IMG/VR virus record: IMGVR_UViG_3300021962_000021
Span: 174,220-238,219 of that record
DNA: 64,000 nucleotides
Source: a virus
Strand: one strand, 5' to 3'
Part shown: positions 1-64,000 of the stretch, one piece after another
Layout: each line of letters begins with the position of its first letter
Numbering within the stretch: position 1 is the stretch's first letter
Notes under the pieces: generated by a model
The model's database searches: none
The model's input: the letters and a program-made list of their open reading frames with translations, nothing else
What the model was told of the DNA's origin: nothing
Translations under genes and position numbers: made by a program

Positions 1-2
1 AT

Positions 3-584
3 CCAAATATTGAAGATGTAGTTAGATATGTTATTACAAACTACATTCATAAAATTGATAAATTAATAATTACAACCAACGGAACAATTTTACCAAAAGA
101 TAGCATGCTTAATTTATTAAAAGTAAATGATGTTATTTTGAGTGTAAGTGATTATACCGATAAGCTGGAAAATATAAAAAAGAAAGTCACAAAGGTATTA
201 GAAAAATATAAAGAAGTTGGAATCAATCATTATGTTAGAAATGAAATTGAATGGTATGATTTCGGAGATTTAAGAATAAAGGGTGGTAGAACAACGGAAC
301 AATTGATAAATCATTTTGATTCATGTACAGCACCATTTAGAGGATTAAATGATGGTAAGTTTTACTATTGTCACCTAAACACATCGGCAGTTAGAACAAA
401 CTTATTTCCATTAAACGATAATGATTATGTTGATATAAAAATAATTTCAAACGAAGAACTATTAAAGTTTGATTTGGGTTATACTGACTTAGGATATATT
501 ACATTTTGTGATAATTGCAATGGTTGCAACACCGGAATTAAAATACCTGTAAGTTACGAAAAGCAAGGAGTTAGAGATTTATGA
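3..584 (+). CDS. Radical SAM family protein, C-terminal part (5' end outside window)
   Basis: The frame is open from the first bases of the window, so the gene is cut at its 5' end; the internal ATG at 105 is not the real start. The visible part begins with a stretch containing ITTNGTILP, typical of the late strands of a radical SAM barrel. The N-terminal CxxxCxxC cluster motif would lie outside the window. The tail carries several cysteines (CTAPFRG, YYCHLNTS, CDNCNGCN) like an auxiliary cluster (SPASM/Twitch-type) region. The stop overlaps the next ATG (ATGA), so it is translationally coupled to the HAD gene. The substrate is unknown; the context of sugar and surface-chemistry genes suggests small-molecule or glycan modification. 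This is inference. Confidence 0.7.
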   Translation, partial: PNIEDVVRYVITNYIHKIDKLIITTNGTILPKDSMLNLLKVNDVILSVSDYTDKLENIKKKVTKVLEKYKEVGINHYVRNEIEWYDFGDLRIKGGRTTEQLINHFDSCTAPFRGLNDGKFYYCHLNTSAVRTNLFPLNDNDYVDIKIISNEELLKFDLGYTDLGYITFCDNCNGCNTGIKIPVSYEKQGVRDL

Positions 585-1021
585 AAGTAATAATTGATAT
601 AGATAATACACTTTGTATTAGTAATGAAAGATTTAGATTAGCAACAAAACCTGATGGAAAAATAGATTGGGATATTGCACATAGAATAGACCTTATAGAA
701 AAAGATAAACCAAACTGGCCAATGATTGATTTGGCAAAAAAATATAAGAAAGATGGATTCGAAGTTATTGTTTTAACAGGAAGACCAGAATCGGTTGAAA
801 AGGTTACGGAAGAGTGGTTGGAAAAATATGGTGTAGAATATGACCAATTGATTATGAGAAATCGCAGTTCACATTTTTTAAAAGCTCCTGTTTATAAAGA
901 GAAAGCATATAAAACTCTAATAAAATCAGATGTATTTTGTGCATATGATGATGAGGAAGAAATAATACAAATGTGGAATAGTTTGGGAATACCGGCATTT
1001 AAAGTTTATGGAATTGATTGA
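581..1021 (+). CDS. HAD-superfamily phosphatase
   Basis: A 146-aa protein with the HAD signature in order: motif I DIDNT (D6, D8, T10), motif II LTGRPES (T66), and motif III acidic pair YDDEEE (D123-D124). The size and the TGRP motif resemble small acid-phosphatase or polynucleotide-kinase-phosphatase-like HAD proteins common in phages. A phosphomonoester substrate is expected, but which one cannot be read. The start overlaps the upstream stop by 4 nt, and the 3' end overlaps the next gene by 14 nt, placing it in the sugar-chemistry operon. Confidence 0.8.
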   Translation: MKVIIDIDNTLCISNERFRLATKPDGKIDWDIAHRIDLIEKDKPNWPMIDLAKKYKKDGFEVIVLTGRPESVEKVTEEWLEKYGVEYDQLIMRNRSSHFLKAPVYKEKAYKTLIKSDVFCAYDDEEEIIQMWNSLGIPAFKVYGID

Positions 1022-1991
1022 TAAACATATAAAATTATTGTTACAACACAGAGATTTACAAAACCCAAACTCTTTTGAAGATTTGGGTTATAATTTTTTT
1101 GGACCAATCGTTTTTAATTTTTTTGATTGGTTGCGAAAAGAATTAGATGGTTGTGATTTGGTTTTATTTAATTCCAGAGAAGGATATTTTTTTATAAAAA
1201 TATATGAATTGTTTAAAGAAAAGTATAATTTACCAAAATACGAATATTTTAAAACATCAAGAAAATTATCAACTATTGCATCTTTAAAAACGGAACAAGA
1301 TATATACGATACATTTAAACTACACCGATATTCTGGCAATTTAAATGGTTTATTGAAGAATAGATTTGGAATAGATATTGAGGATAATTTTGATATTGAT
1401 ACATCTAAAGAAATTCCAAATTTAAGTAAATATGTTAATGATATTTTGAACAACGCGAAAAGAGTTAGAAGTGAGTATGGAAAGTATGTAAAGGATGTTA
1501 TAGGTAATTCTAAAAATGTAATTATGGTTGATAGTGGATTTCAGGGAACAACACAATACAATATTCAAAACACATTTGCAGTAGAGCTTAAAGGTAGATA
1601 TATAACATACAAAGGAAATTTACCATTAAAAGATACAAAAGGTTTTTGTGAATTTTATAAAGCGAATTTTAAAGATAACATAATATTTTTTGAAAGCGTT
1701 TTTACTGATAAAATTGGCACATATATTGATATTACTGATAATAAATTTGTAAATGAAAATATCGAAGTTTTATTTTTTGATGAAAAAGAAAAAATTGTAA
1801 ATGGAGTATTACAATTTATAAAAGATGTATTTGATTTACAAATGGATTACGAAATATCTTATGAATACCCTGATTATATTTTTGATTTAATGTGTAAGAC
1901 TGGTTATATAAAAAATGATATATTATTTGATATTTTTTTGCACGATAATTATTATGTAAGAGATAGTATTAAAAAAGTTAATAGAATATAA
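1008..1991 (+). CDS. COG5610-like (HAD-related) protein of surface-polysaccharide loci
   Basis: A 327-aa protein. Two blocks recall the COG5610 family found in capsule and LPS clusters: LFNSREGYFFIKIYE followed by a TSRKL segment (family pattern FLxRDGxxxxxxY...SRR), and VDSGFQGTTQ (family pattern VDxGxxGTxQ). The catalytic role of this family is not settled; it usually sits with glycosyltransferases. The start codon lies inside the upstream gene (14-nt overlap). Context and motifs suggest a role in glycan metabolism. The family call is moderately supported and the function is inferred. Confidence 0.5.
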   Translation: MELIDKHIKLLLQHRDLQNPNSFEDLGYNFFGPIVFNFFDWLRKELDGCDLVLFNSREGYFFIKIYELFKEKYNLPKYEYFKTSRKLSTIASLKTEQDIYDTFKLHRYSGNLNGLLKNRFGIDIEDNFDIDTSKEIPNLSKYVNDILNNAKRVRSEYGKYVKDVIGNSKNVIMVDSGFQGTTQYNIQNTFAVELKGRYITYKGNLPLKDTKGFCEFYKANFKDNIIFFESVFTDKIGTYIDITDNKFVNENIEVLFFDEKEKIVNGVLQFIKDVFDLQMDYEISYEYPDYIFDLMCKTGYIKNDILFDIFLHDNYYVRDSIKKVNRI

Positions 1992-1992
1992 T

Positions 1993-3420
1993 ATGGAACA
2001 TATGCATGGTTCTAAATTTAAATTAGTTTATACCGATTGGTATATACAGAGTGGTGAAAGAAAACCATTTGGTAATGGAATTCATCCTGCAATAAGACAA
2101 TTTATTCAATATGTTCATAGAAATAATTTGAATATAGATTATTATAGAATGTTACAATATGAACAAGAACAAAAAGGAATTCCATTTGACCATTCGGAAT
2201 TATTAAATTATTTTGCAAGAAATTTTGAAAATAATATTATCAACATTACACAGATAGAAGATGATGAATATACATACATTTATCCTTTAGAAATAAAAGC
2301 GACATTAAGTTATCTAACCGCAGAGAATAAATTTTTTTTAAATGATGTAAATTATGTTTGGAAACTAAAAGATATTATTCCAACGGAAATGATTGAATAT
2401 TTTAAATCGGGAAAAGTAAAAATTTTAGTAAACATAATACACGACCCATTATATGATGATTACAATATAAGGGAGTTTGAATTAGAAATGAACAAATTGG
2501 GTATAAATGGGTCTAATATTATTGTGTTAGGTGGTAGCGAATTTACAGAATATTATCAAAAACATCCACATAGTAAAGTAAAAATTTATAATGGCCATTT
2601 ATTTATAAAGGGATATGCGGATATGATGAAAAAATTTCCAGAAAAGGGAGATTTAGGATATATTTGTGATTTGGCAAGAATAGAAGATTTATCTGAAAAT
2701 GCGATAAGACCTTACAAATTTTTGTGTAATAATAAAACAATGTCTAAACCACATAGAGTTGCAATGGCCTATTTTTCAATAAAATATGATTTACTATCGG
2801 AAGGGTTATTTTCTTTTATACAAAAATTATCAAAGGATGAATTATTGAGAAATGTTACATCTTTAATAGATAATCCAAATAAAGAATATATTGATACGAT
2901 AGAATCAATGATACCATATGAATTGGATACACAAAATTTGGAAGAAAGACAAAAAGCACATTTCGGAGCAAAAAACAATATGAAAGAATGGTATACGGAT
3001 ACATATATAAATTTAGTTACCGAAACTTTTTTTGGTAGAAATGTATTCTTATCGGAAAAAATATTTAAACCATTATCTAATTTACAACCATTTATTGTAT
3101 TAGGTGATTATGGAACATTGGCAGAATTAAAAAGATTAGGATTCAAAACATTTGAACCATTTATTGATGAGAGTTATGATTTAGAAATTGAAAGAAAAAA
3201 GAGAATTAAAAAAATTGAAATTGAAATTGAAAAATTAAAAAATAAATCAATAGAAGAAATACACAATTGGTATTATTCTATAAAAGAAATACTTATACAT
3301 AATCAGAATCATTTGTATACATTTGATAAATACGAATGTTTTGAAGAAATATTTCAAAAAATAAAATTAGATTACGAAAAAGAAAAGTTATGGAATTCTC
3401 AGGAAAAAAAGTTATTGTAA
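1993..3420 (+). CDS. Glycosyltransferase-like protein (GT10/exostosin-type C-terminal block)
   Basis: A 475-aa protein. Around residue 350 it has SEKIFKPLSNLQPFIVLG followed by GTLAELKRLGFKTFEPF and a DESYD segment. That block recurs in marine phage and bacterial proteins related to GT10/exostosin-type glycosyltransferases (donor-binding half). The N-terminal half was not recognised. The C-terminal 60 residues are Lys/Glu-rich and probably coiled. The 3' end overlaps the epimerase gene by 31 nt. A transferase acting on a glycan is likely; donor and acceptor are unknown. Confidence 0.5.
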   Translation: MEHMHGSKFKLVYTDWYIQSGERKPFGNGIHPAIRQFIQYVHRNNLNIDYYRMLQYEQEQKGIPFDHSELLNYFARNFENNIINITQIEDDEYTYIYPLEIKATLSYLTAENKFFLNDVNYVWKLKDIIPTEMIEYFKSGKVKILVNIIHDPLYDDYNIREFELEMNKLGINGSNIIVLGGSEFTEYYQKHPHSKVKIYNGHLFIKGYADMMKKFPEKGDLGYICDLARIEDLSENAIRPYKFLCNNKTMSKPHRVAMAYFSIKYDLLSEGLFSFIQKLSKDELLRNVTSLIDNPNKEYIDTIESMIPYELDTQNLEERQKAHFGAKNNMKEWYTDTYINLVTETFFGRNVFLSEKIFKPLSNLQPFIVLGDYGTLAELKRLGFKTFEPFIDESYDLEIERKKRIKKIEIEIEKLKNKSIEEIHNWYYSIKEILIHNQNHLYTFDKYECFEEIFQKIKLDYEKEKLWNSQEKKLL

Positions 3421-4388
3421 CCGGAGCAAACGGATTGGTCGGATTACCAGCAGTTAAAAAATGTTTAGAAGAAGGTGCTGCAAAAGTATACGCAGTTGAC
3501 CTTAGATTTAGTGAAAATTTAAACTTTCTAAAAGGACAGCATCCTGATAGATTGGTATTAATTAAAACGGATTTAACTTATCTTTCTCATTGTGAAGATT
3601 TATTCACTATGGATAAGATTGATATTGTATTACATATCGCGGGTGTAAAAGGTTCACCGGCTCGTTCATCAACGCAACCAGCAGATTACCTATTCCCAAT
3701 GTTGATGTTCAATACTAATATGATTAAAGCATCATTTGATGCAAAGGTAGATTGGTTTGTATATCTTTCATCGGTTGGTGTATATAAGCCGGCAGAAGTA
3801 ATGAATGAAGAAGATACTTGGAATCAGGAAGAAACTTGGGCATCAACTCCATCTCGTTTAGATTGGCATCCAGGTTGGACAAAAAGAATGGGTGAATTAA
3901 CATTGGATTCTTTAAGAGTTCAATATGGTTGGAAAAATTGGACAGTAATTAGACCTTCAAACATATATGGTATTAATGATAACTTTGCACAAGATGCAAC
4001 GGTGATTAGTTCTAATATTTGGAAATTATTTAATGTAGAGGGTGAGGAAATGGTATGTTGGGGTAATGGTTCTTCTCGTAGAGATTTCGTATTTGGTGAT
4101 GATGTTGCACAAGCTACAATTGATGTAGTTAAAAAGGAAGTTAGTGATATTATCAACTTTGGATGTGCAGAAGCAGTAACTATTAAAGAAACAATTGAAA
4201 CTATTGTAGAATGTTATAAAGAATTAACAGGAGAAACCAAAACTATTGTATGGGATGAAACCAAAACAAATGGTGACCCAATTAGATGTTTAGGTTCTAA
4301 AAAACAAAAACAATATAGTATTCTTCCACAAACATCATTAAAGGAAGGTATTATGAAATCTATTAAAGAATATAAGAGTAGATTATAA
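3390..4388 (+). CDS. NAD-dependent epimerase/dehydratase (extended SDR)
   Basis: A 332-aa extended short-chain dehydrogenase. The N-terminal Rossmann motif is VTGANGLVGLPA (GxxGxxG). It is followed by DLR (acidic tip that favours NAD), HIAGVKG, SSVGVY and RPSNIYG blocks. The catalytic YxxxK region reads HPGWTKRMGE: the Lys is kept but no Tyr is found at the usual place. The start at 3390 lies inside the upstream gene and directly precedes the Rossmann strand. It likely interconverts a nucleotide-sugar. It pairs with the second epimerase at 6110. The identity of the sugar cannot be read. Confidence 0.85.
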   Translation: MEFSGKKVIVTGANGLVGLPAVKKCLEEGAAKVYAVDLRFSENLNFLKGQHPDRLVLIKTDLTYLSHCEDLFTMDKIDIVLHIAGVKGSPARSSTQPADYLFPMLMFNTNMIKASFDAKVDWFVYLSSVGVYKPAEVMNEEDTWNQEETWASTPSRLDWHPGWTKRMGELTLDSLRVQYGWKNWTVIRPSNIYGINDNFAQDATVISSNIWKLFNVEGEEMVCWGNGSSRRDFVFGDDVAQATIDVVKKEVSDIINFGCAEAVTIKETIETIVECYKELTGETKTIVWDETKTNGDPIRCLGSKKQKQYSILPQTSLKEGIMKSIKEYKSRL

Positions 4389-5071
4389 TGGAAATGTATG
4401 CATTTGGTTGCTCCTTTACGGATGGCGTTGGGTTGCAAAATAATAAAACAGAAGCATATCCCATATTATTGGGTAAAAAGTTGGGATTAAATGTTTATAA
4501 TATGGGGTCTGCGGGACAATCTAATGATTATATTTTTAGAAATGTTTTTGCACATTTAAAAACTCATATAAAAAAAGATGACATTATTTTAATTCAATGG
4601 ACACATTATATAAGAAAAGAAATTCCAATACAATATAATAATAGAAATTTATATTTAGTTGCACCCAATTGTTTCAATGCATTACAAACCGGAACAGCGG
4701 ATAGTTTATCAAAAAATTGTGTAGGCCAGTATGTTAATCAAAATTTAGAAAGTGATAATGAAGAAATAAAAAAAGAGTATAAGGATTTTTATAATGAATA
4801 TATTCTTAAAGCATTGCATGAGGAATATCAAATAACAACAACTGAAAATTATATAAATTCTTTATACACATATCTTGAACATAATGGATATAAACACATT
4901 CATTTTTTTGGTTGGGATTCTTGTAAAGAACCTTTTAATTTTTATTTTAATAAAATATTAGAAGATACTTTTGGTGGATACACAAATACAAAAAATAATG
5001 ACCATCCTGATAAAATTGGACATGAGAATTGGGCAAATTATTTAGAAGATAAAATAAAAAAAATGTTATGA
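4388..5071 (+). CDS. SGNH/GDSL-like hydrolase or transferase
   Basis: A 227-aa protein beginning AFGCSFTDG, a GDSL-type block I with candidate nucleophile Ser9. NMGSAGQSNDY follows (Gly/Asn oxyanion blocks II/III). The C-terminus has NNDHPDKIGH, where the His fits block V but the usual Asp three residues earlier is Asn. SGNH proteins remove or transfer acyl groups, often on sugars. The start shares a base with the upstream stop (TAATG). A second SGNH-like gene follows in ATGA overlap, suggesting a cooperating pair. Confidence 0.6.
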   Translation: MEMYAFGCSFTDGVGLQNNKTEAYPILLGKKLGLNVYNMGSAGQSNDYIFRNVFAHLKTHIKKDDIILIQWTHYIRKEIPIQYNNRNLYLVAPNCFNALQTGTADSLSKNCVGQYVNQNLESDNEEIKKEYKDFYNEYILKALHEEYQITTTENYINSLYTYLEHNGYKHIHFFGWDSCKEPFNFYFNKILEDTFGGYTNTKNNDHPDKIGHENWANYLEDKIKKML

Positions 5072-6105
5072 AACATATAGTAGTATCGGGTTGTTCATTT
5101 ACAAATAATTTTAGAATTAATATAGGAGATGAAAGGAGATGGGAAAATGACCCAATAGAAGATTGGACATGGGCAAATTGGTTACAATATAATTTACAAA
5201 AGACTCATGTTTTACACAACTATGGTGCACTAACACATGATAATAAAAGTATTGTTCGTTCTATAATTTATAAAGTTACGGATTTATTAAAAGAAGGAAT
5301 TAATCCGGAAGATATATCAGTAATTGCACAATGGACAACATTGACAAGAAATTCTTTTTTTATTACTCCCGAAAAATACGATAGTGTAAATCCTGCATTA
5401 AGATATCAAAAGTATAATGAAAGTTGGGCTCACACCACAGATTATCTGATAAACGGTAAAGATAAAGTATCACCGTATCAGCAGGGGTATTTTCACCTAA
5501 CAGGTGGATTTAATCCTACAAATAATCCAATTAATATAGACCCGGTTACATTTGAATGGTTAGATAAAGTAATGACATATAACGAAAGATATTTTGAATG
5601 GTTTGAATATATGAACATGCTTTTAGATTTTCTTCACAATAAAGGAATTACAAAAATTAAGTTTTTTTGTATGAATAATAATTTTAGTAAAAAATATTTA
5701 GGTGAAGGAAGAACACCACCATATTATCATACACCAAAGGAAAAATCCGTATACGAATGTATTATAGAAAATAAAGATATTTGTAATACTTGGGAACAAA
5801 AAGAATTACAATTTGAAAATGCATATGTAAAATCATATGCCGATAAAATAGATTTCAAAAAATATTTTTGGTTTTTTGAAGAAAATTCCTTACATTTGTT
5901 TGGTGGTCTAATTGAATGGTCAATTAGAAATTTTGATTACAATATGGATAGTGATTTACCAAAAGTATTGTGGAGAGAAATGAATGGAATGGATTTAGAC
6001 GAACAAAAAAAATATTTAGAAAGAAGTTGGTATGGGCACACATCATCTATACTAACTAAAAAATTTGTTAATGATGTGGTATTAAATTGGGATATTTTAA
6101 AATAA
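5068..6105 (+). CDS. SGNH-like protein
   Basis: A 345-aa protein opening with VVSGCSFTNNF, the same block-I-like start as the upstream gene. An NYGALTHDNKSIVRS segment resembles block III (GxxN variant). Further catalytic blocks are less clear; a C-terminal LHLFGG stretch may hold the His. The ATGA overlap implies coupled translation with 4388-5071. It is probably an acyl esterase/transferase relative working on the same substrate, though a non-catalytic role is possible. Confidence 0.45.
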   Translation: MKHIVVSGCSFTNNFRINIGDERRWENDPIEDWTWANWLQYNLQKTHVLHNYGALTHDNKSIVRSIIYKVTDLLKEGINPEDISVIAQWTTLTRNSFFITPEKYDSVNPALRYQKYNESWAHTTDYLINGKDKVSPYQQGYFHLTGGFNPTNNPINIDPVTFEWLDKVMTYNERYFEWFEYMNMLLDFLHNKGITKIKFFCMNNNFSKKYLGEGRTPPYYHTPKEKSVYECIIENKDICNTWEQKELQFENAYVKSYADKIDFKKYFWFFEENSLHLFGGLIEWSIRNFDYNMDSDLPKVLWREMNGMDLDEQKKYLERSWYGHTSSILTKKFVNDVVLNWDILK

Positions 6106-6109
6106 ATTT

Positions 6110-7102
6110 ATGAATAAAACGGACAAGATTTTAGTTACAGGAGCAAGTGGTTTTATCGGCTCACACCTATTGAGATTATTATGGGAAAAAGGATATAGAA
6201 ACCTAAGAGCAACATCTTATAGTAGAGATTTAAAAAACGATTTCGAAGGAACATCGGAAGTTGAATTTTACAAAGGAAATTTACAAGATGCGGATTTTTG
6301 TAAAGAAGTTTCTAAAGATGTAAATGTAGTATTCCACTGCGCAGCAAACACATCAAACGCATTGGATACGAAAGAAAATCCACTATTACATGTTACTCCA
6401 AATGTGGAAATGAATGTAAATTTAATGGAACAAAGTTGGAGAAATAGTGTAAGTAAATTCTTATTCATTTCATCTAATACTTCTTATCCTGATATGGGTA
6501 GTGATTGGTGCACAGAAGATATAAATGTTCATGCAACACCTACATTTCCAATTTATGGAGCAGTTGGTAATATGAAAAGATATGGTGAATTACTTTGTCA
6601 TTTCTTCTCAAATCAAATTCATAACCCAATGCAATGTTTGATTGTTAGACCTTCAAATGCATTCGGACCAAACGACAAATTTGATTATGAAAAATGTCAT
6701 GTTACTCCTGCAAACATCAGAAAAGTAGCAGATGGCTTAAATCCAATTCCAGTGTGGGGTGATGGAACGGAAGTTAGAGATTTGTTGCATGTAGAAGATA
6801 TGGCAGATGGTTTTATCTTTGTTGCAGAAAATAATGACAAGTATGATATATTTAATGTTTGTTATGGAGAAGGATTTAGTGTAAACGAAGTATTAAGTTG
6901 GATTAAAGAAGCAGATAACAACAATAATCCAGTTGAATATGTGAATAACAAAGCACCTATGATTCCGGTTAGATTAATGTCATCTAAGAAAATAAACGCT
7001 GCAGGTTGGAAACCTAAGAGAGATTTAAAAACTGCTTTAAAAGAAACTATCGAATGGTATAAAGCAAATAAACATTTGTATAATCCAAATTCAAAACCAT
7101 AA
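6110..7102 (+). CDS. NAD-dependent epimerase/dehydratase (extended SDR)
   Basis: A 330-aa extended SDR. It has VTGASGFIGSHLL (GxxGxxG), GNLQDADFC, FHCAANTSN, ISSNTSYPD, RPSNAFGPND and a GDGTEVRDLLHVEDMADG segment typical of nucleotide-sugar epimerases. In the catalytic helix the Lys (GNMKRYGE) has no Tyr four residues before it; the nearest Tyr is in PIYGAV seven before. It is separated by 4 nt from the SGNH gene and shares a base with the next start (TAATG). Likely a nucleotide-sugar epimerase/reductase. Confidence 0.85.
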   Translation: MNKTDKILVTGASGFIGSHLLRLLWEKGYRNLRATSYSRDLKNDFEGTSEVEFYKGNLQDADFCKEVSKDVNVVFHCAANTSNALDTKENPLLHVTPNVEMNVNLMEQSWRNSVSKFLFISSNTSYPDMGSDWCTEDINVHATPTFPIYGAVGNMKRYGELLCHFFSNQIHNPMQCLIVRPSNAFGPNDKFDYEKCHVTPANIRKVADGLNPIPVWGDGTEVRDLLHVEDMADGFIFVAENNDKYDIFNVCYGEGFSVNEVLSWIKEADNNNNPVEYVNNKAPMIPVRLMSSKKINAAGWKPKRDLKTALKETIEWYKANKHLYNPNSKP

Positions 7103-7644
7103 TGAGTAAGCCAGAATTTTCACCATATAAGGATGAATTGACAAAAGCAATGAATTTTCTTTCTGAAAAAGAGGATACGGTTTTCATTGGACAGCAAATA
7201 GTTTATGCCGGAAATCCAATGTCAACTACATTGAATGATGTTCCAAAGGAAAAAATGATTGAAGTTCCTGTTATGGAAGAAACACAAATGGGAATGAGTT
7301 TAGGACTTGCAATAACAGGTAAAACGGTAATATCATTTTATCCAAGATGGGATTTTTTAGTTTCCGCAGCAAATCAGTTAATTAATCATGCTGATAAATT
7401 TGAACATATGACCGGTAAAAAGGTCAATGTTATTGTTAGAGTCGGTGTTGGTAGTAAAGACCCATTGGATCCAGGTATTCAGCATAGAAACGATTATACC
7501 GATGAATTCCAATCAATTCTTCAATTTACAAAAGTTCATAAATTAAAAAAAATAGAAGATATTTATAAAATATATACTGAAGCATATGAGCAAGGTGGTA
7601 TTCATATAATAGTGGAATGGCCTGAATTATATTATAAAAACTAA
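7102..7644 (+). CDS. Thiamine-diphosphate enzyme pyrimidine-binding domain (E1-beta/transketolase-like), standalone
   Basis: A 180-aa protein matching only the Pyr domain of E1-beta/transketolase enzymes: IGQQIVYAGNPM, then MEETQMGMSLGLAITGKT with the cofactor-activating Glu, then FYPRWDFLVSAANQLINHADKF and VIVRVGVGSKDP. The family normally also needs a PP (diphosphate) domain and a C-terminal domain. Neither is fused here, so a partner subunit must be elsewhere in the phage or host, or the protein is a relic. It ends the 5' sugar operon. A role in supplying a two-carbon unit for an unusual sugar is possible but inferred. Confidence 0.65.
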   Translation: MSKPEFSPYKDELTKAMNFLSEKEDTVFIGQQIVYAGNPMSTTLNDVPKEKMIEVPVMEETQMGMSLGLAITGKTVISFYPRWDFLVSAANQLINHADKFEHMTGKKVNVIVRVGVGSKDPLDPGIQHRNDYTDEFQSILQFTKVHKLKKIEDIYKIYTEAYEQGGIHIIVEWPELYYKN

Positions 7645-7647
7645 ATT

Positions 7648-7776
7648 ATGTTTAAAAAATTACCTATCATCTCATTTTTCATTAAAAAATATGAAAATTA
7701 TAAGATGAAAAAGAAAATTCAGAAAAAATTAGAGGAACTCAAAAAGAGAGACCCATTCGTTTATAAGAATTTCTAA
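7648..7776 (+). CDS. Conserved phage micro-ORF, 42 aa
   Basis: ATG at 7648 opens a 42-codon frame ending in TAA at 7776, in the gap between two long genes. The product is basic and helical, ending KKRDPFVYKNF. I recall a nearly identical ending (KKRDPFIY) in small proteins of other T4-like marine phages, which is why I call it real. There is no signal or membrane segment of convincing length. The function is unknown. Confidence 0.55.
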   Translation: MFKKLPIISFFIKKYENYKMKKKIQKKLEELKKRDPFVYKNF

Positions 7777-7786
7777 TATTTTAGGA

Positions 7787-7794
7787 TATTTATA
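7787..7794 (+). promoter_or_regulatory. Late-promoter candidate TATTTATA
   Basis: A perfect copy of the repeated TATTTATA element, ending 3 nt before the ATG of the 1294-aa gene. This is unusually close; a transcript starting here would be leaderless or would start inside the gene. Confidence 0.35.
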
Positions 7795-7797
7795 TGT

Positions 7798-10700
7798 ATG
7801 AATTTAATAAACGAAGTAGATAAACCGGAAATTAAGAAAACTGTTGTAATATTTTCAGGCAGATTTCAACCCTTTCATAGAGGACATTATGCAACATATG
7901 AGCACTTAGTGTCAAAATTTGGTGCTGCAAATGTTTACATAGGAACATCAAATGACCAATCTGGTCCAAAATCTCCGTTTGGATTTAAAGAAAAAAAGGA
8001 AATTGCAACAAAGATGTTTGGTATTCCTTCAAATAGATTTATACAAATTCGTAATCCATATCAACCGATTGAAATACTTAAAAAATTCGATGGACAAACT
8101 ACGCAATATATTGCAGCAGTAGGAGAGAAAGATGCAACAAGATTGCAAGGTAAATACTTTAAACCATATAAAGGCAAAGCTGGATATGGTTATGATGAAA
8201 TTGGTTATGTTTATCCGGTACCAGCAGAACAAAATCCAATAAGCGGAACGGATGTTAGAAATGCATTAGGTAGTGGGAATGATGAAAAAGCTAAAAAGTT
8301 TTTTCTAAAAGCATATCCAAAATTTGATAAAGAAATATATAAAATGATAACAGGAAAGTTAAATGAGAATTTTATAAAAGGTTATCCATCAAAAGAAGAT
8401 GTTAAAAAAATCCAAAAGAAAAATGATGATATTCGTTCAGTAGCAACTACGGATGATTCATATGTATATGACCCAATTGCAGAATTAATTGGTAGAGTGG
8501 CAGCAGAAGAGATGTTTAATGAATTTATTTTAGAATATTTGGATGAAGCACCTAATAAAGCATTAGACCAAGACATCACTTATACAAATAGTAAAGGCCA
8601 GCAAAAGAAAATTAAAGCCAGGGATGCATTAAGATTACCAAAAGACCATCCAGCTCACGTACAAGCAGCTAAAATAGCAGGACCGGATGATGCACCTGTG
8701 AATGAACCAAAAGCAAAAAAAGAACCAGGAAAAGCAGCTCAAAAAGCAGCAGAACCATCTCAGCCTGGTCAACCAACCAAAAAAGACCAAACCCAACAAG
8801 GAAAAATAGATAAAGAAAAATCATCTACCAGTGCACAATCTGGAAAAGAACAAGGTCCACCACCTGAACAAAAATTAAGTGGAACTGAATTAAAATCTTC
8901 AGCAGAAACTACACCTAAAGACCAAAAAGCCGAAAAAGTAAAACAAGCATTGGATGGTGCAAGAAAAGAGTTATCAAAAGAAGATAACCAAACTATTGAT
9001 AAAGTAAACAACCCACAATCTCCGGAAAGAAAAGGAATGATGGGTAACATTAAAAATGGTTTAAAAAAGATTGGTGATGGATTAGGACATTGGGCAAAGC
9101 ATAAGGCAGAAATGGTCGGTGGAACGGTTGATGCAGTAAAAGCATTAGCAAATGGACAGAAAATTGGTTCTACTAAAAATAAAGAAACAGGCGAATGGGA
9201 ATACTCCGATGAAAAAAGAAAAGAACAGATAAAACATATAAAACACTTTGCATTGGATGCTGGATTGTTAATAGGTTCTATGGCATTGGGTGGAGCTGGA
9301 GTTGCAGGAGTAAAAGCAGTGATGGCAGGTAAAGGAGCGGCCGCAGCGGGTTCTGCAGCATTACACGGCGCCGCTGGTGCATTTACACATGGTGCCGTTG
9401 GATTTGGTGCACATTTGGGTAAAGATATTGCAAAACACGCCGCATTGGAAACATTAGGATTGGGAGGAGTTAGCGCAGCAGGTGGTGGAGCAGCGTTATC
9501 CATAGCAACGGGTGGGATATTGGAAATGATTAATGAAGAAATTGATGATAACAACAAATTTATATCAAACTTTATGAGAAAGGTTGTCGAAAAAATGGAA
9601 ACATATCAACTTTCCGATGAACAACTACTCAAATCTATTGAAAATTATAAGAAAAATAAACCAAAACAAGATGCAGCCGATTTGTTAAGAGAAAACCTTT
9701 CAGAAACAAAACAACAATCAATTCAACATTTTGTAGAGTTTGCAACTAAAAGATTAAAATTACAAGAAACACCAAAAGTTAATTTAGTAGGTGGTGGAGA
9801 ATTTGCAGAAATAAAAACCAGTTTAGGGGGATTTGACCCTGAAACAAAAGAAATATATGTTGCAACCGAAGGAAGATTAACGGCGGATATTTTAAGAACT
9901 CTTGCACATGAAATGGTTCACAGAAAGCAAGATGAAATGGGATTGGTTAGAAATCCTATGAAAGATGGTGCAGATGGTTCTCCAATAGAAAACCAGGCGC
10001 ATGCAGTTGCGGGTATTCTAATGAGGGAATATGGTAGAATTAACAAACAAATATATCAAGAAGGAAAAAACTCACCGGCATATAAAGGACCGGAAGGATA
10101 CGATGATAGTTGCGATTGTTATCCAAATGAAGATATTAACTTAGATGTTGATAAGGGTGATACTTTATTGATGGGAAAGTTTAAAAACAAAAAAGTTACA
10201 GTAAAAGATATTGGTGTAGATGACCACGGAATGCCAACAATCAATGGTAAGCAAGCAACTACATTTCGTAAAGTAGATGAAATGGGCAGTAAGGATATTC
10301 ATTTTAAAAATATTTTAGATAAACTAAAAAACGGAAACTATACAACAAGAAAGAAGATAGCAATGGCAATTGTCGGTAAGTATAATGCAAGTAGAGATAC
10401 CATTGTAAGAGCTTTGCGTAATATGGGATATGATGATATTACAAATGTTGAAAAGCAAGCCGGAATAGAATTAAATGAAAATTTATTATTAGAAGGTGGT
10501 GCATATGGACACATGTCGCATCCATTTGATGATATGGATTTAACATTTGGTGACCTTAAAAATATAATTACAGGAGCACTGAATGGTGATTTGGGTGTAG
10601 TAAGAGAGAAAACCGATGGACAAGCATTAGCTATCAGTTGGAAGAATGGTAGATTGATTGCAGCAAGAAACAAAGGACATTTAGCAAATGCTGGAGCAAA

Positions 10701-11682
10701 TGCTATGGGTATTGAAGATGTTGCATCAAAGTTTGCCGGAAGAGGTGGATTAACCGATGCATACAATTTCGCAATGAGAGATTTATCAGCTGCAATTAGT
10801 TCTCTATCAGAAGCACAAAGGAAAAAAATATTCAACGAAGGACAATGTTTTATGAATTTGGAAGTAATATGGCCAACTTCGGTAAATGTTATTCCTTATG
10901 GACAGGCTTTATTAGTATTCCACAATACAACATGTTATGATGAGAAAGGTGTTGCAATTGGAGCAGACCAAGGAGCATCATCTACATTAGCAGGAATGAT
11001 TAAGCAAGTAAATGCAGATGTTCAATCAAAATATACAATACAAGGCCCGCCTATTACTTCAATTCCAAAAGATGAAAACCTTTCTTCTAAACAAGGAAAG
11101 TATTTATCAAAATTAAGTAAACTACAATCTGAATTTAAATTATCCGATAGTGATACGGTTGCACTTTATCATCAGAGTTGGTGGGAAAATTTTATAGATA
11201 AAAAATCTCCAGTTAAAGTTGATAAATTAACAAAAGAAGCTTTAGTAAGAAGATGGGCATTTGGTGATAAATCGTTTAGATTAAATACAATATCAAATCC
11301 TAAGTTACAAGAGTGGGCAATAGAGAACGATAAAGTAAATGTAGAAAAACAACAAAAAGAAAATATAAAACCATTTGAAGAAATATTTTTAAGTGTTGGA
11401 GCAGATGTATTAGATTTTGTAAGTTCAGTATTGACAGTTCATCCGGAAAAAGCAATAAGAGCAATAAAGAATAAATTTAAATCAGTTGCATCTGAAGTTA
11501 GAGGGAGTGGAGATAAAACAAAAATACAAAAACTTAAATCGGAATTAAAAAGATTAAATGATTTAGGTGGAATTGATAGAATAGTTGCATCTGAAGGTTT
11601 GGTATTTTTCTATAACGGAAAAACATATAAATTGACAGGAACATTCGCACCGTTAAATCAAATATTAGGATTATTTTATTAA
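7798..11682 (+). CDS. Giant multidomain protein: nucleotidyltransferase + metallopeptidase + ligase-like
   Basis: A 1294-aa protein. Residues 14-190 form a cytidylyltransferase-like fold: FSGRFQPFHRGH (HRGH 27-30) and ISGTDVR (148-154), as in NMNAT/phosphopantetheine adenylyltransferases. Residues 260-420 are a Pro/Lys/Ala-rich linker. Residues 480-570 are hydrophobic Gly/Ala-rich. Residues 660-760 hold a zinc-peptidase HEMVH (704-708). From residue 900 a ligase-type nucleotidyltransferase follows with KTDG (938-941, motif I), ARNKG and MNLEVIWP. LxE sites fit gp21 prohead-protease cleavage: LDE250, LQE657 and LLE899, the last two at domain starts. Probably packaged in the head and cleaved there. 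It lies upstream of gp17. Confidence 0.7.
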   Translation: MNLINEVDKPEIKKTVVIFSGRFQPFHRGHYATYEHLVSKFGAANVYIGTSNDQSGPKSPFGFKEKKEIATKMFGIPSNRFIQIRNPYQPIEILKKFDGQTTQYIAAVGEKDATRLQGKYFKPYKGKAGYGYDEIGYVYPVPAEQNPISGTDVRNALGSGNDEKAKKFFLKAYPKFDKEIYKMITGKLNENFIKGYPSKEDVKKIQKKNDDIRSVATTDDSYVYDPIAELIGRVAAEEMFNEFILEYLDEAPNKALDQDITYTNSKGQQKKIKARDALRLPKDHPAHVQAAKIAGPDDAPVNEPKAKKEPGKAAQKAAEPSQPGQPTKKDQTQQGKIDKEKSSTSAQSGKEQGPPPEQKLSGTELKSSAETTPKDQKAEKVKQALDGARKELSKEDNQTIDKVNNPQSPERKGMMGNIKNGLKKIGDGLGHWAKHKAEMVGGTVDAVKALANGQKIGSTKNKETGEWEYSDEKRKEQIKHIKHFALDAGLLIGSMALGGAGVAGVKAVMAGKGAAAAGSAALHGAAGAFTHGAVGFGAHLGKDIAKHAALETLGLGGVSAAGGGAALSIATGGILEMINEEIDDNNKFISNFMRKVVEKMETYQLSDEQLLKSIENYKKNKPKQDAADLLRENLSETKQQSIQHFVEFATKRLKLQETPKVNLVGGGEFAEIKTSLGGFDPETKEIYVATEGRLTADILRTLAHEMVHRKQDEMGLVRNPMKDGADGSPIENQAHAVAGILMREYGRINKQIYQEGKNSPAYKGPEGYDDSCDCYPNEDINLDVDKGDTLLMGKFKNKKVTVKDIGVDDHGMPTINGKQATTFRKVDEMGSKDIHFKNILDKLKNGNYTTRKKIAMAIVGKYNASRDTIVRALRNMGYDDITNVEKQAGIELNENLLLEGGAYGHMSHPFDDMDLTFGDLKNIITGALNGDLGVVREKTDGQALAISWKNGRLIAARNKGHLANAGANAMGIEDVASKFAGRGGLTDAYNFAMRDLSAAISSLSEAQRKKIFNEGQCFMNLEVIWPTSVNVIPYGQALLVFHNTTCYDEKGVAIGADQGASSTLAGMIKQVNADVQSKYTIQGPPITSIPKDENLSSKQGKYLSKLSKLQSEFKLSDSDTVALYHQSWWENFIDKKSPVKVDKLTKEALVRRWAFGDKSFRLNTISNPKLQEWAIENDKVNVEKQQKENIKPFEEIFLSVGADVLDFVSSVLTVHPEKAIRAIKNKFKSVASEVRGSGDKTKIQKLKSELKRLNDLGGIDRIVASEGLVFFYNGKTYKLTGTFAPLNQILGLFY

Positions 11683-11694
11683 AATTAAAAAGTT

Positions 11695-12366
11695 ATGCAA
11701 AAAAGAACCAGTTTTGACCAAAAAAACAAATACATTCACAAATCTCGTAAAAAGATTATTGATACCGTATTTGGTAGAGAAGATAATACACAAAGAGTCT
11801 TTGGTTATGAAAAAGTAGAAGATACTACAAAAAGAGAAGTTGGAGAAAAGTGGACTGATGCCGATGGTAAAGAGTGGGAGCAAAGAGAAGGATACAAAGT
11901 TGCCGTATCTCAAATGGATGATGTTAGAGATTATTTAAAAAAATTAACTACATGTAAAAATTCAGAATGTAAAACAACAACTTATACCAAAGCCGATAAA
12001 AAACTTATAGTAAGAGCCGGTTATTGTATTAATTGTAATATTGAATTTGAAGCAAAATTGAAAAAAGAAGGTGTTTATCCATTTTATGAAGATTACAAAA
12101 TAACTTCTAATAAAATTGGATGGTTAAGAGATTATAAACAAAAAATGGAAGATAGTTTAAAATATATTACAAAAGATTATCAAATGGTTTATGAAAATGG
12201 ACATGTTGAAAATTGGAATTGGGATATAGATATAGATAAGGTAAAAGCAGATTTAAAAAATGATATAGATAGTTCTTATGAAGCATTGGAATTATTAATA
12301 CATAGAAAAAGGTTATTGGAAGATAAGTTACGAGAATTAAATTATGAAGAACTAATAAAAAATTAA
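11695..12366 (+). CDS. Hypothetical protein with zinc-ribbon-like Cys motif
   Basis: A 223-aa protein, basic and charged. Cys87, Cys92, Cys111 and Cys114 (CKNSEC ... CINC) form a plausible four-Cys zinc ribbon around residues 85-116. The C-terminal 60 residues look like a long helix or coiled coil. It sits 12 nt after the giant protein and just upstream of a membrane protein and the terminase. A small-terminase (gp16) role is conceivable from position only; no gp16 motif was recognised. Confidence 0.5.
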   Translation: MQKRTSFDQKNKYIHKSRKKIIDTVFGREDNTQRVFGYEKVEDTTKREVGEKWTDADGKEWEQREGYKVAVSQMDDVRDYLKKLTTCKNSECKTTTYTKADKKLIVRAGYCINCNIEFEAKLKKEGVYPFYEDYKITSNKIGWLRDYKQKMEDSLKYITKDYQMVYENGHVENWNWDIDIDKVKADLKNDIDSSYEALELLIHRKRLLEDKLRELNYEELIKN

Positions 12367-12368
12367 TT

Positions 12369-13025
12369 ATGAAAAAATTATTGAATTTTAAAAACATTGC
12401 TATCGCAGCATTGATTATTTACATTTTATTACAATGGTTTAACCCAGGTGGAGTTATGCCAGGTGGAAGAACTATCAGAATTGATGGTAAAAAATATGAA
12501 GTATTAAAGCACACAATCGACACGGTTGAAGTAGAAAAATTAAAAGTAGTTACTAAAAAAGGAAAAGATATTGTACATGAAGTAATTGATGTGGATACTT
12601 TAGTTTTAAAAGAATTGGTAAATGTAGATTCTGCAGCAATTCTTAAAGATTATTTATCAAAAGTAATTTATAAAGATACATTATTCCTTCCTGATTCATT
12701 AGGAACTGTTTCATTAGTTGATACTATTACTAAAAACAGAATATTAGGTAGAACATTTGACGCAAAAGTAAAACAAAGAGAAATAAAAGAAACTCTTATT
12801 GTTAAAGAACCGGCTAAACACCAACTTTATTATGGTTTAAATGGTGGATTCAACAAAGCAGATGTGGTATCTCATGTAGGAGCAGGTTTAATGTTAAAAA
12901 CCAAAAAAGATAAATTATATCAATTTGGTGTAGGTGTTACAAATAGAACAGTTGATGGAACAAATGGTTCATTATCACCGTTTATAAATTTTGGAACATA
13001 TTGGAAAATTAAATTGAAAAAATAA
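12369..13025 (+). CDS. Membrane-anchored hypothetical protein with beta-rich C-terminus
   Basis: A 218-aa protein. Residues 9-24 (NIAIAALIIYILLQWF) form one N-terminal membrane segment after a basic KK start. The middle is charged, with alternating Val/Lys/Glu. The last 60 residues (YYGLNGGFNK... FINFGTYWKIKL) are Gly/aromatic-rich like beta strands of an envelope protein. The topology recalls an envelope-spanning lysis or entry protein, but no spanin lipobox is present. The stop shares a base with the terminase start (TAATG). Confidence 0.5.
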   Translation: MKKLLNFKNIAIAALIIYILLQWFNPGGVMPGGRTIRIDGKKYEVLKHTIDTVEVEKLKVVTKKGKDIVHEVIDVDTLVLKELVNVDSAAILKDYLSKVIYKDTLFLPDSLGTVSLVDTITKNRILGRTFDAKVKQREIKETLIVKEPAKHQLYYGLNGGFNKADVVSHVGAGLMLKTKKDKLYQFGVGVTNRTVDGTNGSLSPFINFGTYWKIKLKK

Positions 13026-14635
13026 TGAGTGTTCAAGGGCAACCAAAGAAAACACTTAAAGAGATAATTGCTGATGAATATCGTAGATGTGCGGGAGACC
13101 CCATCTACTTTATGAAAAAATATTGTATGATTCAGCACCCGGTGAGAGGTAAAATACCCTTTCACCTTTATCCTTTCCAGGAATCTTGTTTGACAGATTT
13201 TAAAGATAATCGTTTTAACATAATTCTTAAAAGTAGACAATTGGGTTTATCTACACTTTCTGCCGGTTATATTCTTTGGAAAATGATATTCAATCAGGAT
13301 TTTAACGCCTTAGTAATTGCAACCAAAGTGACCGTTGCAAAAAACTTAGTAGAGAAAGTAAGAGTTATGCATGACCTCCTTCCTGTTTGGTTGAGAGATG
13401 GTGGAACAGCGGCAGCTGAAGATAATAAACTTTCTCTTAAATTAAAAAATGGTTCACAAGTAAAAGCAATCGCATCTTCTCCAGATGCCGGACGTTCGGA
13501 AGCCTTATCACTACTTGTTGTGGATGAGGCAGCTTTCATTAGAGATATTGATGAAATTTGGTTATCAGCACAATCAACCTTATCAACGGGTGGTTCTGCT
13601 ATTGTATTATCTACACCAAATGGTGTTGGTAACTGGTTTCATAAAATGTGGGTTGAAGGTGAAAATGGAACGAATGGATTTAATACGATAAAACTTCATT
13701 GGACAGTTCACCCAGAAAGAAATCAGGCTTGGAGAGATGAACAAACTCGTATCTTAGGAGTTAAGGGTGCAGCACAAGAATGTGATTGTGACTTTATTGG
13801 TTCTGGTGATAATGTAATTGACCCACAATTATTGATGTGGTATAAAGACACTTATGTTATGGACCCTGTTGAAAAAAGAGGATTCGATGGAAACTTGTGG
13901 GTATGGGAACATCCAAACTACAATAGGCAATATATGGTAGTAGCCGACGTTGCCAGAGGTGATGGTTCGGATTATTCTACCGCACAAGTCATAGATATTG
14001 AAGATTCATCACAGGTTGCAGAGTATAGAGGTAAAATTGATACAAAAGATTTTGGAAACTTCTTAACAGCATTAGCAACGGAATATAACAATGCATTATT
14101 AGTAATAGAAAACTCAAATGTGGGATGGGCATGTATTCAGCAAGTAATTGACAGAGCATATCCTAATTTATTCTATATGAGTAATGATTTGAAATATGTG
14201 GATGTTGAAAAACAAATGTCTAATAAATATTATAGAGATGAAAGACAAATGGTTGCAGGATTTTCAACTACAACCAAAACAAGACCTCTTATCATATCAG
14301 CATTGGATACCTATATGAATGATAAAGATATTCTCATTCGTTCCCAAAGATTGATAGATGAATTATTTACTTTTATTTGGAATAATGGTAGAGCCGAAGC
14401 AATGAAGGGATATAATGATGACCTTACAATGGCATTGGCAATCGGATTATGGGTTAGAAATACTGCATTAAGATTAAGACAAGAAGGTATAGATTTAACA
14501 AAAGCAATGTTGGGTTCTTCACAAATAAATAAATATGAAAGTGTGTATACCGCGCATTCGCATTTAAAGAAAAATCCATACGAAATGGATATGGGTAGAG
14601 GAGAAAAGGAGAATCTTCATTGGTTATTAGGATAA
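13025..14635 (+). CDS. 17: Terminase large subunit gp17 (packaging ATPase-nuclease)
   Basis: A 536-aa protein that translocates phage DNA into the prohead and cuts the concatemer. The ATPase has a Walker A-like SRQLGLST (70-77), where the usual Lys is Leu as I recall for other marine T4-like terminases. The Walker B is LLVVDEAAF (D167-E168), followed by a coupling-motif-like VLSTPNG. The RNase H-like nuclease has VVADVARGDGSDYS (D308) and a later VIENSNVG block. Length is close to T4 gp17 (610 aa). The start is set by the TAATG junction. Confident family call. Confidence 0.95.
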   Translation: MSVQGQPKKTLKEIIADEYRRCAGDPIYFMKKYCMIQHPVRGKIPFHLYPFQESCLTDFKDNRFNIILKSRQLGLSTLSAGYILWKMIFNQDFNALVIATKVTVAKNLVEKVRVMHDLLPVWLRDGGTAAAEDNKLSLKLKNGSQVKAIASSPDAGRSEALSLLVVDEAAFIRDIDEIWLSAQSTLSTGGSAIVLSTPNGVGNWFHKMWVEGENGTNGFNTIKLHWTVHPERNQAWRDEQTRILGVKGAAQECDCDFIGSGDNVIDPQLLMWYKDTYVMDPVEKRGFDGNLWVWEHPNYNRQYMVVADVARGDGSDYSTAQVIDIEDSSQVAEYRGKIDTKDFGNFLTALATEYNNALLVIENSNVGWACIQQVIDRAYPNLFYMSNDLKYVDVEKQMSNKYYRDERQMVAGFSTTTKTRPLIISALDTYMNDKDILIRSQRLIDELFTFIWNNGRAEAMKGYNDDLTMALAIGLWVRNTALRLRQEGIDLTKAMLGSSQINKYESVYTAHSHLKKNPYEMDMGRGEKENLHWLLG

Positions 14636-14640
14636 TCTTA

Positions 14641-14648
14641 TATTTATA
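14641..14648 (+). promoter_or_regulatory. Late-promoter candidate TATTTATA
   Basis: A perfect copy followed by GATTGAA. It ends 17 nt before the ATG of the Cys-rich modular protein gene, in the 30-nt gap after gp17. Confidence 0.5.
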
Positions 14649-14665
14649 GATTGAAACTATTATAA

Positions 14666-15742
14666 ATGAACGAAGATTTAAATAAGTGGTTTAAAGAAAA
14701 GTGGGTAAACATCGGCAAAAAAGTTGATGGTAAACACCCACCATGTGGAACTTCGGGAGATAAAAGTGGATATGCAAAATGTGTTCCCGCTGCAAAAGCT
14801 GCTGGAATGAGTAAAAAAGAAAAAGAGTCTGCAACTCGTAGAAAAAGAGCTGCACAAAATGATGCAGGTAGAGGTGGTAAACGTAGTAGTGGACAGGGTA
14901 AAACCCCCATATATGTTTCTACTAAACCAAAAAACGAAGATTGGAGCCAAAAATATAAAAATAGTATAGATTGTAATAATCCAAAAGGTTTTTCTCAAAA
15001 AGCACATTGTGCAGGAAAGAAAAAAAATGAAACTATGAAAATAGAAGAAAAAATAAATCTTTTTTTAGAAAAGAATTGCCCGACAGACCCTGGTAAATGG
15101 GCAGCATCTAAAGCAGCAGCAAAATCTAAGTTTGATGTATATCCATCAGCTTACGCAAACGGATGGGCTGCAAAAAACTACAAATCAAAAGGTGGTGGTT
15201 GGAGAACTTGTAATGAAAGTTTAGGAGAATTAAACGCATTGCATGAATGTTGGGATGGATATAGAGAGATTGGTGGTAAAATCAAAAATGGTAAAATGGT
15301 TCCTAATTGTGTACCTGTAAAAGAAAATATTAAAGATATGAGATTAGTAAATTTAATGCCAGTAAATGGTAAAAACATCAATGAACAAATAGATGAGGTA
15401 GAAGAATATGATGTAGATAACGAACAAGATATGAAAGAGTTCGTTCAGTTTATGAGAGAATATGTTACACAATTAAATGAAGCAGGATGTCCATGTGTAT
15501 TTGAGGCAGAATATCAAGGTAGAAAAGTTCAACTTGGTAAACCAATGCAAGGAGATGTTAAGAAATTCAAAGTTTATGTAAAAAATGCAAGTGGTAATGT
15601 TGTTAAGGTAAACTTTGGTGACCCTAATATGAGAATTAAAAAATCAAACCCAGATAGAAGAAGAAGTTTTAGAGCTAGACATAATTGCGATAATCCAGGA
15701 CCAAGATGGAAAGCAAGATATTGGAGTTGTAGAAAATGGTAA
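14666..15742 (+). CDS. Modular Cys-rich probable internal head protein (DUF5872-like N-terminus)
   Basis: A 358-aa string of small modules. Residues 1-88 (WFKEKWVNI, PCGTSGDKSGYAKCVPAAKA, RRKR) match DUF5872. Residues 92-118 hold a DCNNPKGFSQKAHCAGKKK unit. Residues 136-180 hold a DVYPSAYANGWAAKNYKSKG unit. Residues 195-217 hold a CWDGY...VPNCVPVKE unit. Residues 273-358 end in NFGDPNMRIKKSNP and ARYWSCRKW. I recall each unit as a separate piece of other phage head-region proteins. FLE135, LHE194 and LNE272 precede modules and fit prohead-protease cleavage. Function unknown; nucleic-acid or zinc binding inside the capsid is a guess. Confidence 0.6.
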   Translation: MNEDLNKWFKEKWVNIGKKVDGKHPPCGTSGDKSGYAKCVPAAKAAGMSKKEKESATRRKRAAQNDAGRGGKRSSGQGKTPIYVSTKPKNEDWSQKYKNSIDCNNPKGFSQKAHCAGKKKNETMKIEEKINLFLEKNCPTDPGKWAASKAAAKSKFDVYPSAYANGWAAKNYKSKGGGWRTCNESLGELNALHECWDGYREIGGKIKNGKMVPNCVPVKENIKDMRLVNLMPVNGKNINEQIDEVEEYDVDNEQDMKEFVQFMREYVTQLNEAGCPCVFEAEYQGRKVQLGKPMQGDVKKFKVYVKNASGNVVKVNFGDPNMRIKKSNPDRRRSFRARHNCDNPGPRWKARYWSCRKW

Positions 15743-15774
15743 TTTGGTAAACCCAAAAAAAATTCGTATATTAT
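15743..15774 (+). promoter_or_regulatory. Bacteroidota-type promoter upstream of gp20
   Basis: TTTG at 15743-15746, a 20-nt spacer, then TATATTAT at 15767-15774. This fits the Bacteroidota TTTG / TAnnTTTG form with two mismatches in the -7 box. The ATG of gp20 follows 17 nt after the -7 box. Confidence 0.55.
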
Positions 15775-15791
15775 AAAAAATTATATCATAG

Positions 15792-17528
15792 ATGGCAGAT
15801 AAATCAATATTTGGTAGGTTACAAAAATTATTTTCAACAAATACCATAATTCGTAAAACACCTGATGGGGTGAAAGTTGTTGATACAGATGAGTATCAAT
15901 CAATGACCACTAACCTCGTTGACCGTTTTATGAAATTAAAGGTAAGTAATTATGCAGGTGGAGTAGAATCGGGATTAGCATATCAACAAGTTCGTATTGA
16001 CCTTTTTAGGGATTACGATTCAATGGATATGGACCCAATTATTTCATCAGCATTGAATGTATATGCGGATGAGTGCACTGCCAGAAATGAATTTGGAAAT
16101 GTTCTTAAAATTCATCACGAAGATGATAACATAAAGCAAATATTAGAAAATCTTTTTTATGATATTCTAAATATAGAACATACCTTATGGATGTGGACAA
16201 GAAATTTAGTTAAATATGGTGATTTCTATTTACAATTAGAAATGGCCGAAGGATTGGGTATTGTAAATGCACTTCCAATGTCTACTTACGAAATGAGTAG
16301 AATTGAAGGTTTCGATCCTGAAAATCCTCAAAGAGTTAAATTTGTATACGCCCCATACCAAAATCCATATAATGCGGTAGGACAAACTGCAAAGAAAGAA
16401 TACGAAAACTATGAAATAGCACACTTTAGATTAAATGGTGATGCAAACTTTTTACCTTACGGAAAATCTATGATTGAAGGTGGTAGAAGAGTTTGGAAAC
16501 AATTATCTTTAATGGAAGATGCTATGTTAATTCATAGAGTAATGAGAGCTCCTGAAAAAAGAATTTTTAAAGTTGATGTTGGTAATATTCCACCAAACGA
16601 AGTGGATAACTATATGCAAAAAATTATCAACGCATCTAAAAAAGTTCCATTTTTGGATGAAAGAACAGGAGAATATAACTTAAAATATAATATCCAAAAC
16701 TTAATCGAAGATTATTATATGCCAGTTCGTGGTAGTGATAATGGAACATCAATAGATACTTTGAAAGGGTTGGAATATAATATGACAGACGATATTAATT
16801 ATCTAAAAGGAAAATTATTAGCCGCATTACAAATTCCAAAGGCTTTCTTAGGATACGAAGAAGATACAAATGGTAAAGCAACTTTGGCCGGCATGGATGT
16901 TCGTTTTGCAAAAACAATTGAAAGAATACAAAGAGTTATTGTTTCGGAATTGACAAAGATTGCAATTGTTCACTTATATGCACAGGGTATAGATGATGAG
17001 AGATTGACAAACTTCAGTTTAGAATTAACCATTCCATCTAAAATATATGAACAAGAAAAAGTTGAGTTATACACTTCAAAAGTAGCATTAATTACTCAAA
17101 TGCAACAAACAAAAATGGTTTCTAAAAAGTGGATGTATGAAACTATTTTAGGAATGGCAAAAGATGAACAAGATGAACAAACTTTAGCTGTATTAGAAGA
17201 TACTAAACAGGCATTTCGTTTAACTTCAATTGAATCACAAGGTGTTGACCCTGCTAAAGAAACTGGTACTGATGGACCAACAAATGTAGAAGAAGAATTA
17301 AATAAATTAAAATCAGAATTAGAGGAAGATGGTGTTGGTAGACCAAAAGACCCTGTTAGATATGGACATGATGACCATCCAGAGGGAAGAGACCCGTTGG
17401 GAATAAAAACTTTAAAAACAAAAGAAGGCTCTGTAAAATACAAACCAAGAAATTCATATTTAGAGATATTTAAAGATATGAATGGTAATAAAAAGACTAT
17501 TTTGACAGAGAATTTGGATAAAAAGTAA
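15792..17528 (+). CDS. 20: Portal vertex protein gp20
   Basis: A 578-aa protein forming the dodecameric DNA channel at the unique head vertex. The diagnostic C-terminal half has YNMTDDINYLKGKLLAALQ, then IPKAFLGYEEDTNGKATLA and RFAKTIERIQRVIVSEL, the conserved gp20 block. The N-terminal part has PIISSALNVYADECTARNE, typical of this portal family. Length is close to T4 gp20 (524 aa). It starts the head module behind its own promoter. The 3' end is Lys/Asp-rich. Confidence 0.95.
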   Translation: MADKSIFGRLQKLFSTNTIIRKTPDGVKVVDTDEYQSMTTNLVDRFMKLKVSNYAGGVESGLAYQQVRIDLFRDYDSMDMDPIISSALNVYADECTARNEFGNVLKIHHEDDNIKQILENLFYDILNIEHTLWMWTRNLVKYGDFYLQLEMAEGLGIVNALPMSTYEMSRIEGFDPENPQRVKFVYAPYQNPYNAVGQTAKKEYENYEIAHFRLNGDANFLPYGKSMIEGGRRVWKQLSLMEDAMLIHRVMRAPEKRIFKVDVGNIPPNEVDNYMQKIINASKKVPFLDERTGEYNLKYNIQNLIEDYYMPVRGSDNGTSIDTLKGLEYNMTDDINYLKGKLLAALQIPKAFLGYEEDTNGKATLAGMDVRFAKTIERIQRVIVSELTKIAIVHLYAQGIDDERLTNFSLELTIPSKIYEQEKVELYTSKVALITQMQQTKMVSKKWMYETILGMAKDEQDEQTLAVLEDTKQAFRLTSIESQGVDPAKETGTDGPTNVEEELNKLKSELEEDGVGRPKDPVRYGHDDHPEGRDPLGIKTLKTKEGSVKYKPRNSYLEIFKDMNGNKKTILTENLDKK

Positions 17529-17546
17529 TAAACGAACAGAAAAGTA

Positions 17547-17554
17547 TATTTATA
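17547..17554 (+). promoter_or_regulatory. Late-promoter candidate TATTTATA
   Basis: A perfect copy in the gap after gp20, ending 21 nt before the ATG at 17576. Confidence 0.5.
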
Positions 17555-17575
17555 TCTGATAAATAATATCAATTG

Positions 17576-18445
17576 ATGAAAAAAATTAAACATTCGAAAT
17601 TTAAAAATACTGGATTTATTTTTGAATTATTAGTTAGACAAATTACATCAGAAATAATGTCTGCTAATAAATCCGTAGCTGAAAAAATTTTAAAAGAAAA
17701 TTTTAATTCTAAAAAAGAATTATCTAAAGAATTAAAACTATATCAGTATTTAGTTAATGAAAAATATAATTCAGAAACAAAAGCTGAGCAATTTATTAAT
17801 ACAATTTTAGAAGCTAGAAAAAGACTAGATGAAAAAAAGCTTACAAAAGAAAAATACAATTTAATTAAAACAATTAAAGAAACTTATAATTTGGATGAAT
17901 TTATAAAATCACCAATATCAAATTATAAAACATTAGCATCTATATATAAAATTTTTGAAGTAACTATATCAAACGAACAATACGACCCAACTGATATAGT
18001 ATCTGCTAAATTTACAATTGCAGAAAATATCATCAACACTTCAATTCAAAACAAAGATTCTAAAATCAAAGATGCGGTTTTAGAGGAATATAGAAAACAA
18101 GATGAAGATTTAAGAGCAGTATCTTATAAATTATTGGTAGAATCCTTTAATAATAAATACAAAAATCTATCAGCTGACCAAAAGGGTTTATTAAGAGAGT
18201 ATATTAATAACATTAACAATACAGGAAAATTAAATGAATATGTTTCAATTGAAATTTCTAAATTAGTTGATGGTTTAAAAGAGGTAGGTTCTAAAATTTC
18301 AGACAAAGTTACAAAAATTAAATTAGCAGAAACAATTGCAAATGTAAAAAAAGTAAAATCTGTTAAAAAGATAAAAGAACAACATCTATCCGCTTTAATG
18401 ATGACTTACGAACTATTGAATGAATTAAAAGATAAATTAAAATAA
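17576..18445 (+). CDS. Conserved phage head-module protein, helical
   Basis: A 289-aa, Lys-rich, largely helical protein. The frame is also open from a TTG at 17573; ATG 17576 (MKKIKHSKFKNTG) is preferred. I recall the opening KHSKFKNTGFIFELLVRQIT from other T4-like marine phages at the same place, between gp20 and the protease. No catalytic motif or membrane segment was seen. The position suggests a prohead core or internal head component. No defined function. Confidence 0.65.
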   Translation: MKKIKHSKFKNTGFIFELLVRQITSEIMSANKSVAEKILKENFNSKKELSKELKLYQYLVNEKYNSETKAEQFINTILEARKRLDEKKLTKEKYNLIKTIKETYNLDEFIKSPISNYKTLASIYKIFEVTISNEQYDPTDIVSAKFTIAENIINTSIQNKDSKIKDAVLEEYRKQDEDLRAVSYKLLVESFNNKYKNLSADQKGLLREYINNINNTGKLNEYVSIEISKLVDGLKEVGSKISDKVTKIKLAETIANVKKVKSVKKIKEQHLSALMMTYELLNELKDKLK

Positions 18446-18447
18446 AA

Positions 18448-18708
18448 ATGACAAATTATAGAATATATAAAGTAAGTAATTTTACTTCTTCTAGTGTTTG
18501 GACTAAATTGGGTAACGAAGCATCTGCAAGTTTGCCTGTAGCTACTGCTTGGGGTATTATGACTCCGGTTGGAATGGCAACATCGGGTAGTGTAACAGTT
18601 GAAGGTGGTGGAGATTTGGTTTTACAATCACTTATTCCTGGTCAAATATATCCATGTTACCCAACGGCTATTAGAGTATCTATGGGAACAGGTTCTGTAT
18701 TATCATAA
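18448..18708 (+). CDS. Small probable structural protein
   Basis: An 86-aa protein rich in Ser, Gly, Val and Thr and without charged helices, so probably all-beta. It opens MTNYRIYKVSNFTSS and contains QSLIPGQIYPCYPTAIRVS. It follows the previous gene after 2 nt and lies among head genes. It could be a capsid decoration or vertex protein; no family was recognised. Confidence 0.5.
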   Translation: MTNYRIYKVSNFTSSSVWTKLGNEASASLPVATAWGIMTPVGMATSGSVTVEGGGDLVLQSLIPGQIYPCYPTAIRVSMGTGSVLS

Positions 18709-18726
18709 ATTTAAACGGAGAATAAA

Positions 18727-19320
18727 ATGCCAGCAGTAAGTAAAGCACAACAAAGATTTATGGGAATGGTTCACGCCGCACAAAAGGGTGAAGAACCTGC
18801 ATCACCTGAAGTTGCAAAAGTAGCAGCAGATATGGATAAAAAATCTGCTAAAGACTTCGCATCAACATCTCATAAAGGATTGCCTGATAAAAAATCAGAA
18901 CAATTAAATAAAATTAAAGAAATCATTCGTAAGATAGTTAGAGAAAGAATGATTGATGAAATGAATGTTACCGGAAATGTTCAAGGATATAATACACCCA
19001 ATGCATTTTCAAAAGGTGATGATAATAAAAAGAAAGCTAAGAAAGCAGCTGATATGGTGGGTTATAGTGTAGTTAATGAAAACCGTTGGTTAGAATTAAA
19101 AAGAGATGAATCAACTGCACAGGCAAAAATTGGTAGAGGCATATCCAACATCAATAGACAATTAAAAGAAATGGAAAGATTTCTTAATTGGTATGGAAAA
19201 ATTAAAAATGAGAGTGGTGTAGATAACAAAAGTTATTGGAAAAGAACTAATAACAATATTTATGCTATAAAGGAAAGATTAATCAAATTAGACCAAAAAA
19301 TCAGACAAATATCAGAATAA
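18727..19320 (+). CDS. DUF3008-type head-region protein
   Basis: A 197-aa protein. The N-terminal 55 residues (AVSKAQQRFMGMVHAAQKG, PEVAKVAADM, AKDFASTSHKGLP) match the DUF3008 family. Then comes an amphipathic Lys/Glu helix ending MIDE, followed by MNVTGNVQGYNTPNAFS, a segment I recall from other phage head proteins. IDE before that segment fits the prohead-protease rule. A Shine-Dalgarno CGGAG lies 6 nt before the ATG, which is uncommon in this window. Probable internal or core protein; biochemical role unknown. Confidence 0.6.
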   Translation: MPAVSKAQQRFMGMVHAAQKGEEPASPEVAKVAADMDKKSAKDFASTSHKGLPDKKSEQLNKIKEIIRKIVRERMIDEMNVTGNVQGYNTPNAFSKGDDNKKKAKKAADMVGYSVVNENRWLELKRDESTAQAKIGRGISNINRQLKEMERFLNWYGKIKNESGVDNKSYWKRTNNNIYAIKERLIKLDQKIRQISE

Positions 19321-19321
19321 G

Positions 19322-19627
19322 ATGAATATAAATCAATTAAAAGAACTTATTAAGCAAGTTGTTAAAGAAGAAAGTGATTACCAACAATTGTTCAAACATA
19401 TGTTGGATAAAACTGGTAAATCTATTCCTGATATGAGTGATGCAGAAAAAGTTAAATTTTTCCAAGCTGTTGATAAAGCAGCAAAAGCAAAATCAGAAGG
19501 TAGATTGACAGGTTTGCCTGAAGAATTGAGTGACAAGCAAAAGCAAATTGATGTTGATAAAGATGGAGAAATAGAAGGTTCGGATTTAGCAGCATTAAGA
19601 GCAAAGAACGAAGAAAAAAAAAAGTAA
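19322..19627 (+). CDS. Small head-module protein with EF-hand-like loop; possible -1 frameshift donor
   Basis: A 101-aa protein. It opens with an amphipathic helix (NINQLKELIKQVVKEE) resembling phage capsid-targeting peptides. A SDAEKVKFFQAVDKA block follows, then DVDKDGEIEGSDL, which fits a calcium-binding EF-hand loop (D-x-D-x-D-G). It ends in a Lys run encoded by ten A residues directly before TAA. The tract contains A AAA AAG in the correct phase for a -1 shift into the next open frame. Head-module protein of unknown function. Confidence 0.65.
   Translation: MNINQLKELIKQVVKEESDYQQLFKHMLDKTGKSIPDMSDAEKVKFFQAVDKAAKAKSEGRLTGLPEELSDKQKQIDVDKDGEIEGSDLAALRAKNEEKKK
19618..19624 (+). promoter_or_regulatory. 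Putative -1 frameshift slippery heptamer A AAA AAG
   Basis: A ten-A run (19614-19623) plus G gives A AAA AAG with codons AAA and AAG in the zero frame, exactly the dnaX-type slippery site. The zero-frame stop TAA (19625-19627) follows immediately. A -1 slip enters the frame that stays open to 20034 and would yield a 237-aa fusion. No clear 3' stimulatory hairpin was found by eye. Transcriptional slippage or a missing A in the assembly would have the same effect. Confidence 0.5.
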
Positions 19628-19641
19628 ATGAGAACCTTGCT

Positions 19642-20034
19642 TTGGGTATTATAACTACTTTGAGTAGTATAATCATAGGTAAGGTTATATTTTATTATCT
19701 TTATGATTTGACAAAAAAGGGAATAAATTATTTCTCTGGAAAGAAAAATTATAAAGAAGCGGTTAAGAAAATTTTAGATTCAATGTCAAACAACAAAAGT
19801 TTGATATCAGATATATCTAAAATGATAGAAATGAACGGTGAGATTGATAATACAACTGCTAATAAAATTATAAATTTACCATATGTTAGAACACAAATAA
19901 TAAAAATGAGTGATTCTACAAATGGTGAATTAACCGAAACCGAATTAGAAAACGAATTAAAAACAATTCTAATTAAATCGTGGAGTGATTTGGGAAACAA
20001 AGCAGTAGATAAAATAAAAAAAGATTTGAAATAA
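19642..20034 (+). CDS. Membrane-associated head-region ORF lacking its own ATG (likely -1 frameshift extension)
   Basis: The frame is open from at least 19624 and has no ATG near its start; the first in-frame candidate is TTG at 19642. From 19624 it reads VNENLALGIITTLSSIIIGK, then VIFYYLYDLTKKG, a hydrophobic probable membrane helix, then a charged helical tail of about 100 residues. The previous gene could feed into it by a -1 slip at 19618-19624. The stop touches the gp21 start (TAAATG). Function unknown. Confidence 0.55.
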   Translation: MGIITTLSSIIIGKVIFYYLYDLTKKGINYFSGKKNYKEAVKKILDSMSNNKSLISDISKMIEMNGEIDNTTANKIINLPYVRTQIIKMSDSTNGELTETELENELKTILIKSWSDLGNKAVDKIKKDLK

Positions 20035-20625
20035 ATGAATAAGGGATTATTAATAGAAACACACTTATTTGAAGCAAAAATTGTTCAAGAAGAAAATGGA
20101 ACTTATTTAGTTCAAGGTATTCTTCAAAGAGCTGGTGCACCAAATCAAAACCACAGAAGATATCCAAAAGAAATCTTAATGAGAGAGTGTCAAAAATATG
20201 AACAACTCATTAAAGAAAGAAGAGCATTGGGTGAGTTAGACCATCCGGATTCTCCTGTAATCAACCTTAAAAATGTATCACATAACATCAGAGAAATTTG
20301 GTGGGATGGTGATGATGTGATGGGTAAAGTGGAAATTCTTTCAACTCCTTCTGGTAATATTTTAAGAGAATTATTAAAAAACAATATTCGTTTGGGTATA
20401 TCTTCAAGAGGTTTAGGTTCTGTTAAAGAATTGAAAGATGGAACTGTAATGGTTCAGGAAGACTTTGAATTAGTTGGTTGGGATTTTGTTTCTAACCCAT
20501 CTACACATGGAGCATTTATGGCACCAATCAATGAATCCAAACAATGGAAACAAATGGCAGAAGAATGTGGTAAGTGGTGTAAAGCACAAGATTTAATGAG
20601 AGAAATTATAATTGAATTAAATTAA
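20035..20625 (+). CDS. 21: Prohead maturation protease gp21
   Basis: A 196-aa serine protease (U9/herpes-assemblin-like) that cleaves scaffold, capsid and internal proteins after LxE-type sites during head maturation. Visible blocks are RRYPKEIL, GELDHP (His70), GISSRGLGS (Ser123/Ser124) and ELVGWDFVSNPSTHGAFM. Length is close to T4 gp21 (212 aa). Its likely targets are encoded on both sides: gp22 and gp23 downstream, and several helical or modular proteins upstream. Confident call. Confidence 0.92.
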   Translation: MNKGLLIETHLFEAKIVQEENGTYLVQGILQRAGAPNQNHRRYPKEILMRECQKYEQLIKERRALGELDHPDSPVINLKNVSHNIREIWWDGDDVMGKVEILSTPSGNILRELLKNNIRLGISSRGLGSVKELKDGTVMVQEDFELVGWDFVSNPSTHGAFMAPINESKQWKQMAEECGKWCKAQDLMREIIIELN

Positions 20626-20626
20626 T

Positions 20627-20878
20627 ATGGCAAAGTTAGTAAATTTAATACCTGGTAGAGAAGTAGTAAAAGAAGAATTAGATGATATGGATGTATCACT
20701 ACCGGCTTCTGCAGAAAGATTTTTAGATAGAGCAATTAAAGCATTAAAAGGATATAATCTTAATAGAAGAAAAGAACAATATGTAATTGCAAAATTAATT
20801 GATGCATTAGATATGACACCTTCAGAATTAATGCAAGCGGTTCAAAAATTAAAAAGAAATAAAATTGTAAAGAAATAA
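20627..20878 (+). CDS. Small hypothetical head-module protein
   Basis: An 83-aa basic helical protein (AKLVNLIPGREVVKEELDD at the start, SAERFLDRAIKALKGYNLNRR in the middle). The N-terminus resembles a short targeting helix followed by Glu residues. It is one of three small genes between gp21 and bS21. No family was recognised; a prohead core role is inferred from position. Confidence 0.55.
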   Translation: MAKLVNLIPGREVVKEELDDMDVSLPASAERFLDRAIKALKGYNLNRRKEQYVIAKLIDALDMTPSELMQAVQKLKRNKIVKK

Positions 20879-20880
20879 TT

Positions 20881-21315
20881 ATGATAAAGTTAAAAAATAT
20901 ATTAAGAGAAACAGAAGAGTTTCAACAACTTCCATCTGAAATAAAAAAACATTTTTTAGAAATTATTTCTACATTTGGACAGCATAGAGAATCTATGACT
21001 AGAAAATCAGATATCAGACAAGTTGCAGAAACATTGGGTGGTATTGCAGATGCTGCACAAGAATATACTTTGAGAGAAGGTGGTGATTGGTTTGATAGAG
21101 TGACTATTAAGAGAAATATGAACGAACTTAAAAAGTTACAAACTGCATTTGAAAAAGAAGCAGTAGAAGCAAAATCACAAGAACAAAGATTAGAAGCTCT
21201 TTACGAAGATATGGGTCATGTATTGGGTAGATATTTTGAAATTGCAGAAATCACCGAAGAACAAATGAAACAAAGATTAGGATTACAAGAAACTAAAAAA
21301 TCTAAAAAGAAATAA
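20881..21315 (+). CDS. Hypothetical helical head-module protein
   Basis: A 144-aa acidic-helical protein. It opens MIKLKNILRETEEF, where LRE followed by TEE resembles a capsid-targeting peptide with a prohead-protease site. The rest is predicted helical (LKKLQTAFEKEAVEAKSQEQ). It shares a base with the next start (TAATG). Internal head or scaffold-associated role by position; function unknown. Confidence 0.55.
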   Translation: MIKLKNILRETEEFQQLPSEIKKHFLEIISTFGQHRESMTRKSDIRQVAETLGGIADAAQEYTLREGGDWFDRVTIKRNMNELKKLQTAFEKEAVEAKSQEQRLEALYEDMGHVLGRYFEIAEITEEQMKQRLGLQETKKSKKK

Positions 21316-21686
21316 TGGAACAATTAGCATCTTTATTATTACATAGTAGAACACAGGCACACGTATTTCATGTAGGACAGAGTGGTGTGGGTTCTGATGC
21401 AAGACATAGAGCATTGGGTGATTATTATGATGCAATTGGTGGAATCGTTGATGGTTTGGTTGAAGTATATCAAGGACAATATGGTTTGATTAAATTACAA
21501 CCTGTTAGTGGTTTGGATACAAATAGTGAAATGAAAAATGTAATTGCATATTTTGTTAAATTAATTGCAGCGGTAGAAAAGTTGAGAAAAGATGATAAAT
21601 TACAAATGAGTTGGTTACAAAATGATATTGATACGGTTGTATCGTTATTATATAAAACAAAATATAGATTAGAAAATCTACAATAA
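21315..21686 (+). CDS. DUF5856-like (ferritin-like helical) protein
   Basis: A 123-aa four-helix-type protein: LLHSRTQAHVFHVGQSG, then HRALGDYYDAIGGIVDGLVE and a C-terminal LQNDIDTVVSLLYKTKYRLE. The HSRTQAHxFH and ALGDYYD blocks recall DUF5856 and Dps/ferritin-like helices, with His and Asp that could bind metal. It lies just before bS21 in the head module. Function unknown; DNA or metal binding is possible. Confidence 0.6.
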   Translation: MEQLASLLLHSRTQAHVFHVGQSGVGSDARHRALGDYYDAIGGIVDGLVEVYQGQYGLIKLQPVSGLDTNSEMKNVIAYFVKLIAAVEKLRKDDKLQMSWLQNDIDTVVSLLYKTKYRLENLQ

Positions 21687-21689
21687 GTT

Positions 21690-21869
21690 ATGTTGATTGT
21701 AAGTGTAAAAGGTGGTAACATAGAAGGTGCATTAAAAGAATATAAAAAGAAAGTTCAATCCGTAAAACAAATTGAACAATTAAGAGAAAGAAAAAATTAC
21801 ACCAAACCATCTGTAAAAAATAGGTTACAAAAAGAAGAAGCTAAAAGGAAAAATAAATTATTTTTTTAA
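21690..21869 (+). CDS. rpsU: Ribosomal protein bS21 homologue (phage-encoded)
   Basis: A 59-aa protein, ATG 21690 to TAA 21867-21869. It reads MLIVSVKGGNIEGALKEYKK and then IEQLRERKNYTKPSVKNRL, matching the bS21 pattern (short strand, ALKxYKKK helix, LRxRxxxxKPSVxxR) and closest to Bacteroidota bS21 from memory. bS21 binds the 30S platform next to the 3' end of 16S rRNA and affects mRNA selection. Aligned without gaps on KPSV, the position of the conserved Bacteroidia Tyr (Tyr54 in Flavobacterium) is Arg53 here. It sits directly upstream of the gp22-gp23 leader and has no Shine-Dalgarno itself. Confidence 0.85.
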   Translation: MLIVSVKGGNIEGALKEYKKKVQSVKQIEQLRERKNYTKPSVKNRLQKEEAKRKNKLFF

Positions 21870-21891
21870 TTTTCTTTAGTTTTCTATAAAA

Positions 21892-21899
21892 TATTTATA
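21892..21899 (+). promoter_or_regulatory. Late-promoter candidate TATTTATA upstream of gp22
   Basis: A perfect copy 22 nt after the bS21 stop. It is 160 nt from the gp22 ATG, so a transcript from here would carry an unusually long structured leader. Confidence 0.5.
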
Positions 21900-22058
21900 T
21901 ATATTATCAAATATCCCATTATTATATGGGATTTATTATTACGACATAGTTGGTTAATGAATACCCTTCTCTTATAAGGTGTGACCGAACAACCAACATT
22001 ATTCTATTGGAGTTTCCTTTCGAAATAACTTCACGAACAAATTTAAGGAGAAAAACAA
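21900..22058 (+). promoter_or_regulatory. Structured leader before gp22-gp23 with strong Shine-Dalgarno
   Basis: This is the longest gene-free stretch of the window. It holds an inverted repeat ATCCCAT/ATGGGAT (21913-21919 with 21926-21932) followed by a T-rich run. It also holds a second pair GTTGGTT/AACCAAC (21949-21955 with 21991-21997) enclosing a weaker CCTT/AAGG stem. AAGGAG at 22045-22050 lies 8 nt before the gp22 ATG, the best Shine-Dalgarno in the window. The first hairpin could be a terminator for the bS21 unit or part of a leader. Confidence 0.5.
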
Positions 22059-23288
22059 ATGGCAAATTCAAAATTATTGAAAGAAGCAATTGCTGATGCT
22101 AAGGCTGTTAAAGAAACTGCTCTTGCAAACGCAAAACTCGCTCTTGAAGAAGCATTTACTCCAAGACTTCAATCTATCTTATCTCAAAAGTTAAGAGCAG
22201 AAGCTGAAGCAGAAGAGAAAGATGCAGAAAAAGTAGACGAGGAATTGGATTCTACAGGCATTGGTTCTTCTACCTCTAATCCTAAATTAGACGCGCATAC
22301 TGAATTCGAAGCGGGTTCTACTAAAACAACATCAGGTGAGCCAGGTGCTCAAGTTGATGATTACAAAAAAGTAGCAGATATCAACGAAGAAGAAGGTATG
22401 GAAATGGGTGATGATGAAGCTGAAAAGCAAAATGAAATCGCTCAATTAAAAGCTAGATTAGCAGAATTAGAAGCAGGTGATGACCAAATGGCTGATGAAG
22501 AACCAAAAATGGAAGCTGATGATGAAATGGGTTCAGATGATGAATTCAATTTTGATTCAGAAGAAGGTGATGGTGAAGAATACGATGTTACCGGTAACGA
22601 AGAAGAAGATACCGAAGATGACATGGATTTAGAAGCTATCATCAGAGAATTAGAAGCACAATTAGGTGAAGAAGAAGATTCAGAAGAAGAAATGCCTGCA
22701 GATGATTCAGCAATGGCTGAAAATTTAGCAGACGGTTCAGAAGCTGGAACTGACAAAGGTGAAGACCCTAAAGTGGTTGTAACTAACGAAGAAGAAGAAA
22801 AAGAAGATGAAAAAGATGAAAAGAATGAAGTAATCGACTTAGAAGAAATTCTTCGTGAAATGGAAGCTGATATGAAAGGTGATGAAGATGAGAAAAAAGA
22901 CGAATCTTTAAAATCTGAATTAAACGAAGCTTACAAGACTATCAAATCTTTACAAAAAACTATTAACGAAGTAAACTTATTAAACGCTAAGTTATTATTC
23001 GCTAATAAATTATTCAGAGCACACAACATGACTAACGAACAAAAAGTTAAAGTGATTGAAACTTTGGATAGAACAAAATCAGTTAGAGAAGTTAAATTGG
23101 TTTACTCTACATTAGTAGAAAACTTCAAATATTCTTCAACTAACAAAGTTGCTAAAAAAGCAATCTCAGAAGGAATCGCTTCTAAAGCAGTTAAATCAAC
23201 TGCACCAAAAGCAGCAGCTAAGCAAGTAATTGCAGAATCTGCAGATTTCGCTGATAGATTTAAAAAATTAGCAGGAATTATTAAGTAA
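22059..23288 (+). CDS. 22: Prohead core scaffolding protein gp22
   Basis: A 409-aa scaffold. It opens NSKLLKEAIADAKAVKETAL with a helical, Lys/Ala-rich start, then a very acidic middle (about residues 60-290, rich in EE, DE and GD). A C-terminal conserved block follows: LNEAYKTIKSLQKTINEVN, LLFANKLFRAHNMTNEQK and DRTKSVREVKLVYSTL, as in T4-like gp22. It ends DFADRFKKLAGIIK. It assembles inside the prohead and is degraded by gp21. It is longer than T4 gp22 (269 aa) because of the acidic insert. Codon use is noticeably richer in C-ending codons here and in gp23, consistent with high expression. Confidence 0.9.
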   Translation: MANSKLLKEAIADAKAVKETALANAKLALEEAFTPRLQSILSQKLRAEAEAEEKDAEKVDEELDSTGIGSSTSNPKLDAHTEFEAGSTKTTSGEPGAQVDDYKKVADINEEEGMEMGDDEAEKQNEIAQLKARLAELEAGDDQMADEEPKMEADDEMGSDDEFNFDSEEGDGEEYDVTGNEEEDTEDDMDLEAIIRELEAQLGEEEDSEEEMPADDSAMAENLADGSEAGTDKGEDPKVVVTNEEEEKEDEKDEKNEVIDLEEILREMEADMKGDEDEKKDESLKSELNEAYKTIKSLQKTINEVNLLNAKLLFANKLFRAHNMTNEQKVKVIETLDRTKSVREVKLVYSTLVENFKYSSTNKVAKKAISEGIASKAVKSTAPKAAAKQVIAESADFADRFKKLAGIIK

Positions 23289-23318
23289 TTAACAAAAAAT
23301 AATTAAAAATTAATTAAA

Positions 23319-24935
23319 ATGGATTTAAAACAAATTATGTCAGGCAAAAACCCACAAAACGTAATGCTTGAGCAAACTAGAGGTTTGAAAGCAAAGTGGG
23401 AAAAAACCGGCTTATTAGAAGGAGTAGGTTCTGAAACTTCTAAGCACGGTATGGCTGTAATGCTTGAAAACCAAGCAAAGCAATTACTTGATGAAGCTAC
23501 TAGAACTGGTACTTCAGCAGGTTCAGAAGAGTGGGCAGGTGTAGCTCTTCCATTGGTAAGAAGAATCTTCGGTAGCATCGCTGCAAAAGAATTCGTTTCT
23601 GTTCAACCAATGAACTTACCTTCAGGTCTTATTTTCTATATGGATTTCAAATACGGTACAGCTACATCGGTAGGTAGACCAGCTTCTGGTTCTTCTATGT
23701 TCGGTAACGGTGGTACATTCGGTAAAGATTCTTTATCTCCAGCAGGTAACAAATTGGGTTCTACTCAAACTACTGAAGGCGGTCTTTACGGAGCAGGTAG
23801 ATTTGGATATACAATCAACGATGTAACTTCTGACGCTTTAACAGCAACAGTAACTACAGCTTCTTGGGCTGATGTTAATTTCGATGCTGATTACTCAGCT
23901 TCAGCAGCTGCAGGTGTTATCAGAAAAGTAAAAATTGGTTTACCATCTGATGCTGATTTCAACGCAGTAAGAGCTTTCTCTTTAACTGGTTCAGTTGACC
24001 AATTACCACAATTTACTTCAATTGATTCTTTAGGTTCTGCATCTTTCTTCGTATCAGCTTCTGTAGCAACAGTAGTACATGGTGCAGGTGGATACGGTAA
24101 TCCAAAAGTAAACTATTCTAAGCAACCAACTGATATCACAAGAGGTGATTTCGAAGATAGAGGTTCTGATTTAGCGATTCCTGAAATCGAATTAGAATTG
24201 AAGTCTGAACCAATCGTTGCTAAGACTAGAAAGTTAAAAGCAATCTGGACTCCAGAATTGGCACAAGACTTAAACGCTTACCATTCAGTAGATGCTGAAG
24301 CTGAATTAACTCAAATGTTATCTGAGTATATTTCTTTGGAAATCGACTTAGAAATCTTAGAGATGTTACAGCAAAACGCATTCACAACTGATTATTGGTC
24401 AGCAAGAGTTGGATACGATTACAATGCAGCAGCAGGTGCATTCCAAATCGACTCTAACGCAGCAGCAGCTTCTGCTTACACAAAGAGCACTTGGTATCAA
24501 ACTTTAGGTATTAAATTACAAAAAGTTTCTAACAAGATTCACCAATTAACTATGAGAGGTGGTGCAAACTTCTTAGTTGTATCTCCAAACGTAGCTACAA
24601 TTTTAGAATCTATGAACGGATTCTCTGCAAACCCAGGTAAAGATGCTTTACAATTTGCAGCAGGTGTTACTAATATCGGTTCAATCTCTAACAGATATGA
24701 TGTTTACAAAAACCCATACATGACTGAGAATGTAATCTTATTAGGTTTCAAAGGTTCTAACTTCTTCGAAACAGGTGCTGTATACGCTCCATATGTTCCG
24801 TTGATTATGACTCCATTGGTTTATGACCCAACTAACTTCACTCCAAGAAGAGGTGTTATGACTAGATACGCTAAGAAAATCGTAAGACCAGAGTTCTACG
24901 GTAAGATTGTCGTTGATGGTTTAAACACTTTATAA
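23319..24935 (+). CDS. 23: Major capsid protein gp23
   Basis: A 538-aa T4-type (HK97-fold) capsid subunit. It has LEQTRGLKAKWEKTGLLEG at the N-terminus. LLDEATRTG contains LDE59 followed by Ala, the expected gp21 cleavage point (T4 cuts gp23 after residue 65). Further blocks are EWAGVALPLVRRIFG, ELKSEPIVAKTRKLKAIWT, ELAQDLNAYHSVDAEAEL and a C-terminal RYAKKIVRPEFYGKIVVDGL. Length matches T4 gp23 (521 aa). There is no Shine-Dalgarno; the leader is A/T-rich. A strong terminator follows. Confidence 0.97.
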   Translation: MDLKQIMSGKNPQNVMLEQTRGLKAKWEKTGLLEGVGSETSKHGMAVMLENQAKQLLDEATRTGTSAGSEEWAGVALPLVRRIFGSIAAKEFVSVQPMNLPSGLIFYMDFKYGTATSVGRPASGSSMFGNGGTFGKDSLSPAGNKLGSTQTTEGGLYGAGRFGYTINDVTSDALTATVTTASWADVNFDADYSASAAAGVIRKVKIGLPSDADFNAVRAFSLTGSVDQLPQFTSIDSLGSASFFVSASVATVVHGAGGYGNPKVNYSKQPTDITRGDFEDRGSDLAIPEIELELKSEPIVAKTRKLKAIWTPELAQDLNAYHSVDAEAELTQMLSEYISLEIDLEILEMLQQNAFTTDYWSARVGYDYNAAAGAFQIDSNAAAASAYTKSTWYQTLGIKLQKVSNKIHQLTMRGGANFLVVSPNVATILESMNGFSANPGKDALQFAAGVTNIGSISNRYDVYKNPYMTENVILLGFKGSNFFETGAVYAPYVPLIMTPLVYDPTNFTPRRGVMTRYAKKIVRPEFYGKIVVDGLNTL

Positions 24936-24975
24936 TCTTTGAGTAGATTAGATAAGTAATAAACTTAACATAAAA

Positions 24976-25011
24976 GAAAAAGGGGAAGTAGAAATACTTT
25001 CCCTTTTTTTA
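24976..25011 (+). terminator. Rho-independent terminator after gp23
   Basis: A 14-bp stem (AAAAAGGGGAAGTA with TACTTTCCCTTTTT, one G-T pair) closed by a GAAA loop and continued by T residues. It ends transcription of the head module. Confidence 0.9.
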
Positions 25012-25017
25012 TTTAAT

Positions 25018-25917
25018 ATGGTAAATTCTCCATATATATGTGTAATGGAAAAGCAAATTATATTTAAAGCGTATGAACTATACGAACATTCTATTGATGA
25101 ATCAAATCGTAGGTCAGATTCATATGTAATGGCAAAACAACCAGATGGTGAATTTGGTTATTTTAATATAAATCAATTTGCTTTAACTGGTTCAAATGTT
25201 TTTGTTGGAAACCAAACTATTACTGGTTCATTTTTAGTAAGTGGTTCAACAACCCAAATTGGTAACAATAGTTTATTAGGTAATACATTTTTAAGTGGTA
25301 ATATTGATGTAAGTGGTTCAACAAATTTCCATAATCATACAATTACAATGACAGGTTCGATGTATACGAGTGGTTCACAAACTATCACTGGTTCATTGGA
25401 TATTAAAGGAAATGTAAATGTAGCAAGTGGCTCTGAATTTTATTTAGCAGGAAACAAATTATTTAATTACGGGCAATTTAGTGATACAACTACACAAAGT
25501 GGTTCGGCAAATACTGCATATGCAAAAAAATTAAATACAATTGATTTTTCACACAATGTTGTAATAGAAAATGGTACAAGAATTAAAGTATTAAATACCG
25601 GAATATATAATTTACAATTTTCATCTCAATTATCAAATACGGCAAACACAAACATTACATTTGATATATGGTTAGCATATACTGGAAGTAATGTTGCAAA
25701 CTCAAATACACAAGTTGATGTAAATAAATCAGCAGGACAATTGGGTCGTTCAGTTGCAGCTTGGAATTTTATGTTACCAATTCAAGCAAATGATTATTTA
25801 GAGTTAATGTGGAGTTGTAATGCAGATACAGGTCAATTGGCATCGATGGGAACTCAAACAAATCCAATAAGACCGGCAATTCCATCGGTTATTGCAACAT
25901 TAACTCAAATAGGCTAA
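25018..25917 (+). CDS. Fibre-like virion protein with C1q/jelly-roll-like C-terminus
   Basis: A 299-aa protein. Residues 50-140 carry short GS-spaced beta repeats (QTITGSFLVSGSTTQIGNNS and similar). Residues 155-299 form a jelly-roll-like domain (IENGTRIKVLNTGIYNLQFS, WNFMLPIQANDYLELMWSC, AIPSVIATLTQIG) of the kind ending phage fibres and C1q-like proteins. ATG 25018 lies just after the terminator; ATG 25045 (MEKQIIFKAY) is an equally plausible start. It sits between gp23 and the neck genes, so it may be a head or neck fibre. Confidence 0.6.
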   Translation: MVNSPYICVMEKQIIFKAYELYEHSIDESNRRSDSYVMAKQPDGEFGYFNINQFALTGSNVFVGNQTITGSFLVSGSTTQIGNNSLLGNTFLSGNIDVSGSTNFHNHTITMTGSMYTSGSQTITGSLDIKGNVNVASGSEFYLAGNKLFNYGQFSDTTTQSGSANTAYAKKLNTIDFSHNVVIENGTRIKVLNTGIYNLQFSSQLSNTANTNITFDIWLAYTGSNVANSNTQVDVNKSAGQLGRSVAAWNFMLPIQANDYLELMWSCNADTGQLASMGTQTNPIRPAIPSVIATLTQIG

Positions 25918-25936
25918 CATTCTTTTTTTATTTGTA

Positions 25937-25944
25937 TATTTATA
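25937..25944 (+). promoter_or_regulatory. Late-promoter candidate TATTTATA
   Basis: A perfect copy followed by GTAGTAAAA, ending 29 nt before the gp13-like gene. Confidence 0.55.
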
Positions 25945-25973
25945 GTAGTAAAACTCTATAAATTTAATAAATA

Positions 25974-27170
25974 ATGTCATATAACAATTATTGGTCACCA
26001 TCCGTTTCAAGTTCATTTATATCTGGTAGTTCAACTCCATTTGGAATTTATGATGGTGATGCTCAATTTAGAAGTGATGCACCAAAAACAGCAACTTGGG
26101 TAGCAAAAAGATTGGGATATCCTATTGTTAATATAGAATTGGATAATGAGCAAATTTGGGCATGTTTTGAAGAAGCAACATCGGAATATTCTGCACAAGT
26201 AAATCAATTCAATTTAAGAAATAACTTAGATATCTTAAAAGGACAACCGAAGACGGCAAGAGATAATTATTCACAAACTCTTGTTGATGGTTCTTTCTTA
26301 CCTACTGTGGTTAGAATGTCACAACAATACGGAACATTAGCAGGTGTAGGCGGAAATACTTCAATCAAAAAAGCATATATAAATTTAACATCATCCGTTC
26401 AAATATACGATTTGATGACAACCGCATTTGATGCATCCACATCACAATCGTTTTCGACATTATTTACAGGAAGTTCTACAATTGATGTAACAAAAGTATT
26501 TCATGAAGCAGTTCCTGCGATTACTCGTTTTTTTGACCCATATTCGGTTGGTGCACAAGGAACTTTAAATTTAATTTCTGAATTAGGATTTGGTAATTAT
26601 TCACCTGCAGCACAATTCTTAATGATGCCTCTTTACGAAGATGTATTGAGAATGCAGCATATTGAATTCAATGACCATATAAGAAAATCGGCACATACAT
26701 TTAATATAGTTGATAATAAATTAGAAATATTTCCTGTTCCAACACAAGATTCTCCTGGAAAAATCTATTTTGAATATATGAGTAGAGATGAGTTTGAACA
26801 TAATTCGCAAACTGTTCAAGCGGATTCACTTTCTGATTATTCGGATGTTCCATATGATTTTATTCAATATTCAAATATAAATGATGTTGGTAAGCAATGG
26901 ATTAGAAAATATACACTAGCGTTATCTAAGGAATTATTAGGAGCAATTAGAGAAAAATATAATTCAGTTCCAATTCCAGATGGTGAAGTTAGTTTAGATG
27001 GTGCAGCATTGAGGTCAGAAGCACAGGTTGAAAAAGATGCGTTAATCACACAATTGAGAGAAAACTTAGAAGAATTGAGTAGAAAGAATGTGATGGAAAA
27101 CAAAGCACATGAAGCAGACCATCAGCAAGAAATGTTAAGAAAAGTTCCATTAAAATTATATGTAGGATAA
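25974..27170 (+). CDS. 13: Neck (head-completion) protein, gp13-like
   Basis: A 398-aa protein. Blocks recalled from T4-like marine phage gp13 are FGIYDGDAQFRSDAPKTATW, AKRLGYPIVNIELDN, ACFEEATSEYSAQVNQFNLR and FFEYM-like FEYMSRDEFEH. gp13 and gp14 form the collar that closes the filled head and receives the tail. Length is greater than T4 gp13 (309 aa). It is the first gene of the gp13-gp14-gp15 run, which supports the call. Confidence 0.75.
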   Translation: MSYNNYWSPSVSSSFISGSSTPFGIYDGDAQFRSDAPKTATWVAKRLGYPIVNIELDNEQIWACFEEATSEYSAQVNQFNLRNNLDILKGQPKTARDNYSQTLVDGSFLPTVVRMSQQYGTLAGVGGNTSIKKAYINLTSSVQIYDLMTTAFDASTSQSFSTLFTGSSTIDVTKVFHEAVPAITRFFDPYSVGAQGTLNLISELGFGNYSPAAQFLMMPLYEDVLRMQHIEFNDHIRKSAHTFNIVDNKLEIFPVPTQDSPGKIYFEYMSRDEFEHNSQTVQADSLSDYSDVPYDFIQYSNINDVGKQWIRKYTLALSKELLGAIREKYNSVPIPDGEVSLDGAALRSEAQVEKDALITQLRENLEELSRKNVMENKAHEADHQQEMLRKVPLKLYVG

Positions 27171-27171
27171 T

Positions 27172-27642
27172 ATGCCAAAATTTTTAGTAGGTAGAGATAT
27201 AGATTTTTTTAGAAATGTAGCTAGGGAATTAGTAGAAACCGTAGTTCAAAACACTTGCGTTTTATATAAAATAAATTTAAATGAAACAAAAGTAAACATA
27301 TATGGAGAAGCTATGAACAAAACTTGGCACAGAGGTATTGAATTATATTGTTTAATCAATAAAGAACCAGAAACTGTATCATACGAAGGTTTTGGTCCTG
27401 AAACAAATCAAAATATAGAATTTCGTTTTGATAGAGAACAATGTAGAGATGCAAATGCATATCCTGAAATTGGTGATGTTATTTACTTTAATGATTCTTA
27501 TTTTGAAATAGATAATACAAATGAAATTCAATTTGTGGGTGGATTACCAGGAACAGATAACGAAAGAAGAAACTGGAGTATTATTTGTTCTACATTTATG
27601 GTATCTAAATCTAATCTTAATATAGAAGAAAGAATAAATTAA
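27172..27642 (+). CDS. 14: Neck protein, gp14-like
   Basis: A 156-aa protein with DRDFF-like GRDIDFFRNVARELVETVVQ, then VLYKINLNETKVNIYGEAMN and FRFDREQCRDANAYPEIGDV, matching the gp14 pattern of T4-like phages (T4 gp14 is longer, 256 aa). It starts 1 nt after the gp13-like stop and is followed by the gp15-like gene, the usual order. Works in the neck with gp13. Confidence 0.75.
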   Translation: MPKFLVGRDIDFFRNVARELVETVVQNTCVLYKINLNETKVNIYGEAMNKTWHRGIELYCLINKEPETVSYEGFGPETNQNIEFRFDREQCRDANAYPEIGDVIYFNDSYFEIDNTNEIQFVGGLPGTDNERRNWSIICSTFMVSKSNLNIEERIN

Positions 27643-27647
27643 AAGAA

Positions 27648-28769
27648 ATGTCAGTAAATCCATTAAGACCCGATTTTAATAGAGGCAAAGAAATAAAATC
27701 TACAAAAAGCGACCTTAAACAAAGTGTTACTCTTTTTGATATAGATTATGCCATGATGTCTTATTTAGAGGATACGGTTTTACCAACTCTAAAAGATGGA
27801 CAAGGAACTTTAGTAAAAATTCCAGTTATATATGGTAATTCGGAAAGATGGAATGGTTCTCGTAGACAAGGTGTTTATAGAGATAATAAAGGTAAAATAC
27901 AATTACCATTATTAATGATTAGAAGAACATCAATTGCAAAAGATGATACAATGCCTATGCTAAATAGACATGTTTCATATGCCGGAATTACAAAATATTC
28001 AAAAGATAACAGATATGATAGATTTACAGCATTGGGCGGTGGAGTTCAACCTAAAAAAGAAATTTATAGAATTACAATGCCAGATTATGTGGAAGTGAAC
28101 TATGATTGTATGTGTTGGACATCTTATACGGAACAATTAAACGAAGTAATTGAACATCTTAATTTTACATCAACATATTGGGGAGATAAAGATAAATTTA
28201 AATTTAGAACATCGGTTTCTGATTTTAATGTTGTAAATGAAGTTGGAGAAGGAACGGAAAGAATTAATAGAGTTGAATTTTCTTTAAATGTAAAGGCTTA
28301 TTTATTACCAGAAAAATTTGATGGTGAATTGACTACTAAAAAATCAATGTCAATTAAAAAATTAGTTGTTGCAACCGAAGTAGATTTAACTAGTGGTAAT
28401 GGTAGATTGGAAGGATTATTAACAACACCATCTCCATATTATGATAATAAAGATTTGATTGATTTTCTTTCATTAAATAATAGTAAAGCACAAAATCCAA
28501 TAGCAAATAATACAATAACATTTTCTAATATTAAATGTATAAAAACACCAGCTACATTATCATCATATGTTACGGGTGGAATTGTCATAGGAAGTGATAC
28601 ATATGATATAAAAGTTTACATAAACAGTACAAGATATTATGTGGGAACGCATTTTTCGGTTACTTTATCATCCAACGCATTAACTTTAAATTTTAATTCT
28701 ACAAACTTAGGATTTACAGTTACATCTACGGATGAAATTATTATAACAGGAAAATTTATTGATGTTTAA
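27648..28769 (+). CDS. 15: Proximal tail sheath stabilisation protein, gp15-like, with C-terminal add-on domain
   Basis: A 373-aa protein. Residues 1-230 have the gp15 pattern: SDLKQSVTLFDIDYAMMSYL, VKIPVIYGNSERWNGSRR, LMIRRTSIAKDD, MPDYVEVNYDCMCWTSYTEQ and EFSLNVKAYLLPEK. Residues 280-373 form an extra beta domain (YDIKVYINSTRYYVGTHF ... IIITGKFIDV) resembling the fibre motif found also in the next two genes. gp15 caps the tail and joins it to the neck. It shares a base with the next start (TAATG). Confidence 0.75.
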   Translation: MSVNPLRPDFNRGKEIKSTKSDLKQSVTLFDIDYAMMSYLEDTVLPTLKDGQGTLVKIPVIYGNSERWNGSRRQGVYRDNKGKIQLPLLMIRRTSIAKDDTMPMLNRHVSYAGITKYSKDNRYDRFTALGGGVQPKKEIYRITMPDYVEVNYDCMCWTSYTEQLNEVIEHLNFTSTYWGDKDKFKFRTSVSDFNVVNEVGEGTERINRVEFSLNVKAYLLPEKFDGELTTKKSMSIKKLVVATEVDLTSGNGRLEGLLTTPSPYYDNKDLIDFLSLNNSKAQNPIANNTITFSNIKCIKTPATLSSYVTGGIVIGSDTYDIKVYINSTRYYVGTHFSVTLSSNALTLNFNSTNLGFTVTSTDEIIITGKFIDV

Positions 28770-29098
28770 TGAAACGAAGTTTATTAGATATTACTCAAAA
28801 ATTAAGTAGAAAACCTGGAAAAACTGTATTAACCCCATATAATTTAACAGATTCTACTTATTACATTTATGAAGCCAAAGGTTGGAGATTTGTTTCTTTA
28901 TTAAGAGAGATTGAATATAGAAGCACGCAAGATAGCGTGACAGTTTATATAAATACGCTTTCTATAAGTAATGTGGATTTTGTTATAGAACAAACGGCAT
29001 CTGGATTATTATTTAAATTTATAAAAAATAATTTTGAATATCAACTAGATGATGATGATTATATTGAAGTAAAAGGAGATATAGAAAGATATGCTTAA
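28769..29098 (+). CDS. Small neck/tail protein with shared beta C-terminal motif
   Basis: A 109-aa protein. The N-terminus is RSLLDITQKLSRKPGKTV. The C-terminal half (SVTVYINTLSISNVDFVIEQ ... DDDDYIEVKGDIERY) follows the phage pattern VYxNxxxxxxxDFxxxxxxxxFxxxxxxxDxIxVxG. The start overlaps the gp15-like stop by one base; the end overlaps the next gene by 8 nt. Structural accessory role by position. Confidence 0.5.
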   Translation: MKRSLLDITQKLSRKPGKTVLTPYNLTDSTYYIYEAKGWRFVSLLREIEYRSTQDSVTVYINTLSISNVDFVIEQTASGLLFKFIKNNFEYQLDDDDYIEVKGDIERYA

Positions 29099-29603
29099 TC
29101 AATTTAATTCAAATACTAGAAAGTTAAATAGAGTAATCAAAAAAATAAATTTAAATAATTTATCTGGTTCTCTAAACGATATTAATCTAAATTTGGATTT
29201 ATCGGGTAGTTTATTGAATATTAAATTACCCACAACTTCATCATATCAATCCAATACAAAATCTAATCCAAATCCAACAAAATTAGTAAATAATAAAAAT
29301 ACTATATCTAATTTTCATAATGAAATTTTAATTCATAGTGCAAGATATGTTAGAATGGGTGTTGATACATTTGATAATACGGCAAACACTTTAACAATAT
29401 ATAATGCACAGACAGATTACGGAACGGAAGGAGCATCGCCTGATAATTTTGAAATAATGGTATATGGTTTACATATTCCTGGAAATTTTAAAGTTGAAGA
29501 TATTGGAAATAATGTTGTGATAACATTGGGAGATAGATATATTGATTTTGATAATGTTACCCTAAGTGATATTTATGTTTTTGGAAAATTAATAAGTATC
29601 TAA
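29091..29603 (+). CDS. Neck/tail protein with shared beta C-terminal motif
   Basis: A 170-aa protein. An N-terminal Asn/Lys-rich helix is followed by NLSGSLNDINLNLDLSGSL repeats. The C-terminal 100 residues (RYVRMGVDTFDNTANTLTIY, FEIMVYGLHIPGNFKVEDIG, DIYVFGKLISI) share the beta motif of the two preceding genes. Likely a small structural or fibre-attachment protein. No family name is assigned. Confidence 0.5.
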   Translation: MLNQFNSNTRKLNRVIKKINLNNLSGSLNDINLNLDLSGSLLNIKLPTTSSYQSNTKSNPNPTKLVNNKNTISNFHNEILIHSARYVRMGVDTFDNTANTLTIYNAQTDYGTEGASPDNFEIMVYGLHIPGNFKVEDIGNNVVITLGDRYIDFDNVTLSDIYVFGKLISI

Positions 29604-29619
29604 ATGTTAGATAAAAAGA

Positions 29620-29627
29620 TATTTATA
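29620..29627 (+). promoter_or_regulatory. Late-promoter candidate TATTTATA
   Basis: A perfect copy ending only 4 nt before the ATG at 29632. Confidence 0.35.
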
Positions 29628-29631
29628 AAAT

Positions 29632-29955
29632 ATGGCAAACTTAATTAGATTAAAACAAATAGAAAGTGGTTCGCAATTAAATACGGCAGCAAGTGTTGGA
29701 GCAGATTTTAGTGCATCTGTAAATAATATCGTATCACAATCAATTGAAACAACTTTTTCCGCATCAATTGTTCAAATAATTACAAATAATGTAGGAGCAG
29801 TTTTACCTGACGGTGTGGTAAGTGGTTCACAACAAGTAATTGATATATTAATACCTTTAAATCAATTCACAGCATCATTAAACGATACCTACGCAACCGA
29901 TGCAGAATTGGCAACATCACAATCCAATTTGAATGTAGATATGGGTGAATGGTAA
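29632..29955 (+). CDS. Small fibre-related protein
   Basis: A 107-aa protein rich in Ser, Ala, Asn and Thr. It has LIRLKQIESGS at the start and LPDGVVSGSQQVIDILIPLN, the same GVVSGSxQV unit that recurs in the three long fibre proteins downstream. It looks like a miniature or truncated member of that fibre set, perhaps a fibre base or a relic. Confidence 0.5.
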   Translation: MANLIRLKQIESGSQLNTAASVGADFSASVNNIVSQSIETTFSASIVQIITNNVGAVLPDGVVSGSQQVIDILIPLNQFTASLNDTYATDAELATSQSNLNVDMGEW

Positions 29956-29993
29956 TATATTTTAATTTTTAATATTGTTAGTTAAAAAAATGA

Positions 29994-30001
29994 TATTTAT
30001 A
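29994..30001 (+). promoter_or_regulatory. Late-promoter candidate TATTTATA
   Basis: A perfect copy followed by GATTGAATAAC, ending 37 nt before the first long fibre gene. CGGAG near 30023-30027 may serve as its Shine-Dalgarno. Confidence 0.55.
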
Positions 30002-30038
30002 GATTGAATAACTATACTTAAACGGAGAATAAGAAAAT

Positions 30039-32072
30039 ATGGCACAAATTATTAAACATAGACGTGGTTCGTTAGAAAACCTTAGTCAAGTAACATCATC
30101 AATACAAAAAGGTGAATTAGTAATAGCATCGGGTTCATCAAATCTGAGTGTAACAAACGGTTCATCAATTGTATTTGCAGCTGCTGCAGATGGACAACTA
30201 CAAGCAGTAAACAGAATACTTGTAGGAGCATCGGCACCGGCATCATTCCCAAATGTAACATACAATGGATTAGTAGCAGGTGTTCCATATTATGAAAGCA
30301 CTAGTGGTTCTTTGTGGATTTTAGGAACTGATTCAAATACCAAACTTAATTTAATTGGTAACATAAATTCATTCTCTCAATCCGTAGATAGTAGATTGGA
30401 TTCAGTTGAAGCATCTTTAGGTGGTGGTGGTGATATCGGTAGTTCGGTAACATTCTTAAACCAATTTACAGCAAGTGCAACAATTAGATTAAATAACTTA
30501 GAATCTACATCAGCAAGTGTAAATGGGCACATAGCAGATATAAACTCATATACATCATCTGCAAATACTTTAAATAGTTTACAAACTACTAGAATTGACC
30601 AATTAGCAGCAGCAACTTCATCTGTTAATAACTTTACATCATCTGCAACAAATAGATTAAATAATTTAGAATCTACATCTGCAAGTGTAAACGGCCATAT
30701 AGTAGATATAAATTCGTATACATCATCTTTAAAAGCAGCATTAACTGCAAGTGGTGCAAATGTAATATTTAGTGGTAATGTAACAATTCCTGGTAATTTA
30801 ACAGTTGCTGGAACACAAACCATTGTTAATTCTACAACTGTCCAAATCGGTGATAATATCATTGAATTGAATGGTAGTGGTGCAGCAAATGGTGGTATTA
30901 TGGTAAAGGATGCAACCAATCCTAATACTGCAACTGGTTCTTTATTGTGGGATACTACAAACGATTATTGGAAAGCAGGTATAAGTGGTTCAGAAGTTAA
31001 AATATTAAGAGCAGGTGGTGATGATGTTGTAAGTGGTTCATCTCAAATTACAATCTCATCAACAACAGGATATTCTGCATTTAGTTCTTCTATCTCAACA
31101 AATATAGTAGAATTATTTGGAACGGCATCAAATCACGAAGGAAGATTAGATACAATTGAAGCATCTATTGCAGGTGGAGCAGTTTCTACAAGAATTGACC
31201 AATTAGCAGCAGCAACTGCATCGGTTAATAGTTTTACTCAATCTACATTAGGACATATTGCTGATATAAATTCATATACGGCATCAAATGATACCCTAAA
31301 TACTTTACAATCTACAAGAATTAACCAATTAGCAGCATTGACTGCATCGGTTAGCAGTAGATTAGACCAACTTTCTACCGATAGTGGTTCTCAAAATACA
31401 AGAATTACTACATTAGAAAGTAAAGCAACTACATTACAAACTTATACGGCAAGTGTTGATGGACACATTGCAGATATAAATGCATATACTTCTTCTAACA
31501 ATACTACAAATACTGCACAAAATAATAGATTATCAAATATTGAAGCATTTACTTCATCATTTGGAACATCTTTCTCAACATCAGTAGATAGTAGATTAGA
31601 TACTTTAGAAGGGACAGGAACGATACAAGGTGTTGGAACTGGAAATCAAGTAACATTTGCAAAAGTAACAACTTCCGGAGATGTAGTGGTGGGTGGTGAT
31701 TTGGTGGTGCAAGGTAATACTGTAACATTAAATACAGCAACATTAGTAGTTGAAGATAAAACAATTCAATTAGCTAGTGGTTCTACAAACGCAGCTACAG
31801 CAAACGGAGCAGGTATTGAAGTAATCGGTGCAAGTGCAACATTTACTTATGATTCTACACCAAATGCATGGACTGCTAATATTCCAATTTCAGCATCAGC
31901 AGTGACAGCATCTGTTAATGTTCCTGGTTTTGGTTCTTCAAAAAGATTAGCATTTAGAGCAGCAACTGGTAATTTGGATTTCATTGCAGCAGCAACGACT
32001 ACAGGAGATATTGCTCAATGGGATGGAACAAATTTTGTGATGAGTAATGTTATAGATGGTGGAACATTCTAA
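30039..32072 (+). CDS. Long repetitive tail fibre protein A
   Basis: A 677-aa protein. The N-terminus AQIIKHRRGSLENLSQVTSS and KGELVIASG is the attachment-type start seen in T4-like marine fibre proteins. Residues 110-220 and 380-520 are repeats of SVDSRLDxLE, TASVNGHIADINxYTSS and RIDQLAAATASVN units with heptad-like spacing. A TIPGNLTVAGTQTIVNSTT block at about 245 and VVEDKTIQLASGST later are shared with fibre B. It lacks the S74 end present on fibres B and C. Host recognition or virion fibre role. Confidence 0.7.
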   Translation: MAQIIKHRRGSLENLSQVTSSIQKGELVIASGSSNLSVTNGSSIVFAAAADGQLQAVNRILVGASAPASFPNVTYNGLVAGVPYYESTSGSLWILGTDSNTKLNLIGNINSFSQSVDSRLDSVEASLGGGGDIGSSVTFLNQFTASATIRLNNLESTSASVNGHIADINSYTSSANTLNSLQTTRIDQLAAATSSVNNFTSSATNRLNNLESTSASVNGHIVDINSYTSSLKAALTASGANVIFSGNVTIPGNLTVAGTQTIVNSTTVQIGDNIIELNGSGAANGGIMVKDATNPNTATGSLLWDTTNDYWKAGISGSEVKILRAGGDDVVSGSSQITISSTTGYSAFSSSISTNIVELFGTASNHEGRLDTIEASIAGGAVSTRIDQLAAATASVNSFTQSTLGHIADINSYTASNDTLNTLQSTRINQLAALTASVSSRLDQLSTDSGSQNTRITTLESKATTLQTYTASVDGHIADINAYTSSNNTTNTAQNNRLSNIEAFTSSFGTSFSTSVDSRLDTLEGTGTIQGVGTGNQVTFAKVTTSGDVVVGGDLVVQGNTVTLNTATLVVEDKTIQLASGSTNAATANGAGIEVIGASATFTYDSTPNAWTANIPISASAVTASVNVPGFGSSKRLAFRAATGNLDFIAAATTTGDIAQWDGTNFVMSNVIDGGTF

Positions 32073-32093
32073 AATTTTTAATTATATTTAAAG

Positions 32094-32117
32094 ACCCTTC
32101 TTCGGAAGGGTTTTTTA
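32094..32117 (+). terminator. Rho-independent terminator after fibre A
   Basis: A 7-bp stem ACCCTTC/GAAGGGT with a TTCG loop, followed by a run of T residues. Confidence 0.9.
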
Positions 32118-32130
32118 TTTTCAAAAAGTA

Positions 32131-32155
32131 TATTTATTGAAGTAGTATATACTAC
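32131..32155 (+). promoter_or_regulatory. Late-promoter variant TATTTATT plus 14-bp palindrome
   Basis: TATTTATT (32131-32138, one mismatch to the repeated element) is followed by the perfect palindrome GTAGTATATACTAC (32142-32155) and then CTTTTT. It lies 33 nt before the ATG of the 172-aa gene. The palindrome may be an operator or a small hairpin. Confidence 0.4.
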
Positions 32156-32188
32156 CTTTTTGTTATATAACCACAGAATAGACTATAT

Positions 32189-32707
32189 ATGTCACAATCA
32201 ATTATACTGAAGCGCTCTGCGCTACCCGGTAAAGTGCCTGATACGGGTTCTCTTAACTTAGGTGAAATTGCAATAAACACCTATGATGGCAAAGTATTCC
32301 TAAAACGTTCAGGAAGTATTGAGTCTATTCAAAGTATTATAACCACCGATTCAATAACCACAGGTTCAATTACACTTACTCAAACCGGTTCATTTGGTGA
32401 ATTGGTTATTACACAAGATGTAAACATCAGTAGAGATTTGTATGTATCTAGAGATATTGTTACAAACGGTGATATTGATGCTATTGGTGATATAACAGGA
32501 TCAAATTTATTAATTAACGGAACTATTACCGGAAATTCCTTTATTGGTGATGGTAGTGGTTTAACAAATTTACCACAACAACAGGCTGATTTATCTTCTG
32601 CAACACTAGAAACGGTGGATGGTAATAACATACCCAATCGTTCAATTGCGGATGTATTTACACAATTAGCAGTTGCGGGTATTATAGATTTGGATTTTAA
32701 TGATTAA
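32189..32707 (+). CDS. Short fibre/structural protein
   Basis: A 172-aa protein. It opens SQSIILKRSALPGKVPDTGS and LGEIAINTYDGKVFLKRSG, the common N-terminal anchoring segment of phage fibres. Beta repeats follow (DVNISRDLYVSRDIVTNGDI, GTITGNSFIGDGSGLTNLP), then an IPNRSIADVFTQLAVAG end. It may be a base piece that trimerises with the long fibres. It starts a short unit between fibres A and B. Confidence 0.6.
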   Translation: MSQSIILKRSALPGKVPDTGSLNLGEIAINTYDGKVFLKRSGSIESIQSIITTDSITTGSITLTQTGSFGELVITQDVNISRDLYVSRDIVTNGDIDAIGDITGSNLLINGTITGNSFIGDGSGLTNLPQQQADLSSATLETVDGNNIPNRSIADVFTQLAVAGIIDLDFND

Positions 32708-32710
32708 CGA

Positions 32711-32718
32711 TATTTATA
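32711..32718 (+). promoter_or_regulatory. Late-promoter candidate TATTTATA
   Basis: A perfect copy in the 31-nt gap, ending 20 nt before fibre B. Confidence 0.5.
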
Positions 32719-32738
32719 CAAAACAGAAATAATATTAG

Positions 32739-35700
32739 ATGGCAGCTATATTTACATTAAGAAAAGGTTCTACAAACGCAAGTCCTTCACTAACAGAAGC
32801 AGAATTATATTTACATTTAGGTAGTGGTTCTATTCAATTTGGTAGTGGTTCTACAAAATATAACCTATTACCATTGGATGCACCTGTTAAGGGAGATGTG
32901 ATTCTTACAGGAAATATAACAGCATCTAATGCATATTTTTCAGGAGATGTTGCAATTTCTGGAAACTTATTTTTGGGTAATAATACATCTGATAATATAA
33001 GTGCACTGGGTGTATTTACATCGGATTTAAAACCAGGAACTTCAAATACATATAATATAGGAAGCACAACCGCAGTTTGGGCAAATGTATATGCAAATAA
33101 CATTTCGGCATCTTCATTCACAGGTTCATTTAGTGGTTCAATTGGTGGAATAGATTTCAATCAATTCAGTTCTTCAGTAGATAGTAGATTAGACCAATTA
33201 GAAACCGATTCGGGTTCACAAAACACAAGAATAACAAGTTTAGAATCTAAAGCAACTACTTTACAAACATATACTGCAAGTATCAATACAAGAATTGACC
33301 AACTTGCAACGGATACAGGTTCTCAAAATACAAGAATAACAAATTTAGAAACAAAAGCAACTACACTTCAAACATATACTGCAAGTGTGGATAATAGATT
33401 GAGTAGTTTAGAAACAGATACTGGTTCTCAAAATACAAGAATAACAACTTTAGAAACAAAAGCTACAACTTTACAAACTTATACTGCAAGTGTTGATTCT
33501 AAATTCAATACAATTCAAAGTTTAACCGCATCTTTAAATTTACAAACAGCATCGTTTAATACATGGACGGGTTCGGTTTATAATAATTTTTCAGAATCAG
33601 TTGATAGTAGATTGGATAATGTTGAAAGTTATACATCATCATTAAAAAATGCAATATCTGCAAGTGGACAAGATTTGATTGTATATGGTAACTTAACTGT
33701 GCAAGGAACACAAACAACTCTTAACACTTCGGAAGTAACTATTGAAGATAAAACATTAACATTAGCAAGTGGTTCAACAAATGGTGCAGATGCGGATAAA
33801 GCTGGATTATATATAGCAGGTGCAGATGTTAGTATGAGTTGGAATAACTCAAACCAAAGAGTAGAATTAAATAAAGATTTTGCAGTAATTGGTAGTATAA
33901 GCGCATCGAGTTTCATTGGATTAAATGGTGTAAGTTTATCAAACTATTCTACATCCGTTGATAGTAGACTTGTAAGTATACAAACTAATTTACTTGCAAC
34001 TTCTGCAAGTGTAAATGGGCATATAGTAGATATTAACTCTAAAACGGGTTCATATGCAACAACCGGCTCTAATACATTCAATGGTACACAAAGAATAGTT
34101 GGTAATACATCCATAACGGGTGGATTGGATATATACTCTGCAAGTTGGGCAGAAATTCGTTTAAGAAATGGTGATATTGGAATTGATTATCATATCCAAA
34201 ATACCGCAGGTGGTAATTTTTCAATTCATAATAAAGATTTAAACGCATCAACATTCAGAATTGATTCTGGATCAACATTAAATGAAGCACATGTTCATAT
34301 TTTTGCAGATTTGTATGTAACGACGGGTAGTGTTTATGCTCAAAAATTAGTGTCAGCGGCAACTGCTTCTTTTGGAAAAATATACGCAATAGGGCCAGCA
34401 GGTGAAATTAGTGGTAGTATTAGTGGTATAGGAAATGTTTCACAATACTCTCAATCGGTAGATAGTAGATTAGATAGTTTAGAACTTTCAACTTCTTCTT
34501 TATACCAATACACTTCTTCAAATGATACAACTAATACAAATCAAAATAATAGATTAAGTATATTAGAAGAATCAACAGCAAGTTTAAATACTTTTAGTGC
34601 ATCTATAAATGGACATGTTTCGGATATTAATACCTATACGGCATCTATAAATGTACATGTTTCTGATATTAATGCATGGACTGGTTCTCAAAAACAAAAA
34701 GATACAACTTTAGAATCGGTAACCGCATCTTTAAATTTACAAACAGCATCGTTTAATATATGGACGGGTTCTATATTCCAACCATTCTCAACTTCAGTAG
34801 ATACTAGATTGGATTCTTTAGAATATACGGTAACTATATTAAGCCCTGGTGGATTGGAAGCATCTTTGTTATCCATAAACTCAGCAACACAATCATTACA
34901 ATGGTTTAGTCAATCTATTCATTTATATACCGCTAGTTTAAATGATACAATTGCAAGATTAAAAGAATCAACTGCAAGTATAAATTTAACAACTGCATCT
35001 ATAAATGGACACATTTCCGATATAAATGTTTGGAGTGGTTCTGCAAAAACTTCTATTACTAATTTAGAAACCAAAGCAACTACTCTTGAAACTTATACCG
35101 CATCTGTTAATGGACATATTGCAGATATAAATGCATATACTTCTTCCAATAATACTACTAACACAAATCAAAATAATAGATTAAGTAGATTAGAAGAATC
35201 AACTGCATCATTAAATTCTTATACGGCATCATTAAAAACTGCAATTGCTCTAAATGGAACAAATGTAACAATCAATGGTGACCTTTCAGTTTTAGGAACA
35301 ACTACACAAATTAATTCAACACAAGTTAATATTGGTGAAAATATATTAGAATTAAACTTTGGTGGTTCAGCAACAACAGCTGGTATTTACACGAGAGATG
35401 TAACAGGTGGTTCAACAACTTCGGGTTCATTACTTTGGAACGCAACTGATGATATTTGGATTGCGGGTAAAAAAGGTAGTGAAGCTAAAGTATTGACAGA
35501 TGGAATGGGAGTAATATCCGGTTCGGGTCAATTGGGAAGTTATGAAACAACGGGTAGAGGAATTATTTCATCTTCTGCTCAAATTGATACATTATTTAAT
35601 TTAGATGGAATTGTATCAAGTTCAGCACAAATAACACCATTATTACCTAATGGAGTTGTTAGTGGTTCATCGCAAGTTTCTTATTTGGGATTAACCAACA

Positions 35701-36653
35701 TACCTGCAGGAATTATTTCATCATCTGCTCAAATAGATACATTATTCAATATTGATGGTTTAGTTTCGGGTTCATCTCAAATTGATGCAACCTTAACTAC
35801 AAATTGGACAACTGGTGTTAAAACTCAATTAGACAATAATACAGTTGTATCGGGTTCATCACAAGTTTCTTATTTGGGATTAAGTAATATACCATCTGGA
35901 ATTATTTCATCATCTGCTCAAATTGATAGTATATTTAATATTGATGGATTAGTTTCAGGTTCATCTCAAATTAACTTTACAGGATTAAGTGGAATATCCG
36001 CAAATATAATTTCGGCATCTTCTGATACGGCACAAGTTGATATGATTATAACCGGGGGTTCAATATCCGCTAACTTAAAAGGTGGTGTTGTATCGGGTTC
36101 GGGTCAAATAGATGTATCTTCAACAACCGGTGATATTACATTGGGAACTAGAACATCTGGTAATTATGTTGCAACTATAACAGGAACAGCAAATCAAATA
36201 ACAGTCGCTGGTTCCGGTGTTGAAACTGCAGCAATTACACTTTCGACTCCACAAGATATCGCAACAACATCAAATGTTCAATTCGGTTCAATCGGTGTGG
36301 GAACTACTGCAAGTGGGGTAAGTGGTGAGATTAGAGCAACAGGAGATATTGTGGCATTCTATTCTTCGGATGAAAGATTAAAAGAAAACATACAACCAAT
36401 CCAAAACGCTTTATCAAAAGTTGAATCAATTAGTGGTAATACATACGATTGGAAAGAAGGATTTGAAACAATACATTCTCACACAGGAAATGACTTAGGA
36501 GTAATTGCACAAGAAGTTCAATCAGTATTACCTGAAGTAGTAACTGAAAGAGAAAGTGGATATTTAGCAGTTGATTATGTGAAATTAGTTCCTGTATTAA
36601 TTGAAGCAATTAAAGAATTATCTGCAAGAGTTAAAGAATTGGAAAATAAATAA
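32739..36653 (+). CDS. Long tail fibre protein B with S74 intramolecular chaperone
   Basis: A 1304-aa protein. The start AAIFTLRKGSTNASPSLTEA is a fibre anchor. Residues 140-300 and 570-850 are repeated SVDSRLDxLE, TDTGSQNTRITxLETKATTL and TASVNGHIADIN units. Residues 930-1130 repeat IISSSAQIDTLFNxDGxVSGSSQ. The last 100 residues are an S74 domain: SSDERLKENI (Ser1210 candidate nucleophile), then GVIAQEVQSVLPEVV and LAVDYVKLVPVLIEAIKEL. S74 domains trimerise the fibre, then cleave themselves off. Receptor-binding role likely. Confidence 0.85.
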   Translation: MAAIFTLRKGSTNASPSLTEAELYLHLGSGSIQFGSGSTKYNLLPLDAPVKGDVILTGNITASNAYFSGDVAISGNLFLGNNTSDNISALGVFTSDLKPGTSNTYNIGSTTAVWANVYANNISASSFTGSFSGSIGGIDFNQFSSSVDSRLDQLETDSGSQNTRITSLESKATTLQTYTASINTRIDQLATDTGSQNTRITNLETKATTLQTYTASVDNRLSSLETDTGSQNTRITTLETKATTLQTYTASVDSKFNTIQSLTASLNLQTASFNTWTGSVYNNFSESVDSRLDNVESYTSSLKNAISASGQDLIVYGNLTVQGTQTTLNTSEVTIEDKTLTLASGSTNGADADKAGLYIAGADVSMSWNNSNQRVELNKDFAVIGSISASSFIGLNGVSLSNYSTSVDSRLVSIQTNLLATSASVNGHIVDINSKTGSYATTGSNTFNGTQRIVGNTSITGGLDIYSASWAEIRLRNGDIGIDYHIQNTAGGNFSIHNKDLNASTFRIDSGSTLNEAHVHIFADLYVTTGSVYAQKLVSAATASFGKIYAIGPAGEISGSISGIGNVSQYSQSVDSRLDSLELSTSSLYQYTSSNDTTNTNQNNRLSILEESTASLNTFSASINGHVSDINTYTASINVHVSDINAWTGSQKQKDTTLESVTASLNLQTASFNIWTGSIFQPFSTSVDTRLDSLEYTVTILSPGGLEASLLSINSATQSLQWFSQSIHLYTASLNDTIARLKESTASINLTTASINGHISDINVWSGSAKTSITNLETKATTLETYTASVNGHIADINAYTSSNNTTNTNQNNRLSRLEESTASLNSYTASLKTAIALNGTNVTINGDLSVLGTTTQINSTQVNIGENILELNFGGSATTAGIYTRDVTGGSTTSGSLLWNATDDIWIAGKKGSEAKVLTDGMGVISGSGQLGSYETTGRGIISSSAQIDTLFNLDGIVSSSAQITPLLPNGVVSGSSQVSYLGLTNIPAGIISSSAQIDTLFNIDGLVSGSSQIDATLTTNWTTGVKTQLDNNTVVSGSSQVSYLGLSNIPSGIISSSAQIDSIFNIDGLVSGSSQINFTGLSGISANIISASSDTAQVDMIITGGSISANLKGGVVSGSGQIDVSSTTGDITLGTRTSGNYVATITGTANQITVAGSGVETAAITLSTPQDIATTSNVQFGSIGVGTTASGVSGEIRATGDIVAFYSSDERLKENIQPIQNALSKVESISGNTYDWKEGFETIHSHTGNDLGVIAQEVQSVLPEVVTERESGYLAVDYVKLVPVLIEAIKELSARVKELENK

Positions 36654-36654
36654 A

Positions 36655-36662
36655 TATTTATA
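36655..36662 (+). promoter_or_regulatory. Late-promoter candidate TATTTATA
   Basis: A perfect copy overlapping the end of the fibre B stop region and followed by GATTAACAAC. It is 47 nt from the fibre C ATG, which has GAAGG 8 nt upstream. Confidence 0.55.
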
Positions 36663-36709
36663 GATTAACAACAATATATTAATAACGGACTAAAAAGAAG
36701 GTAAACTAA

Positions 36710-39700
36710 ATGGCACTTAAATTTAGACGTGGGACAACCGCACAAAAATCAGGTTCACTAGCATACGGAGAACCATATGTAAATACTACATTAGGGACTC
36801 TACAAATTGGAGGAGAAGCAGGTGATATAACACTTTTAATAAACTCATCCTCAGCTGGAATTTCTGGTTCATCATTGGATATTACAGGAAATGCAAAAAT
36901 AGATGGTAACCTAAGATTGGGTGGTAATATTACAATTGGTGACCAAACAACCGATACTGTTAATGTTGTAGCAAATTTAAGTTCATCTCTTATACCATCT
37001 GTAAATAACGCATTTGATTTAGGTAGTTCTACGAAAATTTGGAGAGACCTTTATTTATCAACAGGTTCAATAAAATTGGTTGATGGAAGTGGTGTGGTTG
37101 TTAATACTATTACAAACGCAAATATTGTAACAACCGATACTATTGCAAGTGGTAGTGTTACTTTAACAAATTCATTACCAACTGGAGTTGTATCAAGTTC
37201 GGCACAAGTTGTAAATATACTGAATTCTCTTAATTCATATACTGCAAGTAATGATACAACCAACTCTACTCAAAATAGTAGATTAGACCAACTTTCTACC
37301 GATAGTGGTTCTCAAAATACAAGAATAACAAATTTAGAAACAAAAGCAACTACACTTCAAACATATACTGCAAGTGTAAATGGGCATATAACCGATATAA
37401 ACACTTATACTTCTTCAAACGATACTACAAATACAACACAAAATACAAGATTAACGGCATTAGAAGCATCAGCATCTACGGCGTTATCTACAAATAATTT
37501 ACAAAGCACAAGAGTTGACCAATTGGCAGCAGCAACTGCATCGGTTAATTCATTTACATCTTCAATCAACACAACTATTAAGAGTAAATTAGATACAGAT
37601 GGTGTTGTGAGTGGTTCATCTCAAATAACTTTATCATCAACAACTGGATTTACTTCTTATAGTTCATCCGTTGATAGTAGAATATTAACTGAAAAAGGTA
37701 GAGTGGATGCAATTTTATTAGCAGCAGATGCGGATAAAGATTCATTTGCAGAAATTGTAACTTTAATCAATTCGGTAGATACTACAAATGATAACACTTT
37801 TGCATCATTTTATACAGCAAGTAATGGTAGATTAAATAATTTAGAATCTACATCAGCAAGTGTAAATGGACATGTTTCTGATATTAATACAAAAACAGGT
37901 TCTTTTGAAACTAAATTTTCAACATTACAAACCTACACTGCAAGTGTAAATGGTCACATCGCAGATATAAATGCATACACTGCATCAAACAATACAACTA
38001 ATAGTTCTCAAACTACAAGAATTGACCAATTAGCAGCAGCAACTGCATCTGTTAATTCATTTACATCTTCAATTGATACAACAATTAAAACTAAATTGAA
38101 TGTAGAAGGTGTAATTAGTGGTTCTTCACAATTAAGTGGAACTACGATATCAAATTTATCAGGTTCATTTACCGGTTCATTCAAAGGAAATGTTGCAGGT
38201 GTTGCTGATTACGCACAAACAACTGCAGTTGTAACAACAGGAGCAACAACGGATAACACCTTATATCCTATATTTTCTTCCAATCCATCACCAAATTCAT
38301 ATATAACACCTATAACTCACCCATCGGGTTCGTTTTATTATAATGGTGCGAGTAGAAAAGTTTATGCTGATACATTTGTAGGTGGAATTGAAGCGACAAA
38401 TGGTATAGTAAGTGGTTCTGCACAAATAGTGGATGTATTATCATCATTGAATTCATATACAAGTTCAAACGATACAACTAATACTTTACAATCTACAAGA
38501 ATTGACCAATTAGCAGCAGCAACTGCATCGGTTAATAGTTTCACATCATCGGAAAATACAAAAGCAGCAACATTAGCTTTATATACCGCATCCGTTGAAA
38601 CTAAATTTTCAACATTGCAAACCTATACTGCAAGTGTAAATGGTCATATTGTGGATATAAATGCATACACTGCATCAAACAATACAACCAACACAACGCA
38701 AAATGGTAGATTAAATAATTTAGAATCTACATCTGCAAGTGTAAATAGTTCAATAAATAATATTAACTCATTCACAGCTAGTAATGGTAATACTTCATTA
38801 AATTCATATACGGGTTCATTAAACGCAGCATTATCAGTAACGGGTTCTAAAATTAACTTTTTAGGAGATATAGTAGTTTGGGGAACACAATCGGTAATCA
38901 GTTCGCAAAATTTGGCAGTAGCTGATAATATGATTTATCTAAATGATGGTTCAACCGTAACTGATCCTGATTTGGGTATAGCAGGTAACTACAATGATGG
39001 TGTATATAGACATACTGGTATATTTAGTGATGCAAGTGATGGACATGCATGGAAAGTGTTTAAGGCATATACTCCTGAACCATCTGGAACAATAGATACT
39101 ACACATGGTTCATTCGCATTGGCAGATTTTAAAGCAGGAGCATTTACAGGTACATCATTTAGTGGACAAATATTGGCAACCAATGGTGTAGTGAGTGGTT
39201 CATCTCAAGTAGATGCAACAGCAACTACTAACTGGTCTACTGGTATTAAAACCCAATTAAATACTAATACCGTTGTATCGGGTTCATCTCAAATAAATTT
39301 AGGTTCCGCAGCAGGAAACATCGCATTATCAACCCAAACAACAGGTGATTATGTTGCAAGTTTAGTTGCAGGAACAAATATTACTCTTTCCAATAATAGT
39401 GGAGAGGGAGCAACCCCAACAATTGGTTTAACAAATAATTCCATTACAATTGCAGGACAATCTACCGCTTTAGGTAGTTCAGTAACGGCAGAAACTATTA
39501 GAACTGCAATAGGAACAGTTGTAACGGGTTCAGGACAAATATCAATTACTGGAGTAAGTGGATATGATGCAAATAAATATGTTGACCACACAACGGTAAC
39601 AATGACTGCCGGAAGTGGTTTAATTGGTGGTGGAACAATCGCAGAAACTAGAACATTCTCAGTTGATTCTGGCTCAATGTTACCATATTACTCTTCTTCT

Positions 39701-40645
39701 GTATTTAGCAGAATTAGTGGTGATTTAGCAATAAACTCAGTTGGTTTTGCAACAATACAACCAAATTCAGTTGCATTGGGTTCGGATACAACGGGTGATT
39801 ATGTTGCAAGTTTAGTTGCAGGAACAAACATTACATTATCAAATAATGCCGGTGAAGGAGCAACTCCTACAATTGGATTGACTAATAACGCAATTACGAT
39901 TGCAGGACAATCTACTTCATTAGGAGGAACTATAACTGCTGAAACTATTAGAACCGCAATTGGCACTGTTGTAACAGGTTCATCACAAATTAATTTCACA
40001 CAATTAAGTGGAATTAGTAATGGTATAATTTCATCTTCTGCACAAATTGATGCATTATTTAATTTGGATGGTATTGTTTCGGGTTCATCTCAAATTGATG
40101 TATCATCTACTACGGGTGATATTGCATTAGGAACTAGAACATCTGGTAACTATGTAGCAACAATAACTGCAGGAACGGGCGTATCAACAACGGGCGCAAC
40201 AACAGGTGAAGGAATTGCACATACAATTTCTATCGGACAATCGGTAGCAACATCGGCATCTCCAACTTTCGCAGGTTTAACAATCAACGGTGCTATCACA
40301 GCAACGGGCGATATTACAGCATATTACTCTTCGGATAAAAGATATAAGAACAATATTCAACCAATTACAGATGCGTTAGCAAAAGTAAGAACATTGAATG
40401 GTGTAACTTGGGAATGGAATGATGATGTGAGTGATGTAACCAAAGCAGCACCTCAAACGGGTTTAATAGCACAAGAAGTTCAAGCGATATTACCTGAAGT
40501 TGTTAAAGAGAAAGAAGATGGATACTTAGGTTTGGATTACGCTAAGATGATGGGTCTAATGGTAGAGGCAATCAAAGAACAACAATTACAAATAGAAAAA
40601 CTACAATTAGAAGTAGTAGATTTAAAAAGACAAAAAGGGTTATAA
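36710..40645 (+). CDS. Long tail fibre protein C with S74 intramolecular chaperone
   Basis: A 1311-aa protein. It starts ALKFRRGTTAQKSGSLAYGE (fibre anchor). It has the same TASVNGHIxDIN, RIDQLAAATASVNSFTSS and SGSSQI units as fibres A and B. A segment of about 65 aa (TGDYVASLVAGTNITLSNN ... TIRTAIGTVVTGS) is duplicated. The C-terminal S74 domain has SSDKRYKNNI (Ser1208), TGLIAQEVQAILPEVV and GLDYAKMMGLMVEAIKEQQ, ending in a coiled tail. Probably a paralogue of B with a different receptor-binding tip. Confidence 0.85.
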   Translation: MALKFRRGTTAQKSGSLAYGEPYVNTTLGTLQIGGEAGDITLLINSSSAGISGSSLDITGNAKIDGNLRLGGNITIGDQTTDTVNVVANLSSSLIPSVNNAFDLGSSTKIWRDLYLSTGSIKLVDGSGVVVNTITNANIVTTDTIASGSVTLTNSLPTGVVSSSAQVVNILNSLNSYTASNDTTNSTQNSRLDQLSTDSGSQNTRITNLETKATTLQTYTASVNGHITDINTYTSSNDTTNTTQNTRLTALEASASTALSTNNLQSTRVDQLAAATASVNSFTSSINTTIKSKLDTDGVVSGSSQITLSSTTGFTSYSSSVDSRILTEKGRVDAILLAADADKDSFAEIVTLINSVDTTNDNTFASFYTASNGRLNNLESTSASVNGHVSDINTKTGSFETKFSTLQTYTASVNGHIADINAYTASNNTTNSSQTTRIDQLAAATASVNSFTSSIDTTIKTKLNVEGVISGSSQLSGTTISNLSGSFTGSFKGNVAGVADYAQTTAVVTTGATTDNTLYPIFSSNPSPNSYITPITHPSGSFYYNGASRKVYADTFVGGIEATNGIVSGSAQIVDVLSSLNSYTSSNDTTNTLQSTRIDQLAAATASVNSFTSSENTKAATLALYTASVETKFSTLQTYTASVNGHIVDINAYTASNNTTNTTQNGRLNNLESTSASVNSSINNINSFTASNGNTSLNSYTGSLNAALSVTGSKINFLGDIVVWGTQSVISSQNLAVADNMIYLNDGSTVTDPDLGIAGNYNDGVYRHTGIFSDASDGHAWKVFKAYTPEPSGTIDTTHGSFALADFKAGAFTGTSFSGQILATNGVVSGSSQVDATATTNWSTGIKTQLNTNTVVSGSSQINLGSAAGNIALSTQTTGDYVASLVAGTNITLSNNSGEGATPTIGLTNNSITIAGQSTALGSSVTAETIRTAIGTVVTGSGQISITGVSGYDANKYVDHTTVTMTAGSGLIGGGTIAETRTFSVDSGSMLPYYSSSVFSRISGDLAINSVGFATIQPNSVALGSDTTGDYVASLVAGTNITLSNNAGEGATPTIGLTNNAITIAGQSTSLGGTITAETIRTAIGTVVTGSSQINFTQLSGISNGIISSSAQIDALFNLDGIVSGSSQIDVSSTTGDIALGTRTSGNYVATITAGTGVSTTGATTGEGIAHTISIGQSVATSASPTFAGLTINGAITATGDITAYYSSDKRYKNNIQPITDALAKVRTLNGVTWEWNDDVSDVTKAAPQTGLIAQEVQAILPEVVKEKEDGYLGLDYAKMMGLMVEAIKEQQLQIEKLQLEVVDLKRQKGL
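39339..39978 (+). repeat. Internal duplication of about 190 bp in fibre C
   Basis: The segments at about 39339-39530 and 39788-39978 encode nearly the same 65 residues (TGDYVASLVAGTNITLSNN ... AETIRTAIGTVVTGS) with scattered third-position changes. The offset is about 450 bp. Confidence 0.8.
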
Positions 40646-40649
40646 TTTA

Positions 40650-41648
40650 ATGTATGATGTTTATTACACCACCGCTGGAGGCCCTTGGTTCAACAGCGGT
40701 GCTGATATATGGGTAACGAAATGGATAGAAGAAGTGGCACCACATTTAGAGGTTAAACCACTTCTACTTTTCCATAGAAAGAAACCTGATAATTACGAAG
40801 AATTTCCAATCAACATTGACCATATTTGGGAAACAAATGAATTGGAAATTGATAAAATATTAAAGAGTGCAAGAAAAATTCACATACTGCACGGACATTA
40901 TACACCAACTACCGCAATTCATAATAATTTAGATAAAATAGATTCAATTGTTTTCCATAATTTGACAAAAGTATCAATGGTGGGTCAAATGAATAAAGAT
41001 GAATATTTGCATTGGTATGGTAATTGGGAATGGGAAACGGAATTAATAAATAAAATAAAAAATAAAATTTGGGTAGGATTATATAATTTTCCATATAAAA
41101 CGGATAATTTACATCAAATACCAAATTATTATGAATTTATTGAAAACAAAGAACTATTAAATTCTAACAAAATAGGATTTGCAGCAAGAGCAGAAGGTAG
41201 AAAAAATGTAGAATATTTGGATGAATTAGAATCTATTATTTTTACAAATTCAGAAACCTTTAACAAATATTATAGAAAAAAATATGGATACGGATTCGGA
41301 AAATCAAAAATTTATAAATTTGATTACAAACATAAGGAAAGGTTCTACGGACTTGATTGGGGAATATCTCATTCTTGCTTTGAATTTGAACCATTTGGAT
41401 ACGGAATTTTTGAAGCAGTGGATTGGGGAAAGCTTCCGATATTACATGAAAAGTGGCACGTTCCACTTGATTATAAATACAAAGCGACTGACAAGGAATC
41501 ATTTAAGCAGACCTACCAAACGATTTGTGAGGATGATTACGAAACCCGTAAAAAAGAATTTGAAAAACTTAAAAGTTGGATGATACAACACTTTTCAAAT
41601 AAAGAAGTGTGGAAAGAAAAACTTTTAGATATTTATAATGGATTATAA
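40650..41648 (+). CDS. GT-B glycosyltransferase (GT4-like)
   Basis: A 332-aa protein. YYTTAGGPWFNSGADIW near the N-terminus resembles the Gly-rich acceptor-side loop. HILHGHYTP and a C-terminal EPFGYGIFEAVDWGKLPIL give the EX7E motif of GT4-type retaining transferases (donor phosphate/ribose binding). It is placed 4 nt after fibre C and 10 nt before the Hint-domain tail protein. It may glycosylate virion fibres or host glycans. The family is likely, the target inferred. Confidence 0.65.
   Translation: MYDVYYTTAGGPWFNSGADIWVTKWIEEVAPHLEVKPLLLFHRKKPDNYEEFPINIDHIWETNELEIDKILKSARKIHILHGHYTPTTAIHNNLDKIDSIVFHNLTKVSMVGQMNKDEYLHWYGNWEWETELINKIKNKIWVGLYNFPYKTDNLHQIPNYYEFIENKELLNSNKIGFAARAEGRKNVEYLDELESIIFTNSETFNKYYRKKYGYGFGKSKIYKFDYKHKERFYGLDWGISHSCFEFEPFGYGIFEAVDWGKLPILHEKWHVPLDYKYKATDKESFKQTYQTICEDDYETRKKEFEKLKSWMIQHFSNKEVWKEKLLDIYNGL
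41630..41637 (+). promoter_or_regulatory. Late-promoter candidate TATTTATA within gene end
   Basis: A perfect copy inside the last codons of the glycosyltransferase gene, ending 21 nt before the Hint-protein ATG. Confidence 0.4.
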
Positions 41649-41658
41649 TCATTAATAG

Positions 41659-43419
41659 ATGGCAAGAACAAACTTATCATTAGGTAACTTATATAGAGCA
41701 GTGAGTGGTTCGGCTAGACCGGGAGCAGTTTCATTAGGTGGACTTGCTGGTGGTAGTGCGGGTAGTAATGTAAATTTACTATCTTTTGCAACAAATGAAA
41801 TAACGGTGACTCCACCAACTTATACTTATATAGTAGAAAGTACAACGGAAAATGCACAATTTTCATTTACACAAACCGGTTCTTATTTTTACAATAAAGT
41901 TCAACAACAATTAGCAAACTTTACTTGTTCATTTAATAACGCAAATTTCTCAACAGGTTCAAATACATTCGGAACAGGTCCAACGATAGTTCCAATTACT
42001 CCTGCAGGTATAAATCAATCATCATACTCGGAGGCTTCAGCTGTTTTAACAATGAAGTATCAAGATGGTTATAATATAAATGCAGCTAATTATGGAACTG
42101 TAACAACCAAAACTTTATATGCGGTTGATGTCTATAATACGATTAACCAACCTGATTTCTGTTTGTTATTTGGAACCAAAGTAACAAAAGCAAACGGAAC
42201 GGAAGTTAATGTTGAAGATTTATCTGTTGGTGATACAATTAAAGCATGGGTTCCTATGGGATTACCTGATGAATCATTACCAACGGAAACGGAAGAAGTT
42301 GAATGGAGATTTCATATGTTAGAAACAGCAACGGGTTCATATGAAGAAGTGGTGATATCTGATATTGTATTTAACTTTGCAAGTGGATATTATCAAATTA
42401 ACGATGGATTAATAAAAGCAACAGGAACTCACCCAATTTATGTTTGGGATGCTGAAATTGAAAAATATAGATTTAAAAATATGGAAGATGTTCTACCTGG
42501 AGATTTGGTAGTAACATTTGATGAGATATCAGGATTGACAGAGGTGGAAGTTTATGATATTGATACTATAATAGAAGATGTTGAAATTGTAACAATTAAT
42601 GTTGAAAACGCCGATGTTTATTTGGCAAATAAAACAATTTCTCATAATAAAGGAACAATTACTCAACCATTTATTCCATCATCTGGATTAAGAATGTATA
42701 TGGACCCATCAAAAGCATATTCATTCCCATCACAAACACTTCCATCAACAGGCACACCAACAACGGATTGGTTAGATTTGAGTGGATATAATACCGGTGT
42801 AAGACCTTCTGGAGTTGCAAACTCGGCAGGATATAGTGGAACTTCACCAGCATATAATGCCGGAGCAACTAGAATTGATAAATATTTTACATTGGATGGT
42901 AGTGGAACTTTTTGGTTTAAAGATAGAAACTCAAATATCAATGGTGGTATTACTCAATTTGATGTTACGGCGATGACATTTGTTGCATGGGTTAGACAAA
43001 CTGCAAACCAAGGTGCAACTTATGGTGGATTGTTCTCAAAAGAAGGTGCGGATAGAGATTACAATTTTTATTTATATAGTAGTGGTGCATCTGCATGGGA
43101 TGGTTTCCATTTTGCAACTGCAAGAGGAACGGTTTCAAATTCAGTTCAAACATTTTCTGCACCAGCATTGAATACATGGCATATGGTGGCAGTTACAATA
43201 TCAGCAGCAGCTGGTATAACATATTATTTAAATGGTAGTAGTGTAGGAACGGGCACAGTTTCGGCATTTAACGCAACATCTACTTATGATATTAAATTGG
43301 GTAGAGCTGATAATTATGCAAAATGTCAATTAGGACCTACTTTATTTTATAATAGAGTATTATCCGCAAGTGAGATTTCACAAGTATACAATTATTTCCA
43401 ACCAACATATAGACCGTAA
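41659..43419 (+). CDS. Tail/fibre protein with internal Hint (intein-like) domain and LamG-like C-terminus
   Basis: A 586-aa protein in three parts. Residues 1-167 are a Ser/Gly/Thr-rich structural start. Residues 168-330 form a Hint domain: Cys168 in CLLFGTKVTKANGTEVNVED (block A), ATGTHPIYV (block B TxxH) and VENADVYLANKTISHN (H329-N330, block G). Residue 331 is Lys rather than Cys, Ser or Thr, so normal splicing is unlikely; a BIL-type cleavage is more likely. Residues 340-586 are a LamG/concanavalin-like domain (FVAWVRQTANQGATYGGLFS, WHMVAVTISAAAGITYYLNG, LFYNRVLSASEI), a probable glycan binder. It directly precedes the tail sheath gene. Confidence 0.8.
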   Translation: MARTNLSLGNLYRAVSGSARPGAVSLGGLAGGSAGSNVNLLSFATNEITVTPPTYTYIVESTTENAQFSFTQTGSYFYNKVQQQLANFTCSFNNANFSTGSNTFGTGPTIVPITPAGINQSSYSEASAVLTMKYQDGYNINAANYGTVTTKTLYAVDVYNTINQPDFCLLFGTKVTKANGTEVNVEDLSVGDTIKAWVPMGLPDESLPTETEEVEWRFHMLETATGSYEEVVISDIVFNFASGYYQINDGLIKATGTHPIYVWDAEIEKYRFKNMEDVLPGDLVVTFDEISGLTEVEVYDIDTIIEDVEIVTINVENADVYLANKTISHNKGTITQPFIPSSGLRMYMDPSKAYSFPSQTLPSTGTPTTDWLDLSGYNTGVRPSGVANSAGYSGTSPAYNAGATRIDKYFTLDGSGTFWFKDRNSNINGGITQFDVTAMTFVAWVRQTANQGATYGGLFSKEGADRDYNFYLYSSGASAWDGFHFATARGTVSNSVQTFSAPALNTWHMVAVTISAAAGITYYLNGSSVGTGTVSAFNATSTYDIKLGRADNYAKCQLGPTLFYNRVLSASEISQVYNYFQPTYRP

Positions 43420-43443
43420 TTGTTGTTTTGAAATAAAAAATTA

Positions 43444-43451
43444 TATTTATA
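43444..43451 (+). promoter_or_regulatory. Late-promoter candidate TATTTATA upstream of gp18
   Basis: A perfect copy in the 69-nt gap, followed by TTGAGAATT, ending 37 nt before the sheath ATG. No Shine-Dalgarno was seen; the leader is A/T only. Confidence 0.55.
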
Positions 43452-43488
43452 TTGAGAATTATAAATTTTTAAAAATTAATTATATAAA

Positions 43489-45732
43489 ATGGCAGAGAAA
43501 TTAGTATCACCAGGCGTATTTACTAAAGAAAACGACCTTTCGTTCTTACAACAAGGTATTGCTGATATTGGTGCAGCATTCATCGGACCTTTCAAAGAAG
43601 GACCATTAGTTCCGACAATTGTAAACTCACAAGCTGAATTCCAAACTCTTTTTGGAGCAGCTGATGACACATATTATACACCATTAGCGGTTCAAAACTA
43701 TTTAAGAGAAGCGGGGGTTGCAACTATTTGTAGAACTGCAGGAGTTGATGGATATACAGGATATAATCCATTATTGATAACTATTACATCTGGTTCATCT
43801 GGACAAACTACAGGTTTAGTATCATCATCAGTAGCGATACTTTTCCCAACTGATAAAAATACTTTAACAAGTGGTTTAAGTGGTTCGGCAGCAACAACAG
43901 CTGGAAATAATAATTTAGGAAGTGGTAATATCATTATGTTTGTAACGGGTTCGAGTAATTTTACAGGAACTGCATCAGTTGATTATAGCAACACAAACGA
44001 TGTTGAATCTGTATTTGGAACAAATCCATTGGGTGCAAAGGGTGGATATGTATACGGATTTTTTAAAAACCACGGAATTGCATTTGGTGCAACTGTATCA
44101 TCTTCGGTTTCTGTTTTAGATGACCAAGATTTTACATTTGAAGCACAAGAAGCTTTAACACCAATGATTGTATCACAATTAATAAGTGGTGAAAGACATA
44201 ACCTTTTCCAATTTGAAACAATCGGTGCAGGTAATGCAGCAAATACAAAAATAAAAGTAGGTATTTCAAATATAAAAGCAGCTGGTTCGGTAAACGGAAC
44301 AGATTACGGAACATTCACAGTAACTATTAGAGATTTCGCAGATACTAATAAGAAAAAGACAGTATTAGAAACATTTGCAAATGTAAATTTAGACCCTAAC
44401 TCTCCAAATTTTATTAGTAGAGTAATCGGTGATAGAAAAAGAACAATTGCATCAAGTGGAAAAGTAACAGAAACAGGTGATTGGGTAAACAATTCAAAAT
44501 ATGTTAGAATTGCAAATCTAAATACAGTATCTCCTATTCAAGCAGTTCCATTCGGACATGCTAAATACAAATTACCAGTTGTAGCAGGAGCATATAATAA
44601 TTTAATACCAACTGCATCATTTGTAACATCATCAGCAACACAGTTTGGTGGTATTGATTTGGATAACAATACTGATAATAAAATTTATTTAAAACCAATT
44701 CCAGCAGGAGCAGGTAATGGTTCAAACGCAATCTTTGGTTTGGATTCAGCTGCAACAAACGGAGTAGCATTGGCAGTAGGTTCAACTTCAGCACAATATA
44801 TCGTAGCATTCCAAGAAGGATTTGATGGATATTCACCAGCAACTGCAGCAGCGGATGTTGTTGACCCAGCATCTACTGAAGGTATTGCATCTTATGGTAA
44901 GCATATCGCAGCATTATCTAACGCTGACGAATATGATATCAATATGGTAGTAGCACCACACGTAAACAGAAGATTACATTCATCTGTATTTACTTCAATA
45001 CTTGATATGGTTGAAGGAAGAGCAGACGCATTCTTCATCGCAGAAGCAGGTGATTCAGCAACAACTTTAGCACAAACTGTAACACAAGCAGGTGAAGTAG
45101 ATACTAACTACGCAGCATTCTACTATCCATATATCAAAACAATTGATACAAACACAAACAAACTTATCACAGTTCCACCATCAGTATTATTACCAGGTGT
45201 ATTCGCAGCAAACGATAGAGTAGCAGCTGAATGGTTCGCACCAGCAGGTTTAAATAGAGGTGGTTTAGTAGGAGCAGTAAGTGTATTAGATAAAGTAACT
45301 CAATCAGAAAGAGATACATTATATGAAGGTAAAGTAAACCCAATCTGCCAGTTCCCTGGACAAGGTATCGTAGTATGGGGTCAAAAAACTTTACAAGATA
45401 AACCATCAGCATTAGATAGAATCAATGTAAGAAGATTATTATTGACTGTTAGAAAGTATATCGCTTCAACTTCAAAATATTTAGTATTCGAACAAAACTC
45501 TTCTGAAACAAGAAATAGATTCTTAAATATTGTTAATCCTTATTTAGAATCAATCCAACAAAGACAAGGTCTTTACGCTTTCAGAGTGGTAATGGATGAA
45601 ACAAACAACACACCGGATGTAATTGATAGAAACATTTTAAAAGGAGCTATCTACTTACAACCAACTAAGACAGCTGAATTCATTCAAATTGATTTCAATA
45701 TCTTACCAACTGGTGCAAGTTTTAACGGATAA
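43489..45732 (+). CDS. 18: Contractile tail sheath protein gp18
   Basis: A 747-aa sheath subunit. The N-terminus SPGVFTKENDLSFLQQGIAD and AAFIGPFKEGPLVPT is the conserved sheath handshake start. The C-terminal third has RVAAEWFAPAGLNRGGLVGA, LDKVTQSERDTLYEGKVNP, GQGIVVWGQKTLQDKPSALD and INVRRLLLTVRKYI, diagnostic for T4-like gp18. Length is near T4 gp18 (659 aa) with variable insertions (residues 90-160). It is followed by the tube gene gp19. Confident. Confidence 0.96.
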   Translation: MAEKLVSPGVFTKENDLSFLQQGIADIGAAFIGPFKEGPLVPTIVNSQAEFQTLFGAADDTYYTPLAVQNYLREAGVATICRTAGVDGYTGYNPLLITITSGSSGQTTGLVSSSVAILFPTDKNTLTSGLSGSAATTAGNNNLGSGNIIMFVTGSSNFTGTASVDYSNTNDVESVFGTNPLGAKGGYVYGFFKNHGIAFGATVSSSVSVLDDQDFTFEAQEALTPMIVSQLISGERHNLFQFETIGAGNAANTKIKVGISNIKAAGSVNGTDYGTFTVTIRDFADTNKKKTVLETFANVNLDPNSPNFISRVIGDRKRTIASSGKVTETGDWVNNSKYVRIANLNTVSPIQAVPFGHAKYKLPVVAGAYNNLIPTASFVTSSATQFGGIDLDNNTDNKIYLKPIPAGAGNGSNAIFGLDSAATNGVALAVGSTSAQYIVAFQEGFDGYSPATAAADVVDPASTEGIASYGKHIAALSNADEYDINMVVAPHVNRRLHSSVFTSILDMVEGRADAFFIAEAGDSATTLAQTVTQAGEVDTNYAAFYYPYIKTIDTNTNKLITVPPSVLLPGVFAANDRVAAEWFAPAGLNRGGLVGAVSVLDKVTQSERDTLYEGKVNPICQFPGQGIVVWGQKTLQDKPSALDRINVRRLLLTVRKYIASTSKYLVFEQNSSETRNRFLNIVNPYLESIQQRQGLYAFRVVMDETNNTPDVIDRNILKGAIYLQPTKTAEFIQIDFNILPTGASFNG

Positions 45733-45745
45733 TTTGAAAAGTAAA

Positions 45746-45753
45746 TATTTATA
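45746..45753 (+). promoter_or_regulatory. Late-promoter candidate TATTTATA upstream of gp19
   Basis: A perfect copy in the 47-nt gap, ending 26 nt before the tube ATG. Confidence 0.55.
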
Positions 45754-45779
45754 TAAGAATAACATAAAAATAAAGTAAA

Positions 45780-46268
45780 ATGCCAGAAATATTAGAGTTT
45801 GATAAAATGTTCTATAAGAATTTTGAACCAAAGTTAGGTAACAGATTCATTATGGAAATCAATGGTATCGAATCATACATCATCAAAACTGCAAGTAGAC
45901 CAACTTTCACTTCAGAGGTAGTAGAATTAGACCACATCAATGTAAAGAGAAAGATTAAAGGTAAATCAACATGGGATGATGTGAATATTACCCTTTATGA
46001 CCCAATTGTTCCTTCTGGAGCACAGCAAGTTATGGAGTGGATTAGAACTTCACATGAGTCATTAACAGGTAGAGATGGATACGCAGCTTTCTATAAGAAA
46101 GATATTACATTCTATCTATTAGGACCAGTTGGTGATAAAGTTGAACAATGGACTTTAAAAGGTGCATTCATCACTTCAGCAAACTTCGGTGAGTTGGATT
46201 GGGCATCAAATGATCCTGTTTCAATTGAATTAACATTGGCATACGATTACGCAGTATTAGAATACTAA
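45780..46268 (+). CDS. 19: Tail tube protein gp19
   Basis: A 162-aa protein, the same length class as T4 gp19 (163 aa). It has LGNRFIMEINGIESYIIKTA, then RPTFTSEVVELDHINVKRKI, KGKSTWDDVNITLYDPIVPS, WTLKGAFITSANFGELDWA and a VSIELTLAYDYAVL end, the standard T4-like tube pattern. It polymerises into the inner tube under the sheath. A terminator follows. Confidence 0.95.
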   Translation: MPEILEFDKMFYKNFEPKLGNRFIMEINGIESYIIKTASRPTFTSEVVELDHINVKRKIKGKSTWDDVNITLYDPIVPSGAQQVMEWIRTSHESLTGRDGYAAFYKKDITFYLLGPVGDKVEQWTLKGAFITSANFGELDWASNDPVSIELTLAYDYAVLEY

Positions 46269-46287
46269 TCTATAAAAAACAAATAAA

Positions 46288-46320
46288 AAGAAGGGAGAAT
46301 CAAAAGTTCTCCCTTTTATT
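46288..46320 (+). terminator. Rho-independent terminator after gp19
   Basis: A 9-bp stem AAGGGAGAA/TTCTCCCTT (46291-46299 with 46307-46315), a 7-nt loop, then TTATTTTTT. Confidence 0.88.
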
Positions 46321-46365
46321 TTTTCAAAAAGAGAATATATATAATAAACAAAGTTATATATTAAT

Positions 46366-47181
46366 ATGGAACAAAACATTGAACAACAAGTTACAAGAGG
46401 ATTGGGACAACCGGTTACAACACAAACTAAAACTTACGATTTCCCAACAGAAATTATAGCATTACCATCAAAAGGACTTTGCTACCCTGAAAATTCACCA
46501 TTAGCAAAAGGTGAAGTAACAATTAAGTTATTAACTGCAAAAGAAGAAGATATTCTTACTTCTCCAAATTTAATTAAAAGAAACCAAGTAATTGAAAAAT
46601 TATTAGAATCTGTTTTAATTGAGCCAGGAGTAAGAGTTGATGACCTTTTATTGGGAGATAAGAATGCAATTCTTATTGCAACTAGATTGTTGGCATATGG
46701 TCCAGAATATAAAATTAAAGTAACGGATAAAGAATACGGAGAAGAAGTAGAGTGGTCAGTAGACCTTTCAAAAATTCAAATTAAAGAAGTTGATTATTCT
46801 TTATTGAATAGAAGAAATGAATTTACTTATACATTACCACATAGTAAAACTCAAATAAAATTTAGGTTATTAACACATGGTGATGAAGCAGCAATTACTA
46901 AAGATGTAGAAGCAGCTGAAAAAATTACTAAGCAAAGTAATGAAATCACAGCAAGATATAGACGAGTTATCACCGAAGTAGATGGTAACAGAGATATGGG
47001 ATATATTAGTAATTTTGTAACTAATAAATTGCAAGCTAGAGATTCAAAAGAATTAAGAAAATATATCGCATCTGTAACACCTGATTTGGATTTTAAATTT
47101 GAATACACATCACCTTACACGGGCGAAACGGAGGCGCTTCCTATACCATTTGGGAGTGACTTTTTTTATCCTACCGAGTAA
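46366..47181 (+). CDS. 26: Baseplate hub protein, gp26-like
   Basis: A 271-aa protein. It has FPTEIIALPSKGLCYPENSP and LLTAKEEDILTSPNLIKR, then FRLLTHGDEAAITKDVEAAE, a pattern I recall for gp26-type hub/assembly proteins of marine T4-like phages. It ends PIPFGSDFFYPTE. It lies between the tube and tape-measure genes, the position where tail-assembly factors sit. There is no perfect TATTTATA upstream; ATATATATAATA (46335-46346) is a diverged alternative. Confidence 0.65.
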   Translation: MEQNIEQQVTRGLGQPVTTQTKTYDFPTEIIALPSKGLCYPENSPLAKGEVTIKLLTAKEEDILTSPNLIKRNQVIEKLLESVLIEPGVRVDDLLLGDKNAILIATRLLAYGPEYKIKVTDKEYGEEVEWSVDLSKIQIKEVDYSLLNRRNEFTYTLPHSKTQIKFRLLTHGDEAAITKDVEAAEKITKQSNEITARYRRVITEVDGNRDMGYISNFVTNKLQARDSKELRKYIASVTPDLDFKFEYTSPYTGETEALPIPFGSDFFYPTE

Positions 47182-47215
47182 TTATTCTATAATTTTACAT
47201 GATAAGATTTTTCAA

Positions 47216-47392
47216 ATGCTATACTACTCCAATGGTAGTTTTACATGGCATGATGTTTACTTTATGCCAATTCGTTTGAGAGAATTTTATTGGAATAAAT
47301 TAATAGAAGCAAAAGAAAAAGAAAAAGAGGCCAACGATAAAGTATTGGCTAAATCAAAAACAACAACATCTTCTAGAACAAGGAGAAGATAA
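47216..47392 (+). CDS. Small tail-assembly-region protein, 58 aa
   Basis: ATG 47216 opens MLYYSNGSFTWHDVYFMPIR and then LREFYWNKLIEAKEKEKEAN, ending in Lys/Arg/Thr. The frame is open further upstream inside the hub gene, but that part looks like shadow sequence. The block YxMPIRLREFYxxKLIEAKEKE recurs in my memory after gp26-like genes of other phages. A chaperone role for the tape measure is possible by analogy with small helical ORFs at this place. No firm family. Confidence 0.55.
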   Translation: MLYYSNGSFTWHDVYFMPIRLREFYWNKLIEAKEKEKEANDKVLAKSKTTTSSRTRRR

Positions 47393-47415
47393 TTTCCATT
47401 TTATATTATAAGTTA

Positions 47416-47423
47416 TATTTATA
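47416..47423 (+). promoter_or_regulatory. Late-promoter candidate TATTTATA
   Basis: A perfect copy followed by GTAAACAACC, ending 15 nt before the ATG at 47439. Confidence 0.55.
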
Positions 47424-47438
47424 GTAAACAACCTAGCT

Positions 47439-47738
47439 ATGTCTAATAGAAAATATTTGTATGAAGTATCATTTGTTAAAAGATTAATAAATGGATTCTT
47501 AGGAGCAAAATCACAAGAAAAAGAAGATAGTTTTTTAGATGTTCTAAAAAAGCATGATGATGAATTGGCGGCAGTATTTGGTGACTTTAATGATAGATTA
47601 GACAGATATAATAAAGATGTTAGTTCTAGACTTGGGAAGAATGTAAAAGCTATGGATGTAAAAGATACACAAATATACAAAGCTTTAAATCGTTACATGG
47701 AAGAATCTATTAATAGAAGAATTAATAAGAAGAAATAA
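47439..47738 (+). CDS. Small hypothetical tail protein
   Basis: A 99-aa, charged, helical protein (RLINGFLGAKSQEKEDSFLD, KHDDELAAVFGDFNDRLDRY) ending in Arg/Lys. It lies 13 nt before the tape-measure gene and may assist it. No motif was recognised. Confidence 0.5.
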   Translation: MSNRKYLYEVSFVKRLINGFLGAKSQEKEDSFLDVLKKHDDELAAVFGDFNDRLDRYNKDVSSRLGKNVKAMDVKDTQIYKALNRYMEESINRRINKKK

Positions 47739-47751
47739 TTTTTCCTAAATA

Positions 47752-50700
47752 ATGGCATCAGCAGAAGAAAAAAAACTACAAGCATTACAGAAGTCCAGAC
47801 AGTTAATGTTGGATAATTTATCTTTAATGAAGCAGACACAAGCTGCTCATAAAGCTGAATATGATGCTGCTGTCGAATATACAAAACAATGGGAATCATA
47901 TTACTCTATAATGAGTGATAATGAAAAGAAAGCATTTGATGCTAGAAAGAAAATGATAGCGGATTATGATAAAGCCGCAAAAGGTATTCAATCAGTAAAT
48001 AAAGGACTTGAAGAAAACGCAAAACAATCCAAAAGAGCAACTCAAGAAGTTCAAAAACAAAAGAAAGCAATTGAGGAATTAAGAAAAGAAACCAAAGCAA
48101 TGGTTAGTGACCAATCTCAGTTAGTTAAGGGATTGGAAAAAATGAACGACGCTTTTAAGGGTACTAGTAAAACGCAGCGTGTAATAAATACCGGATTTGC
48201 TCAACTTGAAGTTTCATTATCAAATGTAAATAAAGCAATTGGTGATGGAAAAAAATTACATCAAGATGAATTAAAAGAAATTCAAAAATACAAACAAGCT
48301 TATAATGATTATTCTACATCAATAGCAGATGTGCAAAGACAAGTTGCAGAAAAAAACATATCAGAAGAACAAGCTATTGAATTGATAAAAAAGCAAAGAG
48401 AAGCATTCAATGATGTATCTAAGGGATTAAAATTAACAACTGAAGAAGGTAAAAAAGTTGCAGCAGAAATTCAGGGAATGGTTTCACATGCCGATGAATT
48501 TGGAAAAAAATTAGAAGGGGTAAATAAAAAGGCTGCAAACATAAAATCAGGTTTTGAAGAAATAAAAGGACAAATTGGAGGAATGCTACCAATGGGTAAG
48601 GAACTATTGGATGTATTTAGTAAATTTGGTAAAGTTGGATTTGCAGGAGCACTTGCAGCATTAGGCGCAGCAGCTGGTAAATTTTTAAACGAAAGTGGTT
48701 TACTTAAAAAAGCATTACCTGGTATTAAAGACCGTTTGGATATTGAACAAGAGGGTAAGAGAGCAACATTTAATGAAGTTACTCAACCTTTACAAAGACT
48801 AGAATTTCAAACTGATGAAAAGTTTAAGAAAAAGTCATTTGCATTAGACCAACAATATGAAGCCAAAAGACATGGCATAACAATGGCTAATAAACAAAAA
48901 GAGTCAGCAATGACCTTTAAGAGTGAGGCTAGTATGGCATATTTTGGTAAAGCACTTCCTAATCTTGGATTTGCAGCAAATGAATTACAAAATGCAGGAA
49001 TTAGTGCGGATAATATTGCAGGAGCATCGGTGACCATTGCATCTCAAATGGGTGTGGGTGGAAAACAATCAGCAATATTGGGTGCTGAAATGGCAACATT
49101 TGCTAAATTTGCAGGAATAGGTGCAGAAGAAGCAACCGGTATATCCGAATCATTCAAATTAATGGATGGTGTGACTGCAGATACGGCAGCAAATATGATG
49201 CAAGGTGTTAAGGCAATGGCAGAACAATTAGACCTTAACCCAGGAGCAGTAATGAAAGAAATGGCTAATGCAAGTGAAATTGCATTAGAAATGAATATAA
49301 ATAGTGGAAAGGCATTAGCAAAGCAGGTATCATACGCATCTTCATTGGGCGTATCGTTCTCAAAGATAGCTAAAGCAGGACAAAGTATGGTATTGAACTA
49401 TAAGGATAGTATCAAAAAAGAAATGCAACTATCCGCTTTATTGGGTAAGCAAGTTGACCTTTCCGAAGTAAGAGCTAAATTTGCAGAAGGTGATACAACC
49501 GGTGCAATGCAGGCATTACAAGCACAAGGTTTAGACCCGGCTCAAATGGATATGTTCCAAAAGCAAGCATTGCAAGAGGCAACGGGTATGGATTTAGGTG
49601 AACTAACAAAGATTGGTAAAGGAGGTGGAAAATCAGCCGAAGCTTTGGATTCTGCTGCAAATAAAATAGATAAAGCAAGTATACATGCTGCAAATAAACA
49701 CCTTTTAGCAGCAGAAACTGCAAGACAGATATCTTTGGAAAATCAACAATTTGCATTACAACAGGCGGCAGCAGCAGCAAATTTCCAATTGCAATTAGAA
49801 CAAGATAAAGAACAATTTGAATTAGACCAGCAAAAAGCAAAGGAACAATTTGAAAACGATTTATCATTCGATAGAAAAAGACAAGAAATCGAATTACAAC
49901 AAGAGTTAGCCACTTTAGGAAATACTATACTTACACAACTTATCCCTGCATTATTAGCATTTGGTGCCGGTGGTGGATTTAGTGCATTGGGAGATTTGGT
50001 TGATATGATACCAGGCAAAAAAGGTAAAAAAGGTGGAAGAAGTAGGAGTAGAACAAATACAAATAAACAAAGTTCGGCTCAAAGAAGAAACACTGCAATG
50101 CAATCAAGACCGGCGCCTGCAACAGGTGGACCTGCATCAGCAACACCTGCGGCACCACCAACAAGAGCACAACAAGTTGCACAGATGAAGGCTCAGAATC
50201 CTGGTATGACATCGCAGCAAGCATTACAACAAGTTAAAGCTGCACCCGCAGGTGGTGCACCAAGCGGACCTGCGGCAGCTGCACCAAAACCAACCGGTGG
50301 AGGTGGAGGAGGGGCAGTTCCAAAACCAGCTGCAGCACCTGCGCCAAAATTAGCAGCACCTGCGGCACCATCTGTTCCACCTGCACCAAAAATCCCTGCA
50401 GCCGCACCTATTTCAACTCCTAAAATGAGTTTTTGGGATAAATTAAATCCTAAAAAATTCTTAGGTAATGTTATAGGTAAATCTGGTGGTGTATTAAAAG
50501 TATTGGGTTCGGTGGCCGGAAAAGTAGCAGGACCATTAGGAACTGCATTGGCAGGATTTAGTATGTATAAAGACCTTTCAGCATTGGTAACAATGAATGA
50601 AGGACCTTTGCCAGATTTATATAAAAATGTGGGTGGTAGTGTTATGGGATTGGTTGGTTCAATATTGGGTGGTGCACTTGGCGGAACATTTTTAGGACCT

Positions 50701-51438
50701 ATTGGAGCAATGTTAGGTAGTACACTTGGTTCGACCGTTTTTGGTTGGTTGGGTGATTTATTTCCGGGAGTTCCAACATTTTTAGGAGAATTTTTAGTTG
50801 ATACTTTGGGGTTATTTGGTAAACCGGGTTCAGCAGTTCCACAAACTACAGCCGGTGGCGGTGGCGGAGCTGCATCTGCACCATCAGCAGCAGGAACAAC
50901 ATCAAAAGCAACGGCAATTGTGGGAACTAGTCAAGCAGTTAAAGCAGCTGCAGCACCAACCGCAGCACCTGCAGGCGGTGGTACACCTGCATCTACACCG
51001 GCGCCAGCTGGCGGCGGAGCAAAAGTAGCTAGTCCTGGAGCAACAGGTACATCAACAAAGGGTTCTGCATTAGCAGGGGGAATGACCGGTATGTTAATGG
51101 GTGTTCAACTTCAAAAAATATTCGGACCAACAAATACTAAGACAGAAGGATTTATAGACCAAGCAAAAGTTGATTCTGCAAAACAAACTGCAGCAATTAT
51201 GCTACAGACGAAAACTATTACAAATTCTAAAGGATTACCAACGCAAAATACGGCAATGCAAGAACAACTCAATGATTTGATAAAAATAATGGCTACAGCA
51301 TATGGTAATCAAAGTGGAGAAGTAACAATTATGTTAGATGGTAGAAAAGTATCTAGAACGATAAATAAAGTAAATTCGAACAATAATCTAACGGGTGGTG
51401 ATAAGGGTGATAATGGTGGTAAAGGTGGTCCTGTATAA
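47752..51438 (+). CDS. Tape measure protein (tail length determinator)
   Basis: A 1228-aa protein, by far the longest in the tail-tube/baseplate segment. Residues 1-280 are coiled coil (Lys/Glu/Gln heptads). A hydrophobic helix stretch lies near 290-315 (VGFAGALAALGAAAGKFLNE). Residues 640-720 are a Gln/Glu/Leu coil. Residues 770-890 are Pro/Ala/Gly-rich and disordered. Residues 905-1020 hold Gly-rich hydrophobic segments (GGSVMGLVGSILGGALGG). The tail end is GGDKGDNGGKGGPV. This domain order is typical of tape measures, which set tail length and leave the tail during ejection. It takes the place of T4 gp29 but is much longer. Confidence 0.75.
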   Translation: MASAEEKKLQALQKSRQLMLDNLSLMKQTQAAHKAEYDAAVEYTKQWESYYSIMSDNEKKAFDARKKMIADYDKAAKGIQSVNKGLEENAKQSKRATQEVQKQKKAIEELRKETKAMVSDQSQLVKGLEKMNDAFKGTSKTQRVINTGFAQLEVSLSNVNKAIGDGKKLHQDELKEIQKYKQAYNDYSTSIADVQRQVAEKNISEEQAIELIKKQREAFNDVSKGLKLTTEEGKKVAAEIQGMVSHADEFGKKLEGVNKKAANIKSGFEEIKGQIGGMLPMGKELLDVFSKFGKVGFAGALAALGAAAGKFLNESGLLKKALPGIKDRLDIEQEGKRATFNEVTQPLQRLEFQTDEKFKKKSFALDQQYEAKRHGITMANKQKESAMTFKSEASMAYFGKALPNLGFAANELQNAGISADNIAGASVTIASQMGVGGKQSAILGAEMATFAKFAGIGAEEATGISESFKLMDGVTADTAANMMQGVKAMAEQLDLNPGAVMKEMANASEIALEMNINSGKALAKQVSYASSLGVSFSKIAKAGQSMVLNYKDSIKKEMQLSALLGKQVDLSEVRAKFAEGDTTGAMQALQAQGLDPAQMDMFQKQALQEATGMDLGELTKIGKGGGKSAEALDSAANKIDKASIHAANKHLLAAETARQISLENQQFALQQAAAAANFQLQLEQDKEQFELDQQKAKEQFENDLSFDRKRQEIELQQELATLGNTILTQLIPALLAFGAGGGFSALGDLVDMIPGKKGKKGGRSRSRTNTNKQSSAQRRNTAMQSRPAPATGGPASATPAAPPTRAQQVAQMKAQNPGMTSQQALQQVKAAPAGGAPSGPAAAAPKPTGGGGGGAVPKPAAAPAPKLAAPAAPSVPPAPKIPAAAPISTPKMSFWDKLNPKKFLGNVIGKSGGVLKVLGSVAGKVAGPLGTALAGFSMYKDLSALVTMNEGPLPDLYKNVGGSVMGLVGSILGGALGGTFLGPIGAMLGSTLGSTVFGWLGDLFPGVPTFLGEFLVDTLGLFGKPGSAVPQTTAGGGGGAASAPSAAGTTSKATAIVGTSQAVKAAAAPTAAPAGGGTPASTPAPAGGGAKVASPGATGTSTKGSALAGGMTGMLMGVQLQKIFGPTNTKTEGFIDQAKVDSAKQTAAIMLQTKTITNSKGLPTQNTAMQEQLNDLIKIMATAYGNQSGEVTIMLDGRKVSRTINKVNSNNNLTGGDKGDNGGKGGPV

Positions 51439-51463
51439 TATTATCACAATTTTTCTATTAGAA

Positions 51464-51471
51464 TATTTATA
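51464..51471 (+). promoter_or_regulatory. Late-promoter candidate TATTTATA
   Basis: A perfect copy followed by GTAAATAGA, ending 17 nt before the ATG at 51489. Confidence 0.55.
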
Positions 51472-51488
51472 GTAAATAGAAAACAATA

Positions 51489-52877
51489 ATGGCCACAATC
51501 CAAGACTTATTTAAAGAGCAAAAAAAAGACTTATACGGTTTAGCCGGAACGGTTTTGATTGAAAGTAGAGGTATAATCAATGCACCAAGAGGTGCTGCTT
51601 TACTTACTTCTTCACCGGATGCGTTGGCCGACCTTATCGGTAATCAAATAGGTGGAGCATTTGGTGGAAATCCTAATAGAGTTTCTGATACTATTTTTAG
51701 AAAACCAAAAGGTGTAAGAACAAAACCAGTAACCTTACCCGCAGTAACACAGGCATTGTTAAGGGATTCCGTTGAAGCAAATACCAAATATTATATAAAA
51801 CAATCTCCTGCACCCGATTCTATAATTGGAAAAATAAAACAAGGAGGTAGTAACCCATTAGGAGCAGCTGCAGCATTGGCAGCGGGGGCATTAAATACAT
51901 TTGGTAGTAAAAAAGGAATTAACAGATTAAAAGAAAAATTAAAATTTAAAAAAGCGGATGCAGGTAAATCTTATGGTCCACAATGGACTGCAGAAGATTT
52001 AGGAAGTTCTAAATTAAGAAACGAAGATTATATTTTTAGTAAATATGAACCCGTATATGGAACAGATTCGGTACCCAATACAGGTAAAACCAGACCAGAA
52101 GAATTAGCACAGGTAGGAATAACGGAAAGAGATATAACTAGAACATATGATACAGCAAATGATGCCATAAATTCAACTGTTATTGTTTATGATGATAAGT
52201 TGGATAATTGGAAAAAAGATAATAATAAAGCTGGAATCGTAAGTGTTACCATCAAACCATATGGTAAAGATTATAATATACTTTTACCAGGAAGTATTAG
52301 TGGGATATCAGAAGATTTTGCTAACGAAGTAAATAGTTTTAAATATGTGGGGTCACCATTCAATACATACAGATATTCGGGAATAGAAAGAAATATAAAA
52401 TTTGAATTAAAATTATATTACACAAACGAAACGGAAAAAATAACAATGATTACAAAAATTAATTCTTTAAAAGAATTAATGTTTCCATATGATGAACTTT
52501 CAACAATGACTTATGCGGATAGCAAAACTTCTCAAATTGCATTTAGTCCAAACCTTATTTATTTAACAATAGATGGTTATTATAAAAATGTATTTGGTAT
52601 TATGGATACTTTATCCGTTAATATAGATGATAATGCATCTTGGGCATTGAATGATTTCGAAGAAGATTCTAAAGACAAAGCATATCCTACGGTCGTTAAT
52701 ATTAGTTTTGGTATGAAAGTTATCGAAAATCCAACGGTTGAAACAAAAGGAAAGATAAGTAGATTTAAATATAATTTTGACGGTAACGAAATAAAAACAG
52801 CTTCAACTCTTGATTTTGAAAAAAAGAAAGAAGCAGCAAAACAATTATTGGATAATTTAAAATTATTTTATACATAA
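51489..52877 (+). CDS. Baseplate/tail-tube initiator-like protein (gp48/gp54-type position)
   Basis: A 462-aa protein. The N-terminus (ATIQDLFKEQKKDLYGLAGT) is helical, followed by an Ala-rich stretch (LGAAAALAAGALNTFGSKKG, about 125-145). The C-terminal half is beta-rich: LLPGSISGISEDFANEVNSF, KYVGSPFNTYRYSGIERNIK and IYLTIDGYYKNVFGIMDTLS, like tube-fold proteins that cap the baseplate. The position between tape measure and LysM protein matches T4 gp48/gp54-type roles. The assignment to either is not certain. Confidence 0.55.
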   Translation: MATIQDLFKEQKKDLYGLAGTVLIESRGIINAPRGAALLTSSPDALADLIGNQIGGAFGGNPNRVSDTIFRKPKGVRTKPVTLPAVTQALLRDSVEANTKYYIKQSPAPDSIIGKIKQGGSNPLGAAAALAAGALNTFGSKKGINRLKEKLKFKKADAGKSYGPQWTAEDLGSSKLRNEDYIFSKYEPVYGTDSVPNTGKTRPEELAQVGITERDITRTYDTANDAINSTVIVYDDKLDNWKKDNNKAGIVSVTIKPYGKDYNILLPGSISGISEDFANEVNSFKYVGSPFNTYRYSGIERNIKFELKLYYTNETEKITMITKINSLKELMFPYDELSTMTYADSKTSQIAFSPNLIYLTIDGYYKNVFGIMDTLSVNIDDNASWALNDFEEDSKDKAYPTVVNISFGMKVIENPTVETKGKISRFKYNFDGNEIKTASTLDFEKKKEAAKQLLDNLKLFYT

Positions 52878-52886
52878 TAAAATTAA

Positions 52887-53186
52887 ATGGCAAATAGATA
52901 CATTTATACAAATATAAAAGAAACTAAAGGTAAAAAAAGATATATGGAATCTACTATATATCCAAAAGTTTTTCCTGATGATAACGATATATACATAATT
53001 ACCGAACAAGGTGATAGATTGGATTTATTGGCGGACAAATATTATAAAAACCCATCTATGTGGTGGATTATAGCAACTGCTAATAATATAAATGATGCAA
53101 ATTTTTATGTTGAGGCCGGCATACAATTGAGAATACCGTCAAATGTTGCAAAGATTTTAAACGATTTACAAAAAATAAATAAATAA
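52887..53186 (+). CDS. 53: LysM-like baseplate protein (gp53/gpX-type)
   Basis: A 99-aa protein. The core IITEQGDRLDLLADKYYKNP and SMWWIIATANNI...GIQLRIPSN is a LysM-like fold (GDxxxxxAxxxY...WWxIAxxN), as in T4 gp53 and P2 gpX. In tails this fold holds baseplate wedges around the hub rather than degrading peptidoglycan. Spacing to neighbours is under 12 nt. Fold confident; gp53 equivalence likely. Confidence 0.75.
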   Translation: MANRYIYTNIKETKGKKRYMESTIYPKVFPDDNDIYIITEQGDRLDLLADKYYKNPSMWWIIATANNINDANFYVEAGIQLRIPSNVAKILNDLQKINK

Positions 53187-53191
53187 GTTAT

Positions 53192-55546
53192 ATGGGATTT
53201 CCGTATTTAGCACCACTAAAACCTTGGATAAAGGATATTTTAGAAGAAAGAGAATTAAATAAAAATTTAAAACATATTTCTTCACCGTTTATTGTTTTAA
53301 CAAGTGGTGCAAAAGTAGTAAAATCAAAACCCTATAAAAGTGCCGAAGAAAAAGAGAATGCACTTAAAGAAATACTACAAACCGATACGGCAGCAATGTA
53401 TCATGGGTGTATTATAACAAACCAATCTGACCCAAAAATGTTATATGAAACGAATGAAACATCAATAGGATATGATTTTAAAGGTAAAAAAATTATCGTA
53501 GAAGGTGAAACAAATAGAAGAGTTTCACCACCAATTATAGAGGGATTGGATATAGATACCGATGGTTCGAATAATACTTTAAAATCGGCAAAACTTACTA
53601 TCAAATGTTTTACTTTGAAACAACTTGAAATGTTTGAAGTATTTTTTCTAAAAGCAGGAATGAATTTATTGGTAGAATATGGTGATAATTCGTTAGATAG
53701 AAGAACGGATATAAAACAAAAAAATGAATCTGAAAAAATTCCTGTGTTTGATAGAATACAAAGAAGTGGAAAAATTTCAGATGGAGATTATTTTAATAGA
53801 ATCCAAGATGCATTAATTGATAAAAAAGATTATAAGAGTTTTACAGAAGGATTTTCTGATTATTTTAGAGCAACAACGGATTCTTTATCTGTATATTTAG
53901 GTAAACTTCGTAGAACTTTGGGAACATATGATTTGGTGGCGGGGAAAGTTACGGATTTTAACTTTGAAGTAGATGAATCCGGAATATACACCGTTAATTT
54001 AACCATATCACAGGGAAATCAAATGACATTGGCAATACCGCTTAACCAAAAAAGTGGACAAAATTCAAATACATATTCACCACCACCGCCTGGTACAACG
54101 GTATATGAACAATATTTGGAAACCATATCAGTTGATTTAAACTTACCAGAATTAAAACCAACAATGGCGCCAGAAGCTAAATGGAAAAATCATCTTTTTA
54201 ATTTTGGTAAACTTAATGAAAAACAATCTGACACGGCAACATCAAATAAACCATATATTTCATTGCATTTTATAATTGAAATATTGATGAATTATATTAT
54301 CAATACCAATGGAAATATTGATACAAAAACATTTAGATTTGATATACCCGAGTATTACAAAGATGAAACTCTAAAACAACCAATACAATGTATTCCTATA
54401 TTTTATCACAAAAATATAATTTCTTCGAATGAAGATGTTGTATTTCCGAACAAAACAATGGCTAGCATTTCCGTTGTTAAATCGGATAAAACGCAAATTT
54501 CATTTATTACAGATACTACAATAGATGGAAGTATTGGTAGTGGCAACAGTAAAATAGAATTGAGGTTAATGGATGGAACAACTCCTGTAAATGATTTATG
54601 GACACCTGATGGAATAAAAATACCAAAAGTGGATAAAAATAATACGGATATGGTTTTTGGTAATGCTGCAAATATTTTTCTAAACTATATTAGAGTTGTA
54701 GAAATGTGGCAAAAATCAGGAACAAGAAAAGAATTTTTGTTTAAGGTATTAAATATGATAAATGATGCGGGATATGGATTTTATACTTTAATTTATGGAA
54801 ATATAAAAGATGGTTCATTGGGAGATAATGCAACTATATTAGATGCAAGGGGTGGAACATTTGGTGCAGTTGCAAAGAGCGATATTTATAGATTTAAACC
54901 GGGTACAATTAAATCAAATGTAAGAAACTTTTCTTTTAATTTTGAATTAAGTGATTTGGTGGCAGGAAGGACGGTTTTTAATGCACAAACAACTCTGATG
55001 GCCGCAGCAAAGAAAAAAACAAAAGAAGAAGTTAAAAAATTAGAACTTCCCGTAGAAGCTTATAAAAGTATAGATTTTTCTTTATATACAAACGCAGATG
55101 GATATTATTCTATAAATCAAATTGATTATTTATCTATTAATAAAACTTGGAAAGAGATAACGGCAAAACCAACAGGCCAAGTAGACCCTAACGCTGAAAA
55201 GCAAGATAATGAGGCTCAAAACTTATCTGAAATTATAAAATCAAAATCAACAAAATTCAAAAAAGAAAATGGTAATATAACTTTGGTATATAAGGATAAT
55301 GATTTTTTAAGAGCTAAAATGAATGCTAGTATTAAACCAAAAAGCACATTGGCACCAATTGATATTACATTGGAAATAGATGGGTTATCTGGATTAAGTT
55401 GTGGTGAATATTTTGAAGTAGATGGTGTTCCAGAAATTTATAATCAAACGGGGGTATTTCAAATAACAAATACAAAACACAATATTTCATCTGAAGGTTG
55501 GAAAACAACAATAGAAGCTGGATATAGAATTGTAAAAAAAGAGTAA
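53192..55546 (+). CDS. Baseplate hub protein (gp27/gpD-like)
   Basis: A 784-aa protein. It opens GFPYLAPLKPWIKDILEERE. Residues 100-300 have a hub-like beta pattern (IIEGLDIDTDGSNNTLKSAK, FFLKAGMNLLVEYGDNSLDR, DYFRATTDSLSVYLGKLRRT). The C-terminus (PIDITLEIDGLSGLSCGEYF and VFQITNTKHNISSEGWKTTI) matches the end of late-control/hub proteins of the gp27/gpD fold. No lysozyme domain was seen. It forms the central hub under the tube. Confidence 0.6.
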   Translation: MGFPYLAPLKPWIKDILEERELNKNLKHISSPFIVLTSGAKVVKSKPYKSAEEKENALKEILQTDTAAMYHGCIITNQSDPKMLYETNETSIGYDFKGKKIIVEGETNRRVSPPIIEGLDIDTDGSNNTLKSAKLTIKCFTLKQLEMFEVFFLKAGMNLLVEYGDNSLDRRTDIKQKNESEKIPVFDRIQRSGKISDGDYFNRIQDALIDKKDYKSFTEGFSDYFRATTDSLSVYLGKLRRTLGTYDLVAGKVTDFNFEVDESGIYTVNLTISQGNQMTLAIPLNQKSGQNSNTYSPPPPGTTVYEQYLETISVDLNLPELKPTMAPEAKWKNHLFNFGKLNEKQSDTATSNKPYISLHFIIEILMNYIINTNGNIDTKTFRFDIPEYYKDETLKQPIQCIPIFYHKNIISSNEDVVFPNKTMASISVVKSDKTQISFITDTTIDGSIGSGNSKIELRLMDGTTPVNDLWTPDGIKIPKVDKNNTDMVFGNAANIFLNYIRVVEMWQKSGTRKEFLFKVLNMINDAGYGFYTLIYGNIKDGSLGDNATILDARGGTFGAVAKSDIYRFKPGTIKSNVRNFSFNFELSDLVAGRTVFNAQTTLMAAAKKKTKEEVKKLELPVEAYKSIDFSLYTNADGYYSINQIDYLSINKTWKEITAKPTGQVDPNAEKQDNEAQNLSEIIKSKSTKFKKENGNITLVYKDNDFLRAKMNASIKPKSTLAPIDITLEIDGLSGLSCGEYFEVDGVPEIYNQTGVFQITNTKHNISSEGWKTTIEAGYRIVKKE

Positions 55547-55547
55547 T

Positions 55548-55922
55548 ATGTATTCTAAATTAAAAGACATAGAAAAATTTAATATTAAGAATCCTAAAAA
55601 CTTCATACCAACTCCATCGGATGCCGATTATCAAATAGGATTCATAAGGAGATATTTTGTCACAAAAACATCCGATATGGCTGGATTTGTATACGAAGTA
55701 AACTTTAATGATTATGAGAATTATTTAGAAAGTCCACATTTCATATGTGTTGATTTAAAATGGAGAATTAGAGGACCACTAACTATTACATATAAACCAA
55801 ATGGTGAAATTAATGATAGGGGTGTATCAAATTCAAATAAAGCAGCAATATCGTTGGCATCGCAAAAATTAAAAAACATTGGTTTGTATTTACCAAATCT
55901 TTTACAATTTTACAAAGGGTGA
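55548..55922 (+). CDS. Hypothetical baseplate-region protein
   Basis: A 124-aa protein. It opens MYSKLKDIEKFNIKNPKNFI and contains YQIGFIRRYFVTKTSDMAGF and CVDLKWRIRGPLTITYKPNG. It follows the hub gene after 1 nt and ends the baseplate unit. I recall the FIRRYFxxKxND pattern in T4-like marine phages. Function unknown. Confidence 0.55.
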   Translation: MYSKLKDIEKFNIKNPKNFIPTPSDADYQIGFIRRYFVTKTSDMAGFVYEVNFNDYENYLESPHFICVDLKWRIRGPLTITYKPNGEINDRGVSNSNKAAISLASQKLKNIGLYLPNLLQFYKG

Positions 55923-55938
55923 TAAAAATCATATAGAA

Positions 55939-55970
55939 TTTGGAAAAATAAAAATAAAATCGTATATTTA
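55939..55970 (+). promoter_or_regulatory. Bacteroidota-type promoter upstream of PhyH gene
   Basis: TTTG at 55939-55942, a 20-nt spacer, then TATATTTA at 55963-55970 (one mismatch to TAnnTTTG). The ATG follows 16 nt after. Confidence 0.6.
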
Positions 55971-55986
55971 ATTATAAACAGTTATT

Positions 55987-56763
55987 ATGAGCAAATACAA
56001 ACATCTTACGGATTTAGAAATCCAACAAATGACATTTGATTGGAGATACAGAGGATTTACAACTTTAGAATTACTTACCGAAGCAGAATGTGATGAACTT
56101 AATGCAGAATTGGACAGAATCAGACGTGAAAGAAATGAAGCTGAGGCTGGAAAATGGCAAGAGTTCGAACCATTGATGCACCCACATAAAGTATCGGATT
56201 TATGTGAAAAAGTTTGGGCACATCCAAAATTGATTGAAGCATGTGAGTTTTTAATGGAAGGTGATATTGTGGGTATGCAAACATGGGCATATTTTAAACC
56301 AAAAGGCGAATTGGGTAGAGACCAGCACCAAAATGGATTCTACACAGGTTGTGGACATAATGAAATTATTAATACAGCATTGGCATTGGATAATCACGAC
56401 CCTGAAAATGGTTCGGTATGGAACTATGAAGGTTCGCATAGATTACCAGTTTTACCAATTGAAGATAATGAAGAAAGAAAAGCAACTAACACATTAAATT
56501 GGAGAAGTGAGAGAGGTAAGAGTTGTGTAATGCCAGAAGGACATGATTTCCGTAAAATTCCTGGTGTTTTAAAGAAAGGACAAGTTGCATTATTGCATTC
56601 ACATGTTGTGCATGGTTCCGACCCTAATAAAGATACAACTAGAATGAGAAGAAATTTCTTAGGTGGGTATTTAAAGAAGGGTGCATATTTTAATCCAGGT
56701 AATCAAATGAAAAGAGAACCGGTTGACCTTTATGAAATGAGAAAAAAACATTGGGGAGAATAA
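55987..56763 (+). CDS. Phytanoyl-CoA dioxygenase (PhyH)-type 2-oxoglutarate/Fe(II) oxygenase
   Basis: A 258-aa double-stranded beta-helix oxygenase. It has GMQTWAYFKPKGELGRDQHQ with H114, TALALDNHDPENGSVWNYEG, GQVALLHSHVVHGSDPN with distal H209, and RMRRNF supplying the 2-oxoglutarate-binding Arg. In the facial triad the usual HxD reads HQN (H114-N116). Phages carry these enzymes for hydroxylation of proteins, nucleobases or small molecules; the substrate is unknown here. Single gene behind its own host-type promoter. Confidence 0.8.
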   Translation: MSKYKHLTDLEIQQMTFDWRYRGFTTLELLTEAECDELNAELDRIRRERNEAEAGKWQEFEPLMHPHKVSDLCEKVWAHPKLIEACEFLMEGDIVGMQTWAYFKPKGELGRDQHQNGFYTGCGHNEIINTALALDNHDPENGSVWNYEGSHRLPVLPIEDNEERKATNTLNWRSERGKSCVMPEGHDFRKIPGVLKKGQVALLHSHVVHGSDPNKDTTRMRRNFLGGYLKKGAYFNPGNQMKREPVDLYEMRKKHWGE

Positions 56764-56764
56764 T

Positions 56765-56795
56765 TTTGTAATCCCAAATATTTTTAGTATATTGG
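56765..56795 (+). promoter_or_regulatory. Bacteroidota-type promoter upstream of family-A polymerase
   Basis: TTTG at 56765-56768, a 19-nt spacer, then TATATTGG at 56788-56795 (one mismatch to TAnnTTTG). The ATG at 56802 is only 6 nt further, so the transcript would be nearly leaderless. Confidence 0.65.
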
Positions 56796-56801
56796 TAGGG
56801 T

Positions 56802-58079
56802 ATGATGAATCTGATAGAAGATAAATCTACCCTACTTTCTTTTTTAAAGGGTGGAACAAAATTAAAATTATTTATACCCGTATGGAGTTCTCACAAAGCA
56901 CATCCAATGGGTACTCGTATATCGTTTGTATATTACCGAACTGAAGAAGGTGATGGTATTATTAATTTTAATCATATAGATGCAAATAAAGTTAAAAACT
57001 TTTTTATTCCAGAATTGATTAGTGCTGATACTGTTGTTTTGGATAGTAGGTATGTAAGCAAATGTGGATACGATTTTGAGTGGTTATATTTTGAGGAATA
57101 CGGAAAACCATTCCTATTCAATGAGTTCGCACAATCGCTTTATAAGGGGTATAGAAATGATTTTAAAGAGTTAAATGATTGTATACCCTTAATGAAGTGG
57201 TATGAGTTGTTAAAAACCTTACCAAATCTGACACTTAAAACGGAAGTTAATAAAAGATATTCATCAGCAATCCAAACATTGGGAAGGTTGGAAGGGGCTG
57301 GGGTAAAAGTCGATAGAGAAAAATTTATTGATAGTTTTAATTATCCCGAGCAATACCTCCACAAAAACGATAGGGTATACACACAATACAATCCATACAC
57401 AATAACGGGTAGACCTTCCAATAGACATATGGGTATAAACTACTCTGCCCTTAACAAATCCGATGGTAGTAGAGAGTGTTTCACAAGTAGACATCCCGAA
57501 GGAACTTTATTACAATTCGATTACGAATCATATCACATTAGATTGATTGCCGGATTGATTGGATATAAGTTTCCGGAGGATATCACCGCTCACCAACACC
57601 TTGCAAACCTTTACGGTCTACCATATGAGGAAGCAAAGTTATTGACTTTCCGATATCTTTATGGGGGATTAGATGATGAAGCAAGAAAGATTGATTTCTT
57701 TCAAAAAGTAGATGAATACATCAAATCGGTTTACCAAAAGTTCATAATCACCGGCCGGCTAACGACACCTCTCTATAAGAGGGAAATTCATTTCGGAAGA
57801 ATCGAAGGTGCAACTGAACAAAAGGTATTTTCTTACCTATTACAAGCGTTGGAAACTGAAGTGAATTACATCAAAATTAAAGAGGTATTAGATTATTTAG
57901 ACCAAACAGGTAAAATGAGTAAGATGGTTTTATACACTTATGATGCGTTTTTAATTGATACTCACCCCGTCGAAAGAGAAAAAGTAATGGAGAATGTGAA
58001 AAATATAATGGAGAAGGGTGGGTTCCCTGTCCGAAGTTACGAAGGAACTAATTACAACAATTTAGAGGTTATTAGTTAA
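56802..58079 (+). CDS. Compact family-A DNA polymerase-like protein
   Basis: A 425-aa protein. Motif A is LLQFDYESYHIRLIAGL (D240; Pol I has DYSQIELR). The O-helix/motif B is EEAKLLTFRYLYGG (K279, F283, Y287, as Taq K663, F667, Y671), but the Taq Arg659 position is Tyr. Motif C is YTYDAFLID (D381). TITGRPSNRHMGINYSALNK precedes motif A, as in Pol I thumb/palm entry. Both catalytic Asp are kept. Residues 1-170 show no clear exonuclease motifs. T4-like phages normally replicate with family-B gp43, so this is probably an accessory polymerase. Start ATG 56802 or 56805. Confidence 0.75.
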   Translation: MMNLIEDKSTLLSFLKGGTKLKLFIPVWSSHKAHPMGTRISFVYYRTEEGDGIINFNHIDANKVKNFFIPELISADTVVLDSRYVSKCGYDFEWLYFEEYGKPFLFNEFAQSLYKGYRNDFKELNDCIPLMKWYELLKTLPNLTLKTEVNKRYSSAIQTLGRLEGAGVKVDREKFIDSFNYPEQYLHKNDRVYTQYNPYTITGRPSNRHMGINYSALNKSDGSRECFTSRHPEGTLLQFDYESYHIRLIAGLIGYKFPEDITAHQHLANLYGLPYEEAKLLTFRYLYGGLDDEARKIDFFQKVDEYIKSVYQKFIITGRLTTPLYKREIHFGRIEGATEQKVFSYLLQALETEVNYIKIKEVLDYLDQTGKMSKMVLYTYDAFLIDTHPVEREKVMENVKNIMEKGGFPVRSYEGTNYNNLEVIS

Positions 58080-58086
58080 AAAATTA

Positions 58087-58094
58087 TATTTATA
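58087..58094 (+). promoter_or_regulatory. Late-promoter candidate TATTTATA
   Basis: A perfect copy in the 50-nt gap, ending 35 nt before the 711-aa gene. It marks that gene as late although its neighbours look non-structural. Confidence 0.55.
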
Positions 58095-58129
58095 TCATAT
58101 AATTATACTTAAGTTAATATAGAATAGAT

Positions 58130-60265
58130 ATGTCAATAAATTTCCAAGAAATCCTAAAAGAGTTAGAATATCGTGTAGATAAAGGTATTATCGACTTAAC
58201 AAATGAGGAACAAGTTACAAAATTAGCACAAATTTTAAAAGAAAATGGAGTTTCTAATCCAATTAAACTTGCAAATGAAGCAAGAGTATATTTCTCATAT
58301 TTAAAAGAAATTGAGGAAGCAAAACCAAAAAAGAAATCTGTAAAAGTTCCTATTGAAAAAATAATGAACCAAACAGTTACAAATACGGATACAAAAAAGA
58401 AAATTAAAGTTAGTTCAGCACTACAATATAAAAATTCAGATAGTGCTGGCCAACAAGCCGCTTATCAACAAGCACAAGCTATGTTTCAACAAGCCGGCTA
58501 TAATGATAATGAGATTGATAAATTAAGCACATCAACAAAACCAGAACCACAACCTGCAACAAAACCAAACGAACCAAACGCATTTGGCGTAAGTGGTGGC
58601 GGACAGCAAGTGTTTGCCGGTGGTAAAGGTAGAAAACCAGAAGAAATTAAACCTGAAATAGATAGAATTAGTATTGAAGCAGGACAGAGTAGACAAGGAT
58701 TTTATAAAAAAGGATATCACAAAGCCGAAGGAGATGATGATTCAGGAGCAGCTCCAGGTAATGCCGGTTCAATGTTAAATGAAAATGGTTCATGTGATGT
58801 GTGTGAATGGGCATTGGAAAATGATAATCAGAATTTAGTAGATGCGGTTGCACATTTATATGGAAATTTAAAAGGTGGGGCATTATTAGAAGCAAGTGAT
58901 AAAACAGGTATAGCTGGACAAGAAAACGCTGTTCCAAGTGTAAACGCTAAACAATTAAGAGAATTTAGAGCGGCGGGCAAAGGTAAGTTTGATAAATTAT
59001 CAGATGGTCAATTATCTAGATTGATGATGGCAGCAAATGGTGGATTGATTAAAGCTAGAAAAATAAAAGAAGGAATAAAGGCAAATAAGTGGAAAGAAGA
59101 AGATTGTGTTGTTAATGGATTTTTTGGTGATGCCGGCGGAAAGGCACAGCAAATGGATATGGTTAGACAATCTAATAGAATATTTGCACCCGATGGTAGA
59201 GAAATACCAAAAGAAATAGCACTTAAATTAGTAGCTGCAGGTGGTGGTGGAGCAAATCCATCGGATACATCTCAATTTGTATATAATCAAAAGACGGGTG
59301 ATTTGATGATTAAATTCACATCCGATAAAGATTCATTTGATGCAATCGTTGCACAATCATCATTTCAAAAAGAAGGTTCTATTAAAAAAGAACAAATAGA
59401 TGAATTGGTGAAAAACGGTAAAATGAAACAAAAAGATGGTGAGGCTTTAAAATCTTTAATAGATAAACAAACTCAAAAATTAAATGCCATCGAATCGGAA
59501 TTGAAAACCGTTGTTGCAGAACCTGCTAAAAAAATGATGACAAAAAATCCTAAAGAATTATATAAACTTGCATTGGAATTTAATACATCATCAAGTGGTA
59601 AAGGTAGATTGGCAGCGATAGCAAAAAAATACGGACAAGGTGGTGACGGAATTAAAAATTTATTAAAAGTTGCCGCAACCGATCCAGAATCATTATCATC
59701 GGGAGATAGAAGAGTTGTTGATGATTTGAAAAAACATTATGGTTTAGATTATTTAGTTGCTGAAAAAATAGATAATATAAGAAAACGTTCAGTTGCGGTA
59801 GAAAGAAAAATGTTGGATGAAATGAATAAAATCAAAATTCCAATATCAGGAGGAAAAGTTGGATTGGGTGATTATATGGATGCTACAAACTTTATTGAAA
59901 AATTCCATATGGCAGGTGCGATGGGTGATAAACATGGTGTATTTGCATATGGTGGTTTATTTGAAGTAGTTTGTGGTGTTGGTGTAATTAATAATGATAT
60001 TATAGCTAGTTGTATGAATACAAACAATATGGATGATTTTATTAGAAAGTTTGGTTCTACAAAAGAAGAATTTCAATTATCAAAAGAAAATCAAATTACA
60101 GGTTCGGTTAGAATTGCATACTTCTTAAACGATAAGGGTGAAAAGATTCGTATTGGAGAAAAAAGACAAAGAAGTAAAACAGGTGCAACTGGAAGATTCA
60201 ATACAGTTTATAAGTGGGATAAAGATACCATAAACTGTTTCAAAAGAAAAAATGGAGTAGCTTAA
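58130..60265 (+). CDS. Large probable virion-internal protein, unknown function
   Basis: A 711-aa protein. Residues 1-65 are helical (INFQEILKELEYRVDKGIID). Residues 70-215 are Lys/Gln/Pro-rich and disordered. LNE218 precedes NGSCDVCEWALEND, and LLE254 precedes ASDKTGIAGQ; both fit prohead-protease cleavage. Residues 270-711 look globular and basic (FRAAGKGKFDKLSDGQLSRL, VNGFFGDAGGKAQQMDM, MDATNFIEKFHMAGAMGDKH). No catalytic motif was recognised. The late-type promoter and protease sites suggest packaging in the head. Confidence 0.55.
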   Translation: MSINFQEILKELEYRVDKGIIDLTNEEQVTKLAQILKENGVSNPIKLANEARVYFSYLKEIEEAKPKKKSVKVPIEKIMNQTVTNTDTKKKIKVSSALQYKNSDSAGQQAAYQQAQAMFQQAGYNDNEIDKLSTSTKPEPQPATKPNEPNAFGVSGGGQQVFAGGKGRKPEEIKPEIDRISIEAGQSRQGFYKKGYHKAEGDDDSGAAPGNAGSMLNENGSCDVCEWALENDNQNLVDAVAHLYGNLKGGALLEASDKTGIAGQENAVPSVNAKQLREFRAAGKGKFDKLSDGQLSRLMMAANGGLIKARKIKEGIKANKWKEEDCVVNGFFGDAGGKAQQMDMVRQSNRIFAPDGREIPKEIALKLVAAGGGGANPSDTSQFVYNQKTGDLMIKFTSDKDSFDAIVAQSSFQKEGSIKKEQIDELVKNGKMKQKDGEALKSLIDKQTQKLNAIESELKTVVAEPAKKMMTKNPKELYKLALEFNTSSSGKGRLAAIAKKYGQGGDGIKNLLKVAATDPESLSSGDRRVVDDLKKHYGLDYLVAEKIDNIRKRSVAVERKMLDEMNKIKIPISGGKVGLGDYMDATNFIEKFHMAGAMGDKHGVFAYGGLFEVVCGVGVINNDIIASCMNTNNMDDFIRKFGSTKEEFQLSKENQITGSVRIAYFLNDKGEKIRIGEKRQRSKTGATGRFNTVYKWDKDTINCFKRKNGVA

Positions 60266-60266
60266 G

Positions 60267-60686
60267 ATGAACACACAATTACTTTGCCTATTTACAACAA
60301 AGGAAGAGTTAGATAAATCATATAATTTTATAATAACTAACTATACTTTTACTAATCCAAATGTTTTTGTTTTACAAAGTAAACTAAAACCTGAAGAGGT
60401 CTTTATTACATTCAATGTAGAAAAAGGGTCTGCGGCAATTCCTTCTGAATGGAAAACTATTTTAGTTCATAGAAAGAAGCAATCAAATACAATATATACA
60501 ATTAACGCTTTAAATGAGGTAGTTAAATCCAAAACAGGTGGGCAATTGGATAATTCTTATATGATTGATTGGGAAGAATTTAGAAATTGTATATTGACAA
60601 CATCCAATGTAGGATATAAAAAAATCCCAACTAAAGTTTTTAAATCTATCCAAATACATACAACAGAAGAAAATTTGGAATATTAA
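60267..60686 (+). CDS. Conserved hypothetical protein of T4-like phages
   Basis: A 139-aa protein. CLFTTKEELDKSYNFIITNY, FVLQSKLKPEEVFITFNVEK and LVHRKKQSNTIYTINALNEV make a pattern I recall from many T4-like marine phages (HRKKxxNTxYTINALN). No catalytic residues are obvious. It lies 1 nt after the 711-aa gene. Function unknown. Confidence 0.6.
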   Translation: MNTQLLCLFTTKEELDKSYNFIITNYTFTNPNVFVLQSKLKPEEVFITFNVEKGSAAIPSEWKTILVHRKKQSNTIYTINALNEVVKSKTGGQLDNSYMIDWEEFRNCILTTSNVGYKKIPTKVFKSIQIHTTEENLEY

Positions 60687-60705
60687 AATATTTTTCCTAT
60701 ATTAG
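60674..60705 (+). promoter_or_regulatory. Bacteroidota-type promoter upstream of the thyX unit
   Basis: TTTG at 60674-60677 (inside the previous gene end), a 20-nt spacer, then TATATTAG at 60698-60705. The ATG at 60710 is 4 nt further, implying a leaderless transcript. Confidence 0.55.
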
Positions 60706-60709
60706 ACAT

Positions 60710-61018
60710 ATGGGAAAAAGAAAAAAGTTTGAACCAATAGAAATACACGCAGAAGAACCTTCTGATATATTCCAAACACATCGCAGGGAAATATCAAAGG
60801 CCATAGTTGAAGGAATTGATTATGGTATAAAATATAAAAAGAAGCGTGTTGATTTTGCACAGGTTATTATAAAAAACATATTGGTTATTACACTTTCAAT
60901 TGATAGCAGAGAATTTACTGATTTATTAGATGAAAATCTTCAAACCCTCATTGATTTTGAAGAGTATGAAACATGCTCTTTGGTTATGAAATTAAAAGAT
61001 AAATTGAATGAAAAATAA
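60710..61018 (+). CDS. Hypothetical protein
   Basis: A 102-aa acidic/basic helical protein (PSDIFQTHRREISKAIVEGI, DFAQVIIKNILVITLSIDSR). It is first in the thyX unit, and its 3' end overlaps thyX by 11 nt, so the two are likely co-translated. No family was recognised. Confidence 0.55.
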   Translation: MGKRKKFEPIEIHAEEPSDIFQTHRREISKAIVEGIDYGIKYKKKRVDFAQVIIKNILVITLSIDSREFTDLLDENLQTLIDFEEYETCSLVMKLKDKLNEK

Positions 61019-61628
61019 AGTAGAATTACTAGGTTACTATGGTAGTGATTTAACTCATGCACAATCGGCGTGGACATCTACCAGTAGAGATTTAACGGAA
61101 GAAAAGATAAATAGAGTTCCAAAGTTATTAAATATGTTGGCAAGTGAAGGACATGAAACGCCCTTTGAAAAAAGTTCGTTTCATTTTTTAGTGACAGTTG
61201 ACCAAGCCACTCACATACATTTGTTGAAACATAGAATAGGAGTTAGTATCAATGGTGAAAGTGCAAGATACAAAGAGTTAAAGGAAGATAAGATGTATAG
61301 ACCTACTGATTGGCCAGAGGAATGGAGAGGACGTTTGGATGTTTATGCCGAAATGGGAAATGCTTTATATCATAAAGCTTTAGAAGATTTAACTCCGATA
61401 TTGGGTAGAAAGAGAGCAAAAGAAAGTGCTCGTTTCTTCAAATCATTTAATTCTCAAATAGATATGGATGTTATGTTTAATTTCAGGTCTTTTGTTCATT
61501 TTCAAAGATTAAGAAATTCCGAACATGCACAATTAGAAGTTAGAGAGTTAGCACAAATGATGTTAGATTTGGTAAAAGGAATCGAAGGTAATCCATTTGA
61601 ACACACATTAAAAGCATTTAATTTATAG
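61008..61628 (+). CDS. thyX: Flavin-dependent thymidylate synthase ThyX
   Basis: A 206-aa enzyme making dTMP from dUMP with FAD and methylenetetrahydrofolate. The ThyX signature KHRIGVSINGESARY (residues 74-88) fits RHRxxSxxxxSxRY with Lys for the first Arg. HETPFEKSSFHFLV (49-62) is the upstream conserved block. It supplies thymidine for an AT-rich phage genome. It starts inside the upstream gene and ends in TAG. Confidence 0.9.
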   Translation: MKNKVELLGYYGSDLTHAQSAWTSTSRDLTEEKINRVPKLLNMLASEGHETPFEKSSFHFLVTVDQATHIHLLKHRIGVSINGESARYKELKEDKMYRPTDWPEEWRGRLDVYAEMGNALYHKALEDLTPILGRKRAKESARFFKSFNSQIDMDVMFNFRSFVHFQRLRNSEHAQLEVRELAQMMLDLVKGIEGNPFEHTLKAFNL

Positions 61629-61631
61629 GTT

Positions 61632-61940
61632 ATGGCACCAAAAGTAAAAACAAAACCAGGAGAGTTTCACATTGGTGATGGGAGTCACTTAATGATAAAA
61701 AGTTCTACAATTGTAGAAATGCATGATTATTTAAAATTAATGACAGGTGATACTAAGAGTTTAGTATTAGATGTTGAAATAAAAGCAGATTTTGAAAAAA
61801 TACCACCTGAATATCATCAGTTATTTTGTCAGATGATGCAAGTAAGATATGGTGGTATTGTAAATATTTGGGATAGTAGACAACCATTTGCAAAGCCTGA
61901 AGTGAAGAAAAAGAAATGGTATCAATTCTGGAAAAAATAA
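61632..61940 (+). CDS. Hypothetical protein
   Basis: A 102-aa protein. FHIGDGSHLMIKSSTIVEMH and LPPEYHQ-like IPPEYHQLFCQMMQVRYGGI are the main features. The C-terminus is Lys/Trp-rich (KKKKWYQFWKK). It is in tandem after thyX with a 3-nt gap. No family was recognised. Confidence 0.5.
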   Translation: MAPKVKTKPGEFHIGDGSHLMIKSSTIVEMHDYLKLMTGDTKSLVLDVEIKADFEKIPPEYHQLFCQMMQVRYGGIVNIWDSRQPFAKPEVKKKKWYQFWKK

Positions 61941-61951
61941 AATTATAAATT

Positions 61952-62326
61952 ATGTTATACGCACCAAGAATACCAACTCCACCACCTATATCAGATATAA
62001 GAAAAGTAAAAAAAGAAAATATGCCAGCAAAACCAAAAATAAGTAAAGACCAATTATTTCCAGAAAAAGTAGAAAGAGCAAAACAAATAGTAGAAAATTC
62101 TAATATAAAAGAAATGGTAAATGGGCCTCAACACTATGGGGGTGCGGATAATCCATATGAGGTTATTAAGGTATGTGAAGCATGGGGATTAGACAAAGAT
62201 GCGTATTTATTCAATGTGGTGAAATATGTTGCCAGAGCAGGTAAAAAAGACCCCCAAAAGGAGCTTGAGGACCTCAAAAAAGCGGTATTTTACCTCGAAA
62301 GAAAGGTAAAAAACCTTCAAAAATAA
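61952..62326 (+). CDS. DUF3310 (SaV-like) protein
   Basis: A 124-aa protein. The C-terminal 70 residues MVNGPQHYGGADNPYEVIKV, then YLFNVVKYVARAGKKDPQKE and LKKAVFYLERKV are the DUF3310 signature, sometimes annotated as a nucleotide kinase-like domain in phages. The N-terminal 45 residues are basic and disordered. It sits in the nucleotide-metabolism unit after thyX. Confidence 0.8.
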   Translation: MLYAPRIPTPPPISDIRKVKKENMPAKPKISKDQLFPEKVERAKQIVENSNIKEMVNGPQHYGGADNPYEVIKVCEAWGLDKDAYLFNVVKYVARAGKKDPQKELEDLKKAVFYLERKVKNLQK

Positions 62327-62327
62327 G

Positions 62328-62359
62328 TTTGGTAATTCGGGAAATTTTCCTTATATTTA
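62328..62359 (+). promoter_or_regulatory. Bacteroidota-type promoter upstream of gp32
   Basis: TTTG at 62328-62331, a 20-nt spacer, then TATATTTA at 62352-62359 (one mismatch). It would produce a leader of about 90 nt before gp32. Confidence 0.6.
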
Positions 62360-62376
62360 CATAGTAAAAGTTACAA

Positions 62377-62457
62377 AAGGTTATATATATCTATATAGGA
62401 TATAGCTATAAAACCTTAAACTTAAAACAAATTTTTAAACTTTAAAACTTAACAAAA
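62377..62457 (+). promoter_or_regulatory. gp32 leader: hairpin plus TTAAA repeats (possible autoregulatory operator)
   Basis: AAGGTTATA (62377-62385) can pair with TATAAAACCTT (62407-62417) around an AT-rich loop. Downstream to the ATG the RNA looks unstructured and carries TTAAA four times (62416, 62422, 62435, 62442) and TTAAC at 62449. T4 gp32 represses its own mRNA by binding an upstream folded element and UUAAA-rich single-stranded RNA; this leader has the same layout. Confidence 0.5.
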
Positions 62458-63306
62458 ATGGACATTAAATTGGCCTTGTCGAGATTTAATTCTCTACAAA
62501 ACAACACAAAGAAGTCTGACTCAATTTGGAAGCCAGCAAACGGAAAATCTCAAATCAGAATCGTTCCGTATAAGTTCAACAAAGATTTACCTTTCATTGA
62601 ACTTTATTTTCACTACAACATTAACAACAAAACTTACTTATCTCCGATGTCATTCGGTAGACCTGACCCTATCGTAGAGTTTGCAGAAAAACTTAAAAGA
62701 ACAGGCGATACCGATGATTGGAAAGCAGGTAAGAAAATGGAACCAAAATTAAGAACATTCGTTCCAGTTATCGTAAGAGGTAAAGAAAACGAAGGTGTTA
62801 AATTCTGGGGATTTGGTAAGACAGTTTACCAAGACATCTTGGGTTATATTGCTGATCCTGATTACGGAGATATTACAGACCCAATGCAAGGTAGAGATAT
62901 CGTATTGGATGTAACTTCTGCAGAAGAATCAAACGCAGCATATCCAACAACAGCAATCAGAATCAAACCAGCAACATCTAAATTACACGATGACCCTGCA
63001 ACGGTTCAATCTCTTTTGGAAAATCAAAAGAACATTACCGAATTATATTCTGAATTATCTTACGCTGAACTAAAGACAGTGTTGGAAAATTGGTTGAATC
63101 CAGGTTCAGCGATAGCAGATGATGAGATTGTTGAAGAATTAGAAGCACCAAAACCAAAGGCACAACCTGCTGCACAAAAACAATCTTCAGTTTCGACTGA
63201 TATGGGTGGAACGCAGGAATATGGTGACCTTCCTTGGGAAAAAGAAGCACCTGCTAAAAAAGCAGATGATGTAGCATCAGCATTTGATGATTTATTTAAC
63301 AATTAA
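62458..63306 (+). CDS. 32: Single-stranded DNA-binding protein gp32
   Basis: A 282-aa protein. SIWKPANGKSQIRIVPYKFN and LYFHYNINNKTYLSPMSFGR, then VKFWGFGKTVYQDILGYIAD, match the OB core of T4-like gp32. The C-terminus is Ala/Pro/Gln-rich and ends in an acidic tail (DVASAFDDLFNN) that recruits replication partners in this family. There are no cysteines, so the T4 zinc site is absent. It coats ssDNA during replication and recombination and is followed by UvsX. Length is close to T4 gp32 (301 aa). Confidence 0.92.
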   Translation: MDIKLALSRFNSLQNNTKKSDSIWKPANGKSQIRIVPYKFNKDLPFIELYFHYNINNKTYLSPMSFGRPDPIVEFAEKLKRTGDTDDWKAGKKMEPKLRTFVPVIVRGKENEGVKFWGFGKTVYQDILGYIADPDYGDITDPMQGRDIVLDVTSAEESNAAYPTTAIRIKPATSKLHDDPATVQSLLENQKNITELYSELSYAELKTVLENWLNPGSAIADDEIVEELEAPKPKAQPAAQKQSSVSTDMGGTQEYGDLPWEKEAPAKKADDVASAFDDLFNN

Positions 63307-63318
63307 TAGGTTACAATT

Positions 63319-64000
63319 ATGGCCAAAGTACAAGAGGATTTAGCAAGTATTCTTGCAGATTCATTAAACAAACAAAATAAGGATGGTAGAATTGCATACT
63401 TCCTGACAGATGGTGGTGGTGATGCCCCTACTAATGTAAAAGATTGGTTATCTACGGGTAACGCTCTTTTGGATGTAGCAGTTTCAAACAGACCTTATGG
63501 TGGTTTGCCTGTTGGCCGTATAGCAGAGATTACGGGTTTAGAGCAAAGTGGAAAATCTTTGCTCTCCGCCCATCTCCTTGCTGAAACACAAAAGAAAGGT
63601 GGAGTAGCCGTATTGATTGATACCGAAACTGCTGTTAATAGGGAGTTTTTGGAAGCAATCGGTGTTGATATTTCTAAATTATTATATGTTTCAGTAGATA
63701 CGGTTGAAGGTATTTTTGAGGCTTGTGAAACTATCATTGAGAAAATCAGAACTTCCGATAAGAATAGATTAGTTACGATTGTAGTTGACTCAGTTGCAGC
63801 TGCATCTACTAAGAAAGAATTGGAAGCTGATTACGATAAAGATGGTTATGCTACTGATAAAGCAATCATCATTTCCAAAGCGATGAGAAAGATTACGAAT
63901 ATGATTGGTAGACAAAACATTTGTTTAGTGTTTACTAACCAACTTCGTCAAAAGATGAACGCAATGGCATTTAGTGACCCTTGGACAACATCAGGCGGTA
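63319..64000 (+). CDS. uvsX: UvsX RecA-like recombinase (3' end outside window)
   Basis: ATG 63319 opens AKVQEDLASILADSLNKQNK; the frame runs to the window end (227 codons visible). RecA-core motifs are Walker A GLEQSGKS, VAVLIDTETAVNREFLEAIG, Walker B VTIVVDSVAA and a loop segment NQLRQKMN. UvsX forms filaments on ssDNA and drives strand exchange and recombination-dependent replication with gp32. It is 12 nt downstream of gp32, so probably co-transcribed. Confidence 0.93.
   Translation, partial: MAKVQEDLASILADSLNKQNKDGRIAYFLTDGGGDAPTNVKDWLSTGNALLDVAVSNRPYGGLPVGRIAEITGLEQSGKSLLSAHLLAETQKKGGVAVLIDTETAVNREFLEAIGVDISKLLYVSVDTVEGIFEACETIIEKIRTSDKNRLVTIVVDSVAAASTKKELEADYDKDGYATDKAIIISKAMRKITNMIGRQNICLVFTNQLRQKMNAMAFSDPWTTSGG

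Follow-up and report, generated by a model that had tools for sequence, protein, structure and literature searches.

The stretch of DNA analysed (the window) comprises the final 64 kb of a virus record of 238,219 bases, which belongs to a T4-like jumbo phage. One intact ORF at 7798..11682 on the + strand encodes a protein of 1294 residues, as the initial annotation had stated, and it is the sole match within the phage's own record. This gene is located two genes upstream of the gene for the terminase large subunit (13025..14635, + strand), which is conserved near the polyprotein gene. Two sets of relatives were collected: 451 related stretches were found in viral contigs, with 79 loci kept, and, for the second set, at least 582 sequences related to the ligase domain were found; its members are called marine as a shorthand, habitat being judged by sequence likeness to marine phages. 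The terminase gene was present near the polyprotein gene in 77 of the 79 first-set loci and 78 of the 80 second-set loci (155/159 viral loci). In the window, the terminase is followed by the portal gene (15792) and by the gene for a head maturation (prohead) protease (20035..20625, + strand; PHROG 207, E=5.7e-56), which is likely the cutting enzyme. A very acidic protein (22059-23288), scaffold-like as judged from its sequence and place, adjoins the major capsid protein gp23 (23319..24935, + strand; PHROG 138), whose predicted cut is QLLDE59/ATRT (the slash marks the cut here and below). No matches were obtained with PADLOC or in an Rfam search of positions 7000-13100, and a scan for sigma-70-like promoters near the polyprotein gene gave matches at chance level only.

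The protein consists of a short leader and a series of cassettes, all encoded on the + strand. The leader, MNLINE (residues 1-6; 7798..7815), is a putative capsid-targeting sequence or propeptide, and ends in hydrophobic-x-Glu, as do the leaders of T4-type internal head proteins. Its E6 was invariant in 32 homologues, and residues 1-6 were of low confidence in the predicted model. An NMNAT-like nucleotidyltransferase cassette follows (residues 7-190; 7816..8367), ending in KLNE190, with invariant HxGH and ISGTxxR. The HRGH and ISGTDVR motifs, from which a nucleotidyltransferase had been proposed, were located at 27-30 and 148-154, inside this domain. Residues 10-184 matched PHROG 395 (E=3e-12); the PDB profile search with this region returned matches that were all NMNATs, the best being the Francisella NadM-type enzyme, and NMNAT/NaMNAT structures ranked first in the fold search with its predicted model. 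The fold match, together with the GRFQPxHxGH and ISGTxxR motifs, places the domain among the NMNAT/NaMNAT enzymes; it is a predicted enzyme of the NAD-synthesis type.

Further along the chain, a small helical cassette (191-250; 8368..8547) ends in YLDE250/A and another small cassette (251-303, NKALDQDITYTNSKGQQKKIKARDALRLPKDHPAH; 8548..8706) ends in PVNE303. Residues 304-632 (8707..9693) comprise a disordered Lys/Pro/Gln-rich stretch, a helical segment and a Gly/Ala-rich hydrophobic segment (around 482-575), with candidate sites at 576/580 and LRE632. The metallopeptidase cassette (about 633-755; 9694..10062) ends in IYQE755 and carries at 704-708 the HEMVH motif already annotated as that of a zinc peptidase. 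H704, E705 and H708, as well as the distal E731, were invariant in 32 homologues, which is the HExxH...E arrangement of gluzincin-type enzymes; the Pfam matches of this cassette to the metallopeptidase families DUF6647 and DUF6782 were weak and below the cut-off. A second peptidase copy is present in one homologue (L075). Finally, a small beta-rich cassette (779-828, DINLDVDKGDTLLMGKFKNKK...GMPTINGK...; 10132..10281) ending in KVDE828 and a helical cassette (829-894/899; 10282..10494) ending in LNE894/NLLLE899 precede the C-terminal domain.

This last domain (900-1294; 10495..11679) was identified as an RNA-ligase-like covalent nucleotidyltransferase. The KTDG that had suggested a ligase-type enzyme proved to be part of EKTDG (937-941), motif I of a complete set for this superfamily, in which motifs I (KxDG), III, IV and V are all conserved: Lys938, Glu1022 (NLE), Glu1266 (EGLVF) and Lys1278 (YKLTG) were invariant across 62 sequences. 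The predicted model had a mean pLDDT of 86.7 and supports a covalent nucleotidyltransferase fold. RNA ligases ranked first with this model both in Foldseek (T4 Rnl1 with a probability of 0.91, but E=0.009) and in VIA-align (Z up to 8.0); since this Z score is middling, the predicted specificity for RNA over DNA is only a weak lean. No Pfam match was obtained for the domain, and profile matches to ribosomal eS6 were taken as chance. The phage RNA ligases T4 Rnl1 and Rnl2 share with it motifs I, III, IV and V and probably the overall core fold, whereas the identity in structural alignments is about 12% and motif IV is preceded here by some 160 residues of helical structure.

The initial annotation had placed LxE cutting sites at the domain borders LDE250, LQE657 and LLE899. 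All three triplets are present, and two of them stood as borders. Three LxE matches alone are near chance, because the whole polyprotein contains about 26 [LIVFM]xE triplets. Almost every homologue that has the region around site 250 reads Y[LFI]xE there, and the site lies in a joint, residues 249-252 being of low confidence in the model. Site 899 also falls in a low-confidence joint (residues 895-905 of the ligase model), and was Glu in 43/43 close relatives, with P2 variable. In 46 distinct marine homologues it was Glu in 28, Met in 17 and Cys in 1; the 17 Met junctions rule out universal conservation of LLE899, and therefore release at this point may not be general. LQE657 (9766..9768) was rejected as a border on both structure and conservation: it falls inside the N-terminal part of the peptidase domain, which is conserved, in a block (651-660) that is confidently folded (pLDDT 83), and L075 lacks the triplet in its second peptidase copy. 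The true border of this cassette is around 622-634 (LRE632). Sites 6, 190, 303, 576/580, 755, 828 and 894, absent from the earlier list, and site 632 are further likely cut sites, and for many of the candidate sites the predicted model shows a joint of low confidence.

Complete close homologues ranged from 889 to 2026 residues and differed by gain, loss and reordering of whole cassettes; the NMNAT-like and ligase-like ends were shared, and the middle differed. In the second set the cassette order varied, and kinase-like, Nudix and other cassettes occurred. Most marine homologues had no recognised peptidase cassette, yet they had similar leaders and junctions. In the cultured Microcystis phage Mel-JY01 the protein has 639 residues, and only the NMNAT-like and ligase-like domains were found, joined by NNNIIAE/GGLGGHM, with terminase, protease and capsid genes again downstream. 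LR756500 has the ligase domain as a stand-alone gene, and the adjacent gene carries an NMNAT-like domain. The beta-rich cassette of about 50 residues (779-828 here) was found after the leader, the peptidase or other cassettes, at relative positions from 0.01 to 0.69, with Glu directly before it nearly always, behind unrelated neighbours. Recombination appears to have moved this cassette in such a way that its neighbour nearly always ends in Glu. Other cassettes of the relatives were assigned weakly: a recurrent one of 112 residues gave a RegB-like RNase Pfam match below the cut-off (E 0.002-0.008) and that of L119 and L126 a weak Pol-beta match (PF01909, E=0.056). A P-loop cassette of the relatives matched Pfam AAA_33 and Zeta_toxin; its identity as a polynucleotide kinase was not upheld, the PDB matches being limited to the P-loop. 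The polyprotein of this phage itself has no kinase cassette.

The leaders of the marine homologues were of about 14-17 residues, mostly ending in LxE, ahead of differing first cassettes (MNKLTKWLTKPFLEE, MTQLTEWLTKPLLEG, MSLKKLVEEITKPILQEG and similar starts). The stand-alone ligase homologue of LR756500 starts with MKFLKSYEEFLNE/NLILE/GG; the start of T4 IPII and IPIII, MKTYQEFIAE/A, is like this MKFLKSYEEFLNE leader, and two other proteins with the same leader type were found within the 50 kb of LR756500 examined. In T4 such leaders direct internal proteins to the core of the prohead, and gp21 trims them off (PMC3012670, PMC5694885). Some observations on leaders count against a cut polyprotein: the six residues found here are shorter than the 10-20 given for T4 (PMC5694885), one homologue (L156) has no leader, and that of another (L094) does not fit the motif.

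The borders of the exchanged cassettes were then compared with chance. From pairwise alignments of complete homologues, 143 insertions of 30 residues or more were obtained, clustering to 37 events. Among these 37 events, a [LIVFMY]xE triplet ended no more than three residues from the left border in 26 and from the right border in 21; both borders had one in 15 events, and in 11 the two were in register. Random placement within those proteins gave means of 6.3, 5.9, 1.0 and 0.22, respectively. The observed border counts were reached in none of 5,000 random-placement simulations, in which, as in the other null model, related sequences count as separate and clustering corrects for kinship in part only. 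Because joints might be rich in [LIVFMY]xE triplets, a local null was also used, in which every border was shifted by 7-30 residues (10,000 simulations): 47 of 72 distinct borders matched, compared with 6.8 +/- 2.3 expected and a maximum of 17. Inter-domain joints are natural breakpoints, an observation that counts against reading them as cut sites and that the local null addresses. At unclustered borders P1 was enriched 3.8-fold in Glu, 2.8-fold in Pro, 2.1-fold in Ile and 1.6-fold in Lys (Asp 0.6), and polar P3 with Glu showed no enrichment (1.05). The border signal, as read from these enrichments, needs Glu at P1 together with a hydrophobic P3. Some borders without a hydrophobic P3 (INKE, KVE, and PNE778 of this protein) also count against a cut polyprotein.

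The same triplet appeared in the capsid protein. The LDE followed by Ala that the initial annotation had noted in gp23 lies at E59 and was kept as [LI]xE/A in 16 of 16 capsid proteins (that of the phage and those of 15 related records); therefore, the capsid protein and the polyprotein fit one cut rule. A gp21-type protease encoded by the same phage and a matching cut rule in gp23 are what T4-type internal proteins have. T4 gp21 trims the N-terminal propeptides of gp23, gp24, Alt and the IPs, and also cuts core proteins at many sites (PMC5694885).

The ORF, its domains and active-site residues, the exchange of cassettes with sites at their borders, the head-gene neighbourhood, the protease and the capsid cut rule are computed observations. 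From these we infer the packaging, cutting, injection and substrates of the polyprotein, and the gene probably encodes a polyprotein that is packaged inside the virion and that the prohead protease cuts at the cassette joints. This core of the initial annotation's proposal is strongly, though indirectly, supported by the border statistics, the location of the gene in the head and packaging cluster, the T4-type leader of the stand-alone homologue and the cut rule shared with the capsid protein. The cassettes meet at sites resembling cleavage sites of the prohead protease, and therefore the head probably carries several separate enzymes from one gene. The short N-terminal leader would take the polyprotein into the prohead core, as in the T4 internal proteins and Alt, and during head maturation the gp21-type protease would remove the leader and cut after [hydrophobic]-x-Glu in the flexible joints. 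The predicted products are the NMNAT-like adenylyltransferase, the metallopeptidase, small accessory domains, a Gly/Ala-rich hydrophobic piece and the RNA-ligase-like enzyme. These pieces would stay in the head, would probably enter the host along with the DNA, and might counter the first host responses, namely NAD loss and RNA cleavage. In evolution, each cassette would be exchanged as a unit together with its cutting site.

The best surviving alternative, which we regard as unlikely, is a polyvalent protein that is packaged and enters the host in one piece, with any cleavage made there by its own metallopeptidase; the LxE triplets would then be recombination joints. Several unrelated enzyme domains are indeed joined here in one chain encoded among virion genes, as in polyvalent proteins, and the peptidase retains its active-site residues; in the published model, multidomain injected phage proteins carry embedded zincin peptidases predicted to process them (PMC5512222). 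However, such self-processing sits poorly with the marine homologues, most of which keep similar leaders and junctions with no recognised peptidase, and the hydrophobic-x-Glu specificity of the borders is the prohead-protease rule of gp23. A cytoplasmic, unpackaged fusion of several enzymes that would repair RNA or supply NAD during infection, near the terminase through late co-expression only, is very improbable. The kinase, Nudix and possible Pol-beta cassettes of the marine homologues would suit it, as would the typical partnership of RNA ligase, kinase and Pol-beta enzymes in phage RNA repair and of NadM-type enzymes in NAD salvage (PMC7824862, PMC9503650), but the T4-like capsid-targeting leader on the stand-alone ligase homologue, the protease-type junctions and the nearly invariant head-gene neighbourhood speak against it. 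Least probable of all is a core or scaffold-like head protein cut to small fragments that exit the head, its enzyme domains being structural remnants: T4 gp22, gp67 and gp68 are cut to short fragments by the prohead protease (PMC5694885) and the polyprotein has disordered, lysine-rich stretches, but the active sites of all three enzyme domains (NMNAT-like, peptidase, ligase-like) show no or almost no residue changes, catalytic motifs persist while the cassettes vary widely, and a separate acidic scaffold-like protein is encoded beside the capsid gene.

The cut virion polyprotein can be extended, tentatively and as a possibility that falls somewhat short of probable, to large T4-like aquatic phages in general. 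One gene would serve them as a loading cartridge targeted to the capsid; inside the head, the prohead protease would release its cassettes, which would be injected as a ready-made RNA-repair and NAD-restoring kit before any phage gene expression, and new cassettes would bring their own cutting site. The cassettes considered here are the NMNAT-like enzyme, a kinase, the RNA-ligase-like enzyme, the peptidase, Nudix and others. The role in RNA repair and NAD supply at entry is a guess from the kinds of enzymes and from published surveys, in which RNA ligases, kinases and Pol-beta nucleotidyltransferases are phage RNA-repair partners and NadM/NadR belong to NAD salvage (PMC7824862, PMC9503650). 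If the polyprotein is processed in this way, a single signal for capsid targeting would be enough to deliver many enzymes in a fixed ratio, the exchange of injected cargo between phages would be explained, and a pool of natural cargo cassettes bearing cutting sites would exist. It would also predict that enzymes acting on RNA and NAD are present at DNA entry, when host defences such as tRNA-cleaving and NAD-depleting systems are at work.

RNA viruses are characterised by polyproteins from which separate enzymes are cut. For prohead-protease cargo in tailed phages, no comparable polyprotein was found described in the open-licence papers searched. The polyvalent proteins of phages and conjugative elements (Iyer et al., 2017; PMC5512222) are alike in being long chains that join unrelated enzymes, often with zincin peptidases, and are predicted to enter with the DNA, as here. 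In the available part of that source their processing is ascribed mainly to the embedded peptidase, whereas here the prohead-protease rule marks the joints, and the ligase/NMNAT architecture is not among the proteins described there. In the phiKZ-like phage SPN3US, too, the prohead protease cuts several inner-head or ejection proteins, and the short motif that it recognises has Glu as its last residue; there, long N-terminal propeptides are removed, and multi-enzyme release from one chain is not described in the available part of PMC5694885. T4 IPI, IPII, IPIII and Alt are alike in their short leader ending in hydrophobic-x-Glu, in the gp21-type protease in the gene cluster and in the variable host-directed cargo behind a conserved leader. 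In T4, however, each cargo has its own gene and the leader alone is removed, while here several enzymes share one gene and every joint is a predicted cutting site. By analogy, the polyprotein would resemble a T4 internal protein multiplied, with a single leader and several cargo.

On the coding strand, TATTTATA was found 20 times in the window, and 14 of these copies (starting at 7787, 14641, 17547, 21892, 25937, 29620, 29994, 32711, 36655, 43444, 45746, 47416, 51464 and 58087) lie inside the 3,174 bases that separate the listed ORFs, that is, in 5% of the window. Gene starts were mostly located 17–47 nt downstream of the intergenic copies. The T4 late-promoter form, TATAAATA, was present three times in the window, always within ORFs. 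TATTTATA may be the late promoter element of this phage, corresponding to the T4 element in reverse-complement form. The copy at 7787–7794 is separated by 3 nt from the ATG of the polyprotein gene (7798–11682). This gap is too short for a normal leader; the gene may use a different start codon or a different mRNA start.

Variation in the cassettes was observed among the viral homologues of the polyprotein. The ligase domain of the L062 homologue (ORF 7992–12530) stops approximately 137 residues after GGAYGHM, and motifs IV and V are apparently missing; the cassette may be truncated, or a frameshift may have arisen in sequencing. In the L075 homologue, a second metallopeptidase cassette is placed immediately ahead of the ligase junction, just upstream of 11190.

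Furthermore, a domain of about 112 aa with the pattern HFFDR..D.RN...TIMRK.NF.T, whose resemblance to RegB is weak, recurs as a cassette in some polyproteins (loci L026, at 876–984, L058 and L064). Cultured phages that are not related carry it too, encoded by a gene of its own or located at the C-terminus of a larger protein: Flavobacterium phage immuto gp80, the C-terminus of Sinorhizobium phage phiM12 gp159 and Methylophilales phage Melnitz gp31.

Additionally, KNV73_gp088 of the cultured Flavobacterium phage immuto_2-6A (L201, 8132–10855), annotated as NadR, contains an NMNAT-like motif with two HExxH motifs downstream of it. This is a related predicted multi-enzyme protein with another domain order.

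Follow-up and report, generated by a model that had tools for sequence, protein, structure and literature searches.

Probable -1 programmed frameshifting at a conserved A-run in the head-assembly operon of T4-like phages

Results

The window, a 64,000-nucleotide stretch of an IMG/VR virus record (IMGVR_UViG_3300021962_000021, positions 174,220 to 238,219), carries on its plus strand the genes for a T4-like portal protein (gp20, 15792-17528), which marks the head module, a gp21-like prohead serine protease of the Peptidase_S77 family (20035-20625), and a T4-like major capsid protein (gp23, 23319-24935). The junction described here is located in this gp20-gp21-gp23 module, between the portal and protease genes and ahead of gp23. 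Judged by the major capsid protein, the nearest isolates are Microcystis phage Mel-JY01 (55%) and Flavobacterium phage immuto (51%). By eye, Shine-Dalgarno sequence is scarce in the window genes, as would fit a Bacteroidota host. Further along the operon, a 59-aa plus-strand ORF (21690-21869) resembles short proteins encoded at the corresponding position of related phages (L182:5282-5470, L057:6230-6406, and L192:7185-7412 of Mel-JY01), which match Pfam Ribosomal_S21 well above the cut-off. This ORF is a candidate phage-encoded bS21 in the head operon, and could alter translation in the infected cell.

At the junction, a frame-0 gene (19322-19627, plus strand) encodes a 101-aa protein with a leader-like N-terminus (MNINQLKELIKQVVKEE, 19322-19372, plus strand), helices, and an EF-hand-like DVDKDGEIEGSD loop, ending in EEKKK before the stop. 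Sequence inspection shows that its 3' end reads AAG AAC GAA GAA AAA AAA AAG TAA, comprising an A10 run (19614-19623, plus strand) and the in-phase slippery heptamer A_AAA_AAG (19618-19624, plus strand), followed at once by TAA (19625-19627). The -1 frame (19624-20034, plus strand) opens with the codons GTA AAT GAG AAC CTT and runs for 136 codons to its own TAA (20032-20034), directly after which the protease gene starts; its product is hereafter called the VNEN protein. By frameshift, the two frames would give a fusion of 101 + 136 = 237 aa. The first mechanical start in the -1 frame is a TTG at 19642 that is not conserved in relatives. An earlier sequence-only reading of this DNA had claimed an A10-G run with A AAA AAG in phase right before TAA, a -1 frame open for 136 codons to 20034, a 237-aa fusion, and no ATG at the start of the downstream frame, and all of these features are found as it described them.

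A pattern search on both strands of the 238,219-base record returned a single A10, the junction run itself. In the window genes, one A run of at least ten is seen against 6.1 expected from synonymous-codon shuffling, and one of at least nine against about 10.7 expected. The A10 at the junction is not due to chance.

The leader-like N-terminus, a putative capsid-targeting sequence with the pattern MKxxxLKELIRQVVKEE, is common to every upstream partner. The DxDxDG loop is almost invariant among homologues of the upstream protein, which lends weak support to the "EF-hand-like" label of the earlier reading, but the Pfam EF-hand and dockerin scores fall below cut-off. The predicted fold of this protein is of low confidence (pLDDT 72, pTM 0.42).

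In the downstream protein, a 19-residue hydrophobic stretch (LALGIITTLSSIIIGKVIF, 19636-19692, plus strand; mean hydropathy 2.08) bears out the hydrophobic start and the "membrane-type" label that had been given to this frame. It forms the first part of a long N-terminal helix in the AlphaFold2 model, which is all-helical, with a first helix of 34 residues (3-36, pLDDT 89). A structure search with this model gave no match among solved structures, and one uncharacterised phage protein in BFVD (204 aa, TM 0.84, 35% identity). The downstream protein has no match among phage isolates, and the head modules and whole records of Microcystis phage Mel-JY01, Flavobacterium phage immuto, and LR756508 contain no VNEN homologue. 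A scan of cellular genomes for hosts found no relative. A second genome place resembling the junction (L111) was rejected as an unrelated gene.

Selection on the -1 frame was evident in its dN/dS: comparisons of the window with its closest relatives gave 0.14-0.25, and the median of 686 pairs was 0.33; these values point to a gene under purifying selection. Within the first 20 codons of this frame, 31 of 40 relatives lack an ATG, and 14 of the 40 lack GTG and TTG as well, and no conserved start codon of any kind was found in the frame among the 40. Residues are conserved from the codon that adjoins the run onwards, and all 41 of 41 family members, distant paralogues included, carry E3. To judge from these patterns, the -1 frame gene is reachable only through a frameshift. 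Its first residues form a VNE/N motif (19624-19635, plus strand), for which we propose a prohead-protease cut after the E, whose codon ends at 19632. In the 41 family members, the P3 residue of the motif is V (29), L (8), or I (4), with E in all 41, and the variants VNE, INE, LNE, and LEE lie directly before the hydrophobic helix.

Relatives of the upstream protein in IMG/VR number 279 in all, from which 80 loci were taken; relatives of the downstream protein were found at 29 IMG/VR loci, and 80 by alignment search, on partly shared contigs. The run is kept as A9-A12 across 46 distinct shifting junctions (A10 in 30, A11 in 14, and A12 and A9 in 1 each). A comparison of homologues had been proposed in the earlier reading, and in it 35 of these 46 junctions have exactly AAAAAAG as the last seven bases, the others including AAAAAGG (7), AAAAAAA (2), and AAAAAAC (1). 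Differences between A10, A11, and A12 are edge substitutions and not length changes, so the -1 offset is preserved, and it is present in 45 of the 46 junctions. The sole exception is L123 (= L092; L123:2739-3008), where a 46-nt deletion in the upstream gene results in a +1 relation between the frames. This junction could represent a broken allele or a chimera of the assembly, or else its use would require the loss of an A.

Of the 80 upstream loci, all those where a VNEN gene comes next carry the run, and those directly before the protease gene have no long run and end in RKKD, RNKK, or similar. At locus L013, the upstream protein is 97% identical to that of the window, and there is neither a downstream gene nor a run. 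At L127, L049, L188, and L158, the upstream C-terminus differs, yet still ends at the run. The run thus travels with the downstream gene.

The downstream protein also occurs in a single frame. At L181-L184, L186, and L187, it starts at an ATG of its own that overlaps the upstream stop, with the leader-like beginning MIKLKS[IL]LIEVMKKKSVNEN; this single-frame sister group (L181-L187) also retains A10, placed directly after an ATG, and L188, a sister phage of the group, has the shifted form. Paralogues with their own ATG elsewhere in the same operon start METKEKINESS, MANKQQLNEFSL, and MSQKEPLNELGL, and some operon paralogues carry a full leader, for example MQKLSDLVNEKYK...KLEENLL. Own-start or leader-bearing paralogues in the head operon are located at L057:5573-6010, L060:7337-7774, L188:4918-5355, L029:6024-6518, and L009:5977-6459, and some of them sit shortly after a 144- to 211-aa gene with a leader-like start. 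The VNEN family, by these comparisons, includes free proteins as well as frameshift products, and close relatives appear to reach the same end through a start codon and leader of the downstream protein's own. An independent ATG for the second frame in relatives, which the sequence-only reading had named as evidence against its claim, is found in one sister group and in paralogues, but it supplies no start for the window gene.

A predicted stimulatory mRNA hairpin (19633-19686, plus strand) follows the slip site, with a core stem of 19633-19642 paired with 19677-19686 and inner stems between. The 8-nt spacer (19625-19632) fits the spacing of 5-8 nt stated for bacterial stimulators (PMC4066793). 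We judged the hairpin by pair counting and by single-sequence codon shuffles. In the window, its energy is -19.7 kcal/mol, and codon shuffles that preserve the protein give -8.7 (z -4.8). Over 30 lineages, the mean codon-shuffle z is -3.36, with 80% below -2, whereas the best other window of the gene has -2.14; under dinucleotide shuffles, local hairpins show in other windows of the gene too.

The hairpin pairs hold in 78.9% of cells, compared with 36-53% when one arm is slid, and double-change cells number 45 vs. 26.4 in shuffles (0 of 500 shuffles reach 45), covariation counts that relatedness among the sequences inflates. One covarying pair links Leu5 (CTN/TTR) with Lys20 (AAG/AAA), with changes synonymous on both sides (C-G 16, U-A 9); placed on a tree built from the remainder of the gene, it shows four inferred double changes and five breaks. 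We regard the covariation as modest but real. Over 30 rows, RNAalifold gave only a weak consensus; run window by window on the codon alignment, it returned zero energies throughout and was uninformative. L185, L188, and L049 have a weak hairpin or none, and part of the hairpin persists in two single-frame relatives, L182 and L187, at a codon-shuffle z of about -2.1.

Discussion

The head-assembly operon of this T4-like phage probably contains a -1 programmed frameshift, located at the junction, and the fusion may have a role in targeting and be cleaved. The device itself appears to be a standard dnaX/IS-type -1 frameshift, in a new gene family. Escherichia coli dnaX and IS911/IS3 likewise combine an in-phase A_AAA_AAG with a stem-loop a few nucleotides downstream (PMC4066793; PMC3711429). 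Unlike in dnaX and IS911/IS3, the run at the window junction is longer (A10-A12), the stop comes directly after the heptamer, there is no clear Shine-Dalgarno-like stimulator, and the site lies in a phage head gene, where the frameshift adds a long C-terminal extension and does not yield a shorter product.

The sequence-only reading had offered three explanations: programmed frameshifting, transcriptional slippage, and a homopolymer assembly error. Homopolymers are generally error-prone, but an assembly error is excluded because 46 distinct junctions from many samples show nearly all the same -1 offset; the offset recurs in dozens of contigs with edges that differ by substitution, and purifying selection on the downstream frame also stands against error or a decaying gene, the chance of which we regard as negligible. 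The downstream gene might instead be translated on its own, either from a non-AUG codon or through reinitiation past the TAA, the A-run serving as a Bacteroidota-type initiation enhancer. The paralogues and the L181-L187 group with their own ATG, and the A10 directly after the ATG in that group, are what one would cite for such a mechanism, yet no start codon of any kind is conserved in the -1 frame, conservation begins at the codon adjoining the run, and the in-phase heptamer, the hairpin, and its spacing are left unexplained, making it very improbable.

Programmed transcriptional slippage, in which the polymerase would stutter on A10-A12 and some mRNAs would gain one A and encode the fusion, has more to be said for it, although we think it unlikely. 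With at least ten A residues in 45 of 46 junctions, the run exceeds what ribosomal slippage needs, the heptamer requiring just six A residues and one further base, and A runs of at least nine are otherwise almost absent from the window genes. A stem abutting the 5' side of the run is a layout known to promote transcriptional slippage, and L132 and L172 have such a stem flush with the run (L132:2930-3000, L172:2930-3000; GAGCC/GGGCUC and GAGCUC/GAGCUC), in a terminator-like layout that may favour slippage; across lineages, however, such a stem is not a conserved feature (mean z about -1.0). Transcriptional realignment is described for An with n > 7, dnaX of Thermus and others having A9-A10 (PMC3711429). 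Thermus dnaX (A9) and Shigella spa13 and mxiE likewise have a homopolymer at the junction and make two proteins (PMC3711429; PMC5009743), but unlike these cases of slippage, the window junction has a conserved downstream hairpin, which points to the ribosome. This hairpin is missing in some lineages, as slippage would allow, but it is the best-conserved RNA feature and is still untranscribed as the polymerase crosses the run. Because such a hairpin can act on the ribosome and not on the polymerase passing the run, -1 ribosomal frameshifting is preferred. Slippage is a possible contributor, and both may act.

With ribosomal frameshifting as the mechanism, most ribosomes on the message for the 101-aa core protein would terminate at the TAA after the A-run, and some would pause at the hairpin about 8 nt on, slip back by one base on A_AAA_AAG, and read 136 more codons in the -1 frame, producing the 237-aa fusion. 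The fusion would lend its prohead-targeting leader to the membrane-type helical protein, which could thereby enter the prohead in a fixed minor proportion. The adjoining gp21-like protease would then cut after VNE, freeing the hydrophobic helical domain inside the head, where it might be a membrane anchor for prohead initiation or, equally possibly, an ejected protein.

This scheme draws on T4, whose internal head proteins are directed to the prohead core by a leader roughly 10 residues long, which gp21 cleaves off after L/I-X-E, and whose heads are assembled on the inner membrane (PMC9026906; PMC9958956). The window shares with the T4 CTS/gp21 system a short N-terminal leader and a Peptidase_S77 next door, and its [VIL]xE motif resembles L/I-X-E (PMC9026906). 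Unlike in T4, the leader would reach its cargo by frameshift, and P3 of the putative cut motif is mostly V. By analogy, we infer that the upstream N-terminus is a capsid-targeting leader like the T4 CTS, and that the neighbouring prohead protease would cut the fusion after its [VIL]xE. A membrane-type core protein is plausible because T4 heads form on the inner membrane. That the frameshift is a targeting device, delivering a fixed small dose of the protein to the prohead by way of a leader-bearing neighbour, with release by the protease afterwards, is a more tentative reading, which may well prove wrong.

Structural proteins with frameshifted forms include the major head protein of Lactobacillus phage A2, capsid protein 10B of T3/T7, those of the Listeria phages A118, A500, and PSA, and lambda gpG-GT (PMC5009743). 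In these phages, likewise, frameshifting adds a C-terminal extension to a minor fraction of a structural protein (PMC5009743); unlike in them, the protein in the window is a small one of the prohead-core type, from a T4-like phage, and what the frameshift would append is a helical membrane-type protein with a separate gene in relatives. We found no report of a frameshift in this part of the T4-like head module in the open-access literature.

Most descriptions of programmed frameshifts in phages concern tail assembly chaperones, or capsid proteins that carry extra domains. The junction described here lies in the prohead-core region of a widespread, uncultured T4-like group, and one internal head protein appears to be made in two forms, one of which has a membrane-type tail piece. 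Gene callers would miss the downstream protein or call a short TTG-started ORF in its place. Natural controls are present in the sequences themselves: the upstream gene with and without its partner, frameshifted and single-frame sisters, and paralogues that begin at a start codon of their own. Should the targeting reading be correct, frameshifting would determine how much of a protein is packaged in the head.
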